The position numbers and the translations under genes were made by a program. Shown piece after piece: positions 1 through 64,000 of a stretch of 64,000 bases of DNA (the stretch's first letter is position 1; the number at the start of each line of letters is the position of its first letter). The stretch lies in the NCBI GenBank assembly GCA_007125075.1, contig SLDX01000019.1, forward strand, positions 1 to 64,000. The letters run 5' to 3'. The DNA is from Desulfonatronospira sp. Its GTDB lineage: Bacteria > Desulfobacterota > Desulfovibrionia > Desulfovibrionales > Desulfonatronovibrionaceae. The notes under the pieces are model-generated. The model was not told the DNA's origin. It did no database searches and was given only the letters and a program-made list of their open reading frames with translations.

Positions 1-1
1 A

Positions 2-79
2 TGGTCGGGATGGCAGGATTCGAACCTGCGACCTCAGCGTCCCGAACGCTGCGCTCTAGCCAGACTGAGCCACATCCCG
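2..79 (-). tRNA. tRNA-Pro (anticodon CGG), CCA encoded
   Basis: Reverse complement CGGGATGTGGCTCAG...TTCGGGA...GGTTCGAATCCTGCCATCCCGACCA folds as a cloverleaf; the anticodon loop TTCGGGA gives CGG. Confidence 0.95.
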
Positions 80-127
80 AATGTTTAAATTTAAATCAAG
101 ATAAGCAAAAAATCAATACTTAGAATA

Positions 128-694
128 GTGTTCAATGATAAATTTCAAGTTAATCAGTCCGGGAGCAGTCTGATAGATAAGAATCAAAACAAAAAGAAAA
201 AACTAAGCCGCCGGGAATTGTTCAGGAACCTGTTCAGTATCCGCAGCGAATCCCTGGAAGGAGAAGTCTCGGGAATCGATCCGGATATGATTTATGCTGA
301 CAGGCTCATGAAAAAAAGGGATTATCAAAGGGCTCTTGAGTATTACACCCTGCGGCTGGAGAAAGAACCCGGACATCTTGAGGCAATGCGCAATCTGGGC
401 TACTGCAGATTCAAGCTTGGTGAGCCTGAAAAAGCAATAGAGGCTTTTGAAAAGGTCTTGAGTCTGCGCCCCGGAGATAACGTAGCTCTTCTTTATCTGG
501 GTCTGATCAATGCATACCGGGGCAATGGAGAAGAAGCAGTGCGGCACTGGAAATCATACTTCAACATTCATAAGCCTCTGATACAAAGAGAAATCAACCT
601 TATTCTGGCCAGACATGAACGAGGCGACCGGCTGGATCCTCAGGAAATGGCCGATATGGTTGCCCGGGCAATGGAAAAGCAGAAGAGCCGCTAA
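128..694 (+). CDS. TPR repeat protein
   Basis: TPR-like repeats (RALEYYTLRLEKEPGHLEAMRNLGYCRFKLGEPEKAIEAFEKVLSLRPGDNVA); GTG start. Confidence 0.8.
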   Translation: MFNDKFQVNQSGSSLIDKNQNKKKKLSRRELFRNLFSIRSESLEGEVSGIDPDMIYADRLMKKRDYQRALEYYTLRLEKEPGHLEAMRNLGYCRFKLGEPEKAIEAFEKVLSLRPGDNVALLYLGLINAYRGNGEEAVRHWKSYFNIHKPLIQREINLILARHERGDRLDPQEMADMVARAMEKQKSR

Positions 695-740
695 TTAGTT
701 TCCATCCGGAAAGTCGTTCTTTCCGGATGAAAACTAATTA
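692..740. terminator. Bidirectional terminator-like hairpin between convergent genes
   Basis: taattagtttccatccggaaag / ctttccggatgaaaactaatta: 22-bp inverted repeat with one G-U-type mismatch and a 5-nt loop. Confidence 0.8.
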
Positions 741-1240
741 TCCTTCTGCGATCCAGGATGGCTGGGCATCACGTTCTGGGCATCCAGGGTCAGCCCGATT
801 TCCCGGGCGCTTTCGCTTTTTTTCCACTCATCAAAGATCTCCAGCCACTTCTCAAAATCAAGAACTTTTTTATCCAGCTGATCTTCATGCAGTGAAACCC
901 AGGTGTTATACAGTTGAATTTCCGTCTTGAAAATCCTGTTGTCCAGTATCCTTGGCACAAGTCCAATTTCATAGACCTTGCCGTCAAATTCATCCATAAT
1001 GTGATCCGCAATCGCCTTGCGGCAAAGTTCCGGGTTGATCTCCTTATGATTGAGCGAACCAGCCAGTCTGGACAGATGTCCATATTCTTTTTCTAATCTT
1101 TCCAGCATCTGATCATCCAGATCCAGGGACAGCTTGCCTTCATTGTCCTGGATAAAATAGAAGCGAAGCCAAAGTTCAAACTTGAAAACTCTGGACAAGG
1201 ATTGTATGGCTTCGCTGGTTTTATTTTTTTTGTTTTGCAT
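734..1240 (-). CDS. Conserved hypothetical protein
   Basis: ORF of about 168 aa from ATG at 1240 with GGAG upstream; no family recognised. Confidence 0.6.
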   Translation of the reverse strand: MQNKKNKTSEAIQSLSRVFKFELWLRFYFIQDNEGKLSLDLDDQMLERLEKEYGHLSRLAGSLNHKEINPELCRKAIADHIMDEFDGKVYEIGLVPRILDNRIFKTEIQLYNTWVSLHEDQLDKKVLDFEKWLEIFDEWKKSESAREIGLTLDAQNVMPSHPGSQKDN

Positions 1241-1603
1241 GTTAATCTCCAAATGAAGCGTTATAAAAAAATGTTATGTCCCGTAAAAATTTAATCCAGC
1301 TTAGAATGTTGCAGAAAAAAAAATTTTAGCAGGAGAAATGCAAAAAAGGTATCAAATTTTCAATTTTCAGGGTTATGAGCAAAAGTTTGCATATGTAAAA
1401 CCCGTAATTAGTTTAATGGTTTGTTTAAAAGAAATAATTATAAATTGCAACTCTAAAATTTTGATGTAATTTATGATTGACAATATTTATTTGCTTAATT
1501 ATTTTTATATTAATTTTGTGGTTAAATAAAAAGGTACTATTAATACTTATTACATCATTCCGGCCAAAGAACTTAAAGAGCCGGATACCTGTTGGAGGTA
1601 GAA

Positions 1604-2002
1604 ATGGAAAATTACGTAAAACAGGCTCTTGAAATAGTCAAAGCTCAGGCAAGTGTGCGCAATATGACTGAGGAAGAAATAAATTCCATGATCAAGACTC
1701 TTACTCAGGGCATTAAGAGCGTTGCTGATCAAGAACTGGAAAAAGAAGAACAGCCTGTTGAGCCTGCTATAGATCCCAAAAAAGCAATTAAGGAAAAAAG
1801 CATTGTCTGTCTTGAGTGCAACAAATCATTCAAGGTTCTGACCAAGAAACATCTGGCAGCCCATAATCTTACACCCGAAGAATACAAGGCTAAATGGGGC
1901 TATAAAAAGAATGCTTCTCTTGTGGCCAAAAGTCTGGCCAGGGAACGGCGGAAAAAAATGCAGGACATGCGGCTCTGGGAGAAACGCAGGAAGGCACAGT
2001 AG
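1604..2002 (+). CDS. MucR/Ros-family zinc-finger transcriptional regulator
   Basis: VCLECNKSFKVLTKKHLAAHNLTPEEYKAKWGYKKNASLVAKSLARERRKKM is the MucR/Ros signature; GGAGG precedes ATG 1604. Confidence 0.92.
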   Translation: MENYVKQALEIVKAQASVRNMTEEEINSMIKTLTQGIKSVADQELEKEEQPVEPAIDPKKAIKEKSIVCLECNKSFKVLTKKHLAAHNLTPEEYKAKWGYKKNASLVAKSLARERRKKMQDMRLWEKRRKAQ

Positions 2003-2113
2003 AGCGCTGTTATCTTTAGTTGGCAGCAATTTCGGCGCAAGAGAAATGCTTTCTTTTCTGCCTGACCTCGATCACTGGTCAGGCGGGTAATTCAGATTTA
2101 ACTTTCTAAAGTA

Positions 2114-2189
2114 CAGAACGTCAGGTCCTGCTTGCGCAAAGCATGTACAAGCCATGATGCCGCAAGCAGAACGTTCTGAACAAGACCTG
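2114..2189. other. Bulged-stem / pseudoknot-capable inverted repeat between mucR and copZ-like gene
   Basis: CAGAACGT-CAGGTC-CTGCTTGCG-24 nt-CGCAAGCAG-a-ACGTTCTG-aacaa-GACCTG. Confidence 0.75.
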
Positions 2190-2194
2190 CCCTT

Positions 2195-2395
2195 TTATCC
2201 GCTTACTTTATAGCCAGTCTGGCGAACTGTTTCCCTGACCAATTCCATATCAACCTCCGGTTCGGCGTCAAAAGCAACTTCCTTGTCCTCCAGGCTTACC
2301 CGGACATTGGTTATTCCCGGCAGAGCATTAAGGGCATTAGTGACAGTATTCGCGCAGTGCTGACAGGACATTCCTTCTACCTTGATCTTTTTCAT
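2195..2395 (-). CDS. Heavy-metal-associated domain protein (CopZ-like copper chaperone)
   Basis: MKKIKVEGMSCQHCANTVTNAL: GMxCxxC HMA motif, 66 aa. Confidence 0.92.
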   Translation of the reverse strand: MKKIKVEGMSCQHCANTVTNALNALPGITNVRVSLEDKEVAFDAEPEVDMELVRETVRQTGYKVSG

Positions 2396-2602
2396 ATTTT
2401 CCTCCTATAATAAAAATAATGCTTTATACTATCGCAGCAGTCAAGCAGAAACTAAGTCTTTCGCAGTGTTCAGTTAATAGCTTGACTTTTTAAATTGCAT
2501 AAGAAAAGATAAAATTTTATGTAGTATTGTCTGTTTAAGAACAATATTTTTGTTCAATTTTTTAGGGTCCATAACAAGAGCCAGAATTATCAGGAGAAGA
2601 AT

Positions 2603-3328
2603 ATGCCGGTTTTGGTTGTAAATGTGGATCACGTGGCCACCATCAGGCAGGCGCGTATGGGCAGGGAGCCTGAGCCCGTTGCTGCCGCCCAGCTTTGCGA
2701 GTTTGGCGGAGCACAGGGCATAATAGTTCATTTGCGCGAAGATCGAAGGCACATTCAGGATAGAGATCTTGAGATGCTTAAAGCCACCATCGGACTCAAT
2801 CTGCATCTGGAGATGGCCGCAATTTCAGAAATGCAGGACATTGCCCTGAAAACCTCTCCGCATATGATCTGTCTGGTCCCGGAAAAAAGAGAAGAGTTGA
2901 CTACTGAAGGCGGCCTTGAGTGCAAAGGACGCGAACAATTCCTCAGGGACTATCTGGCCCCGTTCAGGGATGGGCTCATTCATACCAGCCTTTTCATAGA
3001 CGCCGACAAGTATCAGATTGATGCCGCAGCCGAGGCAGGGACTGAGTACGTCGAAATACATACAGGTCATTATGCCGATGCCGGGGATCCTGTAACAAGG
3101 CAGAACGAACTGGAGAAGATCATCGCAGGCATTGATCACGCGCTTTCTCTGGGACTGAAGGTTAATCTAGGGCATGGTCTTAATTATCAAAATATATTTG
3201 CTTTTGCCAGGATGCCGGGCATAAAAGAGTATTCAATCGGTCACTCGATTGTCTCCAGAGCGGTTATGGTGGGTATGGCCAGGGCTGTTGAGCAGATGGC
3301 CGTTATAATCCGCGGCTTTGTGGATTAA
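2603..3328 (+). CDS. pdxJ: Pyridoxine 5'-phosphate synthase
   Basis: [63 protein letters not shown]. Confidence 0.97.
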
Positions 3329-3418
3329 GGCAACTCATCTGTAAAAATTGATTTTGTTCCAAAGACTTATGAATAGTCCCTTTTTCTTAATGTATGTAAA
3401 CCGCGTGTCAGTACTGGC

Positions 3419-3790
3419 GTGATCGTCGGCCTGGGCATTGATGTGGTGGAGCTGGACCGGGTGAAGACTGCATATGAAAAATTCCGCATTCGATTCGTGA
3501 GCAGGATTCTGACCCAACGTGAAGCCCAATTATTGCCTGAAAGTCCAGTTGCTTATCTGGCTTCCAGATTTGCGGCCAAGGAGGCGGGAGTAAAAGCTCT
3601 GGGCACCGGTTTTTCACAGGGGATCACCTTAAAGCACCTGGAAATAGCAAGAGGCAAGAGCGGGCCGGTCCGGCTTATTTTTACAGGTCCTGCCCGGGAC
3701 AGATTCGAGTTTCTTGGAGGCCGAAGAGTTCATCTAAGCATTAGTCACGGACGCGATACCGCAGTCGCTGTGGTTATTTTGGAAAGATAG
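3419..3790 (+). CDS. acpS: Holo-[acyl-carrier-protein] synthase
   Basis: MIVGLGIDVVELDRV...RFAAKEAGVKALGTG...LSISHGRDTAVAVVILE. Confidence 0.96.
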   Translation: MIVGLGIDVVELDRVKTAYEKFRIRFVSRILTQREAQLLPESPVAYLASRFAAKEAGVKALGTGFSQGITLKHLEIARGKSGPVRLIFTGPARDRFEFLGGRRVHLSISHGRDTAVAVVILER

Positions 3791-3820
3791 ACCACTAACC
3801 AACAAAGCAGGAGTTTTGTT

Positions 3821-5398
3821 ATGTACCTGCCTCTGCCCACACCAGAGGAAATGGCCGCATGGGATCAAAAGTCCAGCCATGATTTCGGTCTGTGGCCGGA
3901 AATCCTCATGGAGAACGCCAGCCGGGAAGCCTTTAGAATGATCAAGCGCAAGATCGCCGACCTGCCCGGACGCTCAGCCCTGGTTTTTGCCGGATCCGGC
4001 AACAACGGAGGGGATGCCTTTGCCCTGGCCAGACATTTGTGGAACCATGACGTCAAGGTCATGATTCTGCATTCCAAAAGATTAAAAGAGTATAAAGGTG
4101 CTGCAGGCTATCATCTCTCCCTGCTTAGAAGCCTGGATATCCCCCATACCTATCTTTATGAATACAACCTGGATTTTTTAAAGGGAGTGGATATAATAGT
4201 TGACGGTCTTCTGGGTACTGGTTTTCGAGGAGAACTGCGTGAGGGCTATGATCAATGGATCAAAGCCATAAATAAGCTGGGAAGGAAAAGCTACATTGTC
4301 TCCCTGGATATACCTTCCGGTATCGATGGAATAACCGGCAAGCCGAGTCCTGTTGCAGTCATGGCCGATGATACCATTGCCTTTGAAGAAGCCAAGATCG
4401 GTCTGTTTCAGCCCGAAGCCAGACAATATGTGGGTTGTCTGAACATAGCCAAAATAGGCATTCCCCAGAAAATAAAAAGGGAAAATCCTCCTGTGCATTA
4501 TGCTCTGGATATTGATGTACTGAGTCTGCTCGATTTTCCCAAAAAAAACATGCATAAGAAAGAAAACGGACATGTGCTGGTTCTGGGTGGCTCCCAGGCT
4601 CTTTCCGGAGCCGCGGTCCTGGCCTGTATGGGAGCCTTGAGAGCCGGTTCAGGACTGGTAACCCTTGGCTGTCCCGCTGGTCTGGTCCGTGAAATCAGAA
4701 GCGGATGGCCGGAGATAATGACCTTGCCTCTTGGTGACAGCCCGGACTGGAATAAAGATATGCTCGCCCGCTTAAAAGAGGAATTGCCCCGGTTCGATTC
4801 CGTGGTCATAGGCCCTGGAATGGGGCGCAAAGAGAATGTGCTTGAGTTTATCAGGGGATATCTGGATTATGTTCATCCCAGGACCTTGTTTGACGCGGAT
4901 GCCCTGTACTGGCTGGCCCAGGATGAATCATTGCTTCGCGCCCTTTCCGAGCATAAGGAAGTAGTGTTGACTCCCCATCCTGGGGAGCTGGCCAGATTTT
5001 ACGGTATCTCTGCGAAGGAGATCAACACGGACCGATGTCATTACGCCAGGGAGTTTACTTCCAAATATAAATTTAATCTGGTCCTTAAGGGTGCATGCAC
5101 CATAATCTTCGGAAATGACCAGCATTTCTACATATCGCCTTTTGCAGTCCCCAATCTGGCTGTGGGAGGTTCCGGCGATGTTCTCTCCGGTGTGATCGCA
5201 AGCCTTATGGGCAGAAAAATGAGCACCCTGAATGCCACTAATCTGGGGGTTTACTGGCATGGTCTGGCAGGCAAGGAACTGGAAAAGAAATATCCTTTCC
5301 TGGGCAATCTGGCCAGAGAAATCGCCGAGTCCCTGCCCGCAGTAATGGCCAGGTTCAAAGAAGAAATCCGTGAATGCGATTCTCAGATATTCTGGTAA
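3821..5398 (+). CDS. nnr: Bifunctional NAD(P)H-hydrate epimerase / ADP-dependent dehydratase
   Basis: N-terminal YjeF-N (SGNNGGDAF) and C-terminal carbohydrate-kinase-like domain (GSGDVLSGVIASLMG). Confidence 0.95.
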   Translation: MYLPLPTPEEMAAWDQKSSHDFGLWPEILMENASREAFRMIKRKIADLPGRSALVFAGSGNNGGDAFALARHLWNHDVKVMILHSKRLKEYKGAAGYHLSLLRSLDIPHTYLYEYNLDFLKGVDIIVDGLLGTGFRGELREGYDQWIKAINKLGRKSYIVSLDIPSGIDGITGKPSPVAVMADDTIAFEEAKIGLFQPEARQYVGCLNIAKIGIPQKIKRENPPVHYALDIDVLSLLDFPKKNMHKKENGHVLVLGGSQALSGAAVLACMGALRAGSGLVTLGCPAGLVREIRSGWPEIMTLPLGDSPDWNKDMLARLKEELPRFDSVVIGPGMGRKENVLEFIRGYLDYVHPRTLFDADALYWLAQDESLLRALSEHKEVVLTPHPGELARFYGISAKEINTDRCHYAREFTSKYKFNLVLKGACTIIFGNDQHFYISPFAVPNLAVGGSGDVLSGVIASLMGRKMSTLNATNLGVYWHGLAGKELEKKYPFLGNLAREIAESLPAVMARFKEEIRECDSQIFW

Positions 5399-5478
5399 GC
5401 CCTGTGAGCTTTACAGGCACATGACAATAAAGAACTTCAGTTCCCCGGTGAGCTGTCTGGAAAATTAAGAGGGTTTAC

Positions 5479-5931
5479 ATGACCATTGCTGAAGATATTA
5501 TGACCACTGACTGCATCACAGTGCATCCGGAAACGGATATATCCGAAGCTGCAAGGCTTCTTCTTGAGGAAAATATAAACGGCATACCAGTGGTGGACCA
5601 GGATAACAGGCTGGTCGGAATCATCTGTCAAAGCGATCTGGTGGCCATGCAGATGAAGATCCCTCTGCCTTCGATGTTTACCCTTCTGGACAGCCTGGTT
5701 CCCTTGGCCTCCATGTCCCGGGTAGACAGGGAAATCAGAAAAATCACCGCCGCACGGGTAGAGGATGCCATGACTCCCGAACCTCTTGCAGTAACCAGGG
5801 ATACGCCGTTAGAAGAACTTGCGCAGATAATGGTGGACAAAAAATTCCACACCCTGCCCGTGGTGGAGAACAAAAAGCTGTTGGGTGTGGTGGGTAAGGC
5901 TGATGTGCTAAAGACGCTGCTTAAGGAATAA
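5479..5931 (+). CDS. Tandem CBS domain protein
   Basis: Two CBS repeats (AEDIMTTDCITVHPETDISEAARLLLEENINGIPVVD; VEDAMTPEPLAVTRDTPLEELAQIMVDKKFHTLPVVE). Confidence 0.92.
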   Translation: MTIAEDIMTTDCITVHPETDISEAARLLLEENINGIPVVDQDNRLVGIICQSDLVAMQMKIPLPSMFTLLDSLVPLASMSRVDREIRKITAARVEDAMTPEPLAVTRDTPLEELAQIMVDKKFHTLPVVENKKLLGVVGKADVLKTLLKE

Positions 5932-5987
5932 CATGCCCTTACCTATGTGCTTTTCTGCCTGAATTTCTGTTGTTTTAGGTATCCAGC

Positions 5988-6476
5988 GTGCAAAAAAAGA
6001 TCTCACTTTTTCTTCCAGACCAGAATGCCACCCTTGCCTTGGGCGGAAAGCTCGGCAGATTCCTCAGTTGCCGGACTGTGTATCCTGCGGTATTATTTCG
6101 AGGTGAGTTGGGAGCCGGCAAAACCACGATGATCCGGGGCATCGTCAGCGCCCTGCCCGGCGGGGATCAGGCCGAGATAAGCAGCCCCAGCTTCAATCTG
6201 GTGAATATATATCCTACCAGCCCCCAGACAGCCCATGTGGATCTGTACAGGCTGGGAGGAATGGATCTTGATGAGTTCGTTCAGGAGATTCTACTAAGTC
6301 AGGATATGCTCGTACTTGTGGAATGGAGCGAATATTTGAGTCCCGGGCTAACTCCTGCAGACAGAATTGAGGTTGCTCTCAGCTTTTCAGGGGAATCAAG
6401 AACTGCAGTTTTTTCTTTCCATGGGACAGGGGAAAAGTTTTCCATTTTGATAGAATATTCAGAGATTGAGGAGTGA
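5988..6476 (+). CDS. tsaE: tRNA t6A biosynthesis ATPase TsaE
   Basis: GELGAGKTTMIRGI...SSPSFNLVNIY...HVDLYRL...LVEWSEYL; GTG start. Confidence 0.93.
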   Translation: MQKKISLFLPDQNATLALGGKLGRFLSCRTVYPAVLFRGELGAGKTTMIRGIVSALPGGDQAEISSPSFNLVNIYPTSPQTAHVDLYRLGGMDLDEFVQEILLSQDMLVLVEWSEYLSPGLTPADRIEVALSFSGESRTAVFSFHGTGEKFSILIEYSEIEE

Positions 6477-6485
6477 TTAATAAAA

Positions 6486-7772
6486 ATGCGTGTTATAGTG
6501 CAAAAGTACGGAGGCAGCTCAGTAGCGGATCTTGAGCGCATGCTCAAGGTCAGGGAAAATGTGTTGAAAGCCCTGGACAAAGGTTACCGGGTCGTGGTCG
6601 TGCTTTCGGCCATTTACGGGGAAACAGACAGGCTTATCAACCTTGCCCGTTCCTGGTCCAAGCGTCCGGACAAATCAGAACTCGACGTTATTTTGTCCAC
6701 AGGAGAACAGATATCAGTTGCTCTTTTTGCCATGCTGCTCAAGGATTGCGGAGTAAAAGCCAGATCATTTCTGGGCTTTCAGATACCCATTCAAACCGAT
6801 CGCAGTTTTGGAATGGCCAGGATTCTGGATATTGAACATGAACATATCAAGCACATGCTTAAAGATTACGACGTTCTGGTGGTTGCCGGATTTCAGGGCT
6901 GCGATACTCAAAGGCGCATCACCACCCTGGGTCGGGGAGGCTCGGATACTTCTGCAGTAGCCCTGGCCGCGGTCCTGGACGCTGAATTATGCGAGATCTA
7001 TACCGATGTGGAAGGCGTATATACGACTGATCCGAATATCTGTTCCCAGGCCAGAAAAATGAACAAGATTGCTTATGATGAGATGCTGGAAATGGCCAGT
7101 ATGGGCGCCAAGGTGCTTCAGATACGTTCTGTGGAATTTGCCAAAAAGTATAACGTCCCGATACATGTCCGCTCCACTTTTTCGGACAATTCAGGGACTT
7201 ACGTCGTTCAGGAGGATAAGAGCATGGAAGCGGCAATGGTTTCCGGAATTGCTTATGATAAGGATCAAGCCAGGATCACCCTGGTGGATGTGGTCGACGC
7301 TCCAGGCACTGCCGCCGCCATTTTTGAGCCCATTTCCAGGGCCAATATCGTGGTGGACATGATAGTGCAGAACCCGAGCCGGCAAGGAGGCCGCACCGAT
7401 ATGACCTTTACTGTTCCCAAGAGCAGTATAGAGGATTCCTTGAACATACTTAAGAAGCTCAAGGACAAAATTGGGGCCAGAGAACTCCTGCATGATGCCA
7501 ATGTGGCCAAGGTCTCGGTCATAGGAGTGGGCATGCGCAATCATTCCGGGGTGGCGGCTATCGCATTTTCAGCTTTGAGAAAAGAAAATATCAATATTAT
7601 GATCATCAGCACCTCGGAAATAAAAATTTCCTGTCTGATAGAAGAGAAATACACAGAACTGGCAGTGCGCACCCTTCATGAAGCGTTCGGACTTGGCGAT
7701 GCTTACGATGCCAGCCTGAAAAAAGAAGAAGAAAGTCCGGCAACTACTGATCGTAGTCAGCCCTCAGAGTAA
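6486..7772 (+). CDS. lysC: Aspartate kinase
   Basis: VQKYGGSSVADLERM; TLGRGGSDTSAVALAA; two ACT domains at the C-terminus. Confidence 0.97.
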   Translation: MRVIVQKYGGSSVADLERMLKVRENVLKALDKGYRVVVVLSAIYGETDRLINLARSWSKRPDKSELDVILSTGEQISVALFAMLLKDCGVKARSFLGFQIPIQTDRSFGMARILDIEHEHIKHMLKDYDVLVVAGFQGCDTQRRITTLGRGGSDTSAVALAAVLDAELCEIYTDVEGVYTTDPNICSQARKMNKIAYDEMLEMASMGAKVLQIRSVEFAKKYNVPIHVRSTFSDNSGTYVVQEDKSMEAAMVSGIAYDKDQARITLVDVVDAPGTAAAIFEPISRANIVVDMIVQNPSRQGGRTDMTFTVPKSSIEDSLNILKKLKDKIGARELLHDANVAKVSVIGVGMRNHSGVAAIAFSALRKENINIMIISTSEIKISCLIEEKYTELAVRTLHEAFGLGDAYDASLKKEEESPATTDRSQPSE

Positions 7773-7886
7773 AGGTCAAGAATGTTGAAAGAAGGCGGGC
7801 AGGTAAGAGACAGTAAGCCGGACATGCTTTTAATCCGGGTTTAAGCCGATAAAAATAACTGAATTTTTCAGTCAAAGCGAAAGGTT

Positions 7887-9512
7887 ATGCACAAGATTCA
7901 AGTTTACGACACCACATTAAGGGACGGAACCCAGGCTGAGGATGTACATTTATCCACTGAGGATAAAATCAGGATTTCCCGCAAACTGGATGAACTGGGA
8001 ATCGATTATATAGAAGGCGGTTGGCCGGGCTCAAATCCCACGGACCACAGATTCTTTCAGGAGATACAGAATTATGCCCTGCACAACTCCAGGATAGTGG
8101 CCTTTGGAAGTACGCATATGGCCAAGAAGACGCCGGAAAGCGATCCCAATCTGGAGGCTTTGATCAAAGCCAAGACCAGGGTGGTGACCATTTTCGGCAA
8201 AACCTGGGATATCCACGTGAAGGACGCACTAAGAACCACCCTGGAGAGGAATCTGGAGCTGATTCATGATACCGCAGCCTATTTGAGACCGCAGGTGGAT
8301 GAACTTTTCTTTGACGCCGAGCATTTTTTTGACGGATTCAAGGCCAACAAAGAATATGCTCTGTCCTGTCTGCGCCAGGCACTGCAGGGCGGGGCAGAGG
8401 TGCTTGTGCTCTGCGACACCAACGGCGGCACCATCACCATGGAACTGGCCAGGATCATCCAGGAGGTGCAGAAGGAAATTCCCGAGGCCCGACTGGGCAT
8501 ACACGCCCATAATGATTCCGAGCTGGCCGTGGCCAACAGCATAACCGCGGTTGATCTTGGCTGCGTCCAGGTCCAGGGAACCATTAATGGTTACGGGGAG
8601 CGCTGCGGCAATGCCAATCTATGTTCCATAATACCCGTCCTGCAGTTGAAGATGGGCTACACCTGCCTGCCGGAAAACAATCTGAGCCTATTGGCTTCCA
8701 CTGCGCATTTTGTGGCTGATGTTGCCAATATTGGAGCGTTCCACCGTCAGCCCTTTGTGGGCAAGTCCGCTTTCGCTCATAAAGGCGGGGTGCATGTCAG
8801 CGCTGTACGCAAGAATCCAATGACCTACGAACATATTGTTCCTGAGCTGGTGGGCAATAAGCAGCGCATTCTTCTGTCCGATCTGGCAGGGCAGAGCAAC
8901 ATCCTGTTCAAGGCCAGGCAGTATGGATTTCATCTGGACAAGGACGATCCCTTTGTCCTTGATCTGTTGTCCCAACTCAAGGAGCTGGAGAGCCAGGGTT
9001 ATGAATATGCAGTGGCTGAAGCTTCCTTTGAACTGCTTCTGAACCGGACTCTGGGCCGGGCTCGCAGGTATTTCTCCCTGGATACGTACCGGGTGCTTGA
9101 ATCAAAAAAGAATCCGGCCGACAATCCTTTTTCCGAGGCCACGGTCATGGTCCGGGTGGGAGGAATGCAGGAACATACCGCAGCCACCGGCAAGGGACCT
9201 GTCAATGCTCTGGATAATGCAATGCGCAAGGCTTTGGAGCAATTTTATCCGACTTTAAGAGAAATGCATCTTATCGATTTCAAGGTCCGGGTTTTTGCCA
9301 TTAATGATACCGGCTCATATTCCGGCACCGCATCCAGAGTCAGGGTTCTCCTTGAATCTGCTGATCAGCACGGGCAGTGGATGACGGTAGGGGTTTCCTA
9401 CAACATAATAGAGGCCAGCAGGCAGGCCCTTGAGGATTCTCTGAACTACAAGCTGTTCAAGGATGATCAGGCCAAGCTGACCAAAGCCATCAGGGAGGCT
9501 GAACAGCCCTGA
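7887..9512 (+). CDS. cimA: (R)-citramalate synthase
   Basis: YDTTLRDGTQAEDVHLSTEDKIRI; GIHAHNDSELAVANS; C-terminal LeuA-dimer-type regulatory domain. Confidence 0.93.
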   Translation: MHKIQVYDTTLRDGTQAEDVHLSTEDKIRISRKLDELGIDYIEGGWPGSNPTDHRFFQEIQNYALHNSRIVAFGSTHMAKKTPESDPNLEALIKAKTRVVTIFGKTWDIHVKDALRTTLERNLELIHDTAAYLRPQVDELFFDAEHFFDGFKANKEYALSCLRQALQGGAEVLVLCDTNGGTITMELARIIQEVQKEIPEARLGIHAHNDSELAVANSITAVDLGCVQVQGTINGYGERCGNANLCSIIPVLQLKMGYTCLPENNLSLLASTAHFVADVANIGAFHRQPFVGKSAFAHKGGVHVSAVRKNPMTYEHIVPELVGNKQRILLSDLAGQSNILFKARQYGFHLDKDDPFVLDLLSQLKELESQGYEYAVAEASFELLLNRTLGRARRYFSLDTYRVLESKKNPADNPFSEATVMVRVGGMQEHTAATGKGPVNALDNAMRKALEQFYPTLREMHLIDFKVRVFAINDTGSYSGTASRVRVLLESADQHGQWMTVGVSYNIIEASRQALEDSLNYKLFKDDQAKLTKAIREAEQP

Positions 9513-9524
9513 GCTGCAATCCGC

Positions 9525-10727
9525 ATGCACAAGCCTTTAGCTGAAACAATCCGTCCCCAGAGCCTTGAGGATTTTGTCGGGCAGGATCATTTGCGCACCA
9601 GACTAAGAGCCATGATTCAAAGCAGGCGCCTGCAAAGCACTCTTTTTTTCGGTCCTCCCGGCAGCGGCAAGTCCACGCTGGCTTTGATCATGGCCAGACA
9701 CCAGAATCAGCCTTTCTTAAGGCTGAGCGCGCCCGAGGTTGGTCTGGCCGATCTGCGCCGCAAGCTGGACGGAGTAAACATACTCATTCTGGATGAACTG
9801 CACCGCTTTTCCAAATCCCAGCAGGATTTTTTTCTGCCCCTTCTTGAAACCGGTGAAATAGTGCTTCTGGGTACGACCACTGAAAATCCTTCATTCAGCG
9901 TCACCAGACAGCTTCTGTCCCGAATGAACGTGCTGCGTCTAAGACCACTTGAGTCATCCGAGCTGAAACAGATTGGAAAGCGCGCCCTGGCGGAACTGGA
10001 CAGAAACATTCCGGATAAAAGCACGGATATAATTTTATCCCTTTCAGGAGGCGATGCCAGGGTTTATCTGAACCTGCTTGAATATGTGCGCGATCTGGAT
10101 CCAAAGGATGCAGAGCCGGATAAGATTAAAACTCTGCTTCCTGAAGCGGTAATCAGAGGAGACAGGGACGGAGATGTACATTACGAGCTTGCTTCAGCAA
10201 TGATCAAGTCCATCCGGGGCAGTGATCCTGACGCAGCTCTTTATTATCTGGCCTGTTTTCTTGAGTCCGGGGAAGACCCTAGATTCATCTGCCGCAGACT
10301 TATTCTGTCAGCTTCCGAGGATGTCGGCCTGGGCGATCCAATGGCACTTCCTCTGGCGGTCTCCTGCCAGCACGCGGTGGAGTTCGTAGGCATGCCCGAA
10401 GGATTTATTCCCCTGGCGGAAACAGTTGTCTATCTGGCCCTGGCTCCCAAGTCCAATTCCACTTATGCGGCCTATCTGAGCGCTCAAAAAGAAGTAAAGG
10501 ACAAGGGGCTCAAACCTGTGCCTCTGCACCTGAGAAACGCTTCCACCAGCCTGCAGAAAAAGTGGGGCTACGGAAAGGGCTACAAGTATCCGCACATGTA
10601 TCCGGGCGCGTGGATCGATCAGGAGTATCTGCCGGAAGAACTAAAGGAAAGAAAATTCTATCAGTCCAAGGATCAGGGCCAGGAGCCAAGGCTTATAAGC
10701 TGGCTGCGCAAGAGAAAAAAGATTTAA
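9525..10727 (+). CDS. rarA: Replication-associated recombination protein A (RarA/MgsA AAA+ ATPase)
   Basis: PLAETIRPQSLEDFVGQDHL; FFGPPGSGKSTLA; DELHRFSKSQQD. Confidence 0.95.
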   Translation: MHKPLAETIRPQSLEDFVGQDHLRTRLRAMIQSRRLQSTLFFGPPGSGKSTLALIMARHQNQPFLRLSAPEVGLADLRRKLDGVNILILDELHRFSKSQQDFFLPLLETGEIVLLGTTTENPSFSVTRQLLSRMNVLRLRPLESSELKQIGKRALAELDRNIPDKSTDIILSLSGGDARVYLNLLEYVRDLDPKDAEPDKIKTLLPEAVIRGDRDGDVHYELASAMIKSIRGSDPDAALYYLACFLESGEDPRFICRRLILSASEDVGLGDPMALPLAVSCQHAVEFVGMPEGFIPLAETVVYLALAPKSNSTYAAYLSAQKEVKDKGLKPVPLHLRNASTSLQKKWGYGKGYKYPHMYPGAWIDQEYLPEELKERKFYQSKDQGQEPRLISWLRKRKKI

Positions 10728-12064
10728 GATGTTTCTTTGGAAAATAGCAGTTCCTGCATTTCCATGATTGTGGAAATTCCCGGTTTACCGTCCGTACTCT
10801 GGGGACAGAAAACAGGCCTGTAGCCGATCCTGGATGCCTGCTTGAGCCTTTGTTCATGTCCCGGTACCGGCCTGATCTGACCGTTCAGATCCACCTCTCC
10901 CCAGAAAACCGCTCTTTCAGGAAGGCAGCGGTTATGAAAAGATGACAGAACTCCAGCCACAATGCCCAGATCCAGTCCAGGATCAACAAGTCTTAGACCT
11001 CCTCCGATCTTGGCATATATGTCTGATTGGGCCAGTCCCCGCTGCAGCTTTTTTTCCATGACCGCCAGCAGAAGATGCAGTCGGTTCAGATCAAATCCAA
11101 GTGCTGTTCGTCTGGGAATGCTCAAGAAGCTCGAAGCGGACAGAGCCTGAACCTCCACGCCGAAAGGTTTGCATCCATCAACCGCCATGACCACGGCGGT
11201 TCCACTCAACCCGGGTTTTCTGGCCTGAAGAAAAAAAGTGGAGGGATCGCTGATCACCTCCATGCCCAGAGAGCTCATGCTGAACATGACAATCTCATTG
11301 GTCGGACCGAACCTGTTCTTGTTCACTCTCAGGATGCGAAACAGACGCTCTTTATCTCCTTCCAGGTAAATAACCGTATCCACCATGTGTTCAAGGAGCC
11401 TGGGACCGGCTATCTGGCCCTCTTTGGTCACATGACCGACCAGAATTATGCAGGTTCCATTGTCTTTGGCCTCCTGGATCAGCCTGGAAGCCACCAGACG
11501 GATCTGAGAAGGTGATCCCGGAATGGAATGAAGCTCTGAACCGCTTATTGTCTGAACCGAGTCTACAATCATCAGAGGGCATGGTTTTTCCATGTTCAGG
11601 GCGTGCAATACATCTTCAAGTGAACTGGTGGCCAGAACCTGAATACTTTCCTGATTGAGCTTGAGCCTCTGGGCGCGGGATCGAATCTGGGGCAAAGACT
11701 CTTCCCCGCTGACGTATAGAACCCTGCCGGTTCCTTTTTCCGCCATGCTTAAAAGCTGCAAAAGAAGAGTAGACTTGCCGATTCCCGGTTCTCCGCCAAG
11801 CAGGACCACGGATCCGGGTACCAGGCCCCCGCCCAGGACATCATCTAGTTCATTGAATCCGGAAGCGAGGAAGTCGGCCTTGGTGACGTCAATATCACTC
11901 AAGCTTTGAGGATGATTGCGCGCTTCAGTGCCGTCACGCACCTGCCTGGGGCGCTTTATCTCCGGTTCAAGGCTGTTCCATTCCCCGCATTTAGGGCACT
12001 GGCCCTGCCAGCGAAGCAGACTGGTCCGGCAAAATGAACAGATGTATACTGTTTTATCTTTCAT
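10724..12064 (-). CDS. radA: DNA repair protein RadA
   Basis: Zinc finger CSFCRTSLLRWQGQCPKC, Walker A GGEPGIGKST, KNRFG motif. Confidence 0.97.
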   Translation of the reverse strand: MKDKTVYICSFCRTSLLRWQGQCPKCGEWNSLEPEIKRPRQVRDGTEARNHPQSLSDIDVTKADFLASGFNELDDVLGGGLVPGSVVLLGGEPGIGKSTLLLQLLSMAEKGTGRVLYVSGEESLPQIRSRAQRLKLNQESIQVLATSSLEDVLHALNMEKPCPLMIVDSVQTISGSELHSIPGSPSQIRLVASRLIQEAKDNGTCIILVGHVTKEGQIAGPRLLEHMVDTVIYLEGDKERLFRILRVNKNRFGPTNEIVMFSMSSLGMEVISDPSTFFLQARKPGLSGTAVVMAVDGCKPFGVEVQALSASSFLSIPRRTALGFDLNRLHLLLAVMEKKLQRGLAQSDIYAKIGGGLRLVDPGLDLGIVAGVLSSFHNRCLPERAVFWGEVDLNGQIRPVPGHEQRLKQASRIGYRPVFCPQSTDGKPGISTIMEMQELLFSKETS

Positions 12065-12144
12065 AAGCAGGCTTTCTCTGCCGCAGTTTAATTACCCGGC
12101 CTAAGAAAGTCACCAATAGATCAGTGATGTTGATCCTGATGCAA

Positions 12145-12918
12145 TCAGCCAGCGGGCCTGTGGACCTCGATGACCTCCAGACCGAACTCGACTACTTCTT
12201 CCGGCGGGTTGTAAAAGACGGTCATGAAAGGAGTTGATGCGCCCGGGGCGATATGTTTGTTCGTGGTCAAGACTCCAAGCCTGGAATTGAGTATGGATTC
12301 CAGTTCCTCCCTGGAGGAAATCTGCAGCTGAAAAAGTGAAGCCACATTGCCGCACAGAAATTCGTTTTTCCTGACTGCTTCCCCGTCCGGATCGTACAGG
12401 ACCGCTCTGAGCATGACCATGGACCTGGGGTGATCAAACCGGTTTACCGCCCTTCCTTCTACAACAAACATCTGCCCGATGGCTTCATTGGTTACGAAAT
12501 ACTGACGGATATTCTCCAAAGAAATGTTCCGGAGTTCATCTTCTGCAAAAATCTTTTTCAGGGTTACTTCGCTGCGACCTTCATCAGTACTCAGGTAAGG
12601 GATATACACGTGTTCGGCGATCCTGGGCAGCGCAACATACAGACTTATTCCTATTATGGCGGCCAGTATGACAATAAAAACCGCGTTTCTTGTCTTTCTG
12701 GCCTTTCCTGCTGTTTCAGTTCCGCTGACATCTCCAAGCAGAAAATCATGTTCACTCAAGGTTTCGGATTCAGTCTGACGCATTTCATCATCCGTCTTTT
12801 CATTTTGGGGAAGATTAAAGACGTGTCTGCACCTGGTACAGCGCAGCTTAAGGCCTTTATCTTTTCCAGGACGGTCGAGTCTGTATTTTGTGCTGCAATT
12901 AGGGCATTCAACAATCAT
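12145..12918 (-). CDS. Zinc-ribbon domain protein with DUF3426-like region
   Basis: MIVECPNCSTKYRLD...LRCTRCRHVFNLP, one TM segment, C-terminal FMTVFYNPPEEVVEFGLEVIE. Confidence 0.75.
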   Translation of the reverse strand: MIVECPNCSTKYRLDRPGKDKGLKLRCTRCRHVFNLPQNEKTDDEMRQTESETLSEHDFLLGDVSGTETAGKARKTRNAVFIVILAAIIGISLYVALPRIAEHVYIPYLSTDEGRSEVTLKKIFAEDELRNISLENIRQYFVTNEAIGQMFVVEGRAVNRFDHPRSMVMLRAVLYDPDGEAVRKNEFLCGNVASLFQLQISSREELESILNSRLGVLTTNKHIAPGASTPFMTVFYNPPEEVVEFGLEVIEVHRPAG

Positions 12919-13462
12919 AAGGCGTCTCTTGATTAATGGCTTTAATTTCTTTATCGGGATCCACCTCACAGATTTCGGGCAGATTCCTGTATTTCTCCGC
13001 AATGTCCAGTCCATACCCTACTAGAAAGCCTTTTTGCAGGGTGAATCCGGGATAATTCACCCGGATGGAAGTTTTTCTGCGTTCGCGTTTGTCTACGAGA
13101 GCACAGATTCTAACTTCTGAAGCTCCTTTTTTCTGCAGGTACCTGCTCAGATAGGACAGGGATAATCCGGTATCCACGATATCTTCCACCAGAAGAATAT
13201 TTTTATTTCGGATGTCGGTCTCAATGTCCCTGGTGATCAGGATGCTTCCGCTTGAATCAGCATGACTGCCATAGCTGGACAGGCGCACAAAGTCTATCTT
13301 CAGCTCAGTGTTTATGCAGCGCACAAGGTCTGCAAAAAAGATGAAGGCCCCCTTGAGAATACATACAGCCAGCAGTTCCCGGCCCCTGTAGTCTTCAGTG
13401 ATTTTTTCCCCTAATTCCCGAACGCGGCCGGCAATCTGCCTGGCGGAATAGATTTCCTTCAT
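12908..13462 (-). CDS. hpt: Hypoxanthine phosphoribosyltransferase
   Basis: LLAVCILKGAFIFFADL; ILLVEDIVDTGLSL PRPP motif. Confidence 0.95.
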   Translation of the reverse strand: MKEIYSARQIAGRVRELGEKITEDYRGRELLAVCILKGAFIFFADLVRCINTELKIDFVRLSSYGSHADSSGSILITRDIETDIRNKNILLVEDIVDTGLSLSYLSRYLQKKGASEVRICALVDKRERRKTSIRVNYPGFTLQKGFLVGYGLDIAEKYRNLPEICEVDPDKEIKAINQETPYDC

Positions 13463-13489
13463 CTTGATATACCCTGAATTGAAGTTGAG

Positions 13490-13957
13490 CTACATTTCCA
13501 TGAGCATGGCTGTTTCGTCGCAATCCGGAAATTTCGGGCATTGAAGACAGTCCGCCCAAACCTTTTGAGGGAGCATATCCTTGGTGATCTCTCTGAAACC
13601 CTGTCTGGCGAAGAAAGCGGTCTGATATGTCAGGGTGAATACTTTGTAGATGCCCAGGGTCAGTGCCTCGCTCAGACAGGATTCAACCAGTTTTCCGCCC
13701 CAGCCCATGGTCCGCAGTTCCGGTACAATGGCCAGTGAACGTATTTCAGCCAGGTTGTCCCAGACTATGCTCAGGGCACAGCAGCCGTAAATTTTTGCGC
13801 CCTGATCTTCAGCCACAACGAAGTAATCCCTGAGATGGCTGTAAAGATCACTGTAGGACCGGGGCAGCAGAAGATCCTGTTTGGAACACTCCATTAATAT
13901 CGTGTGGATGGACTTGACGTCGCTTATTCTGGCTTTGCGTAAATAAAATCTTGTCAA
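13490..13957 (-). CDS. GNAT N-acetyltransferase (ArgA-type)
   Basis: IRSLAIVPELRTMGWGGKLVESCLSEAL; FFARQGFREITKDMLPQKVW. Confidence 0.88.
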   Translation of the reverse strand: MTRFYLRKARISDVKSIHTILMECSKQDLLLPRSYSDLYSHLRDYFVVAEDQGAKIYGCCALSIVWDNLAEIRSLAIVPELRTMGWGGKLVESCLSEALTLGIYKVFTLTYQTAFFARQGFREITKDMLPQKVWADCLQCPKFPDCDETAMLMEM

Positions 13958-14445
13958 TTTGAGTCTGCCAGCAGGTCATCAATTATTTTCAAGATGATTT
14001 CCCGGTCCAGATGTGTTTCGTGTACCTGATCAATATCCCCATCCTGATCATATATCAAGGTGTATGGAATGCTGGTCACTTGAAGTTCGTCCATTACATT
14101 TGGAGCGGCAATGTACACGGGGTAATTCATATTTTTTCTCTGCATAAACGGAGGTACTGCAGCAGGATTGAAGTCAAGTGAGATGCCGATGATGCTTAGT
14201 TCATCCTCTGGAAATTCATCCCTGATCCGGACCAGGTCCCTGATTTCCGCTCTGCAGGGAGCGCACCATGTGGCCCAGAAATTCAGTATGAGGATTTTCC
14301 CCTTTTCCTGCTCTACAAGGCGCTCAATGTCGGCAGTATCCACCCGTTCGGGTATTTCCCGCTCCTCTCCTGATACAGTACCGGGCAGGAACCAGAAAAT
14401 CAGCAGACATAGAAAAAAGCTGATCAATTTTTGCTGGATATTCAT
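13954..14445 (-). CDS. TlpA-family thioredoxin-like protein
   Basis: ILNFWATWCAPCRAEIRDLV; N-terminal signal segment. Confidence 0.9.
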   Translation of the reverse strand: MNIQQKLISFFLCLLIFWFLPGTVSGEEREIPERVDTADIERLVEQEKGKILILNFWATWCAPCRAEIRDLVRIRDEFPEDELSIIGISLDFNPAAVPPFMQRKNMNYPVYIAAPNVMDELQVTSIPYTLIYDQDGDIDQVHETHLDREIILKIIDDLLADSN

Positions 14446-14457
14446 AGCTTAAATCCT

Positions 14458-16869
14458 TTATAATGCAGTTTGTTTCAGCGAACACAGTTTTTGAGCCGTT
14501 TTCACTGCACTGACAGCATCAGGGGCATATCCGTGCGCGCCGATCCTGTCCGCATAGGCCCGGGTAACCACCGCACCTCCGATCATGACTTTGCAGTCAA
14601 TTTTTTCCCGGCGCAGCAGTTCAAGACATTCTTCCATTCTGGTCATGGTCGTGGTCATAAGCGCTGACAGTCCGATAAGGCTGGCCTTGTGCTTTCTGGC
14701 CTGAATCACGATATCACCTGCAGGAACGTCAATTCCCAGATCGACCACATGAAAACCGTAGTTTCTGAGCATAAGACAGACAATGTTTTTCCCGATGTCG
14801 TGGATGTCTCCTTCCACAGTGGCCATGATCACAGTCGGTCCCTGTTTTTGCTGATCCTGCTGCAACAGAGGGTGCAGGTACTCAAAGCCCGTCTTCATGG
14901 TTTCAGCGCTTAGAATCAGCTGCGGCAGAAACAGAGTGCGTTTTTCATATTGTTCACCCACCAGGTTGATCGCCGGGATCATTTCGCTGTTGACCAACTC
15001 AAACGGATCTCTTCCGGAATCGACTTCCTGCTTCAAAAAAGAAATTATGTCATCTTTTCTGCCTTTGACCACTGCTTCCTGAATAGCTGATTCAAAGGAA
15101 CCGGCAGTTTGCAGCGGCTTCGGGCTGTATCCCCCGGCCGGCGTCCATCCGGCATAATCTCTGGTGAAATCGCCGGCCTGAGGGTCATGGCCGAGCAGGA
15201 CATTGCAGGCGGCCAGGGTTTCGTTAAGACGCGCCGAATGGGGATCTCCAATAAAGGAGATCAATCCGTGGGCCAAGGCCATGCTCAGAAACCCGGAATT
15301 GATCAGGTCCCTTGCAGGAAGCCCAAAAGAAATATTAGACAGACCGGCCACTGTGCCAAGTCCTAAATTTTCCCGGCAATAGCGTATGGTGTTCAGGCAT
15401 TCCATCGCCGCCTGGGGATGTGAGGAAACAGTCATGATAAGTACATCCACCAGGATGAGTCTGCGCGGAATGTTCAGCTGGTCAGCCCTGTCAAGAAGCC
15501 TTTCAATTATTTGCAGGCGTTCTCCCGCAGTGCGGGGCATTCTGCCGGACTGCAGGGGAAGCAGGATGAAGGGAGCTCCAAAATCGCGGCAGACCGGACC
15601 CAGAAGTTCAAGTTTGTCTTTTTCACCGCTTATGGAATTAACCAGGGAGCTTCCGGGGTATTCAAGCAAAGAGGTGTAAATGGCCTGGATGCTGCTTGAG
15701 TCGATGCAAAGAGGAGTATCCAGCCTGGACACCAGTTCGCGGCAGAGAGCGGGCAGAACTTTTTCTTCTTCGACCATGGCCGCGCCGACATTGACATCCA
15801 GCACTTTTGCCCCTGCCTGAGACTGCTCTTCAGCCAGTTTCATCGCCCGGGTGAAACAAAAGCCCTTCAGCTCATCAGCCAGATCGCTCTTGCCCGTAGG
15901 ATTTATTCTTTCGCCGATAAGCACGGGCGGGTAACCAAAGCCCAGAGGCACGCTTCTGGTCCTTGACGTCAAAACAACACAGGGAGTTTCCCGCGGTCGC
16001 GCAGGTTTGTATTCAAGTCCTGAAGCCATACGTCTCAAAGCTTTGATATGTTCAGGCGTCGTCCCGCAGCAGCCTCCCAGAAATTTTACTCCAAGTTCAG
16101 GAAAAACCTTGAGTTTTTCCGCAAACTCATTTGGTCCGACTTTGAAAACTGTCTGTCCGTTTTCCAGTTCCGGGATGCCTGCATTGGGTTCGATGAGCAA
16201 AGGAGTACAAAGTCTGGGCAGCATGGAACGGATGAGCGGGACAAAGTCCTCCGGGCCGGAACCGCAGTTTATGGCGATTATGTCAGCGCCCAGATTCCGC
16301 ATTGTGTCTGCAAAAACTTCAGGTGAGGTTCCGGTCAGGCTGATGCCTTTTTCGAAGGTCATGGAGATGGCCACCGGGATTTTGCTTTCCGACCGGGCAG
16401 CCATGACCACTGCTTTTGCTTCGGCAAGATCAAGATGTGTTTCTCCCAGAATCAGATCAACTCCTCCCTGGACCAGCCCGCGTACCTGTTCTTTGAAAGC
16501 TTCAAGAATTTCCAGGAAGGAAATGTCTCCCAGGGGCGCAAGCATTCTGCCTGTAGGTCCAACGCTTCCGGCGACAAAAGCCTTATCACCTGCAACGCGG
16601 CGCGCCAGAGCGGCCATAGTCCGGTTGAAGTCCACCGGATCAATTTTTGGATTCAGCTTGCAGCGCGTTCCTCCAAAGGTGTTGGTGGTGATGATTCCAG
16701 CTCCTGCTTCCAGATACAGGGTATGCACTTCCATGATTGCATCCCGGCTGTCCAGCCCGAATTCTTCGGGAGACTGCCCGGGCTTCAGTCCCTTTGATTG
16801 AAGCAGGGTGCCCATGGCTCCGTCAAAAATTCCGATCTCGCTGTTGGATAAAAATTGTGAAAATTGCAT
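14458..16869 (-). CDS. metH: Cobalamin-dependent methionine synthase, short form without AdoMet reactivation domain
   Basis: Homocysteine-binding domain (FLGGCCGTTPEHIKAL), pterin-binding domain (GERINPTGKSDLADEL), B12 domain (GDIHDIGKNIV); 803 aa. Confidence 0.92.
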   Translation of the reverse strand: MQFSQFLSNSEIGIFDGAMGTLLQSKGLKPGQSPEEFGLDSRDAIMEVHTLYLEAGAGIITTNTFGGTRCKLNPKIDPVDFNRTMAALARRVAGDKAFVAGSVGPTGRMLAPLGDISFLEILEAFKEQVRGLVQGGVDLILGETHLDLAEAKAVVMAARSESKIPVAISMTFEKGISLTGTSPEVFADTMRNLGADIIAINCGSGPEDFVPLIRSMLPRLCTPLLIEPNAGIPELENGQTVFKVGPNEFAEKLKVFPELGVKFLGGCCGTTPEHIKALRRMASGLEYKPARPRETPCVVLTSRTRSVPLGFGYPPVLIGERINPTGKSDLADELKGFCFTRAMKLAEEQSQAGAKVLDVNVGAAMVEEEKVLPALCRELVSRLDTPLCIDSSSIQAIYTSLLEYPGSSLVNSISGEKDKLELLGPVCRDFGAPFILLPLQSGRMPRTAGERLQIIERLLDRADQLNIPRRLILVDVLIMTVSSHPQAAMECLNTIRYCRENLGLGTVAGLSNISFGLPARDLINSGFLSMALAHGLISFIGDPHSARLNETLAACNVLLGHDPQAGDFTRDYAGWTPAGGYSPKPLQTAGSFESAIQEAVVKGRKDDIISFLKQEVDSGRDPFELVNSEMIPAINLVGEQYEKRTLFLPQLILSAETMKTGFEYLHPLLQQDQQKQGPTVIMATVEGDIHDIGKNIVCLMLRNYGFHVVDLGIDVPAGDIVIQARKHKASLIGLSALMTTTMTRMEECLELLRREKIDCKVMIGGAVVTRAYADRIGAHGYAPDAVSAVKTAQKLCSLKQTAL

Positions 16870-17030
16870 GTGCCACAGATATCGTTATTCATAATGAAGG
16901 TAAAGTGGAGTTTTGGCAGCATAAATTAACTGTTGAAAAATATTGATCATGCAAAATAAAAGATTTACGTAATTGTTGTTTGATAATAAAATTTATTTTT
17001 TAAAAGCCATAAATCCGGCAGGTAGATTAA

Positions 17031-18014
17031 ATGAGCAGCAAAAAAAAACATCAATCCTCACTGAAAGGACAGGATGGACAGCTGAACGAAAAAAAAATGG
17101 CCGAAAAACTGGAAAGCACCGTTGGTCAGGAAGTAAACCCTTTGCCCAGCAATGCCCCGGTGCCCATGGATGCCTTGCGCATCTATATGCGTCAGTTAAG
17201 CAGTTTCCCTACCATGAGCGCTGAAGAAGAGTTTGAACTGGCCAGAAAATTCCGCGATGAAGGGGATCAGGATGCGGCATTTATGATCATCACCGCCAAC
17301 TTGCGTCTTGTGGTCAAGATAGCAATGGAATTTCAGCGCAGATGGATGAAAAACGTGCTTGATCTCATCCAGGAGGGCAATGTGGGTCTGATGAAGGCTT
17401 TGAAGAAATTTGATCCGGACAAGGGAATAAAATTTTCCTATTATGCTTCATTCTGGATAAGGGCCTATATTTTGAAATTCATCATGGATAACTGGCGCAT
17501 GGTCAAAATAGGCACCACTCAGGCCCAGCGCAAACTATTCTATAATCTGAGCAAGGAAAGACAAAGGCTTGAATCCCTGGGCATCACCGCTGATACGGAT
17601 GCTATTTCCCAGAGCCTGGATGTTTCTGAATCCGTTGTGGTTGAAATGGGCCAGCGGCTCGGACAGCACGATCTGTCTCTGGATATGCCATACAGCGAAG
17701 ACTCCGATGTAACCCCGATGAGCGTTATCCCGGCAGGAGGAATCGGAGCTGAAGAGGAAGTGCTCAAGGGTGAAACCGCTGAACTGCTGCACCAGAATAT
17801 TGAAGAGATGATGCCGCAGCTGACCGATAAGGAAAAAGACATCATCGAACTGAGACTTCTGGCGGAGTCACCCTCGACTTTGAGGGAAATCGGGGATAAA
17901 CACGGCATAACCCGGGAGAGGGTGCGCCAGATAGAATCCAGGCTGCTGGAAAAGATAAAAGCGCGGATCAAAAAAAATATCGGTGATTTTTCTGAGGAGT
18001 GGATCGAGGAATAA
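17031..18014 (+). CDS. RpoH/RpoD-family RNA polymerase sigma factor
   Basis: NLRLVVKIAMEFQRRWMKNVLDLIQEGNVGLMKALKKFDPDKGIKFSYYASFWIRAYI; TLREIGDKHGITRERVRQIESRLLEKIK. Confidence 0.93.
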   Translation: MSSKKKHQSSLKGQDGQLNEKKMAEKLESTVGQEVNPLPSNAPVPMDALRIYMRQLSSFPTMSAEEEFELARKFRDEGDQDAAFMIITANLRLVVKIAMEFQRRWMKNVLDLIQEGNVGLMKALKKFDPDKGIKFSYYASFWIRAYILKFIMDNWRMVKIGTTQAQRKLFYNLSKERQRLESLGITADTDAISQSLDVSESVVVEMGQRLGQHDLSLDMPYSEDSDVTPMSVIPAGGIGAEEEVLKGETAELLHQNIEEMMPQLTDKEKDIIELRLLAESPSTLREIGDKHGITRERVRQIESRLLEKIKARIKKNIGDFSEEWIEE

Positions 18015-18070
18015 CCTGCTTCAATGTGTCCTGGAAAGTATTTAAGTCTTATTTGCCAATCTGGAAAATT

Positions 18071-19792
18071 ATGTATTGCAAAATATTTTTTTTATCCCTG
18101 CTCCTTTTAAGCTTGACCGCCTGTGCTTCTAAAACGGAGCCGTTCACTGATCAAAGGGCCGGGCATGAAGTGCAGTGGAAACTTTCACCGCAGGCCCTGG
18201 TTATCTATCATTATCTGGAAGCTCTCGACCATCTGGCCAGGAAAGACAGTGACAATGCGGTTCTTGCCCTGGAAAACGCCCTGAGCATTGCTCCGAATTA
18301 TGGATTGTTCATGGAGCTGGCCCGGGTCTACCGGGATCAGGGCAAAAAGTCGCAGGCTCTTTCCGCCCTGCACAGGGGTATAGAGCTTTTTCCGCAGAAC
18401 CCGGACCTGCATTTTCTGCTTGCTGAGTTTTATCTTGAAGACAACAAACAAGAAGAGGCTGTTCAGTCTTTGATGCGCTATAAAGATCTGGTTTCCGGAG
18501 ATCTTCGGGCCTATGAAAACCTGGCTGCCTTTTATCTTGAATTAAATGAGCACGCCAGGGTAGTGGATCTTCTGGAGGAAATCCCTGCTGATCAAAGAAG
18601 TCCGGAAATAAACTACTATCTGGGCCGGGCCAGCAGCGAGCTTGGGGATTACAGAAAAGCCTCAGCTTATCTGCAGCAGGCAGTGAGGCAAAGATCCGGT
18701 TTTTTGCAGGCCTGGGCGGAAAAAGCCTTTATCTATGAGCAGAAAAGAAACTATCTGCAGGCAGAAAAGACTTATCAGCAGCTCCTCAGACTCGGAGAGT
18801 TTAATCCGGATCTGATACTGCGCATTGTTGAACTCAATCTGCTCTTGAATAATCCGGATAATGCCCTGAAAATGGCCAGAACAGGTCCTGAAATGGATTA
18901 TTTTCAGCTTAGAGTGGTCCAGCTTTTTGTGCACAACGGATTTTTCGAACATGCCCGGAGTTTTCTGCAGGACATGATGCTCAATCAGGATTATTCAGCA
19001 AGCATCTATTTTTACCTGGCTGTGGTGGCATACGAAGGCTTTGACGATGCCGGCGGCGCTCTTGAGCATCTGCAGCAGGTTCCTGTGGACAGTCCCAAAC
19101 ACCTGCAGGCCCTGACACTGAAGCTGCAGATTTTTTTCAGCATGGGGGAATACGAGCATGCTCTGGAACTTGCACGCGATGGTCAACAAATCCATCCTTC
19201 CGCCCGCAGTCTTTATCTCTATGAAGCGGTGATCCTGGAGATTACGGATGAGTACGCGCAGGCAATGACTGTCCTTGATCAGGCCCTGGAAATGTGGCCT
19301 AAAGATACAGATTTTCTATTCCGCAAAGGCGTGGTCTGGGATAAAAAGGGGGAAAAAGACAAGTCAATGCAGGTTTTGGAAGAAGTAATCGCCATTGATC
19401 AGGAACATCATCAGGCTTTGAATTATGTGGGGTACACCCTGGCCGATCAGGACCAGGACCTGGAAAGATCCCTGATTCTCATTCAAAGAGCGCTTGAGCT
19501 TGACCCTGGCAACGGCTATTATATAGATTCCCTGGCCTGGGTTTATTACCGGCAGGGAAAGTTTGCCCTGGCCTGGGAAGAGATTCTGCGCGCAGTAAAA
19601 GCAGTGAATGACGACCCGGTCATCTGGGAGCACTACGGAGATATCGCCCGGGCGCTGAGCAGAATTGACGATGCACTTTTCGGATATAAGCAGGCCCTGG
19701 TGCACGGATCAGAAAATGGTAAACATATTCGAGAACTCATCGATAAAATCAAAAGTATGCCCGACAAGAACACCCGGGCCGCGATTCCATGA
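18071..19792 (+). CDS. TPR-repeat lipoprotein
   Basis: Lipoprotein signal (MYCKIFFLSLLLLSLTAC) then multiple TPRs. Confidence 0.88.
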   Translation: MYCKIFFLSLLLLSLTACASKTEPFTDQRAGHEVQWKLSPQALVIYHYLEALDHLARKDSDNAVLALENALSIAPNYGLFMELARVYRDQGKKSQALSALHRGIELFPQNPDLHFLLAEFYLEDNKQEEAVQSLMRYKDLVSGDLRAYENLAAFYLELNEHARVVDLLEEIPADQRSPEINYYLGRASSELGDYRKASAYLQQAVRQRSGFLQAWAEKAFIYEQKRNYLQAEKTYQQLLRLGEFNPDLILRIVELNLLLNNPDNALKMARTGPEMDYFQLRVVQLFVHNGFFEHARSFLQDMMLNQDYSASIYFYLAVVAYEGFDDAGGALEHLQQVPVDSPKHLQALTLKLQIFFSMGEYEHALELARDGQQIHPSARSLYLYEAVILEITDEYAQAMTVLDQALEMWPKDTDFLFRKGVVWDKKGEKDKSMQVLEEVIAIDQEHHQALNYVGYTLADQDQDLERSLILIQRALELDPGNGYYIDSLAWVYYRQGKFALAWEEILRAVKAVNDDPVIWEHYGDIARALSRIDDALFGYKQALVHGSENGKHIRELIDKIKSMPDKNTRAAIP

Positions 19793-20547
19793 TGAATTAT
19801 TTTAAAATTTTATGCCTTGCTTTAAGTGTTTTATTCTTGACGGCTTCCTGTGCACCCAAAAGAATGCCTGTCGAGCGTCCTCCTGAAGTTGTCTGGAGCG
19901 ATTTCCGAGCCAAAACACCTGAATACGCACAGGACAAGGGTTTCATAATCCGTTCCAGCATAAGCTTTGTCACCGCAGAGAGCAGAAACCGTTTTCAGGC
20001 TTCTATTTGGGGTTTTTCCGGTTATCCTGTGCGCATGGATCTTTCCGCAGGTTTCGGGCGGATATTTTCCATGTGGCTTGAAGATGAACTGACCTGGCAG
20101 GCATACTTCCCTGATGAACAGACCAGATATCTGCACTCCGACGGAAGCATGGGAGCCGCACTTCTTGGATTTCCCATTCCTTTTAATCTGCACGAGACAG
20201 CTCTTATCCTCATGGGATATTTAGATGTGCTCATCCCCGGGCAGTATCATCATGCTCAGTTCAAAAACGGCATGTGGAAGTATCATTTTGAGGATGAACG
20301 CGTAGGCAGTGTGGTTCTGGATCAGGCAGGCAACCTGAATTATGTTTCCGGTAAGGGGTGGAGGGTTGAATTTGAAGGCCTGGAGCAGAAAAACGGCCTT
20401 GTTTATTTTTCACGTCTGGACATGCAGCTCTTCGATGACAATCAGGCGACCATCCGGATAAGATCCATTGACCTGGATCAGGACTGGGAACCTGAACAGC
20501 TTGAACTGGATCTGCCGGAAAATATTCAAAGCGTTTTTTTATATTGA
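19789..20547 (+). CDS. LolB-like/DUF4292-type outer-membrane lipoprotein
   Basis: Lipobox LFLTASC; beta-rich body; overlaps the preceding gene by ATGA. Confidence 0.6.
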   Translation: MMNYFKILCLALSVLFLTASCAPKRMPVERPPEVVWSDFRAKTPEYAQDKGFIIRSSISFVTAESRNRFQASIWGFSGYPVRMDLSAGFGRIFSMWLEDELTWQAYFPDEQTRYLHSDGSMGAALLGFPIPFNLHETALILMGYLDVLIPGQYHHAQFKNGMWKYHFEDERVGSVVLDQAGNLNYVSGKGWRVEFEGLEQKNGLVYFSRLDMQLFDDNQATIRIRSIDLDQDWEPEQLELDLPENIQSVFLY

Positions 20548-20781
20548 CCTAAGGCCCATAATATTTCATGAAAGCCCTGGCAACAGCTTTTCATTGACTG
20601 TTTCGGGCATCTTTTTCTGTCCCGGCTGTCAGGCACTGAATAATAACAACAGACCTGGTTGATCTTCCGGTTAAATCTCAAAGAGCAATCCGGTTTTTCT
20701 AAATAACAGGCGACGTGTTCCAGTAAAAATAAGTTTTTCAGGTAATAAAAAGACTTGTCCAACCAACCTATGGAGTAAAAG

Positions 20782-21147
20782 ATGGCCTCTCAGGTACCGA
20801 TGCGCGGTTACACTCCCCGTTATGAACTTGATCCATGGCAGTTGTTTACCATTGCCTGGCGGCTGATTTTCAGCGAGATCCGCTGGAATTTCATTCGTTT
20901 ATGGCACCAGTGGGAAATCAATCAACTGAAAAAAAGACTTGATCAGGAAAAGCTGAGGCTTGCAGAGGTGATCTGCAGCAGGCGCAACGTCAAGAATAAA
21001 TATCTGGATCTTAAGGATCCGGACCTGGATCTGGTACTGGGGCAGATCTTTTTTCTGGAGGAAGAAATCGCTCACCTGCGAAAAGAGCTTGAGGTCAAGC
21101 GGCAAATATATGTGGAAAACCGAATGATCAAGTATATGGGCGAGTAA
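20782..21147 (+). CDS. Hypothetical coiled-coil protein
   Basis: 121-aa ORF between two confident genes; helical/coiled-coil C-terminal half. Confidence 0.65.
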   Translation: MASQVPMRGYTPRYELDPWQLFTIAWRLIFSEIRWNFIRLWHQWEINQLKKRLDQEKLRLAEVICSRRNVKNKYLDLKDPDLDLVLGQIFFLEEEIAHLRKELEVKRQIYVENRMIKYMGE

Positions 21148-21158
21148 GTTTTTCAGGA

Positions 21159-21641
21159 GTGATAGTGGAAACTAAGACCATTGTCTTTGGCTCTGATCAT
21201 GCCGGACTTATACTCAAGAAAGCCCTGATGGATCACCTTGGTCCTGAGTGGAACAAGCTGGATATCGGTCCGCTGGAAAATAAAAGCTGCGACTATCCGG
21301 AATACGCAGCAAAGGTCTGTACGCAGGTGCTGGCGCATGACTGCCCGGGAATCCTTATTTGCGGTTCAGGCATAGGCATGTCCATGTCCGCAAACAGGTT
21401 CCAGGGTATCCGGGCGGCTCTATGCACCAATGAATATATGGCCAGGATGTCCAGGATGCATAACAATGCCAATATATTATGCATGGGAGAAAGAATCATC
21501 GGGGTGGATCTGGCCAAAAGCATAATGGATGTTTTTTTGCAGGCCAGGTTTGAAGGGGGCAGGCACCAAAAAAGAGTGGAGCACCTGGAAGAACTGGGCA
21601 AAGAGCCTTTACCGTCCATACAGGGACATGTTCAGGATTGA
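21159..21641 (+). CDS. rpiB: Ribose 5-phosphate isomerase B
   Basis: FGSDHAGLILKKAL; GILICGSGIGMSMSANRFQGIRAALC. Confidence 0.96.
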   Translation: MIVETKTIVFGSDHAGLILKKALMDHLGPEWNKLDIGPLENKSCDYPEYAAKVCTQVLAHDCPGILICGSGIGMSMSANRFQGIRAALCTNEYMARMSRMHNNANILCMGERIIGVDLAKSIMDVFLQARFEGGRHQKRVEHLEELGKEPLPSIQGHVQD

Positions 21642-21670
21642 TTCATTTTTGTTCCTGAATCAACATTCAG

Positions 21671-22138
21671 CTACTCCATTGGAAAATCCACCTTGATCTT
21701 GAACATTTTCCGGGCAGGCAGGTTGAGTATCTCAATGCCAGTTCCGGCGGTGATTTTTTCTAGTGATTTTTGCACTTCTTCCTTTGAGGGTCCTATATAA
21801 GTGAACCAGACATTATATATGTGCCGCCTCAGGTAGTTATGGGTCACACCGGGATGCCGGTTCACTTCAGCCACGAATTCTTCGAGCTTATCCTCAGGAA
21901 CTGCTGCTGCACATAAAGTGCTGTGCCATCCAAGCATGCGGGACTGAAAGTTCCCCCCGATCCTGCGGATCACCCCTTTTTGCTTCATGGATCTGATCCT
22001 GGCCAGAGTTTCAGCCTGCGTCAGCCCAGTTCTTTTGCCTATCCAGGCGTATGGCCTGTGTTCTATAGGAAAGTCGGTCTGGATGATGTCCAGAATCTTT
22101 TTATCCACATCGCTCAGGTCAACAGAGGTCTCTTTCAT
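21671..22138 (-). CDS. ahbB: Siroheme decarboxylase subunit (AhbA/AhbB, Lrp/AsnC-like)
   Basis: IRRIGGNFQSRMLGWHSTLCAAAVPEDKLEEFVAEVNRHPGVTHNYLRRHIYNVWFTYI; next to ahbD/hemB/ahbC. Start placed at MKETS. Confidence 0.88.
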   Translation of the reverse strand: MKETSVDLSDVDKKILDIIQTDFPIEHRPYAWIGKRTGLTQAETLARIRSMKQKGVIRRIGGNFQSRMLGWHSTLCAAAVPEDKLEEFVAEVNRHPGVTHNYLRRHIYNVWFTYIGPSKEEVQKSLEKITAGTGIEILNLPARKMFKIKVDFPME

Positions 22139-22172
22139 GATCCTTCTTTCTCCGGATAAGGACGATATGCTC

Positions 22173-23258
22173 CTACATGTGTTTTTGGGCTCTGTCCGGA
22201 AGATATGAGCACAAAGGCTCCTCCTCCAGAAAGTCTTCGCGCATGGTGTGCGCCCTGGCTCTGCAACCTCCGCAGACCCGGTGGTATTCACAGATCCCGC
22301 ATTTGCCCTTGTATTCCTTAATATTTCTCAGCTGCTTAAACTGAAGAGAATTTTTCCATATTTCAGGAAAGAAAGTTTCTTTTATGTTGCCGCAGTCCAG
22401 TTCCAGGTAGCCGCAGGGCTGAACCTGTCCGGTATGAGAAATAAAACAGAAGCCGATTCCTCCCAGGCATCCCCTGGTCATGGCGTCAAGTCCGAAATTT
22501 TCCTTGTTCACAGTCATGTTTTCTTCTCTGGCCCGCTGGCGCATGATCCTGTAGTAATGGGGAGCGCACGTGGCTTTGAGATGCATGCTCGTGGTTTTGC
22601 GAAAATCATAAAACCAGTTGAGCACTTTCTCGTATTGTGCGGCAGTGATGAACTGATCAGTTATCCTTGCTCCACGTCCGGTAGGCACGAGCATGAAAAT
22701 ATGCCAGGCAACGGCTCCAAGCTCCTGGGCCAGATGAAATATATCCTTGAATTTATCCAGATTATCCCTGGTGACCGTGGTGTTAATCTGAAACTCCACT
22801 CCAGCGGCTTTCAGATGTTCTATGCCGGCCAGGGACTGCTCAAAGGCTCCCGGGACTCCTCGCAGCGAGTCATGCAGGGCGGCGGTGGAGCCGTCAATGG
22901 AGATGCTGCAGCGCTGGATACCGGATGTCCTTATCCGGGCCGCGTTTTCAGGATTGATCAGTGTTCCGTTGGGGGCCATGACGCAGCGAAGCCCCAAAGA
23001 ATCGGCGTAAGCAATAAGTTCAAAGATATCCGGTCTGAGCAGGGGCTCTCCGCCGGTAAATATGATCACCGGACTCCCGGTTTCAGGGAAGCTGTCGATC
23101 AGTTTTTTGGCCTGAGCAGTATCCAGTTCTCCGGGATAAGGCTCGGGATGGGCCTCAGCCCGGCAGTGCCTGCAGGCCAGATTGCATGATCTGGTTATTT
23201 CCCAGGCGATGAGCCTTAAAGGAGGATTTCCAGTATTTTTTGAATGTTCATGATCCAT
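22173..23258 (-). CDS. ahbD: Radical SAM heme synthase AhbD
   Basis: PLRLIAWEITRSCNLACRHCRAEAH; C-terminal CGICEYHRVCGGCRARAHT. Confidence 0.92.
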   Translation of the reverse strand: MDHEHSKNTGNPPLRLIAWEITRSCNLACRHCRAEAHPEPYPGELDTAQAKKLIDSFPETGSPVIIFTGGEPLLRPDIFELIAYADSLGLRCVMAPNGTLINPENAARIRTSGIQRCSISIDGSTAALHDSLRGVPGAFEQSLAGIEHLKAAGVEFQINTTVTRDNLDKFKDIFHLAQELGAVAWHIFMLVPTGRGARITDQFITAAQYEKVLNWFYDFRKTTSMHLKATCAPHYYRIMRQRAREENMTVNKENFGLDAMTRGCLGGIGFCFISHTGQVQPCGYLELDCGNIKETFFPEIWKNSLQFKQLRNIKEYKGKCGICEYHRVCGGCRARAHTMREDFLEEEPLCSYLPDRAQKHM

Positions 23259-23364
23259 TATTTATCCTTTCTAAATGTTCAACATATTTTTTTCCTAACC
23301 GGTGATCCACCCGGAAGAAGCACGAGAAAAAATCAGAAGAGCATTTTGAAAACATGGTGAATTA

Positions 23365-24378
23365 TTATTTCTTGCCGGCAATCCATTTCAGTATGTCCCG
23401 GGTGAAATATGTAAGAATAATATCCGCACCAGCCCTTTTGATGGCTGTAACCGATTCCAGGACCGCGCCCTTTTCCTCCAGCCAGCCCTGACCGGCTGCC
23501 GCCTTGATCTGACTGTATTCTCCGCTGACCTGATAGGCGGCCAGCGGCAGATCAAAAGAACCGCGCAATGCGCGTATGATATCCAGATAGGGCAGGGCGG
23601 GCTTGACCATGAGGATATCGGCGCCTTCCTGAACATCAGCCCGGGATTCGCGCATGGCTTCCCGGGCATTGGCCGGGTCCATCTGGTAAGTCTTTCTGTC
23701 TCCAAAGGCAGGTGCGCTCTGGGCGGCATCCCTGAATGGACCGTAATAAGCCGAAGCATATTTGACAGCGTAGGACATGACCGGCAGTTCCCTGTGACCG
23801 TTGGCGTCCAGAGCCTCTCTGACAGCCAGGACGCGACCGTCCATCATGTCGGAGGGAGCGACGATATCCGCTCCGGACAGGGCGTGGGACAAAGCGGTTC
23901 TGGCCAGAAGTTCCAGGCTGGGATCGTTTTTCACTTCACTGTCCCTGATGATCCCGCAATGTCCGTGATCCATATATTCGCAAAGGCATACGTCAGTAAT
24001 GACCACAAGCTCAGGGAAGCGCTTCTTGATCCTTTGTACTGCCTGCTGAATAATGCCGTTTTCAGCATAAGCGGCGCTGGCCCGGCTGTCTTTATGTGCG
24101 GGTATGCCGAAGAGGATAAGGTTTTTCAGACCCAGATCGATGTCTCCGGCAACAACCTCCAGCAGGCGTGCTAGTCCCAGCTGGCTCTGCCCGGGCATGG
24201 AGGCAATGGGTCTTAAAGTGTTTTCATCTGGACTTTCCAGGACAAAATAGGGCTGCACAAGGGCAGAGGCCTGGATGCCGGTTTCCCGGATCAGATCCCT
24301 GATGCCCGGGGATCTGCGCAGTCTTCGGCCGCGGTGAAATTTCTGCAATTGATACTCCTGTGCATGTAAATTTATCAA
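23365..24378 (-). CDS. hemB: Porphobilinogen synthase (delta-aminolevulinic acid dehydratase)
   Basis: VITDVCLCEYMDHGHCGI; VAPSDMMDGRV; MVKPALPYLDIIR. Confidence 0.97.
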   Translation of the reverse strand: MINLHAQEYQLQKFHRGRRLRRSPGIRDLIRETGIQASALVQPYFVLESPDENTLRPIASMPGQSQLGLARLLEVVAGDIDLGLKNLILFGIPAHKDSRASAAYAENGIIQQAVQRIKKRFPELVVITDVCLCEYMDHGHCGIIRDSEVKNDPSLELLARTALSHALSGADIVAPSDMMDGRVLAVREALDANGHRELPVMSYAVKYASAYYGPFRDAAQSAPAFGDRKTYQMDPANAREAMRESRADVQEGADILMVKPALPYLDIIRALRGSFDLPLAAYQVSGEYSQIKAAAGQGWLEEKGAVLESVTAIKRAGADIILTYFTRDILKWIAGKK

Positions 24379-24443
24379 GCCGATATTAATCAGGCCCGGA
24401 AAAGCTTCATGTCTGCAAGGCAGCTTTTAATTCCCGGCTTAAT

Positions 24444-25625
24444 CTAGGCCCTGATTTCCTCGTCAGTCAGATAGCAGGCTGGATCCTCGGCCCAGACGTC
24501 TCCATGGCAGGCCTCAGCCCTGGCCCTGAAATTACCGGCGCATATGTTCAAAAAGCGGCATCCGGCACATCTGCCCCGCACGTATTTTTTCTTATCCTTG
24601 AGCTTGGATAGCAGCTCTATTGAATCGTCCTCCCAGATCATGGAGAAAGGGCGGTGCAGGACATTGCCGAAGACGTGCTGCCGCCAGAATTGATCCGGAT
24701 GGACACTGCCGTCCCAGGAAATACATCCTATGCCCCGGCCGGAATTGTTCCCTTCATTGAACTGCAGAAGCTTGAACACTTCTTTCGCCCGTTCAGGGTC
24801 CTCTTTCAGCAGACGCAGATATATGTACGGTCCGTCAGCGTGGTTGTCCACGGTCAGGACTTCCTTGGGCATTCCAGACTCAAAAAGGTCTCTGGTTTCG
24901 TCAAGGATCAGGTCCACCAGCCGGCGGGTGGACTGATGGTCCAGGTCTTCGTTCATGAGTTCTGAGCCCCTGCCGGAATAGACCAGGTGGTAAAAGCAGA
25001 CCCGGGGGATCTCCATGTCCTTCAAAAGATTGAAGATGTAACTGACCTCGCCTACGTTGCGTTTGTTCACGGTAAAGCGAAGTCCCACTTTCAGGCCTTC
25101 GGCCTGACAGTTCTCAACCCCCTCCATTGCCTTTGCAAACGATCCGGGGACGCCCCGGAACCTGTCATGCACTTCAGGTCCGCCGTCGATGGAAATGCCC
25201 ACATAGGAAAGGCCTACTGCCTTGAGTTCGCGGGCTCTGGTTTTGGTGATCAATGTCCCGTTGGTGGAAATGACCGCGCGTATGCCCAGGCTGACTGCGT
25301 GACTGGCCAGTTCGGTCAGATCCTGGCGCACCAGTGGTTCTCCGCCGGAAAAGAGCATGACCGGTGCCCCGTAAGCTGCCAGATCGGCGATGACCGCCTT
25401 GGCCTGTTCAGTTCCGATCTCGTCCAGGCCATGAAGATCCCGGGCCTGGGCATAACAGTGCACGCATTTCAGATTGCAGCGTCTGGTCATGTTCCAGACT
25501 ACGACAGGTTTTTTATCTATGGAAAACTGCAGTAAATGCGAAGGCAGCTTTTTGGCTTCGCGACCGTAGCGCAGTGCGTCAGAGGCTTCCACAGCCCCGC
25601 AGTAAAGTTTTGATATTCCAATCAT
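24444..25625 (-). CDS. ahbC: Radical SAM 12,18-didecarboxysiroheme deacetylase AhbC
   Basis: MIGISKLYCGAVEASDALRYGR...VVWNMTRRCNLKCVHCYAQA; C-terminal CAGCRFLNICAGNFRARAE. Confidence 0.93.
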   Translation of the reverse strand: MIGISKLYCGAVEASDALRYGREAKKLPSHLLQFSIDKKPVVVWNMTRRCNLKCVHCYAQARDLHGLDEIGTEQAKAVIADLAAYGAPVMLFSGGEPLVRQDLTELASHAVSLGIRAVISTNGTLITKTRARELKAVGLSYVGISIDGGPEVHDRFRGVPGSFAKAMEGVENCQAEGLKVGLRFTVNKRNVGEVSYIFNLLKDMEIPRVCFYHLVYSGRGSELMNEDLDHQSTRRLVDLILDETRDLFESGMPKEVLTVDNHADGPYIYLRLLKEDPERAKEVFKLLQFNEGNNSGRGIGCISWDGSVHPDQFWRQHVFGNVLHRPFSMIWEDDSIELLSKLKDKKKYVRGRCAGCRFLNICAGNFRARAEACHGDVWAEDPACYLTDEEIRA

Positions 25626-25651
25626 TGTAAGTCCTTAAGTTAGATTTATCT

Positions 25652-26545
25652 TTATCTGGGCGACATCATAAGTGCGGCCATCAATGCTAGCAGAAGCACC
25701 GGAGTGATCAAAGCCAGAATGACCCGGGAAAAACTGGTGCCGTGAATATACTTGTAGCCGATTACAGTCACCACCAGGGACCACACGGCACCAATAAACG
25801 GCCCAAGGACGGGCAGAACGCCCAGAAGCATGGGCGCGCTTCCGTAGGCCGTGGCCCGGAAGGTGCCTTCAAAGCCTGCTCTTCCGGCCTGAAAAGCCAG
25901 AAGAAAAATATGCGTGATGCCGGCGGCTATAAAGATCCAGGCAGCCATCATAATCGGATACAAAATAAGGATCATTACCGAGCCGGCACCCACCATGCCT
26001 ATCCCCATACCCGGAGCACCGTGCTGGGCGGTGACCGGTAAAATTCCAACCATGTTCCACATGAAGGTGGCCAGCATCTGAATGACGGATACCAGAAGAA
26101 AAAAACCAAGCGGCATGCCCAGACCGCCTGGATGCATGCGGCTGAAAAATGCGCTGGGCGCAAGCATTATCCTTTTAACCGTCTCAAAGAAACCCGGAAA
26201 AAAACCGTAGTGCTGCAGATTCTCCCAAGGAGATGCAGAGCTTTCTTCCTCTTCCTGCCCGGGTTTTCCTGAGGCATGTTCAGGGTCGCCCATGTCTTCA
26301 AGAGTGGTCCACAGATTCTTATCTTCAGCTTCCTCTTCCCTGAAAGCAGATGAGCCCTTATCGCCTGATTCGGATTTGGCAGCTTGAGCAGACTCTTCTT
26401 CCAGAATAAAATTATCCTGGTTCTCTACTTTCCGGAACTGAAACTTTTCCTTGCATCTGGGGCAGGTTGCCTTCTGAGCCTGAGATGGAATCTTCTCATC
26501 AGGCACATCCTGCTCGAAATTGCATTTAGGACAGGTTATGTGCAT
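25652..26545 (-). CDS. YIP1-family membrane protein with N-terminal MJ0042-type zinc ribbon
   Basis: MHITCPKCNFEQDVPDEKIPSQAQKATCPRCKEKFQF; several hydrophobic segments. Confidence 0.85.
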   Translation of the reverse strand: MHITCPKCNFEQDVPDEKIPSQAQKATCPRCKEKFQFRKVENQDNFILEEESAQAAKSESGDKGSSAFREEEAEDKNLWTTLEDMGDPEHASGKPGQEEEESSASPWENLQHYGFFPGFFETVKRIMLAPSAFFSRMHPGGLGMPLGFFLLVSVIQMLATFMWNMVGILPVTAQHGAPGMGIGMVGAGSVMILILYPIMMAAWIFIAAGITHIFLLAFQAGRAGFEGTFRATAYGSAPMLLGVLPVLGPFIGAVWSLVVTVIGYKYIHGTSFSRVILALITPVLLLALMAALMMSPR

Positions 26546-26762
26546 AAATGTGTCCTTAAGATCAAAAACTTTATAATCGTTTTTATTAACATGTATCAGG
26601 TCCTAAATTAACACTTTATCCATATAAGCTTTCGGAATCAAGTCCGGATGTCCAAAGAGAAAAATGCTGAATTACAATCCTTAAGAAAATTAAAAAGGAT
26701 AAAACCTGAGATATGAGAAATGCTGTGCAGGGCTGGGCCGGGAAGTAAGCTTTTTTTATGGC

Positions 26763-27500
26763 TTATTCATCCAGGATTTTTCTGGCCAGTGCGGGGTCCA
26801 GTCCTCTTTGGCCGGCGATGCGCTCCAGATTTTCTTCAGCCTCGGAAGCTCGAAGATAAGCGGGTGCGGGCAGTTTTTCGGACCACTCCGCTTCAAAGGC
26901 AAGCTTTAGAAGGTTTAGCGGCATGGCTGTATCCCATATCAAAGGTAGAACTGATAAATTCTCTTTATTGAAGTGCTCCCGATTGCGGCGAACTCCACTG
27001 CCCAGCAGGTATCCGGGTTCAGGGTGGCGGGAGATGAGCGATTCAATATCGACTGCGGAAATATCCAGAGCAGGGCATAAGCTGCTCAGGTCGGGAACGG
27101 AAAAACCTTGAGCGTATACCTGGTTCTTTCTGGAGTGCACCAGGACCCAGAGAGTGCCTTTGAGCAGAGCTCCGGGGCCCAGGGCCAGAGCCCGCAGATA
27201 ACTTATTCCGGCCAGGGGCGTGCATCGCGCGCAGGACAATCCCAGTGCATGAGCCAAGCTCATGCGGATTCCGGTAAAAGAACCGGGCCCGGTGACACAA
27301 GCGATTCCGGCAATGTTCATGGGTGCCAGGTCCAAAAATTTAAGGCCCCGGTCTATGGCTTCGGCCATGTACTTCATGGCCCGGCCCGGCACATTGAAGC
27401 TCTGGAAGTAATCAACCCTCCCCGGTATACCCATGATGACCTGCAGGTCGCCTTCGGCACAGTTCAGAACCAGGCAGGGACCGGCTTGCATTTTCATCAA
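26763..27500 (-). CDS. tsaB: tRNA t6A biosynthesis protein TsaB
   Basis: ACVTGPGSFTGIRMSLAHALGL; VHSRKNQVYAQGF. Confidence 0.92.
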   Translation of the reverse strand: MMKMQAGPCLVLNCAEGDLQVIMGIPGRVDYFQSFNVPGRAMKYMAEAIDRGLKFLDLAPMNIAGIACVTGPGSFTGIRMSLAHALGLSCARCTPLAGISYLRALALGPGALLKGTLWVLVHSRKNQVYAQGFSVPDLSSLCPALDISAVDIESLISRHPEPGYLLGSGVRRNREHFNKENLSVLPLIWDTAMPLNLLKLAFEAEWSEKLPAPAYLRASEAEENLERIAGQRGLDPALARKILDE

Positions 27501-28564
27501 CCCACAAGGCGCAGAATATCGTTTATAATGGCAAAAGCCATAAGGGACAGAATCAGAATGATCCCTATCCGGGTGGCCATCTGACGCATGCGCGCATTCA
27601 GGGGTCTGCGGATGATCATTTCAATGCTGTAGAAGAGTATATGCCCCCCGTCGAGTACAGGGATAGGCAAAAGATTGATCAGGCCCAGATTGATGCTGAT
27701 CAATGCTGTCAGGGCCAGAAGGTTTACCAGACCCTCCTGGGTCTGTTCACTGACCAGTTGCGCGATAAGGATCGGACCGCCTATGGTATCCAGGGGAATG
27801 ATCCGCTCAATGAGCTTGATGATCGCCTCCACGGTCAGGCGGATGAGCATCCAGGTCTGAGCCAGGCCTTCCCCGGCCGCGCTGATAAAGCCAAGAGATA
27901 TGTGCTCGGTCTCTCCGGAGGCCACTATGCCAATCTGCGGGGTTTTGACCTCTTCACCGAATATTGTCTCCTGGACGGCCAATTCCGGTGTAATGGTAAA
28001 CTCATATATGTTTTCGTTGCGCTGGACCTGCATATCGATGGGTTCACCCCTGTTGTCCCGGATATGCATGACCAGCTCGTCCCAGTACTGGATTTCTGCA
28101 TTGTCGACCCTAAGGACCCGGTCACCGGGCTGCAGGCCGGCCTCCTGAGCAGGTCCGTCTTCGGCCAGCTGGCCGATTTCCGGTAAAAGCATGGTTTGCC
28201 CGTGGGCAAAGAAAAGTCCCCAGTATATAAACCAGGCCAAAGCAAAATTAAATACCGGGCCTGCCGCCACCACCAGAATCCTCTGCCACGGAGGCCGGCG
28301 GGCAAAACTTTCCCTGTTGGTGAACCCTTCGGGCAACTGGGCTTCTTCACTCTCTCCGACCAGATGAACATAGCCGCCCAGGGGCACGGCAGAGAGACGG
28401 TATTGTGTCTTGCCCAGAACAAAACCGAAAAGTTTGGGTCCAAAGCCCAGAGAAAAGGTGGATACACCTATGCCCATAATCCTGGCCACCAGAAAATGGC
28501 CAAGCTCATGGAAAAAAATTAGAAGTCCAAGGACTATTACTATGGCTGCCACGCTTTCTATCAT
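27497..28564 (-). CDS. rseP: RIP metalloprotease RseP
   Basis: FFHELGHFLVAR (HExxH); PDZ domain; LLPIPVLDGGHIL. Confidence 0.96.
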   Translation of the reverse strand: MIESVAAIVIVLGLLIFFHELGHFLVARIMGIGVSTFSLGFGPKLFGFVLGKTQYRLSAVPLGGYVHLVGESEEAQLPEGFTNRESFARRPPWQRILVVAAGPVFNFALAWFIYWGLFFAHGQTMLLPEIGQLAEDGPAQEAGLQPGDRVLRVDNAEIQYWDELVMHIRDNRGEPIDMQVQRNENIYEFTITPELAVQETIFGEEVKTPQIGIVASGETEHISLGFISAAGEGLAQTWMLIRLTVEAIIKLIERIIPLDTIGGPILIAQLVSEQTQEGLVNLLALTALISINLGLINLLPIPVLDGGHILFYSIEMIIRRPLNARMRQMATRIGIILILSLMAFAIINDILRLVG

Positions 28565-28565
28565 T

Positions 28566-29768
28566 TTATGCCTCTATCCATTGATATATGTTCTGCCTGG
28601 TCCTGTTGTCCAGTTCCAGAATGGCTTCAGCGCTGTCCACGTCTGCTGGGCTGTGTTCATCAAGAGCTCTGGTATTGAGTCTGGCAATATCAGTAAAGCC
28701 AATTTTTCCGGCCAGAAAGCTTTCCACGCATACTTCATTGGCGGCATTGAGGACCACGGGATAGCTGAGACCGCTCTGCATGGCCGAAACAGCCAGATCC
28801 AGACAGGGAAAAGCCTCCTTGTCCGGAAGGTGAAAACTGAGCTCCGGGGTGCGGGTCAGATCCAAAGGAGTAAGGTTTACCTCCAGACGTCTGGGAAAAC
28901 CCAGACAATGGGCTATGGGCAGCTGCATGTCCGGAGTGCCCATATGCGCCAGAAGCGAACCGTCTTTGAATTGTACCAGAGAATGGACAATACTTTGCGG
29001 ATGCACCAGGACATGTATTTTGTCCATGGGCAGACCGAAAAGATGATGAGCCTCGATCAGTTCCAGACCCTTGTTCATCATGGTCGCGGAATCAATGCTT
29101 ATTTTGGCTCCCATGGACCAGTTGGGGTGAGCCAGGGCCTGGCTTGGTTGAATATTTTTCATCGAGGAAGCCGCACAGCCCCAGAAAGGTCCTCCTGATG
29201 CGGTAATGATCACCGAGTCCAGATCAGCCTTGTCATGACCCTGAAGAGCCTGGAGAAGAGCGTTGTGTTCGGAGTCGACAGGAAGGATCACGCTTCTGTT
29301 GCCGGAGCACATTTCGCGTACCAGATGCCCGCCCAGGACCATGGATTCCTTGTTGGCCAGCAGGACAACTTTGCCTGCTTCCACTGCTGCCAGGGTGGGC
29401 AGAAGCCCGGCGGCTCCGACCATGGCCGAAAGGACCAGCTCGCACTCGTCCAGGGCGGCCAGCTCTTTGTAGCCTTCAGTGCCGACCAGAATTTCAGGAG
29501 AGTATCCAGGCTCAAGCAGGGACTTAAGCTCATGGACCAGTTCCTGACTCAGGACCGCCAGATAATCCGGCCTGAATTCGTTGGCCTGCTCGGCCAGCAG
29601 TTTTGTGTTTCTGGCCCCGGCCATGCCCTGGATATGAAACTTCTGTCTGTGAGAGCGGACCACTTTCAAGGCGCTTACTCCAATGGAGCCTGTGGAGCCG
29701 AGAATAGTCAGTGTCCTGGGACGGTCTTCCTGAGCTTTTATATTTAATGATGATATGTAGTTGTGCAA
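28566..29768 (-). CDS. dxr: 1-deoxy-D-xylulose 5-phosphate reductoisomerase
   Basis: LTILGSTGSIGVSALKVV; LANKESMV; PVDSEHNALLQAL. Confidence 0.97.
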   Translation of the reverse strand: MHNYISSLNIKAQEDRPRTLTILGSTGSIGVSALKVVRSHRQKFHIQGMAGARNTKLLAEQANEFRPDYLAVLSQELVHELKSLLEPGYSPEILVGTEGYKELAALDECELVLSAMVGAAGLLPTLAAVEAGKVVLLANKESMVLGGHLVREMCSGNRSVILPVDSEHNALLQALQGHDKADLDSVIITASGGPFWGCAASSMKNIQPSQALAHPNWSMGAKISIDSATMMNKGLELIEAHHLFGLPMDKIHVLVHPQSIVHSLVQFKDGSLLAHMGTPDMQLPIAHCLGFPRRLEVNLTPLDLTRTPELSFHLPDKEAFPCLDLAVSAMQSGLSYPVVLNAANEVCVESFLAGKIGFTDIARLNTRALDEHSPADVDSAEAILELDNRTRQNIYQWIEA

Positions 29769-29786
29769 GGCTGATCAGTGTATTGA

Positions 29787-30590
29787 TTAAAAAACTGTAA
29801 CAATTGATGAATATAACACATAAACCGGCAAAAGCAAGAGCACGCTGTCAATGCGATCAAGCATCCCGCCGTGGCCGGGCAGAATATTCCCGGTATCCTT
29901 GACCTTGGTCCATCTTTTAAGCGATGACTGAAAGAAATCACCCAGCTGAGCGGCAACCCCCAGGACAACACCCAGAATCAGATAATGCCACCAAACGACT
30001 GCTCCCAGAAACAGCCCCAGGAACAAGGTCACAGCCAGACATAGGATCATTCCACCGCTGCTGCCCATCCAGGTCTTTTTAGGGCTGACCTGGGGCCAGA
30101 TCTTTCTTTCCCCCCACAGCGAACCCGCGTAATAGGCTCCGATATCTGAAGCAAAGGCTGCGCCGAAGACGAGCATGATTTCAGGGATACTCAGCGTTAA
30201 AATAAGGCTGAGCACCAGGGGCAGATAGACTATGCCGCCGATGAGAATCAGGTAGTCGTCCAGTCTGGCCTGCTCTTTATGGCGGCTGTATTCCACAAGA
30301 AAACAGAGCCAGGCCGCCCAGAAGAGAAGGACAAGAAAAAGGACAGGACTATTGGTGATCTTAAGGCCGGTGTCCAGGACAAAGAGTATGCCGGCAGTGC
30401 AGCCGAGCATCTTGAGCAGGATTCTCCTGGTACCGGTCCAGAACATGGAATAAAACTCCCATAAGGCAAACAGTGAAACCAGTAAAATGACTATGGTTAC
30501 GGCTGCGTGTCCCAGATACAGAACTGTGATCAGGATGAAAAAAAGGATAAGTCCGGTGAGGACCCTTTTCTGATGCGAGGTTAGATTCAT
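29787..30590 (-). CDS. cdsA: Phosphatidate cytidylyltransferase
   Basis: DIGAYYAGSLWGERKIWPQVSPKKTWMGSSGG; LPGHGGMLDRIDS. Confidence 0.95.
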   Translation of the reverse strand: MNLTSHQKRVLTGLILFFILITVLYLGHAAVTIVILLVSLFALWEFYSMFWTGTRRILLKMLGCTAGILFVLDTGLKITNSPVLFLVLLFWAAWLCFLVEYSRHKEQARLDDYLILIGGIVYLPLVLSLILTLSIPEIMLVFGAAFASDIGAYYAGSLWGERKIWPQVSPKKTWMGSSGGMILCLAVTLFLGLFLGAVVWWHYLILGVVLGVAAQLGDFFQSSLKRWTKVKDTGNILPGHGGMLDRIDSVLLLLPVYVLYSSIVTVF

Positions 30591-30595
30591 TTGGG

Positions 30596-31324
30596 TCAGA
30601 TCCTTCCGAAGCGGCGCTGTCTTTGACTGAAGCTTTGCAGAGCCTGGTGCAGGTCGTCAGGTGTAAATTCCGGCCACAGGGTGTCGGTGAAATACAGTTC
30701 GGAATAGGCAGACTGATAAAGAAGATAATTGCTGATCCGGTATTCGCCGCTTGTACGGATAATCAGGTCCGGATCTGGCTGACCTGAGGTATATAAATAC
30801 GTGCTGAATATTTCAGGGGTGAGATCTTCAGGCTTCAGGCCCTGCTCGAGGATCTTTCTGCACGCCCGGACAATTTCCAGCCGCCCGGAATAGTTGAGGG
30901 CCAGGTTTAAGTGCATGCTCTGGTTGTTTCTGGTCTTATAGCAGGCCATCTGGATCACTTTTCTGGTACTCAGCGGCAGGGCATCGATTTCTCCAAGAAT
31001 GTTCAGCCGGATATCCTGCCTGATCAATGTTCCCAGCTCACCTCTGAGAAAATCAGCCAGCAGATTGAACAGAAAATCGATCTCATCCTTGGGCCGGGCC
31101 CAGTTTTCATGAGAAAAGGCATACAGGGTCAGATGTTTGATGCCAATCCGCCTGCACTCTTCGACTATGGTCCTGGCACTTCTGGTTCCCTGCTTGTGGC
31201 CTTCCACCCGGGGCAGGCCGTTACTGCTGGCCCATCTGCCGTTGCCGTCCATTATGATGGCTATATGGCTTGGAAAATGCACCTGCAGTTTAAAACTCCA
31301 TGATTTCTTTTTCTTTCTCGGCAA
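30596..31324 (-). CDS. uppS: Isoprenyl transferase (undecaprenyl diphosphate synthase)
   Basis: [54 protein letters not shown]. Start uncertain: the ATG start overlaps frr; a GTG at about 31282 is possible. Confidence 0.95.
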
Positions 31325-31844
31325 GAATCTGATCTACCCGCTCCACATAAGAGTCGATTATTTTCTGGACCTCTTCGTATCCCTTGTGCATTTCGTCTTC
31401 TGTGAGCTCTTTGTTGTTTTTCATTTTTTTCAGGCTTTCATTGGCTTCCCTGCGAATATTTCTAAGAGCCACTTTGGTGTCCTCAGCGGTTTTCTTGGCC
31501 ATCTTGACCAGTTCTTTGCGCCTTTCTTCAGTCAGAGGAGGAAGATTGATCCGGATGATCTTACCGTCATTAACCGGGTTCAGTCCCAGATCAGATTTCA
31601 TGATGGCTTTTTCAATCCCGGAGAAGGCATTTCTGTCCCATGGCTGTATCGCGATTGTCCGGCTGTCCGGGATGGAAATGGAAGCCAGCTGATTAAGAGG
31701 GGTCATAGTTCCGTAATATTCGACCATCACGTCGTCGAGCAGGCTTACCGAGGCCCTTCCGGTCCGGAACCTGCTCAGTTCCTTGTCCAAAGTGGCGATC
31801 GCCTTGTTCATTTTATCCCTGCATTCATTGAGTACGGCTTGCAT
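31290..31844 (-). CDS. frr: Ribosome recycling factor
   Basis: [38 protein letters not shown]. Confidence 0.97.
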
Positions 31845-32565
31845 GTTTACCTCCTTGTATCAGGGTACCTGCCTTTTCACCTTGGAGCACCCGACTTATG
31901 TTGTCCTTGTGGAAAAGGTTAAAGACCACTAAAGGCATGTTGTTGTCCATGCACAAAGAAACAGCGGCAGAGTCCATGACTTTTAAGCGCTTGTTCAACA
32001 CATCTATGTATGAGAGCGATATAAACATTTCGGCGTCTGGATGGAGTACCGGATCCTTATCGTAAACTCCATCGACTTTGGTTGCTTTGAAAATGACATC
32101 GGCTTTCAGTTCCATGGCCCTGAGAGCTGCTGCAGTATCCGTAGTGAAATAGGGATTACCTGTGCCTGCAGCGCAGATGACGATCCTTTTTTTCTCCAGA
32201 TGCCTTAATGCCCTGCGCCTGATATAGGGTTCCGCTACTTCGTGCATGGATATGGCAGTCATTACTCTGGTGTCGGCATCCATTTTTTCAAGGGCGTCCT
32301 GAAGGGCCAAAGCATTGATCAGTGTGGCCAGCATGCCCATATAGTCGGCTTGAGCCCGGTCCATGCCCTGCGATGAAGCGGATACGCCGCGGAATATGTT
32401 TCCGCCCCCGATAACCAGAGCAATTTCAGCCCCTAAATCCTGAGCGGCTATGATCTCCCGGCAGATGGAAGATAAGGTCTCGGAGTCGATTCCGTACTTT
32501 TTGTCTCCGGCCAGGGCTTCCCCGCTCAGCTTGAGAAGCACCCGCCGGTATTTAAGTTCGCGCAT
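31825..32565 (-). CDS. pyrH: UMP kinase
   Basis: [37 protein letters not shown]. Confidence 0.97.
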
Positions 32566-32580
32566 GGGTATATCCGGATA

Positions 32581-33174
32581 CTACTCTTCGCCCAGGGCCA
32601 GGCGGGTAAAACGTCCTATCTGGATGTTTTCACCCAGGACCGCTATGGTTTCGTTCATCAGATCCTCAATGGTCTTGGAGTCGTCTTTGATAAACGGCTG
32701 CTGCAGCAGACAGACTTCCTTGAAGTATTTCTGCATCCGGCCTTCGATGATTTTTTCGGCAATCTGCTCCGGTTTTCCTTCTTTCTGGGCCTGAGTTCTT
32801 AAGAATTCGCGTTCTTTTTCCACCAGTTCCACCGGAAGGTGCTCTGATGCTACGCAAACCGGACTTGTGGCTGCGATCTGCATGGCCAGGTCCTTGGCCA
32901 ACTGCTGAAACTTGTCGCTTTTGGCCACAAAGTCTGTTTCACATTTAAGTTCCACCATAACCCCGATTTTTCCATTGCTGTGGATGTATGATCCGATCCA
33001 GCCTTCTGAGGTGGATCTGCCGGCTCTTTTCCGGGCTTTGGACAAACCTTTTTCCCTGAGCCAGTTGATGGCTTTCTGCTCGTCTCCGTCGCTGGCCTGC
33101 AGGGCTTTTTTGCAATCCATCATTCCGGCCCCGGTTTTTTCACGCAGAGCCTTTACTTTCTGGGCATCAATCAT
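32581..33174 (-). CDS. tsf: Elongation factor Ts
   Basis: KVKALREKTGAGMMDCKKAL; ELKCETDFVAKS. Confidence 0.97.
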   Translation of the reverse strand: MIDAQKVKALREKTGAGMMDCKKALQASDGDEQKAINWLREKGLSKARKRAGRSTSEGWIGSYIHSNGKIGVMVELKCETDFVAKSDKFQQLAKDLAMQIAATSPVCVASEHLPVELVEKEREFLRTQAQKEGKPEQIAEKIIEGRMQKYFKEVCLLQQPFIKDDSKTIEDLMNETIAVLGENIQIGRFTRLALGEE

Positions 33175-33177
33175 TGT

Positions 33178-33978
33178 CTATTCCTCCTCTGTCTCTTCCT
33201 GCAAGTCAGGTTCACGAATTTCTTCATTCATTCCCTGCTCTTTTTCAGTTATTGCGGTTTCTTTGGCCATTTCTTCCTGGTCTTCCCTGTCGCCGCGCCT
33301 GGACAGTCCTTCCAGACAGGCTTCGGCAATGCTCCCGGAAAAGAGCTTGATAGCCCGGATGGCGTCATCATTGCCGGGAATGACAAAGTCGATGAGGTCC
33401 GGATCGCAGTTGGTGTCCACCACCGCGATAATGGGGATATTCAGTTTGCGGCATTCCTTGACAGCGATCTCTTCCTTCTTGGGATCGACAATAAAGGCCG
33501 CACCAGGCAGAGAATCCATATTCTTGATTCCGCCCAGGTCACTGTTCAGTTTGTTGACTTCTCTTTGCAGCATGACCACTTCCTTTTTGACGAAACGATT
33601 AATGCTGCCGTCTTCAAACATCTTTTCCAGACTTTTCAAGCGGTCTATGCTTTTGCGGATGGTTTGAAAGTTGGTCAGGGTACCCCCAAGCCAGCGGTTG
33701 GTCACATAATACATTCCGGCGCGTTCTGCTTCGGTCTTGATGACTTCTCTGGCCTGTCTCTTGGTTCCTGCGAAAAGTACCTGTTTGCCTCCGGCTACAG
33801 TGTCCACGATGAAATCGTGAGCGCTCTTATAGAGCTTGACTGTCTGCTGCAGGTCAATGATGTGGATTCCTTTTCTGGAGCCGAAAATATAAGGCTTCAT
33901 TTTCGGATTCCAGCGCTTGGTCTGGTGACCGAAATGCACCCCGGTCTCCAGCATCTGCTTCATGGTCACGTAATTCAT
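33178..33978 (-). CDS. rpsB: 30S ribosomal protein S2
   Basis: [41 protein letters not shown]. Confidence 0.98.
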
Positions 33979-34002
33979 GGTTCCTCCCTGGGTTAAGCCT
34001 CC

Positions 34003-34054
34003 ATCCGGTCGGCACCTCCACCACTGGAAGCACCCAAAGGGCTGCGTCCCGGAC
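34003..34054 (-). promoter_or_regulatory. Candidate structured rpsB mRNA leader
   Basis: Minus-strand GTCCGG...CTTCCA-gtgg-TGGAGG...CCGGAT enclosing pairings about 25 nt before rpsB ATG. Confidence 0.4.
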
Positions 34055-34211
34055 GTGTGTTTTTATGAAACTTTTTCTGATAACCAAAAAATTCATTTCT
34101 GGCAAGTTCGAACTTGAGATGCCTGCAGGTTTGAAATAGTTAAAAATAATCTTGCCAACAGCAAGCGGATGATTTATAAAATTTAGTCTTTTAAAATTCT
34201 GGAGGTTTTTC

Positions 34212-34421
34212 ATGAAAAAAGATTTGCATCCATCGCTTTACGACTCTGTGGTTAAGTGTGCCTGCGGCAATGAATTCGAGACCAAATCCACTGCTGGTGA
34301 AAAAATTATGGTTGAAGTATGTTCCCAGTGTCATCCCTTTTTCACGGGTCAGCAGAGATTTGTGGATTCAGCCGGGCGCATAGACCGGTTCAAGAAAAAA
34401 TACGGCCATCTGTCCAAATAA
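34212..34421 (+). CDS. rpmE: 50S ribosomal protein L31
   Basis: [27 protein letters not shown]...[29 protein letters not shown]. Confidence 0.97.
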
Positions 34422-34532
34422 TTTTATTACAAAATCTTGGCCGGGTTTCGGACTTTGACCAGGGAGAGTCAAATGCGTACCATGAAGACAGGAACCGAAC
34501 AGTTATCAAGAATTTTAACTTAATGAAAGAAC

Positions 34533-35603
34533 ATGTTTGTCAAACTGGATGAACTGGAGCAGAAGTACCGTCAGGTGGAGAGCGATCTCAGCGATCCACA
34601 GGTATATTCCGACCAGGAAAAATACAGAAAATTATCCAAGTCCCATGCCGATCTTGCCCCGATTGTAAATGCCTATCGCGCATTCAGGCAGATTGAGGAG
34701 GAGATCGCAGAAAACAGGGAGCTTTTAAGGGACAGGGATCCGGACATCAGGGAGCTTGCTCAGGCTGAACTGGACAGGCTCGAAGTCGATAAAGACCGCC
34801 TGCTGGAGGAACTCAAGCTTTTGCTTCTGCCCAAGGATCCACTGGATGAAAAAAATATCATCCTGGAAATAAGAGCAGGCACGGGTGGAGAGGAGGCAGC
34901 ATTATTTGCGACTGATCTTTTTCGCATGTATTCGAGATATGCAGAGGACAGAGGCTGGAAGGTGGAGGTGTTGAATCTGCATCTGACCGGCTCCAAAGGA
35001 ATCAAGGAAGTCGTGGCCTCTATTTCCGGCAAAAACGTTTACAGCAGGCTCAAGTTTGAATCCGGAGTGCACCGGGTGCAAAGAGTTCCGGAAACGGAAT
35101 CCCAGGGCAGGGTGCACACTTCTGCGGTTACAGTGGCGATTCTGCCTGAGGCCGAAGAGGTGGACATCAACATCGACCCCAATGATCTTCGTGTGGATGT
35201 GTTCAGGTCTTCAGGTCCTGGAGGGCAAAGCGTGAACACTACTGATTCCGCGGTCAGGGTGACGCATGAGCCTACCGGCATAGTCGTTTCCTGTCAGGAT
35301 GAAAAATCGCAGCATAAAAACAAAACCAAGGCCCTGAAGGTTTTGCGCTCCAGGCTGCTTAAGATTCGCGAGGAAGAACAGAAAAAGGAACTTGATGAAA
35401 ACCGCAGGGCTCAGGTAGGTTCAGGCGACCGTTCGGAAAGAATACGCACATACAATTTTCCCCAGAGCAGAATAACCGACCACCGGGTTAATCTGACTTC
35501 ATACAATCTTGAGTCCATTCTGGAAGGCCAGATGGATGAGATCCTTGACCCCCTGATTCAGCATTTTCAGGCCCAGGCCCTGCAGGAAGCGCAGGCTGCC
35601 TGA
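34533..35603 (+). CDS. prfA: Peptide chain release factor 1
   Basis: [38 protein letters not shown] (GGQ motif). Confidence 0.97.
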
Positions 35604-35709
35604 TTCTGGAGCCAACCGCACCCGGCATCTATGGGTCTTCCATCATGATCCTGCGCATTAACCCTGTCCTGACAGGTATCAGCCTGCAGGACCTCAGGAA
35701 TTTTTTCCC

Positions 35710-36552
35710 ATGAAGACCACAGCGGAATTGCTTGAATGGGGCGCTGACCTGCTGCGCAGCCGTAACGTTGATTCACCTTCTCTTTCAGCCAGGCTGCTCC
35801 TGGCGCATGTTCTTGATTGCTCCCTGGAAAAGCTGTTGATTGTTTTGAATGATCCTGTCGGGTATGAAGCGTCCCGTCGCTTTGCCGAGCTCATTCAGCG
35901 CAGATCAAAAGGTGAGCCGGTTGCCTACATCCTTGGCCGGAAAGAATTTTTTGGACTGGATTTCCTGATCTCCGCGGACGTACTTATACCCAGACCGGAA
36001 ACAGAAATGATCGTGGATCTTGTTGACAAGATTTTTGATCCGTCAGACAGGGCCTTGTTTGCTGATATTGGTACTGGCAGCGGAGCTCTGGCTGTATGCA
36101 TTGCCTTCAGGTTTCCCTTGTTTCAGGGTCTTGGCTGCGATATCAGTTATAAAGCACTAAATGTTGCCCGGGAAAATGCCTTGATCCATGGGTTGCAGGA
36201 CAGAATTCTTTTTGTTGCTTCAGATATGGGGCGAGGGATCAAGGCGGACAGCCTGGATCTGATAGTCTGCAACCCTCCATATCTGTCTTTAAGCGATTAT
36301 GAGCAGGCAAGCCGCGAAGTCAGGGATTTTGAACCTGAACCCGCTCTTTTATCTTCTGCTGAGGGTCTTGAGCATATACGCTTACTGAGCATCACCGCCC
36401 GCAGAGTATTGCGTCAAGAGGGTGTTTTGCTTCTGGAATTCGGCTGCAGCCAGGCTGAAGAGGTCAAAAAAATCTTTTATGGCTGGAAGGAATTGAAAGT
36501 ACTTAAGGATCTGGCTGGAAGAGACAGAATAATGAAGGCTGTCAACCCTTAA
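35710..36552 (+). CDS. prmC: Release factor glutamine methyltransferase
   Basis: DIGTGSGALAVCIA; LIVCNPPYLS (NPPY motif). Confidence 0.96.
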   Translation: MKTTAELLEWGADLLRSRNVDSPSLSARLLLAHVLDCSLEKLLIVLNDPVGYEASRRFAELIQRRSKGEPVAYILGRKEFFGLDFLISADVLIPRPETEMIVDLVDKIFDPSDRALFADIGTGSGALAVCIAFRFPLFQGLGCDISYKALNVARENALIHGLQDRILFVASDMGRGIKADSLDLIVCNPPYLSLSDYEQASREVRDFEPEPALLSSAEGLEHIRLLSITARRVLRQEGVLLLEFGCSQAEEVKKIFYGWKELKVLKDLAGRDRIMKAVNP

Positions 36553-36600
36553 ATAAGAACTGTGGTGTTGTAAATATACAATTTTTGTGAAAAAACCACA

Positions 36601-36676
36601 AAAATGCCGAAGGCGCGCCTAAAAAAATCCTTGAATTGTGGGAGGTTATGGCAAAAGGATTTTCGGCGTGATTTTT
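36601..36676 (+). promoter_or_regulatory. Nested stem-loop in the lpxC leader, with a 7-codon uORF
   Basis: AAAAT GCCGAA ... AATCCTT ... AAGGATT TTCGGC gtg ATTTTT; GGAGGttATGGCAAAAGGATTTTCGGCGTGA. Confidence 0.55.
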
Positions 36677-36700
36677 GCTTACGCAGGGCAGGAGGAAGAA

Positions 36701-37627
36701 ATGAGGCAGCAGACTATCAAAAAGGATATTCGGTGCTTTGGCATAGGTTTGCACGGAGGAGAGAGGGTGTGTCTGCACTTGCGTCCTGCTGCGGAAGATA
36801 CCGGACTGGTCTTTGTGCACAAGGGAGTGGACGGCTCAAGGAGATTTAACCTCAGTCCGCACCAGGTGATATCCACTGAGTTGGCCACCACTATCGGGAA
36901 CAGCGAAGCATCCATTTCAACTGTTGAGCACCTTCTTGCCGCAGTCTTCGGTCTGGGCATTGACAATCTTTATATCGAGGTGCACGGGGACGAGCTGCCA
37001 ATCATGGATGGAAGCGCCGCTACCTTTGTTTTTCTGCTGCGCTCCGTAGGGTTTCGAAGACAGCGGTTGCCCAAAAGAATCCTTAGCTTCAACCGGCATG
37101 TGGAGTATAAAAGTGGTGAGCGGTGGATAAAAGTAAAGCCTTACAAAGGGCTTAAAATCAATTACACCATCGATTTCGCCCATCCCATGGTCGGCAGACA
37201 ATCCTTCAGTTTCGAGCACGATCCACAGCAGTTCATAAGATCCCTGGCCAAAGCCAGAACATTCGGCTTTCTTCAGGATGTGGAAAAGCTGCAGAGCATG
37301 GGCCTGGCCCTGGGGGGATCGCTGAACAACGCAGTGGTTCTTGACGAATACGGGGTGATCAACCCCGACGGTCTCAGGTTCAGCGATGAACTGGTCCGGC
37401 ACAAGATTCTGGACTTTATGGGCGACATGGCTCTGATGGGTACGCCTGTCTGGGGAGCTTTTGATGTGCATTGCTCAGGCCATGCCTTCAACAACTCTTT
37501 TCTGCGCTTTCTGGATAAAAATAAGGACGATTATCTGAGCTGGGTTGAGTTTGATAATCAGGGACACATGTTAAATGTTCCCGTACCAGAAAGACTGCCG
37601 CAGACTGAACCGGTGCAGGCCTGCTGA
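36701..37627 (+). CDS. lpxC: UDP-3-O-acyl-N-acetylglucosamine deacetylase
   Basis: RQQTIKKDIRCFGIGLHGGERV; STVEHLLAAVFGLGIDN; HKILDFMGDMALMG; AGGAGGA before ATG 36701. Confidence 0.95.
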   Translation: MRQQTIKKDIRCFGIGLHGGERVCLHLRPAAEDTGLVFVHKGVDGSRRFNLSPHQVISTELATTIGNSEASISTVEHLLAAVFGLGIDNLYIEVHGDELPIMDGSAATFVFLLRSVGFRRQRLPKRILSFNRHVEYKSGERWIKVKPYKGLKINYTIDFAHPMVGRQSFSFEHDPQQFIRSLAKARTFGFLQDVEKLQSMGLALGGSLNNAVVLDEYGVINPDGLRFSDELVRHKILDFMGDMALMGTPVWGAFDVHCSGHAFNNSFLRFLDKNKDDYLSWVEFDNQGHMLNVPVPERLPQTEPVQAC

Positions 37628-37643
37628 TTTTGCATTATTAATG

Positions 37644-37666
37644 GGCGCTTCAGGGCGCCTTTTTTC
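37644..37666 (+). terminator. Rho-independent terminator after lpxC
   Basis: GGCGC TTCAGG GCGCC TTTTTTC. Confidence 0.85.
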
Positions 37667-37685
37667 TTGATTTTATTAAGCCTGC

Positions 37686-38336
37686 TCATCGCCAGGACAA
37701 AAGCCTCAGAGCTTCCAGCCAGTGCCTGTAAGATCCGGAAAAAGGATTGTAGCAGGGTTCAAATCTCTTGCTATTAAGCGCTTTGATCAGCTCATCAACG
37801 GAATGGATGGGTTCAAAGAACCTGGTGACTGCTCTTCCCAGATCACTCAGATGATGAGCGTCGCTTCCTCCGGTAAGGTGCACCTGATATTTTTGTTGCC
37901 AGGCTTTGGCCATGGCGTTTTCCTGGCTGGTGTTGCCTCCGTTTATCCCTTCTGCGTATTCAATCAGGCCTGCTTCAGCCAGTCTTTCGTCAATTTCCTG
38001 CATAACCCGGAAAGGGTGTGCGGCCACGGCCACCGCGCCCATGTCCTGAACCATGCGCAGCATATCCCTGGCCGGCATGAATGACGGCAGTTTCTTTGCC
38101 GCGCCGAAAACAAGAAAGTGACCTTCCTGGGTGGAACATTCCTGCCCGATGACCACACACAGTCCGTCATCCTGAATTCCTTCCCGAACGTGATTTCTGG
38201 CTTGCAACGAATTATGGTCGGTTATGCATACTCCATGCAGGCCCAATGATCTGGATCTTTTAAGGATGTCTCTTATGGGCAAAGTGCTGCACGCGGAGAT
38301 TTGAGAGTGAACGTGCAGGTCAAATAAAAAGGACAC
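37686..38336 (-). CDS. PHP-domain phosphoesterase
   Basis: FLFDLHVHSQISACSTLPI; ITDHNSL; GGSDAHHLSDLGRAVT. Confidence 0.9.
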   Translation of the reverse strand: MSFLFDLHVHSQISACSTLPIRDILKRSRSLGLHGVCITDHNSLQARNHVREGIQDDGLCVVIGQECSTQEGHFLVFGAAKKLPSFMPARDMLRMVQDMGAVAVAAHPFRVMQEIDERLAEAGLIEYAEGINGGNTSQENAMAKAWQQKYQVHLTGGSDAHHLSDLGRAVTRFFEPIHSVDELIKALNSKRFEPCYNPFSGSYRHWLEALRLLSWR

Positions 38337-38355
38337 TCAGCATACCTCGGCTTGA

Positions 38356-38583
38356 CTATTTGGATTCATCGTTCTCCCCGGAACCAAACATCTGCCCCAG
38401 TCCGGTATTTTTGAAGATGAGCCTGGTCGCTGTTTCATCGGCAATCTCAGCCAGATCCATAAGCCTCTCCAGGTAATCCAGGATCTCCAGGCGTCTGTCT
38501 TCTGAGGAGTGCTCGAAATCTTCTTCAAGTTCACCGGACTTAATGTAGCGTTCTAGATCGTTTAAGAATTTTTCATTGAGCAT
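38356..38583 (-). CDS. Small conserved hypothetical protein
   Basis: 75-aa acidic ORF immediately upstream of the PHP gene in the same orientation. Confidence 0.6.
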   Translation of the reverse strand: MLNEKFLNDLERYIKSGELEEDFEHSSEDRRLEILDYLERLMDLAEIADETATRLIFKNTGLGQMFGSGENDESK

Positions 38584-38734
38584 GAAGACTCCATTTGATT
38601 TGGGGTAAAAATCCTAATTGAATTAATAAATAATCATGCCACAGCAATTTGGCCCGGTCAAAGAATTTCCCTGTTTCCAGGAAGCCAAAAAGATATTGAC
38701 TGAATCAGGCATGAATTATATGAAACAGATACAT

Positions 38735-38821
38735 GCCGGGGTGGTGGAATTGGTAGACGCACGGGACTCAAAATCCCGCGGGGGCGACCCCATGAGAGTT
38801 CGAGTCTCTCCCCCGGCACCA
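38735..38821 (+). tRNA. tRNA-Leu (anticodon CAA), CCA encoded
   Basis: gccggggtggtggaattggtagacgcacgggactCAAaatcccg...long variable arm...gttcgagtctctcccccggcacca. Confidence 0.96.
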
Positions 38822-39443
38822 CAACAATCGAGCTGCCAACATTGGCTCATCAATTTTTTTCAAGCTCACTTACCCATCTCCAATCACTCATCTCTTCTTA
38901 ACCGTCCTAGCGCGGGTAAATCTCCAAATCCTTGCCGGAATTGATACTGCTTACATTTTGTCCATATCCATTCTCACATTTTTGTAGTATCTCTTCTAAT
39001 CTTTTCAGCTGTTGTTTTTAACCTTTGATAACAGCACTTTGTGCTAACCAGTTTAAATTTTGGCTGACAAAAGCAAGCCTGTATAGCTCAAAAATCCTGC
39101 GTTTCTTTCTTTTCATTAATATCTCAATCTATTTTATAACATAATTGTAAAACTGGCTGAAAAGCCATTTGAACAAATATGTTGCAAATTCAAGGGCTTA
39201 AGTCACCTGGTATTTTTGTTGCTCTGTTGATGGAAGAAAATGGTATTTAAATCCGGGAAACAGTAAAATTTTTTATGGAGAAATCTATGTACGCCTTGTA
39301 TTTCTGGATCGGAGCCCATCCCCGAGCGCCGTAGGTGATTTATAATTTGTAAGATTGATCCCTTCGGGAGACATCGTGGCTTAAGTATTTCAACAAAATT
39401 TACAATAAAGTAATAATCTCATTGCAACAGGGAGGGTTGATCA

Positions 39444-40697
39444 ATGGAAGGTCTTCTGGAACTTAGTTACGCTCTGGACACATTCTATTTCCTTTTGTCC
39501 GGGCTGCTGGTCATGTGGATGGCGGCAGGATTCACCATGCTCGAGTCAGGACTGGTCAGATCAAAAAACACGGTGGAGATCCTGACCAAAAACGTGGCCC
39601 TGTATTCCATTGCCTGCATCATGTATATGCTGGTTGGCTACAATATCATGTACGGGGATGGCGGATCTCTGATACCGGGATCAAGCTTTCTCGTCAGCGG
39701 GGACAACTCCGTGGCTCAAGTGTTGGCAGGCGGGGAAGACGCCCCCTATTATTCAAACATATCGGACTTTTTCTTCCAGGTGGTCTTTGTAGCCACGGCT
39801 ATGTCCATCATTTCCGGTGCCGTGGCTGAACGCATGAAACTGTGGTCCTTTCTGCTCTTTGCAGTAATCCTGACCGGGATCCTTTATCCTGTTCAAGGAT
39901 ACTGGAGCTGGGGCGGCGGATTTCTGGATGAACTTGGTTACGCCGATTACGCAGGTTCAGGCATCGTGCACATGGCCGGAGCTGCCGCAGCCCTGGCAGG
40001 AGTGCTCCTGCTGGGAGCCAGAAAAGGAAAATACGGCCCGGATGGAAAGATAAACGCCATCCCAGGAGCCAATATGCCTCTGGCCACCCTGGGGACAATG
40101 GTTCTCTGGATGGGCTGGTTCGGATTCAACGGCGGTTCTGAGCTGAAGATTTCTGATGTTGAATCAGCCAACGCAGTGGCCCAGGTCTTTGCCAATACCA
40201 ATATTGCCGCGGCTTCAGGTCTGGTAGTGGCCCTCATAGTCTCCAGGCTGAGGTTCGGCAAGGCCGATCTGACCATGGCCCTGAACGGCGCTCTGGCCGG
40301 CCTGGTGGCCATTACTGCCGAGCCAAGCCTGCCGCCCATGATTCTGGCCTCTTTTATCGGGGCTGTAGGCGGAGCTATAGTTATCTTCTCCATTGTCTTT
40401 ATGGACCGGATGAGAATCGACGATCCCGTAGGCGCCATATCCGTACACGGAGTAGTAGGCATATGGGGAGTTCTGGCAGTGCTCTTCTCCAACCCGGAAG
40501 CCACCATAGGCGGTCAGCTGGCAGGAATCGGGGTTATTTTTGCATGGATGTTCGGTGCCTCCCTTTTGATATGGCTGGCCATAAAAGCGGTCATAGGCAT
40601 CAGGGTCAGCGAGGAAGAGGAGTATGAGGGTCTTGATATGGCTGATTGCGGAATGAATGCTTACCCTGAATTCGTCGGCTCCAAGGGAGTCAGGTAG
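39444..40697 (+). CDS. amt: Ammonium transporter
   Basis: FTMLESGLVRSKNTVEILTKN; GSGIVHMAGAAAALAG; VHGVVGIWGVLA. Confidence 0.96.
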   Translation: MEGLLELSYALDTFYFLLSGLLVMWMAAGFTMLESGLVRSKNTVEILTKNVALYSIACIMYMLVGYNIMYGDGGSLIPGSSFLVSGDNSVAQVLAGGEDAPYYSNISDFFFQVVFVATAMSIISGAVAERMKLWSFLLFAVILTGILYPVQGYWSWGGGFLDELGYADYAGSGIVHMAGAAAALAGVLLLGARKGKYGPDGKINAIPGANMPLATLGTMVLWMGWFGFNGGSELKISDVESANAVAQVFANTNIAAASGLVVALIVSRLRFGKADLTMALNGALAGLVAITAEPSLPPMILASFIGAVGGAIVIFSIVFMDRMRIDDPVGAISVHGVVGIWGVLAVLFSNPEATIGGQLAGIGVIFAWMFGASLLIWLAIKAVIGIRVSEEEEYEGLDMADCGMNAYPEFVGSKGVR

Positions 40698-40745
40698 GAA
40701 TGCGGTCCGATACTGACGGCAGGGACATTTAATAGATTATTATAA

Positions 40746-41099
<354 letters not shown>

Positions 41100-41106
41100 T
41101 TAATAT

Positions 41107-41143
41107 CCGGGGGACAGGCAGGTCTGCATGTCCCCCGGTCTTT
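41107..41143 (+). terminator. Rho-independent terminator after amt-glnB
   Basis: CCGGGGGACA-12 nt-TGTCCCCCGG-TCTTT. Confidence 0.88.
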
Positions 41144-41371
41144 ACGCGCCAAAACTTTTTCGACCTCCATCACAGGTGTTTGGACTTGCTAACCAGCAAA
41201 TAGCACGACAATATCCGATTCTTACGGGACTTAAAATTTTCACCTCGAAATTAAATTATACCAAAAGTTTCATATAACCAATAACTTCAATTGGTGGACT
41301 TTCAGGTCTGTTTGTTATTAATACGCAGGCAACTGCAGCACTGCAGAATATTTATGAAATAGACAAATTTT

Positions 41372-42277
41372 ATGAACATGTTTGACAAGTCATCTGCAGG
41401 AAGCTGGAGTGGACTGCTGGCGGGAATAGGCGCCTTTACCTTGTGGGGATTCCTGCCGATCTACTGGAAAGGACTGGCAGCTTTGCCCGCCACAGAAATT
41501 CTTTGCCACCGCATTGTATGGTCCTTTGTTTTTGTGGCTCTGATTCTTACTCTGAGCAGAAGATGGCTGGAAGTAATCAGCCTTTTTTCTTCAAAAAAAA
41601 GCGTACTGCTTCTGGGATTCAGTAGTCTTCTTTTGTCCGTAAATTGGCTGACCTACATCTGGGGAGTGAATGCCGGTTTTGTCATCGAAGCCAGCCTTGG
41701 CTATTATATAAATCCGCTGGTCAATGTTCTTCTGGGCTGTCTGGTATTCAGGGATAAACTGCGGCCTTTGCAGCTTCTGGCTATTTTTTTGGCTGCAGCA
41801 GGAGTTTTGAACCTTGTTTTCAATTATGGACAGGTACCCTGGATTGCGCTTGTGCTGGCTTTTACATTTGCTATATATGGACTGATCCGAAAAGTGGTAC
41901 GCACCGAGTCTCTTCCGGGTCTGTGGCTGGAAACCGCGATCATGAGCGGCCCGGCCCTGGCGTTTTTGCTGCTCAGCCCGGGGCAGGGCAGTTTCACCGC
42001 CCTGGAACTGCAGATCGATCTTCTGCTCATTGGAGCGGGTTTAGTTACTTCACTGCCGTTACTGCTGTTCGCCTTCAGCGCCAGAAGACTTCGGCTGGTG
42101 GAAGTGGGCATCCTGCAGTATATCGGTCCTACCATAATGTTTCTGCTGGGGCTTTTTGTCTTTGAAGAACCCTTTTCTGCCGCCAGGCTGATTTCGTTTG
42201 TTTTCATCTGGACAGGAATAATAATTTACATGGGGGAGGGCATCTGGTTCCTGAAGAAATTTGTGCCGAAGGTCTGA
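41372..42277 (+). CDS. rarD: EamA-family transporter RarD
   Basis: GIGAFTLWGFLPIYWKGLAALPATEILCHRIVWSF; NWLTYIWGVNAGFVIEASLGYYINPLVNVLLG. Confidence 0.93.
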   Translation: MNMFDKSSAGSWSGLLAGIGAFTLWGFLPIYWKGLAALPATEILCHRIVWSFVFVALILTLSRRWLEVISLFSSKKSVLLLGFSSLLLSVNWLTYIWGVNAGFVIEASLGYYINPLVNVLLGCLVFRDKLRPLQLLAIFLAAAGVLNLVFNYGQVPWIALVLAFTFAIYGLIRKVVRTESLPGLWLETAIMSGPALAFLLLSPGQGSFTALELQIDLLLIGAGLVTSLPLLLFAFSARRLRLVEVGILQYIGPTIMFLLGLFVFEEPFSAARLISFVFIWTGIIIYMGEGIWFLKKFVPKV

Positions 42278-42294
42278 GCAGATTTCTGAACATT

Positions 42295-42574
42295 GGGCTG
42301 GGCTTCGTTGAAGCCCAGCTTACTAAGCAGAATAATTTGTCGATAGCCTGCGGCTCTCTTCAGCAGGCCGCCGCTCTTTAGCAGGCCGCCGCGAACCACG
42401 CCTTAGGCGTGGCAGGCCCGTATTTATAGATGCGCTGAATTCTGTACATTGCGCGGCATAAGTATTTAACAGAAAAAGTATTTGGGCTGGGCTTCGGAGA
42501 AGCCCGCCCTACTTAAAACCGATGTCTTTTAAACAGGCTGCTTTCAGTAGGCCGCTTTAGCAGGCCGCCGCTCT
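42295..42574. repeat. Cluster of hairpin and GC-rich short repeats downstream of rarD
   Basis: Two GGGCTGGGCTTCG..GAAGCCC hairpins (42298-42318, 42484-42508), AGCAGGCCGCCGC at 42362, 42380 and 42559, and palindrome CCACGCCttaGGCGTGG at 42396-42412. Confidence 0.75.
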
Positions 42575-42624
42575 GCAAGTCAGCATGGGCGTGATAGGAA
42601 AAGGTTAAGGACGCGCGAAATTTC

Positions 42625-42960
42625 TTAACGGTTTGCGGGCTCCTTTTCTCCAGTAATATCCATAACCCAGCTCAAGGCCGCAGATACCGCAGGAAATCCA
42701 GTGGTGGAAGTGGCGACAATCAGGGCGTGCCGGATTTCTTCAGAACTTGCCCCTGCTTCCAGTGCCCTGCGTGCATGACTGTGTACCGCGCCTTCAAGTC
42801 TTAAAGCCGCAGCCGCGACCATCTGGATAAGTTCCACTGTCTTTTCATCAAGGGGCCCTTCTTTGCGCACAGCCTGGCCAAGCCTGGACAGTGCGTGCAT
42901 GAAATCAGGGTGCTGTTCCTGCAGCAATTGATAATGTCTGGGCAGTTGTTCTTTGCTCAT
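42625..42960 (-). CDS. Carboxymuconolactone decarboxylase/AhpD-like family protein
   Basis: MVAAAALRLEGAVHSHARRALEAGASSEEIRHALIVATSTTGFPAVSAALSWV. Confidence 0.88.
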   Translation of the reverse strand: MSKEQLPRHYQLLQEQHPDFMHALSRLGQAVRKEGPLDEKTVELIQMVAAAALRLEGAVHSHARRALEAGASSEEIRHALIVATSTTGFPAVSAALSWVMDITGEKEPANR

Positions 42961-43290
42961 AATACTTTCTCCATAGAATGATGATTAACAAATAAAGTTT
43001 AGATCGCTTTAACTGTTTCTGTCTGTTCTGACATATGCTTTAGAAATCATGTTTAGCTTAGCACTTTCATCCTGTTTTTCATTGCAGACAATCCTCAGGC
43101 CCACAGGTTCCTGAACAGAACCATTCTGAATCAGCCCTGTTCAATCTTACTTAATATTCAGTAAAGGATTAGAAAAAGATGTCAATAAACAGAATCAGCA
43201 TTAATACACCCAGATTGAGCAGAGTGATTTTACAGATAGCCGGTATCGACCAATGCATGCGGCTTTTTTACTGTTAAGCCAAACGGTTGG

Positions 43291-44340
43291 TCAATAACCC
43301 GGTTTTAAGCAGATACTGGAATCATTCCAGACCACCTTGTTTCTTCCTGATTGTTTGGCCTGGTATAGCCTGGAATCTGCTGTTTTCAATATCTCTTCCG
43401 GTGAAAGCAGGCCAGGGGCATGACAGGATGCCAGTCCGGCAGAAAAAGACACTTTGTGGTTCTGGATCTTGAAATCGTGTTCGGCACAGGCATTCTGCAG
43501 GCGATGCGCTGCATGCAATGCCTGGGACATTGATGTTTCGGGCATAAGAACTATGAACTCTTCCCCACCGTAACGACAGGCTATATCAATATCTCTGCGG
43601 ATGCATCCCTGAAGAATCCCGGCAAACTCCCTGAGCACTCTGTCGCCTTCAGGATGCCCAAAGGTATCGTTGATCTTCTTGAAATTATCCATATCAATAA
43701 GCGTGACTACCAGGCAGCCATGCTTGAGGCGTTTCAACCTTGCAAGTTCTTCCTTTATTCGCAGGTCGTAATATCTCCTGACAAAGAGACCGGTTAGGCC
43801 ATCCACAACCGCCATCTCAAAAAGCCGGTAGTTGTCAACGGCAATGGCCAGCACCGTCATGAACTGGCGCAGATATTGAAAATGTTCAAAACCGACCTGC
43901 CTTTTATCTTCATATCTCAGAAAAACCGCGCCATGCTTTTTATTTTTGATATTGACTATGGGTATGCAAAGACATCCTTCCTGACATTGACCCCACCAAG
44001 GTTCCATAATCTTTCGGCATGCGTCTGGAAAATAATCAGAACCTGTAAAGTAACTGCTGGAAAACACGACTTTCAAATCAGCATCATCAAGAAGAGGAGC
44101 TTCGCTGTTGCGAATATGTTTGATCCTTTCATCAGCAAATAAACCCTTCATCCTCAGCTGACCGGTATTTTCATCGAAAAAAAACAGGGCCGCACTGTCA
44201 GCTTTGCTGAAATCGACGATGCTCTCAAGGGCGACTTCCACAAGCTGCTTATGGTTGTGGCTTTGGTTGAGCAATATAGACGCATAGTTAAGAACCAGAA
44301 GATTGCATTCTGTTTCGGTATATGAAAAATCAGCCGTCAT
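43291..44340 (-). CDS. GAF-GGDEF diguanylate cyclase
   Basis: DGLTGLFVRRYYD...DNFKKINDTFGHPEGDRVL...RRDIDIACRYGGEEFIVLMP (GGEEF, RxxD I-site). Confidence 0.94.
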   Translation of the reverse strand: MTADFSYTETECNLLVLNYASILLNQSHNHKQLVEVALESIVDFSKADSAALFFFDENTGQLRMKGLFADERIKHIRNSEAPLLDDADLKVVFSSSYFTGSDYFPDACRKIMEPWWGQCQEGCLCIPIVNIKNKKHGAVFLRYEDKRQVGFEHFQYLRQFMTVLAIAVDNYRLFEMAVVDGLTGLFVRRYYDLRIKEELARLKRLKHGCLVVTLIDMDNFKKINDTFGHPEGDRVLREFAGILQGCIRRDIDIACRYGGEEFIVLMPETSMSQALHAAHRLQNACAEHDFKIQNHKVSFSAGLASCHAPGLLSPEEILKTADSRLYQAKQSGRNKVVWNDSSICLKPGY

Positions 44341-44618
44341 TTGAGCGCCTTCCTGATCTTTGTCTGTTGTCTGGATCCAAAAAGAACGGATCTTTCGAAA
44401 AATTAAAACACATCTACACCTGTATCGACTTTTTTTAAAGTTTTATTTACATGCTTATAACATGAGGATGTCAGATCTGTTGTTCGGTTGATATCCGCGT
44501 TTCAGGAATGACTCTTTTTACTTTCAATCTGACCACCTACGCGGGTCTATTGAAAGTTTGCAAACGATTAAAGAGAATATTATAAAATCATTAATTAAAC
44601 ACAAGACGGAGGGAATAG

Positions 44619-45221
44619 ATGGATAACCAGGAGGAGGACATAAAGCCTTCCAGAATACGCATAAGAGAAATGGGCATAGATGATCTGGCCCCGGTGTTTC
44701 ATATCGGGGAGGAGGTATTTACCGCGGAGTTTTCCACCAGTCTTTACCGCACCTGGGACGAATATGAAATCATCAACCTGTTCAGCACTGATCAGGAACT
44801 GTGTCTGGTGGCGGAGCTCGATGAACATATAGTGGGGTTTGCCCTGGCCACCACAGTGGAAAAGCCCAGATCAGCCTGGAAATACGGCTATCTGACCTGG
44901 CTCGGGGTGCGCAAAAACCTGCAGCATGCAGGAATAGGGCAGCGCCTGTTCAAGGAGATAGTCAGGCGCATGGAAAATACCGGGGTGCGCATGGTCATAG
45001 TGGATACCGCAGCGGACAACTCTTCGGCCATCCGTTTTTTTCAGAAGGAGGGTTTTGGCGACATGACCGAACATGTTTTCATGAGTATGAATCTGACCAG
45101 AAAGTCCCGCAGCAAGGCCAAAAGGACCAAGGCGGGAAGAAAATCGATTGTCCAGCAGAAAAAGCCTTCGAAAAAAAGGATTGCTCCGGTTGAATCCCTG
45201 ATCAATGAATCTGGAACATAG
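44619..45221 (+). CDS. GNAT N-acetyltransferase with basic C-terminal tail
   Basis: YLTWLGVRKNLQHAGIGQRLFKEIVRRME...SSAIRFFQKEGFGD; tail RKSRSKAKRTKAGRKSIVQQKKPSKKR. Confidence 0.9.
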   Translation: MDNQEEDIKPSRIRIREMGIDDLAPVFHIGEEVFTAEFSTSLYRTWDEYEIINLFSTDQELCLVAELDEHIVGFALATTVEKPRSAWKYGYLTWLGVRKNLQHAGIGQRLFKEIVRRMENTGVRMVIVDTAADNSSAIRFFQKEGFGDMTEHVFMSMNLTRKSRSKAKRTKAGRKSIVQQKKPSKKRIAPVESLINESGT

Positions 45222-45247
45222 GTCATTGCCGCAAACAAGAAAATGAG

Positions 45248-46387
45248 ATGCATGAGAGAATTGAGAGAGCTCTAAGGGAGATTGATCCCCAGCGGCTGCT
45301 CAGCGTGCTGGTGAATATGCTTGAGATATACTCTCCTTCGGGCAAGGAAAAAGATATACAGGTTTATCTGGAAAATTATCTGACCAGCCATGGCCTGAAG
45401 GTCTCCCGTGAAGAAGTCGAGGAGGACCGCTTCAATCTGCACCTGACCATGGGTCAGGGCGATCCTCTGCTTTACCTGGTCGGGCACGTGGATACAGTAG
45501 CCTATTGGGATTTTGATGAAGAAGGTCCGCATGAGCAGGGAGGAATCATCCGCGGACTCGGCAGCGCGGACATGAAAGGCGGCTGCGCGGCCATGGTGGA
45601 GACTTTTGTGGCCCTGGCCAAAGCCTTTAAACCCGAAGAACGCCCGTCGGTGGGTCTATCCCTAGTGGTCGGGGAAGAAGAGAGCGGCGACGGAAGTGAA
45701 GTTTTCCTGGAAAAAAGACGCCCCCCCTGGGTGATTGTCGGGGAGCCTACCAACCTTTCCGTATGCTACGCTCATTTCGGATATCTTGAGGTCTATCTGG
45801 AAACAACAGGGCGCAAGAGTCATTCATCTTTGCCTGAGCTGGGCCATAATGCCGTGGAATCAATGCTTAAAGTCCTTCTGTATCTGGGAAGGCACGAATT
45901 GTTTCAGGAAGCGGGTTCAAAACTGGTTTATTCGATCCGGGAGATGAACTCATCCAGCGCCGGCTTCGTGGTCCCTGACCGTTGCGAGACCTGGATTGAC
46001 GTGCATCTGCCTCCAGAGGTAGACCTCGGAGACATTAAAACCCGCATCAGGCAAAGATCTATGGAGGCGCATGAGTTCATCCCGGACCTCAGTCTGGAGG
46101 TGGGTTTTAATACTTCCTTCTCCGGCTATGATCTTGGAGGGGATAATCACCTGGCCGGTCAACTGCGGTCAGTTTATGAACACCTGGGATTGCCTTATTA
46201 TGAAAACGTCTTCAGGTCGCATTCAGACGGCAATCTCTATTACCGGGCGGGAGTAAAGCCGGTTATCCTCGGGCCTGGATCTCTGGAAACAGCTCATACT
46301 CAAGACGAACAGACCACCTTGACTGAAGTGACCAGCGCCGCCCGAATTTATTCAGCCATATGCGCAGGCCTGGATATGCAAAAATAA
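45248..46387 (+). CDS. M20-family metallopeptidase/deacylase (ArgE/DapE-like)
   Basis: LYLVGHVDTV; GLGSADMKGGCAAMV; VVGEEESGDGS. Confidence 0.92.
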   Translation: MHERIERALREIDPQRLLSVLVNMLEIYSPSGKEKDIQVYLENYLTSHGLKVSREEVEEDRFNLHLTMGQGDPLLYLVGHVDTVAYWDFDEEGPHEQGGIIRGLGSADMKGGCAAMVETFVALAKAFKPEERPSVGLSLVVGEEESGDGSEVFLEKRRPPWVIVGEPTNLSVCYAHFGYLEVYLETTGRKSHSSLPELGHNAVESMLKVLLYLGRHELFQEAGSKLVYSIREMNSSSAGFVVPDRCETWIDVHLPPEVDLGDIKTRIRQRSMEAHEFIPDLSLEVGFNTSFSGYDLGGDNHLAGQLRSVYEHLGLPYYENVFRSHSDGNLYYRAGVKPVILGPGSLETAHTQDEQTTLTEVTSAARIYSAICAGLDMQK

Positions 46388-46563
46388 TTTCCAGCTTGCA
46401 ATCTTTACGTCATTCTGTCCGGCAGACTTTTTTTACAGGACAAAGGACGGCTCCCGGTTTGCATCCGAATTTATTTGAAAAATATCTTTTTGTATTTTAT
46501 TCATGCTAAACTATATAGTAAAAAATTCTGGACATTTATTTTGCCCTGTTTTAATTCTTTAAA

Positions 46564-46580
46564 CATACTTATAAAGTATG
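46564..46580. promoter_or_regulatory. Palindromic candidate operator upstream of the Rrf2 regulator
   Basis: CATACTT-ATA-AAGTATG, 35 bp 5' of the ATG at 46616. Confidence 0.55.
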
Positions 46581-46615
46581 AATTCGTTTGGAAATTTTTG
46601 AAAAAGGGGGGAGAA

Positions 46616-47047
46616 ATGAAGCTTTCAACTACAATCCGCTACGGCACCAGATTGATGCTGGACATGGCTGAAAATCAGAAAAACGGACCAATCCGCATCC
46701 GGACCATCGCCAAAAGACAGGGCATTTCGGAGAAATACCTGGAAAAGATCGTTCGTCTGCTGCGCAAGGCCGGTCTGGTGGACGGCTTAAGAGGTCCAGG
46801 CGGAGGATACGTACTGGCTTCCTCTCCGGATTCAATCACCCTGGGAGAAATTCTGGAAGCAGTTCAGGGCAGGATTGAGTTGTGCCCCTGTCTCGGCGAG
46901 CCGGAAAAATGTGAAAAGCACCAGTACTGCAAGACCAGAATGGTCTGGAATGATATCAACCATGCGGTGTCAACCAGGCTGCACAGCACTACTCTTGCTG
47001 ATCTGAGAGATTCTGTCTGCCCTGTGGAAACAGTTGAAATAAAATAA
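46616..47047 (+). CDS. Rrf2-family (IscR-like) transcriptional regulator
   Basis: MKLSTTIRYGTRLMLDMAE...IAKRQGISEKYLEKIVRLLRKAGLVDGLRGPGGGYVLA; Cys cluster ELCPCLGEPEKCEKHQYC; SD GGGGGGAGA. Confidence 0.95.
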   Translation: MKLSTTIRYGTRLMLDMAENQKNGPIRIRTIAKRQGISEKYLEKIVRLLRKAGLVDGLRGPGGGYVLASSPDSITLGEILEAVQGRIELCPCLGEPEKCEKHQYCKTRMVWNDINHAVSTRLHSTTLADLRDSVCPVETVEIK

Positions 47048-47118
47048 CAGATCATGAGTTAATCCATATCCGGCATACAGCAAATTCTCTCAGATCGTTT
47101 AAGTAAATGAGTCCTGCT

Positions 47119-47433
47119 CTACAGAGGAGGGGCTATAGTCACCAGTACCCGCATCCTGGTATTGGCTCTGACCCCGTGCGGTTCACTGACGGCGCAGATC
47201 AGTATGTCTCCGGTTTTGGCCGGTATGTTCCGATCCTGGGCCAGATACTCACCTTCACCTTCGATAATCTGTATGCTCAATTCTCCTTCCAGATCATGTG
47301 AATGAATCGGCAATTCCTGTCCGGGTTCGAAATTAAAATTAATGATTCTGAAATACGGACTGTCATGCACAAGAAGTTTTTTCATTGCTTTTTCGTTGAA
47401 GGTTCCCCGCTCAAAAATGTTTATGCTTTCCAT
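47119..47433 (-). CDS. Cupin-domain protein
   Basis: FEPGQELPIHSHDLEGELSIQIIEGEGEYL...GDILICAVSEPHGVRA; AGGAGG precedes ATG 47433. Confidence 0.88.
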   Translation of the reverse strand: MESINIFERGTFNEKAMKKLLVHDSPYFRIINFNFEPGQELPIHSHDLEGELSIQIIEGEGEYLAQDRNIPAKTGDILICAVSEPHGVRANTRMRVLVTIAPPL

Positions 47434-47794
47434 TTTTTCCTCCTGGTAATTCATATGTTCAATCTATTCAATTCATTCCTCACGCAAAGACTTAAGTCAA
47501 ACTCCCTGACAGACAAGTCTTCTGATCATTTCCGGGTTAGATGTCAATAAGCTACAGGTTTCGCCTGAGAGGAAGGCAGAGCTTATCTGCAGGGGCGGGT
47601 CATGAATCGAGTGTGAGAAAATAAAAATAAATCAGACAGGATGTACATGAATATGATAAGCTGTCATAGGATTCATTAAAGTCTTGTCTACAAGCCCTTA
47701 AACGGGTAGAGGAGTTTGATCCGCAGTTGAGGATGCTTATCCTTAATCCGGAAAACGATTATTTTTACTCAGAATAAATTCGCTGGAGGGAAAA

Positions 47795-48214
47795 ATGGAC
47801 TACAGGCAGGCAGGGCAGAAATGGTTTTTGCGCATAGACAAGGGTGAAGAGGTTCTGGAAACTCTTGCCGCTTTCTGCAGACAAAAGGGAATCACCCTGG
47901 GTTCAATAAGCGGCATAGGAGCCGCCGGACAGATAACCCTGGGGCTTTTTGAAACCAAAACCAAGACCTATAAAGCCACAGATCTTACAGGAGACTTTGA
48001 AATCACAGCCCTGACAGGTAATGTTACCACCAAGGAGGGCGAAGTCTATCTGCACGTGCACGCCACCCTGTCGGATATTGAGTGCCGGGCCTATGGCGGT
48101 CATCTGAACAAGGCTTTGATCAGCGGGACATGTGAAGTGGTCATTGATCAGGTCCAGGGCGGCATTGAAAGGGAATTCAATGCTGACATCGGACTGAACC
48201 TGATGAAATTTTAA
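47795..48214 (+). CDS. PPC/DUF296-domain DNA-binding-like protein
   Basis: MDYRQAGQKWFLRIDKGEEVLETLAAFCRQKGITLGSISGIGAAGQITLG; YLHVHATLSD; GGHL. Confidence 0.92.
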   Translation: MDYRQAGQKWFLRIDKGEEVLETLAAFCRQKGITLGSISGIGAAGQITLGLFETKTKTYKATDLTGDFEITALTGNVTTKEGEVYLHVHATLSDIECRAYGGHLNKALISGTCEVVIDQVQGGIEREFNADIGLNLMKF

Positions 48215-48228
48215 ACCTGAGCAGACAT

Positions 48229-49305
48229 ATGAGCGGAGATTCCTTTGGACGCATATTCCGGGTGACCACCTTTGGCGAGTCGCACGGTCCGGGGCTTGGG
48301 GGCGTGATTCAGGGCTGCCCTCCAGGCATTGCCTTGAGCGAAGAGATTGTCCAGAAAGAGCTTGATCGACGAAGACCCGGCACCGGCCTTTCATCCACCA
48401 CAAGAAAAGAAGAAGACAGGGTGCGGATTCTTTCGGGTGTTTTTCAGGGTCAAACGACCGGGACATCCATTGGATTTTATATAGCTAATAAGGATCAGCG
48501 CTCGAAAGATTATTCACGGATCAAGGACGTCTTCAGACCCGGACACGGGGATTTCACCTATGAAGCCAAGTACGGGATTCGCGATTATCGTGGAGGAGGC
48601 CGGTCTTCCGGGCGGGAGACCGCAGCCAGGGTGGCTGCCGGCGCAGTGGCCCAGGAACTGCTGAAAACCATGGGCATTAAAGTCCGGGCCTATACCGTTG
48701 AGCTGGGAGGGATCAGGGCCTCTGTGGAAAACAGGGGACAGGCTCAGGACAATCCTTTTGCCTCACCGGACAAAAAAATCCTTAGCAGATGGGAGGAGCT
48801 TGTCCGGGAAGTCAGGGCCGCTGGAGACAGTCTGGGGGGAATCGTAGAGGTGTATGCCGAAAATGTGCCGCCCGGGCTGGGTGAGCCGGTCTTTGACAAG
48901 CTGGACGCCAGGCTGGCTTATGCCTTGATGGGCGTAGGCGCGGTCAAAGGAGTGGAAATAGGGGCCGGGTTTAAAGCCTGCAGGCTTAAAGGCAGCGAAA
49001 ACAATGATCAGATGAGCTCTCAAGGTTTTATGTCCAACAATGCCGGTGGAGTACTTGCCGGAATATCTTCCGGACAGCCCTTAGTTGTCCGGGCGGGGAT
49101 AAAGCCCATACCCTCCATTTCAATAAATCAAAGGACCATAACCAGGGAAGGCCTGGAAACAGAAATAAGCATTACAGGTCGGCACGACATAAGCGCCATC
49201 CCGCGTATCGTACCTGTGCTGAAGGCCATGGTCATGCTGGTTCTGGCCGATATGCTGCTGATGCAGCGGGCCGTAAGAGATCAAAGGCAGGAAGAAAGAA
49301 GATAA
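48229..49305 (+). CDS. aroC: Chorismate synthase
   Basis: [64 protein letters not shown]. Confidence 0.97.
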
Positions 49306-49337
49306 AGGACAGATGACAGGAAAAGGAGAATTTAATA

Positions 49338-50486
49338 GTGCGTAAGACCGTTTATTTTATTGAGGGAGACGGAATCGGACCGGAAGTCTGGAGAGCGGCA
49401 AAGCCCGTAATGGATCAGGCCCTGGAAAAGGCTTACCAGGGAGAGCATCAAATTGACTGGAAGGAAATACTGGCCGGAGAAAAGGCCTTTAAGGAGACCG
49501 GAGAATATCTGCCGCAGGTCACCATCGATGCTCTAAGAGGGACGGATCTGGCTATCAAGGGGCCACTGGCCACTCCAGTAGGCAAAGGATTTCGCAGCCT
49601 GAACGTGACCTTGAGGCAGGTTCTGGACCTTTATGCGTGCATCAGACCGGTCAGGTACTTCAAGGGAATCGGATCGCCGCTGAAGAGACCTGAGCTGGTT
49701 GATATGGTTGTTTTCCGCGAAAATACAGAAGACGTATACGCCGGGATTGAATGGCCCGCAGGATCTCCTGAAGCCAGAAAAGTGACCGGATTCCTTCGCG
49801 ATGAAATGCAGGCCGATATTAACCTGGAAGCAGCAGTAGGTATAAAGCCGATCACTGAAAAGGGCAGCAAGAGGCTGGTACGTAAAGCCATTGAATACGC
49901 TCTTGCCAGGGACAGGACAAGCGTGACTCTGGTGCACAAGGGCAACATCATGAAATATACCGAAGGGGCTTTCATGAACTGGGGCTATGAGCTGGCCCGA
50001 GAAGAATTCTCAAATCAGACGATTACCGAAGCAGAAGCTGAAAGCGGCCGGAACGGTCTGGTCATAAAGGACAGAATAGCTGATGCCATGTTTCAGCAGG
50101 TCATCTTAAAACCTGAGCTTTACAGCGTTATTGCCACCACCAATCTTAACGGAGATTATCTCTCAGATGCTCTGGCAGCACAGGTAGGAGGACTGGGACT
50201 TGCTCCGGGAGTGAATATGAGCGACCAGCTGGCTTTTTTTGAAGCCACTCACGGAACAGTTCCCTCCCAGGCGGGCAAGGATGTGGTCAATCCCGGCAGC
50301 CTTATTTTAAGCGGAGCCATGCTTCTGGAGCATGCCGGCTGGGAGATGGCTGCTGAATTGATCTATATGGGCCTGGAAAAAACGCTTGCAGGCAAAAGGG
50401 TGACCCGGGATCTGGCCAGACAGATGGAAGGAGCCACCCAGGTTGGATGCCAGGAGTTCGGCGAACTGATCGGGAAGAGTCTGTAA
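49338..50486 (+). CDS. icd: Isocitrate dehydrogenase (NADP-type)
   Basis: [59 protein letters not shown]. Confidence 0.95.
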
Positions 50487-50562
50487 GTCAGTGGACTGTA
50501 GTCAGTGGACAGTAGTCAGTGGTCGGTGATCGGTTATCGGTTATCGGTTATCGGTTATCAGT
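50486..50562. repeat. Heptamer tandem array (NNTCRGT-like), 11 units in register
   Basis: agtcagt ggactgt agtcagt ggacagt agtcagt ggtcggt gatcggt tatcggt x3 tatcagt. Confidence 0.93.
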
Positions 50563-50672
50563 GGAATCATTAAGAGATGCTGGTAATACTGGCTCCGGTG
50601 AAATCCGCTGTGTTGATACTTCGCATATTTCACGGGATGAAAATACTGGAATGCTGGAATTCAGAGGAAGGA

Positions 50673-50700
50673 AGACAGTAGTCAGTAGTCGATGGCCGGC
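50673..50700. repeat. Second short heptamer block, same family
   Basis: agacagt agtcagt agtcgat ggccggc. Confidence 0.75.
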
Positions 50701-50783
50701 AGGCAGATGGAAATTGGGAAGTTTGAATTAAGCGACTTAAGAGATGAAGAGAATTCAAGAGAAGAAGCGGAGCGAACCACTGA

Positions 50784-52322
50784 TCACTTTGTAACGTATC
50801 GCTTGGGGTTGATTCTGTATTTCTTAACTTTGTAATTGATGATCCTGTAGCTGACCCTCAGGTTCCTGGCGGCCTGGAGCATATTACCCCGGGCCTTTTT
50901 CAGCGCGTCTATGATGATTTCCTGTTCAAACCTGGCCACAGATTCCACAAAAGGCAGGTCGTGATCAGTGGCGGTACTTTCCGCCGTCTGCAGCGTGGGA
51001 GGGAGATGATAGGTGCGGATTACCTCCTCATTGCAGATGAGCACTGATCTTTCCAGACAGTTTTTCAGTTCGCGCACGTTTCCCGGCCAGTGATACTGTA
51101 TGAGCAGATCTGTGGCCGGGGTGGATATTCTTTTTATGTTTTTTTCGTAATCAGAACAGAAAAGCTGAAGAAAGTGTTCGGCCAGAGGGAGAATGTCTTC
51201 TCTGCGCTCCCGCAGGGCAGGGATGAAGATGGGAAAAACATTGATCCTGTAATAAAGGTCTTCTCTGAACCTTCCCTGTTCTATAAGCATTTCCAGGGGC
51301 TGATGCGTGGCGCAGATGTTGCGCACATTGACCATTGTTGTTTTTTCCCCGCCAAGTCTTTGTATCTCCCCATCCTGGACCGCGCGAAGCAGTTTGGCCT
51401 GGGCCTCGGCACCCAGTTCGCCTATTTCGTCCAGAAACAAGGATCCCTTGTGCGCCAGTTCAAAGCGTCCCTTTTTCTGTCCAACCGCTCCGGTAAAGGC
51501 ACCGCGTTCATATCCGAAAAGCTCGCTTTCCAGAAGCTCTCCCGGCAGGGAAGCACAGTTGAGCTTGATGAACGGCTTATCTTTTCTGGGGCTTAAGTTA
51601 TGTATGGCTTCTGCCAGAAGTTCCTTGCCGGTGCCGGATTCGCCGCGCAGGAGAACGGTAGCCCGGCTGGTAGCGACCTGCATGATCTGATTCATGATCT
51701 GGTTCATGACTTTGGATGTGAAGATGAGCTTGCTGGGGACGTAAGTTTGTCCGGCCGTGTTCTCATCACCCATGCAGAACAGGGGCTGTTCTTTTTGCCT
51801 GCTTACTTCTTCCTGCAAAAAAGAAACCTGTCTGGCGATAAATATTCCCAGCACCTGCAGAAAACAGCAGATTTCTTCCAGTTCAGTCAGATCCCTCGCC
51901 TCCATTTCCGCATTCAATACCCCCAATATCTCCGGAGTTTCCTCCGGACCCTGCCTTTTAACTGGTACGGAAATAAATGACAGGGTAGACAGGTCTTCAG
52001 GAGAACGGTCAAAGGCCAGGTTCAGAAAATTGGGATCATCTTTCATCAGCGGCACTATAATGGGTGACTGCTGTTTGATTACCTGGCCGATGATGCCCTG
52101 GCCCGGTGTATAGGAATATTTTGGACTTCCTGAATGGCCTACGTACAGACTGAACTCTATGCTCCGGGTTTTGGGATCAAAAATGGCCAGGGACATGCGT
52201 TTGTATCCCATTTTGGAACAGGCTGCCCGGAGCAGCTTTTCCAGGCCGTCATGCACAGGAACATGCCAGCCGTGAGTCAAAAGCAGCTTTTCCAGGGTTA
52301 TCAGATAGCTGTTTTCATTCAT
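50784..52322 (-). CDS. Sigma-54-dependent activator, GAF-AAA+-Fis HTH
   Basis: GESGTGKELLAEAIHN; GYERGAFTGA; C-terminal ARGNMLQAARNLRVSYRIINYKVKKY. Start placed at MNENSYL. Confidence 0.93.
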   Translation of the reverse strand: MNENSYLITLEKLLLTHGWHVPVHDGLEKLLRAACSKMGYKRMSLAIFDPKTRSIEFSLYVGHSGSPKYSYTPGQGIIGQVIKQQSPIIVPLMKDDPNFLNLAFDRSPEDLSTLSFISVPVKRQGPEETPEILGVLNAEMEARDLTELEEICCFLQVLGIFIARQVSFLQEEVSRQKEQPLFCMGDENTAGQTYVPSKLIFTSKVMNQIMNQIMQVATSRATVLLRGESGTGKELLAEAIHNLSPRKDKPFIKLNCASLPGELLESELFGYERGAFTGAVGQKKGRFELAHKGSLFLDEIGELGAEAQAKLLRAVQDGEIQRLGGEKTTMVNVRNICATHQPLEMLIEQGRFREDLYYRINVFPIFIPALRERREDILPLAEHFLQLFCSDYEKNIKRISTPATDLLIQYHWPGNVRELKNCLERSVLICNEEVIRTYHLPPTLQTAESTATDHDLPFVESVARFEQEIIIDALKKARGNMLQAARNLRVSYRIINYKVKKYRINPKRYVTK

Positions 52323-52365
52323 ATTGCTTATGAAACGCAGGCCTTTCTTCAGCTTGGCCGGCTTA

Positions 52366-52959
52366 TCAAACGGAAGCCATAAATTCAGCCCCCAGCCTTG
52401 CCGCCTGAAGGTTTGACTCCACCAGTCGGGGAGCAAGTCTTTTTTCTATGCTCTGCAGGAAATCTTCCAGGCTGAGCGGCAGATAACCTGCGGCAAAAAA
52501 GGCGCCAAGCAGAACCGTGTTTGCTGTCTGTACAATCCCGGTTTTTTTGGCCAGTTCCATGCAGGGAATGAAAAAGAATTTTTCCGTGCATTTGCCGATG
52601 CCTTCCTTGATATTCTCCATGGACGGATAAGTTTCCCTGCCCATGGAAACCGAAAGGGTGGGGATCGGAGCGTCGCTGGCCAGGACCCGGCCTCCGGGTC
52701 GGAGATAAGGCAGCGCGCGAAGGCTTTCCACCGGTTCGAATCCTAAAAGTATGTCCGCTTCGCCCATGGATATCTTGGGGCTCAGATAGCCGCCCAGGAG
52801 TACAAATGAGTGTACGACCCCGCCTCTTTGGGCCATGCCGTGGATTTCACCGGCAGTGACCTCAATTCCGCTGTCCAGGGCTGTTTCAGCAAGAAGTCTG
52901 GTGGCTGTCAGCGTGCCCTGTCCGCCAACTCCGGCAAAAAAGATGCGTATAGGTTTCAT
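52366..52959 (-). CDS. iorB: Indolepyruvate ferredoxin oxidoreductase beta subunit
   Basis: IRIFFAGVGGQGTLTATRLLAETAL; GEIHGMAQRGGVVHSFV. Confidence 0.93.
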   Translation of the reverse strand: MKPIRIFFAGVGGQGTLTATRLLAETALDSGIEVTAGEIHGMAQRGGVVHSFVLLGGYLSPKISMGEADILLGFEPVESLRALPYLRPGGRVLASDAPIPTLSVSMGRETYPSMENIKEGIGKCTEKFFFIPCMELAKKTGIVQTANTVLLGAFFAAGYLPLSLEDFLQSIEKRLAPRLVESNLQAARLGAEFMASV

Positions 52960-52962
52960 GAA

Positions 52963-54798
52963 TCAACTCCCGGCAGTCTCAGGTTTCAAGCTGGGGCAAA
53001 GCTGGACACAGACCATGCAGCCGGCACAGTGCACAGGATTGATATGCACCTCTTCTCCTTCCAGGTAAAATGCAGGACAGGCCAGGGTGCGCACGCATTC
53101 CAGGGCGGCCTGGTCAGAAACGGCGACCCGGGCTTTTTTGGTTCGTTTCTGTCCCAGAACTTTCCTGGCGAACAGCGGACAGGGATCTTCGGCAATGAGC
53201 ACCCGCACTCCGGAGATTTTCTTGAGTTCTTCAATAGCCATGGAAAGAGCCTTCTGATTCAAGGCCTTGATCCTGCGCACTTCATTTACCCCTGAGGCGC
53301 GGACAAGTGGTTCTATCTCTATTCTTCCCGGTTTTCCTTCAAATACCGCCTGATCCACTCCGGGGTGGGGCTGATGCCCGGTCATGGCCGTAGTTCTGTT
53401 GTCCAGAATGATCAAAAAAAGATCGTGTTTGTTGTACACCGCATTGATCAGTCCGGTTATGCCTGAATGAAAAAAGGTTGAATCACCTATGAAAGCTACT
53501 ACCGGGTCGTCAATTGCTTTGGACATCCCGCAGCCTGTAGAGACGGAAGAACCCATGCACAGCAGAAAGTCAGCGGTCTTCAAAGGAGGAAGCATACCCA
53601 GAGTATAGCAGCCGATATCAGAAGAATATACTGCATTATCCCCGAATATTTTGCGAACCTGAACATAGACAGAGCGGTGCGGACATCCGGCGCAAAGATT
53701 GGGAGGCCGGCCGGGAAGGTTCGACTGGTCCACTGAACAACCTGTTTCCACCGGTGCATCAAGGTTCAGCAGGCGATGCAGGGCAGTGCTGACCATTGAA
53801 GTGGAATATTCATCCCACAAAGGCAGGTCTTTGTCCTTGCCCCTGACCTGGATGGCCAATCCTTTTTGCTGGCAGATTCGCCTGACTTCGTTTTCCATGA
53901 TCGGTTCCAGCTCTTCCAGGATGAGCACCCTGTCCAGGTTTTCAAGGAAATTATAAACCAGGTCATCGGGGAATGGATAGCAAAGACCCAGTTCAAGAAC
54001 CTTGACCATGAGTTCGGGCTGAAGTTTCAGTACATCACCAAGATAGGCCCTGGAAACCCCTGAAGCTATTACCCCGGTTTTGCCCTGACCATAGATTTTG
54101 TTCCAGGCCGATCTGTTCACCTCTTCGCGGATTGTCTCCAGATTGGCGAGCAAAGCCCTGTGCCTCACCCGGCCCACTGCGGGTACCGAAACAAACCGCT
54201 GAGGCTCCCTGGCAAAGGCGCCTTTTGTCCGTGCAGGGGATAAAGGTCCAAAGACCACCGGACCACGCATGTGGTTGACCCGGGTAGTGGTGCGCAGCAT
54301 CACCGGCTGCTGCCACCTGGCGGAAAGCTCAAAGGCCTCCCGGGTCATGTCCTTGCATTCCTGGGCAGTAGAGGGTTCAAAGCAGGGCAGTCCAGCCAGG
54401 CGGACATAGTAACGGCTGTCCTGCTCATTCTGGCTGGAGTGACATCCAGGATCATCCGCGCAGAGAATGACCAGACCACCGGGGGTGCCGATATGGGCCA
54501 GGGTCACCATGGGATCTGCGGCCACATTGACGCCCACGTGCTTCATGGTCACCAGAGAGGGCACGCCGCCCAGGCTGGCTCCGCCGGCAACCTCCATGGC
54601 TACTTTTTCATTTATCGAGTATTCGAAATGGTAGTCTCCATGTTTTGAGAGGCGGAAAAAAGTATCCGGCACCTCTGATGAAGGCGTTCCCGGATAGCAC
54701 GAGATAAAACCCACACCTGCTTCCAGCGCCCCCCTGACTATGGCTTCATTGCCAAGCAGTAAAGATCTGGTGCCGGGTCCGGAATCAAGCAGATTCAT
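52963..54798 (-). CDS. iorA: Indolepyruvate ferredoxin oxidoreductase alpha subunit
   Basis: LLLGNEAIVRGALEAGVGFISCYPGTPSSE; CAGCPHRSVY; SDIGCYTLG; C-terminal HCAGCMVCVQLCP. Confidence 0.95.
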   Translation of the reverse strand: MNLLDSGPGTRSLLLGNEAIVRGALEAGVGFISCYPGTPSSEVPDTFFRLSKHGDYHFEYSINEKVAMEVAGGASLGGVPSLVTMKHVGVNVAADPMVTLAHIGTPGGLVILCADDPGCHSSQNEQDSRYYVRLAGLPCFEPSTAQECKDMTREAFELSARWQQPVMLRTTTRVNHMRGPVVFGPLSPARTKGAFAREPQRFVSVPAVGRVRHRALLANLETIREEVNRSAWNKIYGQGKTGVIASGVSRAYLGDVLKLQPELMVKVLELGLCYPFPDDLVYNFLENLDRVLILEELEPIMENEVRRICQQKGLAIQVRGKDKDLPLWDEYSTSMVSTALHRLLNLDAPVETGCSVDQSNLPGRPPNLCAGCPHRSVYVQVRKIFGDNAVYSSDIGCYTLGMLPPLKTADFLLCMGSSVSTGCGMSKAIDDPVVAFIGDSTFFHSGITGLINAVYNKHDLFLIILDNRTTAMTGHQPHPGVDQAVFEGKPGRIEIEPLVRASGVNEVRRIKALNQKALSMAIEELKKISGVRVLIAEDPCPLFARKVLGQKRTKKARVAVSDQAALECVRTLACPAFYLEGEEVHINPVHCAGCMVCVQLCPSLKPETAGS

Positions 54799-54811
54799 TG
54801 TTCAAGCTCCT

Positions 54812-55471
54812 TTAATCCTCGATTTTTTGACGCAGATTTTCTATCTTGTACTGAATAAAGCCGTCATCAATGCCATGAGCCTCCAGCAGGAGTCCCTCAT
54901 AAGCCTCCAGGGCCTTTGTGTATTCTCCTGCCTGTTCAGCTGTAAATGCCTTTTGGACATTGAACTGGTTTGTGAATTCCGCTGGAATTTCTCCTTCTCC
55001 TTTTTCCAGCACTTCAAGTGCCTGGTCATATTCTTCCAGAAACTCCAAGGCCTTGGCCTGCCCCAGGATAGCTACAGGACGAAGGGTACTGTCAATTTCT
55101 CCGAGACGCTCAAAGCTGGAGGCTGCCTGTTCATATCTGCCGGCATCCATATGAATGCGCGTAATTTCCAGCAATATGCCGCCGCGCATGGCCTGCGGCG
55201 CCCGGTCCAGAAAATCGTTCAGGGCTTCAATTCTTTCCTGCTCAGCTTGAATGGCCATGATCCGGTTCATCTCCTGCATGGCCTGCTGTTGGGCTCTTTC
55301 CTGAAAGAAGTTGTAGCCGCTGTAGACAGCAGTCACTAAAACTATGGTTGCCAGGATCAGGATAATAAGCTTCTGGTGTTCCTGAATTTTCTGCAAAAAA
55401 GGATGAGCTGTCTCATCCGCCTCACTCATGATTTTATCCAGAAGTCCCTTTTTTCTCCCGGGATCAGCCAT
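54812..55471 (-). CDS. YfgM-like TPR membrane protein
   Basis: Single TM (LIILILATIVLVTAVYSGYNFF) followed by TPR-like repeats. Confidence 0.78.
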   Translation of the reverse strand: MADPGRKKGLLDKIMSEADETAHPFLQKIQEHQKLIILILATIVLVTAVYSGYNFFQERAQQQAMQEMNRIMAIQAEQERIEALNDFLDRAPQAMRGGILLEITRIHMDAGRYEQAASSFERLGEIDSTLRPVAILGQAKALEFLEEYDQALEVLEKGEGEIPAEFTNQFNVQKAFTAEQAGEYTKALEAYEGLLLEAHGIDDGFIQYKIENLRQKIED

Positions 55472-55494
55472 GTTGCCTCCTGTTAAGTTCTGTA

Positions 55495-55578
55495 AGTCAG
55501 TGCGTCAGTGGTCGGTTAATCAGTTAATCTGTGATCGGTAAATCAGTGAGTCAGGTGAAGACTAGTCAGCTAGTCAGA
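55495..55578. repeat. Degenerate 7/8-bp repeat array, same GTCAGT/ATCGGT family
   Basis: agtcagt gcgtcagt ggtcggt taatcagt taatctgt gatcggt aaatcagt gagtcagg ... ctagtcagctagtcag. Confidence 0.8.
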
Positions 55579-55767
55579 AAGACGACGATTCAATTGAACA
55601 GTAAAGAAGCAGTCGGTTGATCAGTATTCAATTACACCGCTTATCAGCGCTGAATGATGTTATCGTTTTACCTGTTTGTATACATTGACGCATCAACCTG
55701 TTGAACTTCAAAAATAACATATACACACGCACAGACAAAAAGACTAACCTGCTCACCGATTTATTGG

Positions 55768-56631
55768 TTATTGTCTGCAGACCAGCTGTTCCAGGGTCAT
55801 TCTGTCCAGAATGGAGTTAATGCTCTGTGTAGAAGGGCTTTCCGGATGGGTTTTTACGTAAATGTATCCTTCGTCTCCAGAGCGGACGATTTCAGGATCA
55901 ATGGGAATGCGGCCCAGAAAATCAGTTCCTGTCTCCCTGGCCAAAGCCTCTCCACCGCCTGAATTGAAAATATCCAGATGTTCGCCGCATTTATGACAGA
56001 CAAAGCCGCTCATATTCTCCACAATTCCAAGAATCGGGGTGTTCATGTCCCTGCAGAAGGAGATGGAGCGGCGCACGTCATCAACAGCCACCGCCTGAGG
56101 GGTGGTAACGATCAAGGCCCGGGTATTGTCACCCAGCATCTGAAGTACTGTCAAGGGCTCATCGCCTGTGCCCGGAGGACAGTCCACAATGAGACAGTCC
56201 AGATCGCCCCAGGAGACGTCCTGCAGGAATTGGCGGATGAGTCCCATTTTCACCGGACCTCGCCAGATTACGGCTTCGTTGTCGTCTGGAATAAGAAAGC
56301 CGAGGGACATGACCCACAGATTTCTGCTCCAGGAAATCGGCTCCAGATGATCATGATCTGCATGCGGTTTTTCACCGCTAAGGCTTAAAAGCCTGGGAAT
56401 AGAAGGCCCGTGAACATCGACATCGAGCAGGCCCACCTGGCAGCCCCTGAGGCTTAGTCCGACAGCCAGATTTGCAGCCAGAGTGCTTTTGCCCACTCCT
56501 CCCTTTCCGCTCATGACCACCAGCTTGTTCTTAATTCTGCTCATGCGCCCGTGCAGTTTGGCGTTTTTTTCCTCCTGCTTTCCCCTGTTTTTCTGTCCAG
56601 GGCAACCGGAAGCCATTTTCAGATCTTTCAT
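55768..56631 (-). CDS. mrp: Mrp/NBP35 (ApbC) family P-loop ATPase
   Basis: KNKLVVMSGKGGVGKSTLAANLAVGLSLRG; DCPPGTGDEPLTVLQ; ENMSGFVCHKCGE. Confidence 0.93.
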   Translation of the reverse strand: MKDLKMASGCPGQKNRGKQEEKNAKLHGRMSRIKNKLVVMSGKGGVGKSTLAANLAVGLSLRGCQVGLLDVDVHGPSIPRLLSLSGEKPHADHDHLEPISWSRNLWVMSLGFLIPDDNEAVIWRGPVKMGLIRQFLQDVSWGDLDCLIVDCPPGTGDEPLTVLQMLGDNTRALIVTTPQAVAVDDVRRSISFCRDMNTPILGIVENMSGFVCHKCGEHLDIFNSGGGEALARETGTDFLGRIPIDPEIVRSGDEGYIYVKTHPESPSTQSINSILDRMTLEQLVCRQ

Positions 56632-56647
56632 TATGTCCTCCAAAAGT

Positions 56648-57310
56648 TCAGTTGTTTTTTTTCTGGTTAACCCTTTGCCGCAGCCAGTCATACCACTGCT
56701 CCAGACCTTCTTCTGTTCTGGCCGATACAGGAATAACGGCGATGTTCCGGTTGAGGCCACGTGCTATGTTCGAAGCCTTGTCCGGATCAAAGTCAACATA
56801 GGGCAAAAGATCGGTTTTATTCAAAATCAGCACGCTTGATTCAGCAAAGATCAAAGGGTATTTTTCAGGCTTGTCGTCTCCTTCGACAACACTTAATATA
56901 GTCACCTTGCAGTCCTCTCCCACAGAAAATTCTGCCGGACATACCAGATTGCCCACATTTTCCACAAAAAGAATATCCAACTGGTTCAGATCCATCTGCT
57001 CAACTGCTTCCTGGATCATGGACGCATCCAGGTGGCAGCCTCTGCCGGTATTGATCTGCAGTACCTGAGCTCCGGTGGCGGCGATTTTTTCAGCGTCATT
57101 GCTGGTCTGGAGGTCGCCTTCTATAACAGCCATATTGAATTCATGCTTAAGTCTGGTCAGGGTCTTTTCCAGCAAAGTGGTTTTACCTGCTCCCGGTGAG
57201 CTCATGAGGTTCAGGACCAGGATCCTTTTTTCATTGAACATGGCCTGCAGCTGGTCGGATAATCGCTGGTTGGACTCCAGTATATTTCTTAAAACCTTTA
57301 TCTGCATCAT
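56648..57310 (-). CDS. hypB: Hydrogenase nickel incorporation GTPase HypB
   Basis: LVLNLMSSPGAGKTTLLEKTL; INTGRGCHLDASM; FVENVGNLVCPA; LNKTDLLPYVDFD. Confidence 0.96.
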   Translation of the reverse strand: MMQIKVLRNILESNQRLSDQLQAMFNEKRILVLNLMSSPGAGKTTLLEKTLTRLKHEFNMAVIEGDLQTSNDAEKIAATGAQVLQINTGRGCHLDASMIQEAVEQMDLNQLDILFVENVGNLVCPAEFSVGEDCKVTILSVVEGDDKPEKYPLIFAESSVLILNKTDLLPYVDFDPDKASNIARGLNRNIAVIPVSARTEEGLEQWYDWLRQRVNQKKNN

Positions 57311-57321
57311 CTCTCCTTGAT

Positions 57322-57672
57322 TTATTCGACTTCCAGTTCCTGCACGTACATTTCCTTGCCCTCAACTATTTCGTGTCCGAATTCAGTTCCGCAAAACGTG
57401 CAGGTCATGATGAGCAGGTCGTCCTGGGGGATGAACACTTCAGCGCAGCTGCGGCAGCGGACTTTGAGAGGAACTTCCCGGGTTTCAAGCTCAGCTCCCT
57501 GCATCAGGGTGTCCCTGGTCAGGGCTTTGAAGGCCGTCTGCAGCATTTCGGGTACGATTCCGGACATGCTTCCATATGTGATGCTGACTCGTAACAGTTT
57601 TTTCGCGTTGTGCCTGGCCATCTCCTGATCAATGATCCGGATCAGGCTCTGGGCGATGGACATTTCATGCAT
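57322..57672 (-). CDS. hypA: Hydrogenase maturation nickel metallochaperone HypA
   Basis: MHEMSIAQSL; zinc motif CRSCAEVF...CTFCGTEFGHEIVEGKEMYVQELEVE. Confidence 0.95.
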   Translation of the reverse strand: MHEMSIAQSLIRIIDQEMARHNAKKLLRVSITYGSMSGIVPEMLQTAFKALTRDTLMQGAELETREVPLKVRCRSCAEVFIPQDDLLIMTCTFCGTEFGHEIVEGKEMYVQELEVE

Positions 57673-57679
57673 GGCGGTG

Positions 57680-58999
57680 TTAAAAATCAAGATTATAAGA
57701 GTTTATAAATTCCCGGATTCTTTTTTGAGATTTGTTCATCCTGACTTTAAGGGAATCTTCGTAGCTCACCAGGTCGATTTGTGTCCTGGCAGTACCTGTG
57801 GCCATGGCTGCTTCAGCCACTGCAACACATTCCCTGGACACTATCCTGGGATCCAAAGGCTTGGGAATGACATAATCCGGACCGAACTCGAGCCTTTTCA
57901 GGCCGTAGGCCTCAAGAACCTCCGCAGGGACCGGCTCCCTGGCCAGCAGGGCCAGTGACCTGGCTGCAGCCATCTTCATCTCCTCATTGATCTTGCGTGC
58001 CCGTACATCAAGAGCGCCTCTGAAAATAAACGGAAATCCCGATACATTGTTGACCTGGTTGGGAAAATCAGAGCGGCCGGTACCAATAATGCATTCAGGG
58101 TCGGCCTTCTTGGCCTCAAAATACGATATTTCCGGGTCAGGGTTGGCCATGGCGAAAATTATGGCCGGTTTGGACATGGTCCTGACCATGTCTTTGTTCA
58201 GCAGGTCCTTGACCGACAGACCGATGAAAACGTCCGCGCCTTTGATGACATCCTGCAGGGAACCAAGATCTTTTTTCTGAGCAAATTGTCTTTTATAGCT
58301 GTTCAGATCTTCACGGCCTTCATGAATCAGGCCGCGGGAATCAAACATGCAGATGTTTTCCGGAGTCAGCCCCAGCTGGACGTAAAACCGGCAGCAGGCA
58401 ACTGCTGCGGCACCTGCTCCGGAGACCATCACTTTAAGGTTTTCCATTTTTTTATTGGTGATTTCCAGGGCATTGAGCAGTCCTGCTCCGGAAATGATTG
58501 CCGTACCGTGCTGATCATCGTGAAAAACAGGGATGTCCATCTCCTCGATCAAGGTCTCTTCAATGAGGAAACATTCAGGAGCCTTTATGTCTTCCAGATT
58601 GATCCCCCCGAATGTAGGCTCCACCATTTTTACCCATTTGATGAATTCTTCAGGATCCTTCTGATTGATATTCAGGTCGTATACATCGATATCTGCAAAA
58701 GCCTTGAACAAGACACCCTTGCCTTCCATGACCGGTTTGGCCGCCAGAGGTCCTATGCTGCCGAGACCCAGCACCGCGCTTCCGTTGGAGATCACGGCCA
58801 CAAGATTGCTTTTGTTGGTATAGGAGAATACAAGGTCTGGATCCCGGACGATCTCATTGCAGGCCTCAGCCACTCCGGGACTGTAGGCAAGGGACAGGTG
58901 CTTCTGTGTAGTGCAGGGTTTAACCGGCACAACTTCCAATTTGCCTTTTCTGCCCATACTGTGATAATCAAGAGCTTCTTGTCTGGTGAACAGGGACAT
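57680..58999 (-). CDS. NAD(P)-dependent malic enzyme
   Basis: [65 protein letters not shown]. Confidence 0.95.
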
Positions 59000-59214
59000 T
59001 TTAATAAAACTTAAGGTATTAGGTTTTTCGCACAGACAAATAATGAATATGTCCTGAGCCAGAAACGGTTTAAGCAGTTCCGGCTTTTTGTGTGCAATGG
59101 CATTTAAGCATATCCTGGTTTCTTTGCACAATTTTTACGACTTGGTCGTAAACTGTAACAAACTATAAATATTATGTCACCTTAATAATCTTTTCAAGCA
59201 CATTTTAAACAAAA

Positions 59215-60513
59215 ATGCATAAATTTAATAATTTTCAAGACTTACAAAGATATCTCGATCATCTTGGATTGTTCAGCATGCAGCTTGGCCTGGAGAGAAT
59301 GCAAAAGGGCATGTACCTCCTTGATCTCCGCTATGGTGAATTGCCTGCAGTCCAGCTGATCGGGACCAACGGCAAAGGTTCTACAGCATCGTTTCTGGAA
59401 AGTCTGGCCCTGATTCACGGCATGAAGACCGGACTGTTCACTTCTCCGCATCTGGTCAGCGTCAAGGAAAGAATCAGGGTGGGCGGAAAGATACTGCCGG
59501 ATGAAATCTGGCTGGAAGCGGCCAATAAAGTTTATTCCGCATGTAAGGATCTTGGTCTTACCTATTTCGAATTTCTGACCCTTACAGCTGCTTTGATCTT
59601 CAGGCAGGCCGAGGTGGATGCAGCAATAATTGAGGCCGGCCTGGGAGGCAGATACGACGCTACCTCATGTCTTGGCGCAAAGCTGCATGTAATTACCAGT
59701 ATTGACCTGGATCACACCCGGGTGCTGGGTACTACTGTACCCCAGATAGCCGCTGACAAGGTCGCCGCAGTATGCAAGAATTCCAGAGTTATTCTGGCCA
59801 GGCAGAAGAACCATCTTGTCCGGAACATAGTGCAGCTGGCCTGCACCCGGGCTGGAGCAGGGCTCTTATGCACGGATGATTTCTATCTGACAGATGGGGG
59901 CAGGTCAGGATTGAAGGGACTGACTTCAGTTCTCATTGATCAGCATGATCTTGGACTTTCAGGAGATTATCAGCTGCAGAACGCCTTGACCGCTCTACTT
60001 GCCTGGCGCGTACTGGCCGGAATGAAAGAGAAAAAAATTGAACCGGAAAAATGCCTGCAGGCTCTTAAAAATACTTATCTGCCCGGCAGAATGCATGTGG
60101 TCAGTCCCAGACCGTTGATTATCATGGATGGAGCCCATAATCCCGGAGCATTATCCGGATTGCTCACTTTCCTTAAGAGCCGGAACATAAGTCCCCTTAC
60201 TATGGTTTTTGCCTGCTTGAGTGACAAGGAAGTAAAGCCTATGGCTGAAATAATAAAAAAGTTTACAGCCAGGCACATTCTGGTCCCGGAGACCGGCCAC
60301 CACACCAGGGCGATCAATAGAAAAGAGCTTCTGGCCCTTCTGGGGAAAAAGGCCGGACCTTTGGACGACCTGCATGGTTTTTTAAGCAGTAAGGATCTGG
60401 ATGAACCGGTTCTGGTCTGTGGATCTCTTTATCTGCTGGGCTATATATATTCCATGTTTCCGCAATGGCTTAATCCTGACAATAAGTGGCCTCTGGTCTT
60501 TGACCGGCCATGA
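59215..60513 (+). CDS. folC: Folylpolyglutamate/dihydrofolate synthase
   Basis: VQLIGTNGKGSTASFLESL; TSPHLVSVKERIRV; MDGAHNPGAL. Confidence 0.95.
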   Translation: MHKFNNFQDLQRYLDHLGLFSMQLGLERMQKGMYLLDLRYGELPAVQLIGTNGKGSTASFLESLALIHGMKTGLFTSPHLVSVKERIRVGGKILPDEIWLEAANKVYSACKDLGLTYFEFLTLTAALIFRQAEVDAAIIEAGLGGRYDATSCLGAKLHVITSIDLDHTRVLGTTVPQIAADKVAAVCKNSRVILARQKNHLVRNIVQLACTRAGAGLLCTDDFYLTDGGRSGLKGLTSVLIDQHDLGLSGDYQLQNALTALLAWRVLAGMKEKKIEPEKCLQALKNTYLPGRMHVVSPRPLIIMDGAHNPGALSGLLTFLKSRNISPLTMVFACLSDKEVKPMAEIIKKFTARHILVPETGHHTRAINRKELLALLGKKAGPLDDLHGFLSSKDLDEPVLVCGSLYLLGYIYSMFPQWLNPDNKWPLVFDRP

Positions 60514-61943
60514 GCTTTTTACAGGAGACATCAGCATTGTCCGCATTATTTCGTAAAATACCTTCGGTAGATCTGCTGCTGAGCAGGGTGGAGGATGACG
60601 AGGACCTTGCCTTCATGCCCCGAACCATGCTCAGGGATCTGATCAACGACTTTTTAGATGCCTGTCGCGAAGAAATCAGAGCAGGTAAGATTGCCGGCGA
60701 GGAAGAGCTCGAGGTGGAGGCGCTTTGGCCGGGTCTGAGGGATTACCTGAGGGACCGGGTCAAGCCCCGTTTCAGGCGGGTGATCAACGCCACCGGAGTG
60801 GTAATTCACACCAACCTGGGGCGCTCGGTACTGCCTGAAGAAGCCTGCAGGGCTGCCTATTCGGCCTGCGCTCATTATTCCAATCTGGAATTTGACCTGG
60901 ACACCGGGCTCAGGGGAAGCAGGTATGCCCTTGTGGAAGAACTTCTCTGCCGCATTTCCGGAGCTGAAGCAGGGCTTGTGGTAAACAATAATGCCGCTGC
61001 AGTACTCATTATCTTGAATACCCTTGCTAAAGACAGGGAAGTCGTGGTTTCCAGGGGTCAGCTTGTAGAGATAGGCGGCTCGTTTCGAATCCCTGAAGTT
61101 ATGGTCAAATCCGGAGCCTTCCTGAAAGAGGTGGGGGCCACCAACAGAACCCATCTCAAGGACTATCAGGACGCGATAAGCTCCGCTACAGGTGCCCTGC
61201 TCAAAGTGCATACCTCCAATTACCGGATAATCGGGTTTCACAAGGAGGTCAGCCTGAAGGAACTGGTCAGGCTTGGCCTTGAACATGATCTGCCGGTGAT
61301 CGAAGACATGGGCAGCGGCAATTTTTTTGACTTTCAGGCGCACGGCTTCTCATTCATGCCCGAACCCACCGTACAGCAGGTGATCAAAGACGGGGTCTCG
61401 GTCGTATCCTTCAGCGGGGATAAACTCCTCGGCGGGCCGCAGGCCGGGATCATTCTGGGCAAGAAGAAGTTTATCGATCCTATCAAGAAAAATCCAATGA
61501 ACAGGGCCATGCGCATCGACAAGATGACCCTGGCCGCTCTGGAAGCCACCTTGAGATTTCATCTGGATCCGCAGAAAGCAAGACAGAAAATACCCACCTT
61601 GCGCATGATCACCATGGACCGGAAGGAGCTCAAGAATAAGGCTGACAGGCTTAAAAACCGCCTCAGGCGAAAGCTTGGGAATCGCGTGGACATAACTGTT
61701 TTTCCCGGCCAGTCGCGGGTGGGCGGCGGGGCCTTTCCCGAGCAGGACCTGCCGACTTATCTGGTTGGACTTGGCTGCCGGGATATAAGCTGCGAGGACA
61801 TGAGGGCCTTTCTTCTGCGAGCTGATCCTCCTCTGGTGGGCAGGGTGGAGAATGATCTTTTCTGCCTTGATCCCCGGACTATTGACGGCTCCGAATACCA
61901 GATGGTCGTCGAAAGTCTGTGGTCTGTAGTCAGTGGCCGGTAG
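60510..61943 (+). CDS. selA: L-seryl-tRNA(Sec) selenium transferase
   Basis: VINATGVVIHTNLGRSVLPEEA; VSFSGDKLLGGPQAGIILGKK; ATGA overlap with folC; the C-terminal SLWSVVSGR is encoded by repeat DNA. Confidence 0.95.
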   Translation: MSFLQETSALSALFRKIPSVDLLLSRVEDDEDLAFMPRTMLRDLINDFLDACREEIRAGKIAGEEELEVEALWPGLRDYLRDRVKPRFRRVINATGVVIHTNLGRSVLPEEACRAAYSACAHYSNLEFDLDTGLRGSRYALVEELLCRISGAEAGLVVNNNAAAVLIILNTLAKDREVVVSRGQLVEIGGSFRIPEVMVKSGAFLKEVGATNRTHLKDYQDAISSATGALLKVHTSNYRIIGFHKEVSLKELVRLGLEHDLPVIEDMGSGNFFDFQAHGFSFMPEPTVQQVIKDGVSVVSFSGDKLLGGPQAGIILGKKKFIDPIKKNPMNRAMRIDKMTLAALEATLRFHLDPQKARQKIPTLRMITMDRKELKNKADRLKNRLRRKLGNRVDITVFPGQSRVGGGAFPEQDLPTYLVGLGCRDISCEDMRAFLLRADPPLVGRVENDLFCLDPRTIDGSEYQMVVESLWSVVSGR

Positions 61944-62004
61944 TCGGTAGTCAGCAGCCGGTGGTTTGAGGCCTGTAGTAAGTGTCCGGTAGTCAATGGT
62001 CGGA
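61914..62004. repeat. Heptamer array, 13 units in register, overlapping the selA 3' end
   Basis: agtctgt ggtctgt agtcagt ggccggt agtcggt agtcagc agccggt ggtttga ggcctgt agtaagt gtccggt agtcaat ggtcgga. Confidence 0.92.
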
Positions 62005-62026
62005 AGAACCACTTAAGCAACTTAAG

Positions 62027-62094
62027 CGATTTAAGCGAAGGGGCGATTTAAGCGAAGGGGCGATTTAAGCGAAGGGGCGACTTAAGCGAAAAAA
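62027..62094. repeat. 17-bp tandem repeat CGATTTAAGCGAAGGGG
   Basis: Three perfect copies (62027-62077) plus a degenerate fourth (cgacttaagcgaaaaaa). Confidence 0.95.
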
Positions 62095-62216
62095 GACTTA
62101 AGAGAATGCTTTAAATTCGCTTAATCCTGAAATCCGTGAAAAACAGGTTTCGAAATTTGTTCCCGCACTTACTTTCTGGCGCTTCAGTCATGAATAAATG
62201 GAAATTTCAAAAGTAA

Positions 62217-63722
62217 GTGCCTGCCTGGGCAATCAGGCTGCAAAAAATGACTTCACGGATCCAGGTCTCTGAAATCGTGAATGAAGTCCTTAAAATGGAG
62301 TATAAATATATGGAGTTTAAGTCCAGGAACTGCTGGCAGGTTTATGGAAGCAAAGAACACCGCTCGGTCATGGACCGGATTGCCGGTGATTACGTGAGCT
62401 TTTTGAGTGCATGCAAAACTGAGAGGGAGACGATTGAATGGGTACGTTCCAGGGCCGCGGAGCATGGTTTTTCCGAAGATCTTGAAGGTGATAAGTTTTT
62501 CAGGATACACAAGGGAAAAAGCATAATCCTGGCCTGGAGAGGAAAAAAACCTCTGTCTGGAGGGCTGCGTCTGTTTGGCGCGCACGCGGACACGCCAAGG
62601 CTGGACCTGAAGCAAAGACCACTTTACGAGGAATGCAGGGTCAGCCTGGCTAAAACGCACTATTACGGAGGCATACGCAAGCATCAGTGGCTGGCCAGAC
62701 CTCTGGCTCTGCACGGGGTTATAGCGAAATCCGACGGGACCACAATAAATATCTGCATCGGGGAAAAGGAAAGCGATCCTGTGTTTTCCGTGGCCGATCT
62801 CCTGCCTCATCTGGCCTACAAGCAGATCGAAAAAAAACTGTCTGAAGCATTTGAAGCGGAGAAGCTCAATGTTATTCTTGGACACATTCCTCTGGCCGGA
62901 AACAGCAAAGATAAAGAATCAGAAGGCAATGAAAAAGACGGGCAGCATGTAAAAAAAGGCGTGCTCCAAATATTGAACCAAAAGTTCGGAATCATTGAGG
63001 AGGATCTGTACAGCGCGGAACTTCAGGCTGTTCCTGCGGGTCCGGCCAGATTCGTAGGCCTGGATGAGGGTCTTATCGGCGGCTTCGGCCATGATGACCG
63101 GGCCTGTGTTTTTACCGGTCTTATGGCCTTTCTCGAAAAAGGGGGCACTGACTGCACCCGGGTAGCCATTTTCTGGGACAAGGAGGAGATCGGTTCAGAG
63201 GGCTCAAGCGGTGCCAAGTCATTATTTTTGGAGTACACTCTTGAAGAGATGCTCGAGGCCTGGGAGCCGCAAACAAGGCTGAGAACAGTTTTTGCCAATA
63301 CAAGGGCTATCTCCGGGGATGTACACGCGGCCATGGATCCTGATTACCAGGAGGTGCATGAAAAGCTCAACGCCTCCCTGCTCGGGCATGGGCCGGTATT
63401 CTGCAAGTTTACCGGACACCGGGGAAAGGTGGGAGCCAATGACGCACATGCTGAATACATCGGCTGGCTGCGGAGCATATTAAACCGGGAAGGCATACCC
63501 TGGCAGATGGCTGAAACCGGAAGGGTCGATCTGGGAGGCGGCGGAACCGTGGCCAAATTCCTGGCCATCTACGGCATGGACGTCATTGACTTCGGGCCTG
63601 GCGTTTTAAGCATGCACAGTCCATTCGAGATAATGAGCAAGGCCGATATATACGCCACATATCTGGCATATTCCAGTTTTTTCAAAGCAAAAGAGCAAGG
63701 TAGCGAGGACCAAGAAAGTTAG
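62217..63722 (+). CDS. M18-family aminopeptidase
   Basis: LFGAHADTPRLDLKQRPLYEE; FGHDDRACVFTGLMAF; DKEEIGSEGSSGAKS; DVHAAMDPDYQEVH. Start ambiguous (62217/62247/62295). Confidence 0.92.
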   Translation: MPAWAIRLQKMTSRIQVSEIVNEVLKMEYKYMEFKSRNCWQVYGSKEHRSVMDRIAGDYVSFLSACKTERETIEWVRSRAAEHGFSEDLEGDKFFRIHKGKSIILAWRGKKPLSGGLRLFGAHADTPRLDLKQRPLYEECRVSLAKTHYYGGIRKHQWLARPLALHGVIAKSDGTTINICIGEKESDPVFSVADLLPHLAYKQIEKKLSEAFEAEKLNVILGHIPLAGNSKDKESEGNEKDGQHVKKGVLQILNQKFGIIEEDLYSAELQAVPAGPARFVGLDEGLIGGFGHDDRACVFTGLMAFLEKGGTDCTRVAIFWDKEEIGSEGSSGAKSLFLEYTLEEMLEAWEPQTRLRTVFANTRAISGDVHAAMDPDYQEVHEKLNASLLGHGPVFCKFTGHRGKVGANDAHAEYIGWLRSILNREGIPWQMAETGRVDLGGGGTVAKFLAIYGMDVIDFGPGVLSMHSPFEIMSKADIYATYLAYSSFFKAKEQGSEDQES

Positions 63723-63730
63723 GAGGATAA

Positions 63731-64000
63731 ATGCCTGTCATCATGGGCACTGCCGGGCATATTGATCACGGTAAAACCACGTTGATCAAAGCTTTGACCG
63801 GCATAGACTGCGACCGGCTGGTTGAGGAAAAAAAACGCGGCATCACCATAGAACTGGGATTTGCGTTCATTGACCTGGATTCCGGACTGCGTCTGGGAGT
63901 TATAGATGTTCCCGGGCATGAAAGATTCGTCAAGAACATGGTTTCAGGAGCATCAGGAATTGATTTCGTGCTTCTGGTCATTGCTGCGGATGAAGGAGTA
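63731..64000 (+). CDS. selB: Selenocysteine-specific elongation factor SelB (5' part, cut by the window edge)
   Basis: [49 protein letters not shown]...[20 protein letters not shown] upstream. Confidence 0.95.

Follow-up and report, generated by a model that had tools for sequence, protein, structure and literature searches.

Interchangeable 7- to 9-bp tandem repeat arrays downstream of stop codons in Desulfonatronospira

The repeats that follow selA in this Desulfonatronospira genome most probably (we put it at about 70%) belong to a genus-wide set of intergenic minisatellites with 7-, 8- and 9-bp periods, which expand, contract and are replaced immediately past stop codons. The analysed stretch of 64,000 nucleotides, here called the window, is the start of contig SLDX01000019.1 in assembly GCA_007125075.1 (genome G000). 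Its SelA is 92% identical to that of a Desulfonatronospira MAG, which supports the placement in this genus. Orthologous sites in related species offer a clear instance of a repeat word being exchanged with its position kept.

Results

The repeats in the selA spacer

Copies of the 17-bp unit CGATTTAAGCGAAGGGG begin at exactly 62027, 62044 and 62061 of the window, and the three perfect copies claimed for 62027–62077 by a first-pass annotation are therefore correctly placed (Table 1). TRF reports a period of 17 at 62026–62090, with 3.8 copies and 97% matches. The degenerate CTTAAG and TTAAGCRA motifs described on either side are also present, extending from approximately 62012 to approximately 62105. 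The 17-bp unit is made up of the 9-mer TTTAAGCGA and the 8-mer AGGGGCGA, each of which is also found alone or mixed elsewhere in the genome.

The larger TTAAGCGA-type array lies between selA and an M18 aminopeptidase gene and begins 37 bp past a degenerate heptamer array. The heptamers overlap the last selA codons, with the TAG stop (61941–61943) inside the array, and they separate this stop from the 17-bp copies, which lie 83 bp beyond it. Both genes are part of a same-strand run that consists of a folylpolyglutamate-synthase-like ORF, selA, the M18 gene and a SelB-like ORF at 63731, the two outer ORFs being named from sequence only. No intrinsic terminator (a GC-rich stem followed by a T run) was found in 61850–62330, and at the Rfam gathering score just two tRNAs were matched in the window and no known RNA family for the arrays.

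Table 1. Repeats, genes and the dispersed element in the selA and icd regions of the window
Feature	Position	Strand	Basis or remark
selA (L-seryl-tRNA selenium transferase)	60510–61943	+	Pfam PF03841, E = 1.4e-159
Degenerate heptamer array (AGTCRGT-type)	61910–61975	+	absent in sister species
TTAAGCGA-type array: 9-mers (CTTAAGCGA / TTTAAGCGA) mixed with 8-mers (AGGGGCGA)	62012–62105	+	shorter version at the same place in sister species
17-bp unit (9-mer + 8-mer), three perfect copies	62027–62077	+	exact matches, TRF
Copy of 140-bp dispersed element	62126–62265	+	imperfect terminal inverted repeats CCTGAAATCCGTGAA / TTCACGGATCCAGG, inner hairpin; not part of the arrays
M18 aminopeptidase gene	62310–63722	+	Pfam PF02127; start codon placed by conservation in an alignment of relatives
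Heptamer array from icd stop codon	50482–50568	+	8-mers instead in sister species
Second short heptamer stretch, icd spacer	50673–50700	+	
One TTAAGCGACTTAAGAGA pair with degenerate continuation, icd spacer	50725–50762	+	

Approximately 20 bp past the last TTAAG unit is a copy of a dispersed element that is present in at least 22 copies in this genome (22 aligned) of 140–170 bp. Its consensus ends are CCTGAATCCGTGAA and TTCACGGATTCAGG, with an inner hairpin of TCCCGCACTTACTTT and AAAGTAAGTGCGGGA, and from these sequence features it resembles a MITE. The copy in the selA spacer folds far beyond shuffles (RNA fold z = -4.1), and its aligned right half is kept in the selA spacer of the sister species. 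Apart from the common spacer, no link between this element and the arrays was found.

Heptamers and TTAAGCGA-type arrays are separate

The first-pass annotation had read a heptamer array followed by a TTAAGCGA-type array, at selA and again at icd, as one composite element and not as coincidental low complexity. The icd-side motif it placed at 50726 is present, starting one base earlier (50725), and its rejection of coincidence stands. Searches for three units with at most three mismatches returned 24 + 3 matches, compared with 0 + 0 for a reversed-pattern control; shuffled controls, including the period control in genome G005, were likewise essentially empty. With no supporting evidence found for it, chance low-complexity sequence has a negligible probability. 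Of the genomes searched, four from Desulfonatronospira contained three-unit TTAAGMGA arrays, as against none among 54 others from the family and order. The exact two-unit TTAAGCGACTTAAGMGA occurs in the whole window genome only at C30, C33 (icd) and C124.

The two repeat types do co-occur more often than expected. Among 21 TTAAGCGA-type loci in the genus, six have heptamers within 200 bp, compared with 2–5% of random intergenic points (p = 2e-4), and with the two discovery loci (selA and icd) removed the figure is 4/19 (p = 0.008). In one locus, in G005:C1, they are contiguous. However, the remaining 15 of the 21 loci lack heptamers within this distance, and neither order nor orientation is fixed: the two types are on the same strand at selA, icd, C124 and one G005 locus, and on opposite strands in G002:C62 and G005:C3. 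No boundary sequence common to the loci was seen. In an unbiased sample, arrays of different period were not clustered above chance (2 pairs vs 1.3 expected).

Comparison with the sister species (G004), the closest relative at approximately 90% DNA identity, argues directly against a composite. Its selA spacer, which is the same as that in record SLAE01000079, contains ACGACTTAAGAGACTTAAGCGAGGGAGCGACTTAAGAGAAG directly past selA and no heptamers, and its icd spacer contains CTGGAATT octamers and neither of the types found in the window. The icd spacers of G001, G002, G005 and G006 hold a different 9-mer (the GGTCCGACA type), and G003 has no array there. One part can thus occur without the other, and unrelated words fill the same spacers in other species. 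Given the sister-species comparison, the words at icd and the opposite strands in two mixed loci, we reject a composite element, mobile or regulatory, which we consider very unlikely. Both the heptamer and the TTAAGCGA tracts are genuine, yet they do not form a single element and instead belong to a large set of 7- to 9-letter arrays after genes.

Many words in one genome

Elsewhere in the window genome, 9-mer arrays of CTTAAGCGA, TTTAAGCGA, ATAAGAGAC and TTGAGCGAC were found at C30, C32, C47, C111 and C124, and 9-mers mixed with 8-mers, including AGGGGCGA, GGGGGAGA and AGGGGAGG, at C53, C115 and C124. As many unrelated words are present in one genome, the lineage has no single consensus. At C111, C124 and C32 (L093 6711, L090 5723 and L097 13909) the 9-mers reach the very end of the contig, so the true arrays probably extend further and interrupt the assembly, as is probably the case in these metagenome genomes. 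Viral contigs and plasmids returned no match.

Two further loci were noted in related genomes. In G005:C2:100001-120000 (L274), several spacers of one gene cluster at 11724–16430 contain GTATGGGA-type octamer arrays of up to 29 copies, whose orientation is sense past the stop and, at the far end, partly antisense. In G006:C104 (L231, approximately 1400–1540), 8-mers and 9-mers appear to have been inserted, on the sense strand, between two conserved segments of the receiver-domain coding sequence of a sensor kinase; this was read by eye and the frame is putative.

Arrays tend to follow stop codons in the sense orientation

In 1.13 Mb of G000 and G005, mostly chosen regardless of repeats but including the window and a few G005 stretches with known array loci, intergenic arrays are dominated by periods of 7 and 8. 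Those in G005 comprise 13 of period 7, 22 of period 8, three of period 6 and one of period 9, with none of periods 4, 5, 10 or 11. The corresponding shuffled control was 0 for G005 and uninformative for G000, where all periods returned 4, probably because the shuffle was degenerate. Shuffled heptamer controls were near zero, and short-period intergenic arrays are far above chance.

The arrays are found preferentially downstream of genes. In G005, 34 of 624 genes (5.4%) have one within 120 bp past the stop and 15 of 621 (2.4%) within 120 bp before the start (p = 0.008). Of the sense-oriented arrays, 19/30 start between -29 and +49 bp from the stop, many within 15 bp of it or overlapping it. With purine content as a proxy for orientation and simple ORF calls as genes, the coding strand is the purine-rich one in 23/27 skewed arrays between genes of the same direction (p = 3e-4). 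This figure was used in place of the overall sense count of 30/37, which is partly automatic since convergent spacers always score as sense. Array-free spacers have a mean purine content of 0.51, and the few that are skewed likewise lean towards sense (6% vs 2%).

In-frame tandem stops were considered as a function, the stop being the TAA of the first CTTAAG unit at C30, C111 and sister selA. They do not constitute functional evidence, because any frame that enters a CTTAAG array in that phase must stop there.

Orthologous sites hold different words

The word at a given position varies between species at three orthologous sites, one of which is icd, described above. In the spacer between the carbohydrate phosphorylase and FtsJ-type methyltransferase genes, G000 has GCGA-type 8/9-mers, G001 and G005 have heptamers of GCATGGG, G006 of GTCAGAG and G002 of ACAGAGG. 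All of these arrays follow the TGA stop, and the right flanks are similar in G001, G002, G005 and G006. The G005 and G006 spacers have near-identical flanks and different words. Past the histidine kinase gene, 9-mers are present in G000, 8-mers in G005 and G006 and heptamers in G002, while G003 has none. A different hairpin element, GACCCAGCACTCAC...GTGAGTGCTGGGT, was seen between this gene and the array in G002:C57 and G001:C155 (L331 and L333).

Overall, arrays were present in 12/34 orthologous spacers of relatives, compared with 2–5% of genes, a recurrence contributed by three genes only (icd, phosphorylase and histidine kinase). For cobJ, topA, C47, C78a and selA, the same detector found no array in the spacers of relatives, and the selA spacers of more distant relatives are short and array-free. 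The icd 9-mers of G001, G002, G005 and G006 were considered as a possible repetitive tail on the protein of the convergent regulator, a reading that was rejected because this protein ends in RYT before the 9-mers.

Folding

Neither a G-quadruplex nor a hairpin is a common feature. With few exceptions the arrays, including the 17-bp array of the window, fold no better than shuffles. The exceptions are the CTTAAG palindrome arrays at C30 (z = -7.75) and C111 (z = -3.5), the icd heptamers (z = -2.35) and the 9-mer array in the icd spacer of G005, which forms a strong predicted hairpin between convergent genes (-42.8 kcal/mol, z = -2.5). By the rule of runs of at least three G, the CTTAAGCGA and GTCAGTA units contain no such run and the 17-bp array no more than three, each GGGG, while other words of the genus, such as GTATGGGA, would qualify by sequence.

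Discussion

Sister species repeatedly carry arrays of unrelated words at matching post-stop positions, a natural experiment that sets tolerance of junk against selection for a repetitive 3' end. We favour tolerance: the post-stop site is probably mainly a place with little conserved sequence, transcribed and untranslated, where arrays are tolerated. At selA, the TTAAGCGA-type 9-mer/8-mer array most likely predates the split between the window species and its sister. One 9+8 pair would next have increased three-fold, for which replication slippage or unequal recombination is the simplest route. A heptamer array would have arisen separately, between selA and the TTAAGCGA array, running into the last selA codons.

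Slippage is the presumed mechanism of growth, but on its own it explains neither the same words at many unrelated loci nor the replacement of one word by another where the flanks are near-identical. Some step of dispersal is required, though none was seen, and some copying from array to array may account for both the spread and the exchange of words.

Alternatively, selection could keep a purine-rich repetitive 3' UTR to stop or insulate transcription or to stabilise mRNA, any suitable word serving. In favour of this, orthologous genes have arrays with different words in a shared position and orientation, and a hairpin lies between convergent genes at icd in G005. In Xanthomonas, transcript starts or stops are more frequent at quadruplex-forming repeats (PMC4692102), which also fits. 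However, the arrays share no common structure, the 17-bp array and several others folding like shuffles, the selA spacer has no terminator-like site, and relatives including G003 have no array at the corresponding genes. We regard selected 3'-end elements as possible, though not the likely explanation. The arrays may have a mild role at the RNA level, for instance in marking or setting apart the transcript 3' end, but this is unproven.

If a reverse transcriptase, a repair polymerase or inter-array recombination were to insert ready-made arrays at gene 3' ends, both the sense orientation and the word exchange would be explained. Such insertion is consistent with the same-strand bias and with the exchange between G005 and G006, but neither a target-site duplication nor an insertion intermediate was seen, and we consider it improbable. 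Another reading, in which a slot after certain Desulfonatronospira stops receives whole arrays of differing 7–9-bp words, mostly sense, by a copy-and-replace process at gene 3' ends, is a tentative and rather unlikely proposal.

Short-period arrays in spacers are known from other bacteria. The STRR (short tandemly repeated repetitive) sequences of cyanobacteria, which are degenerate heptanucleotide arrays in spacers, are alike by description. In the literature searched, we found no mention of tandem repeats in Desulfonatronospira and no description of several words exchanged at orthologous sites. The TAACTGA heptamer direct repeats of Beggiatoaceae, Cyanobacteria and Bacteroidetes (PMC4679880) are similarly intergenic, sometimes lie over stop codons and have relatives with shorter, repeat-free spacers. 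In their best-studied genome, however, most are located shortly before start codons, and a single fixed unit is used. Post-stop placement is of a kind already known: the intergenic heptamers GGGAATC of Xanthomonas and GGGGAYT of Nostoc follow a similar position and strand rule and, like the arrays described here, are short in period and under-represented in coding DNA (PMC4692102). Those heptamers have one G-quadruplex-capable consensus per lineage and include a second class that is antisense and upstream of ORFs, whereas Desulfonatronospira uses a large variety of unrelated words of 7, 8 and 9 bp, which differ at orthologous sites and in several cases have no G-run.
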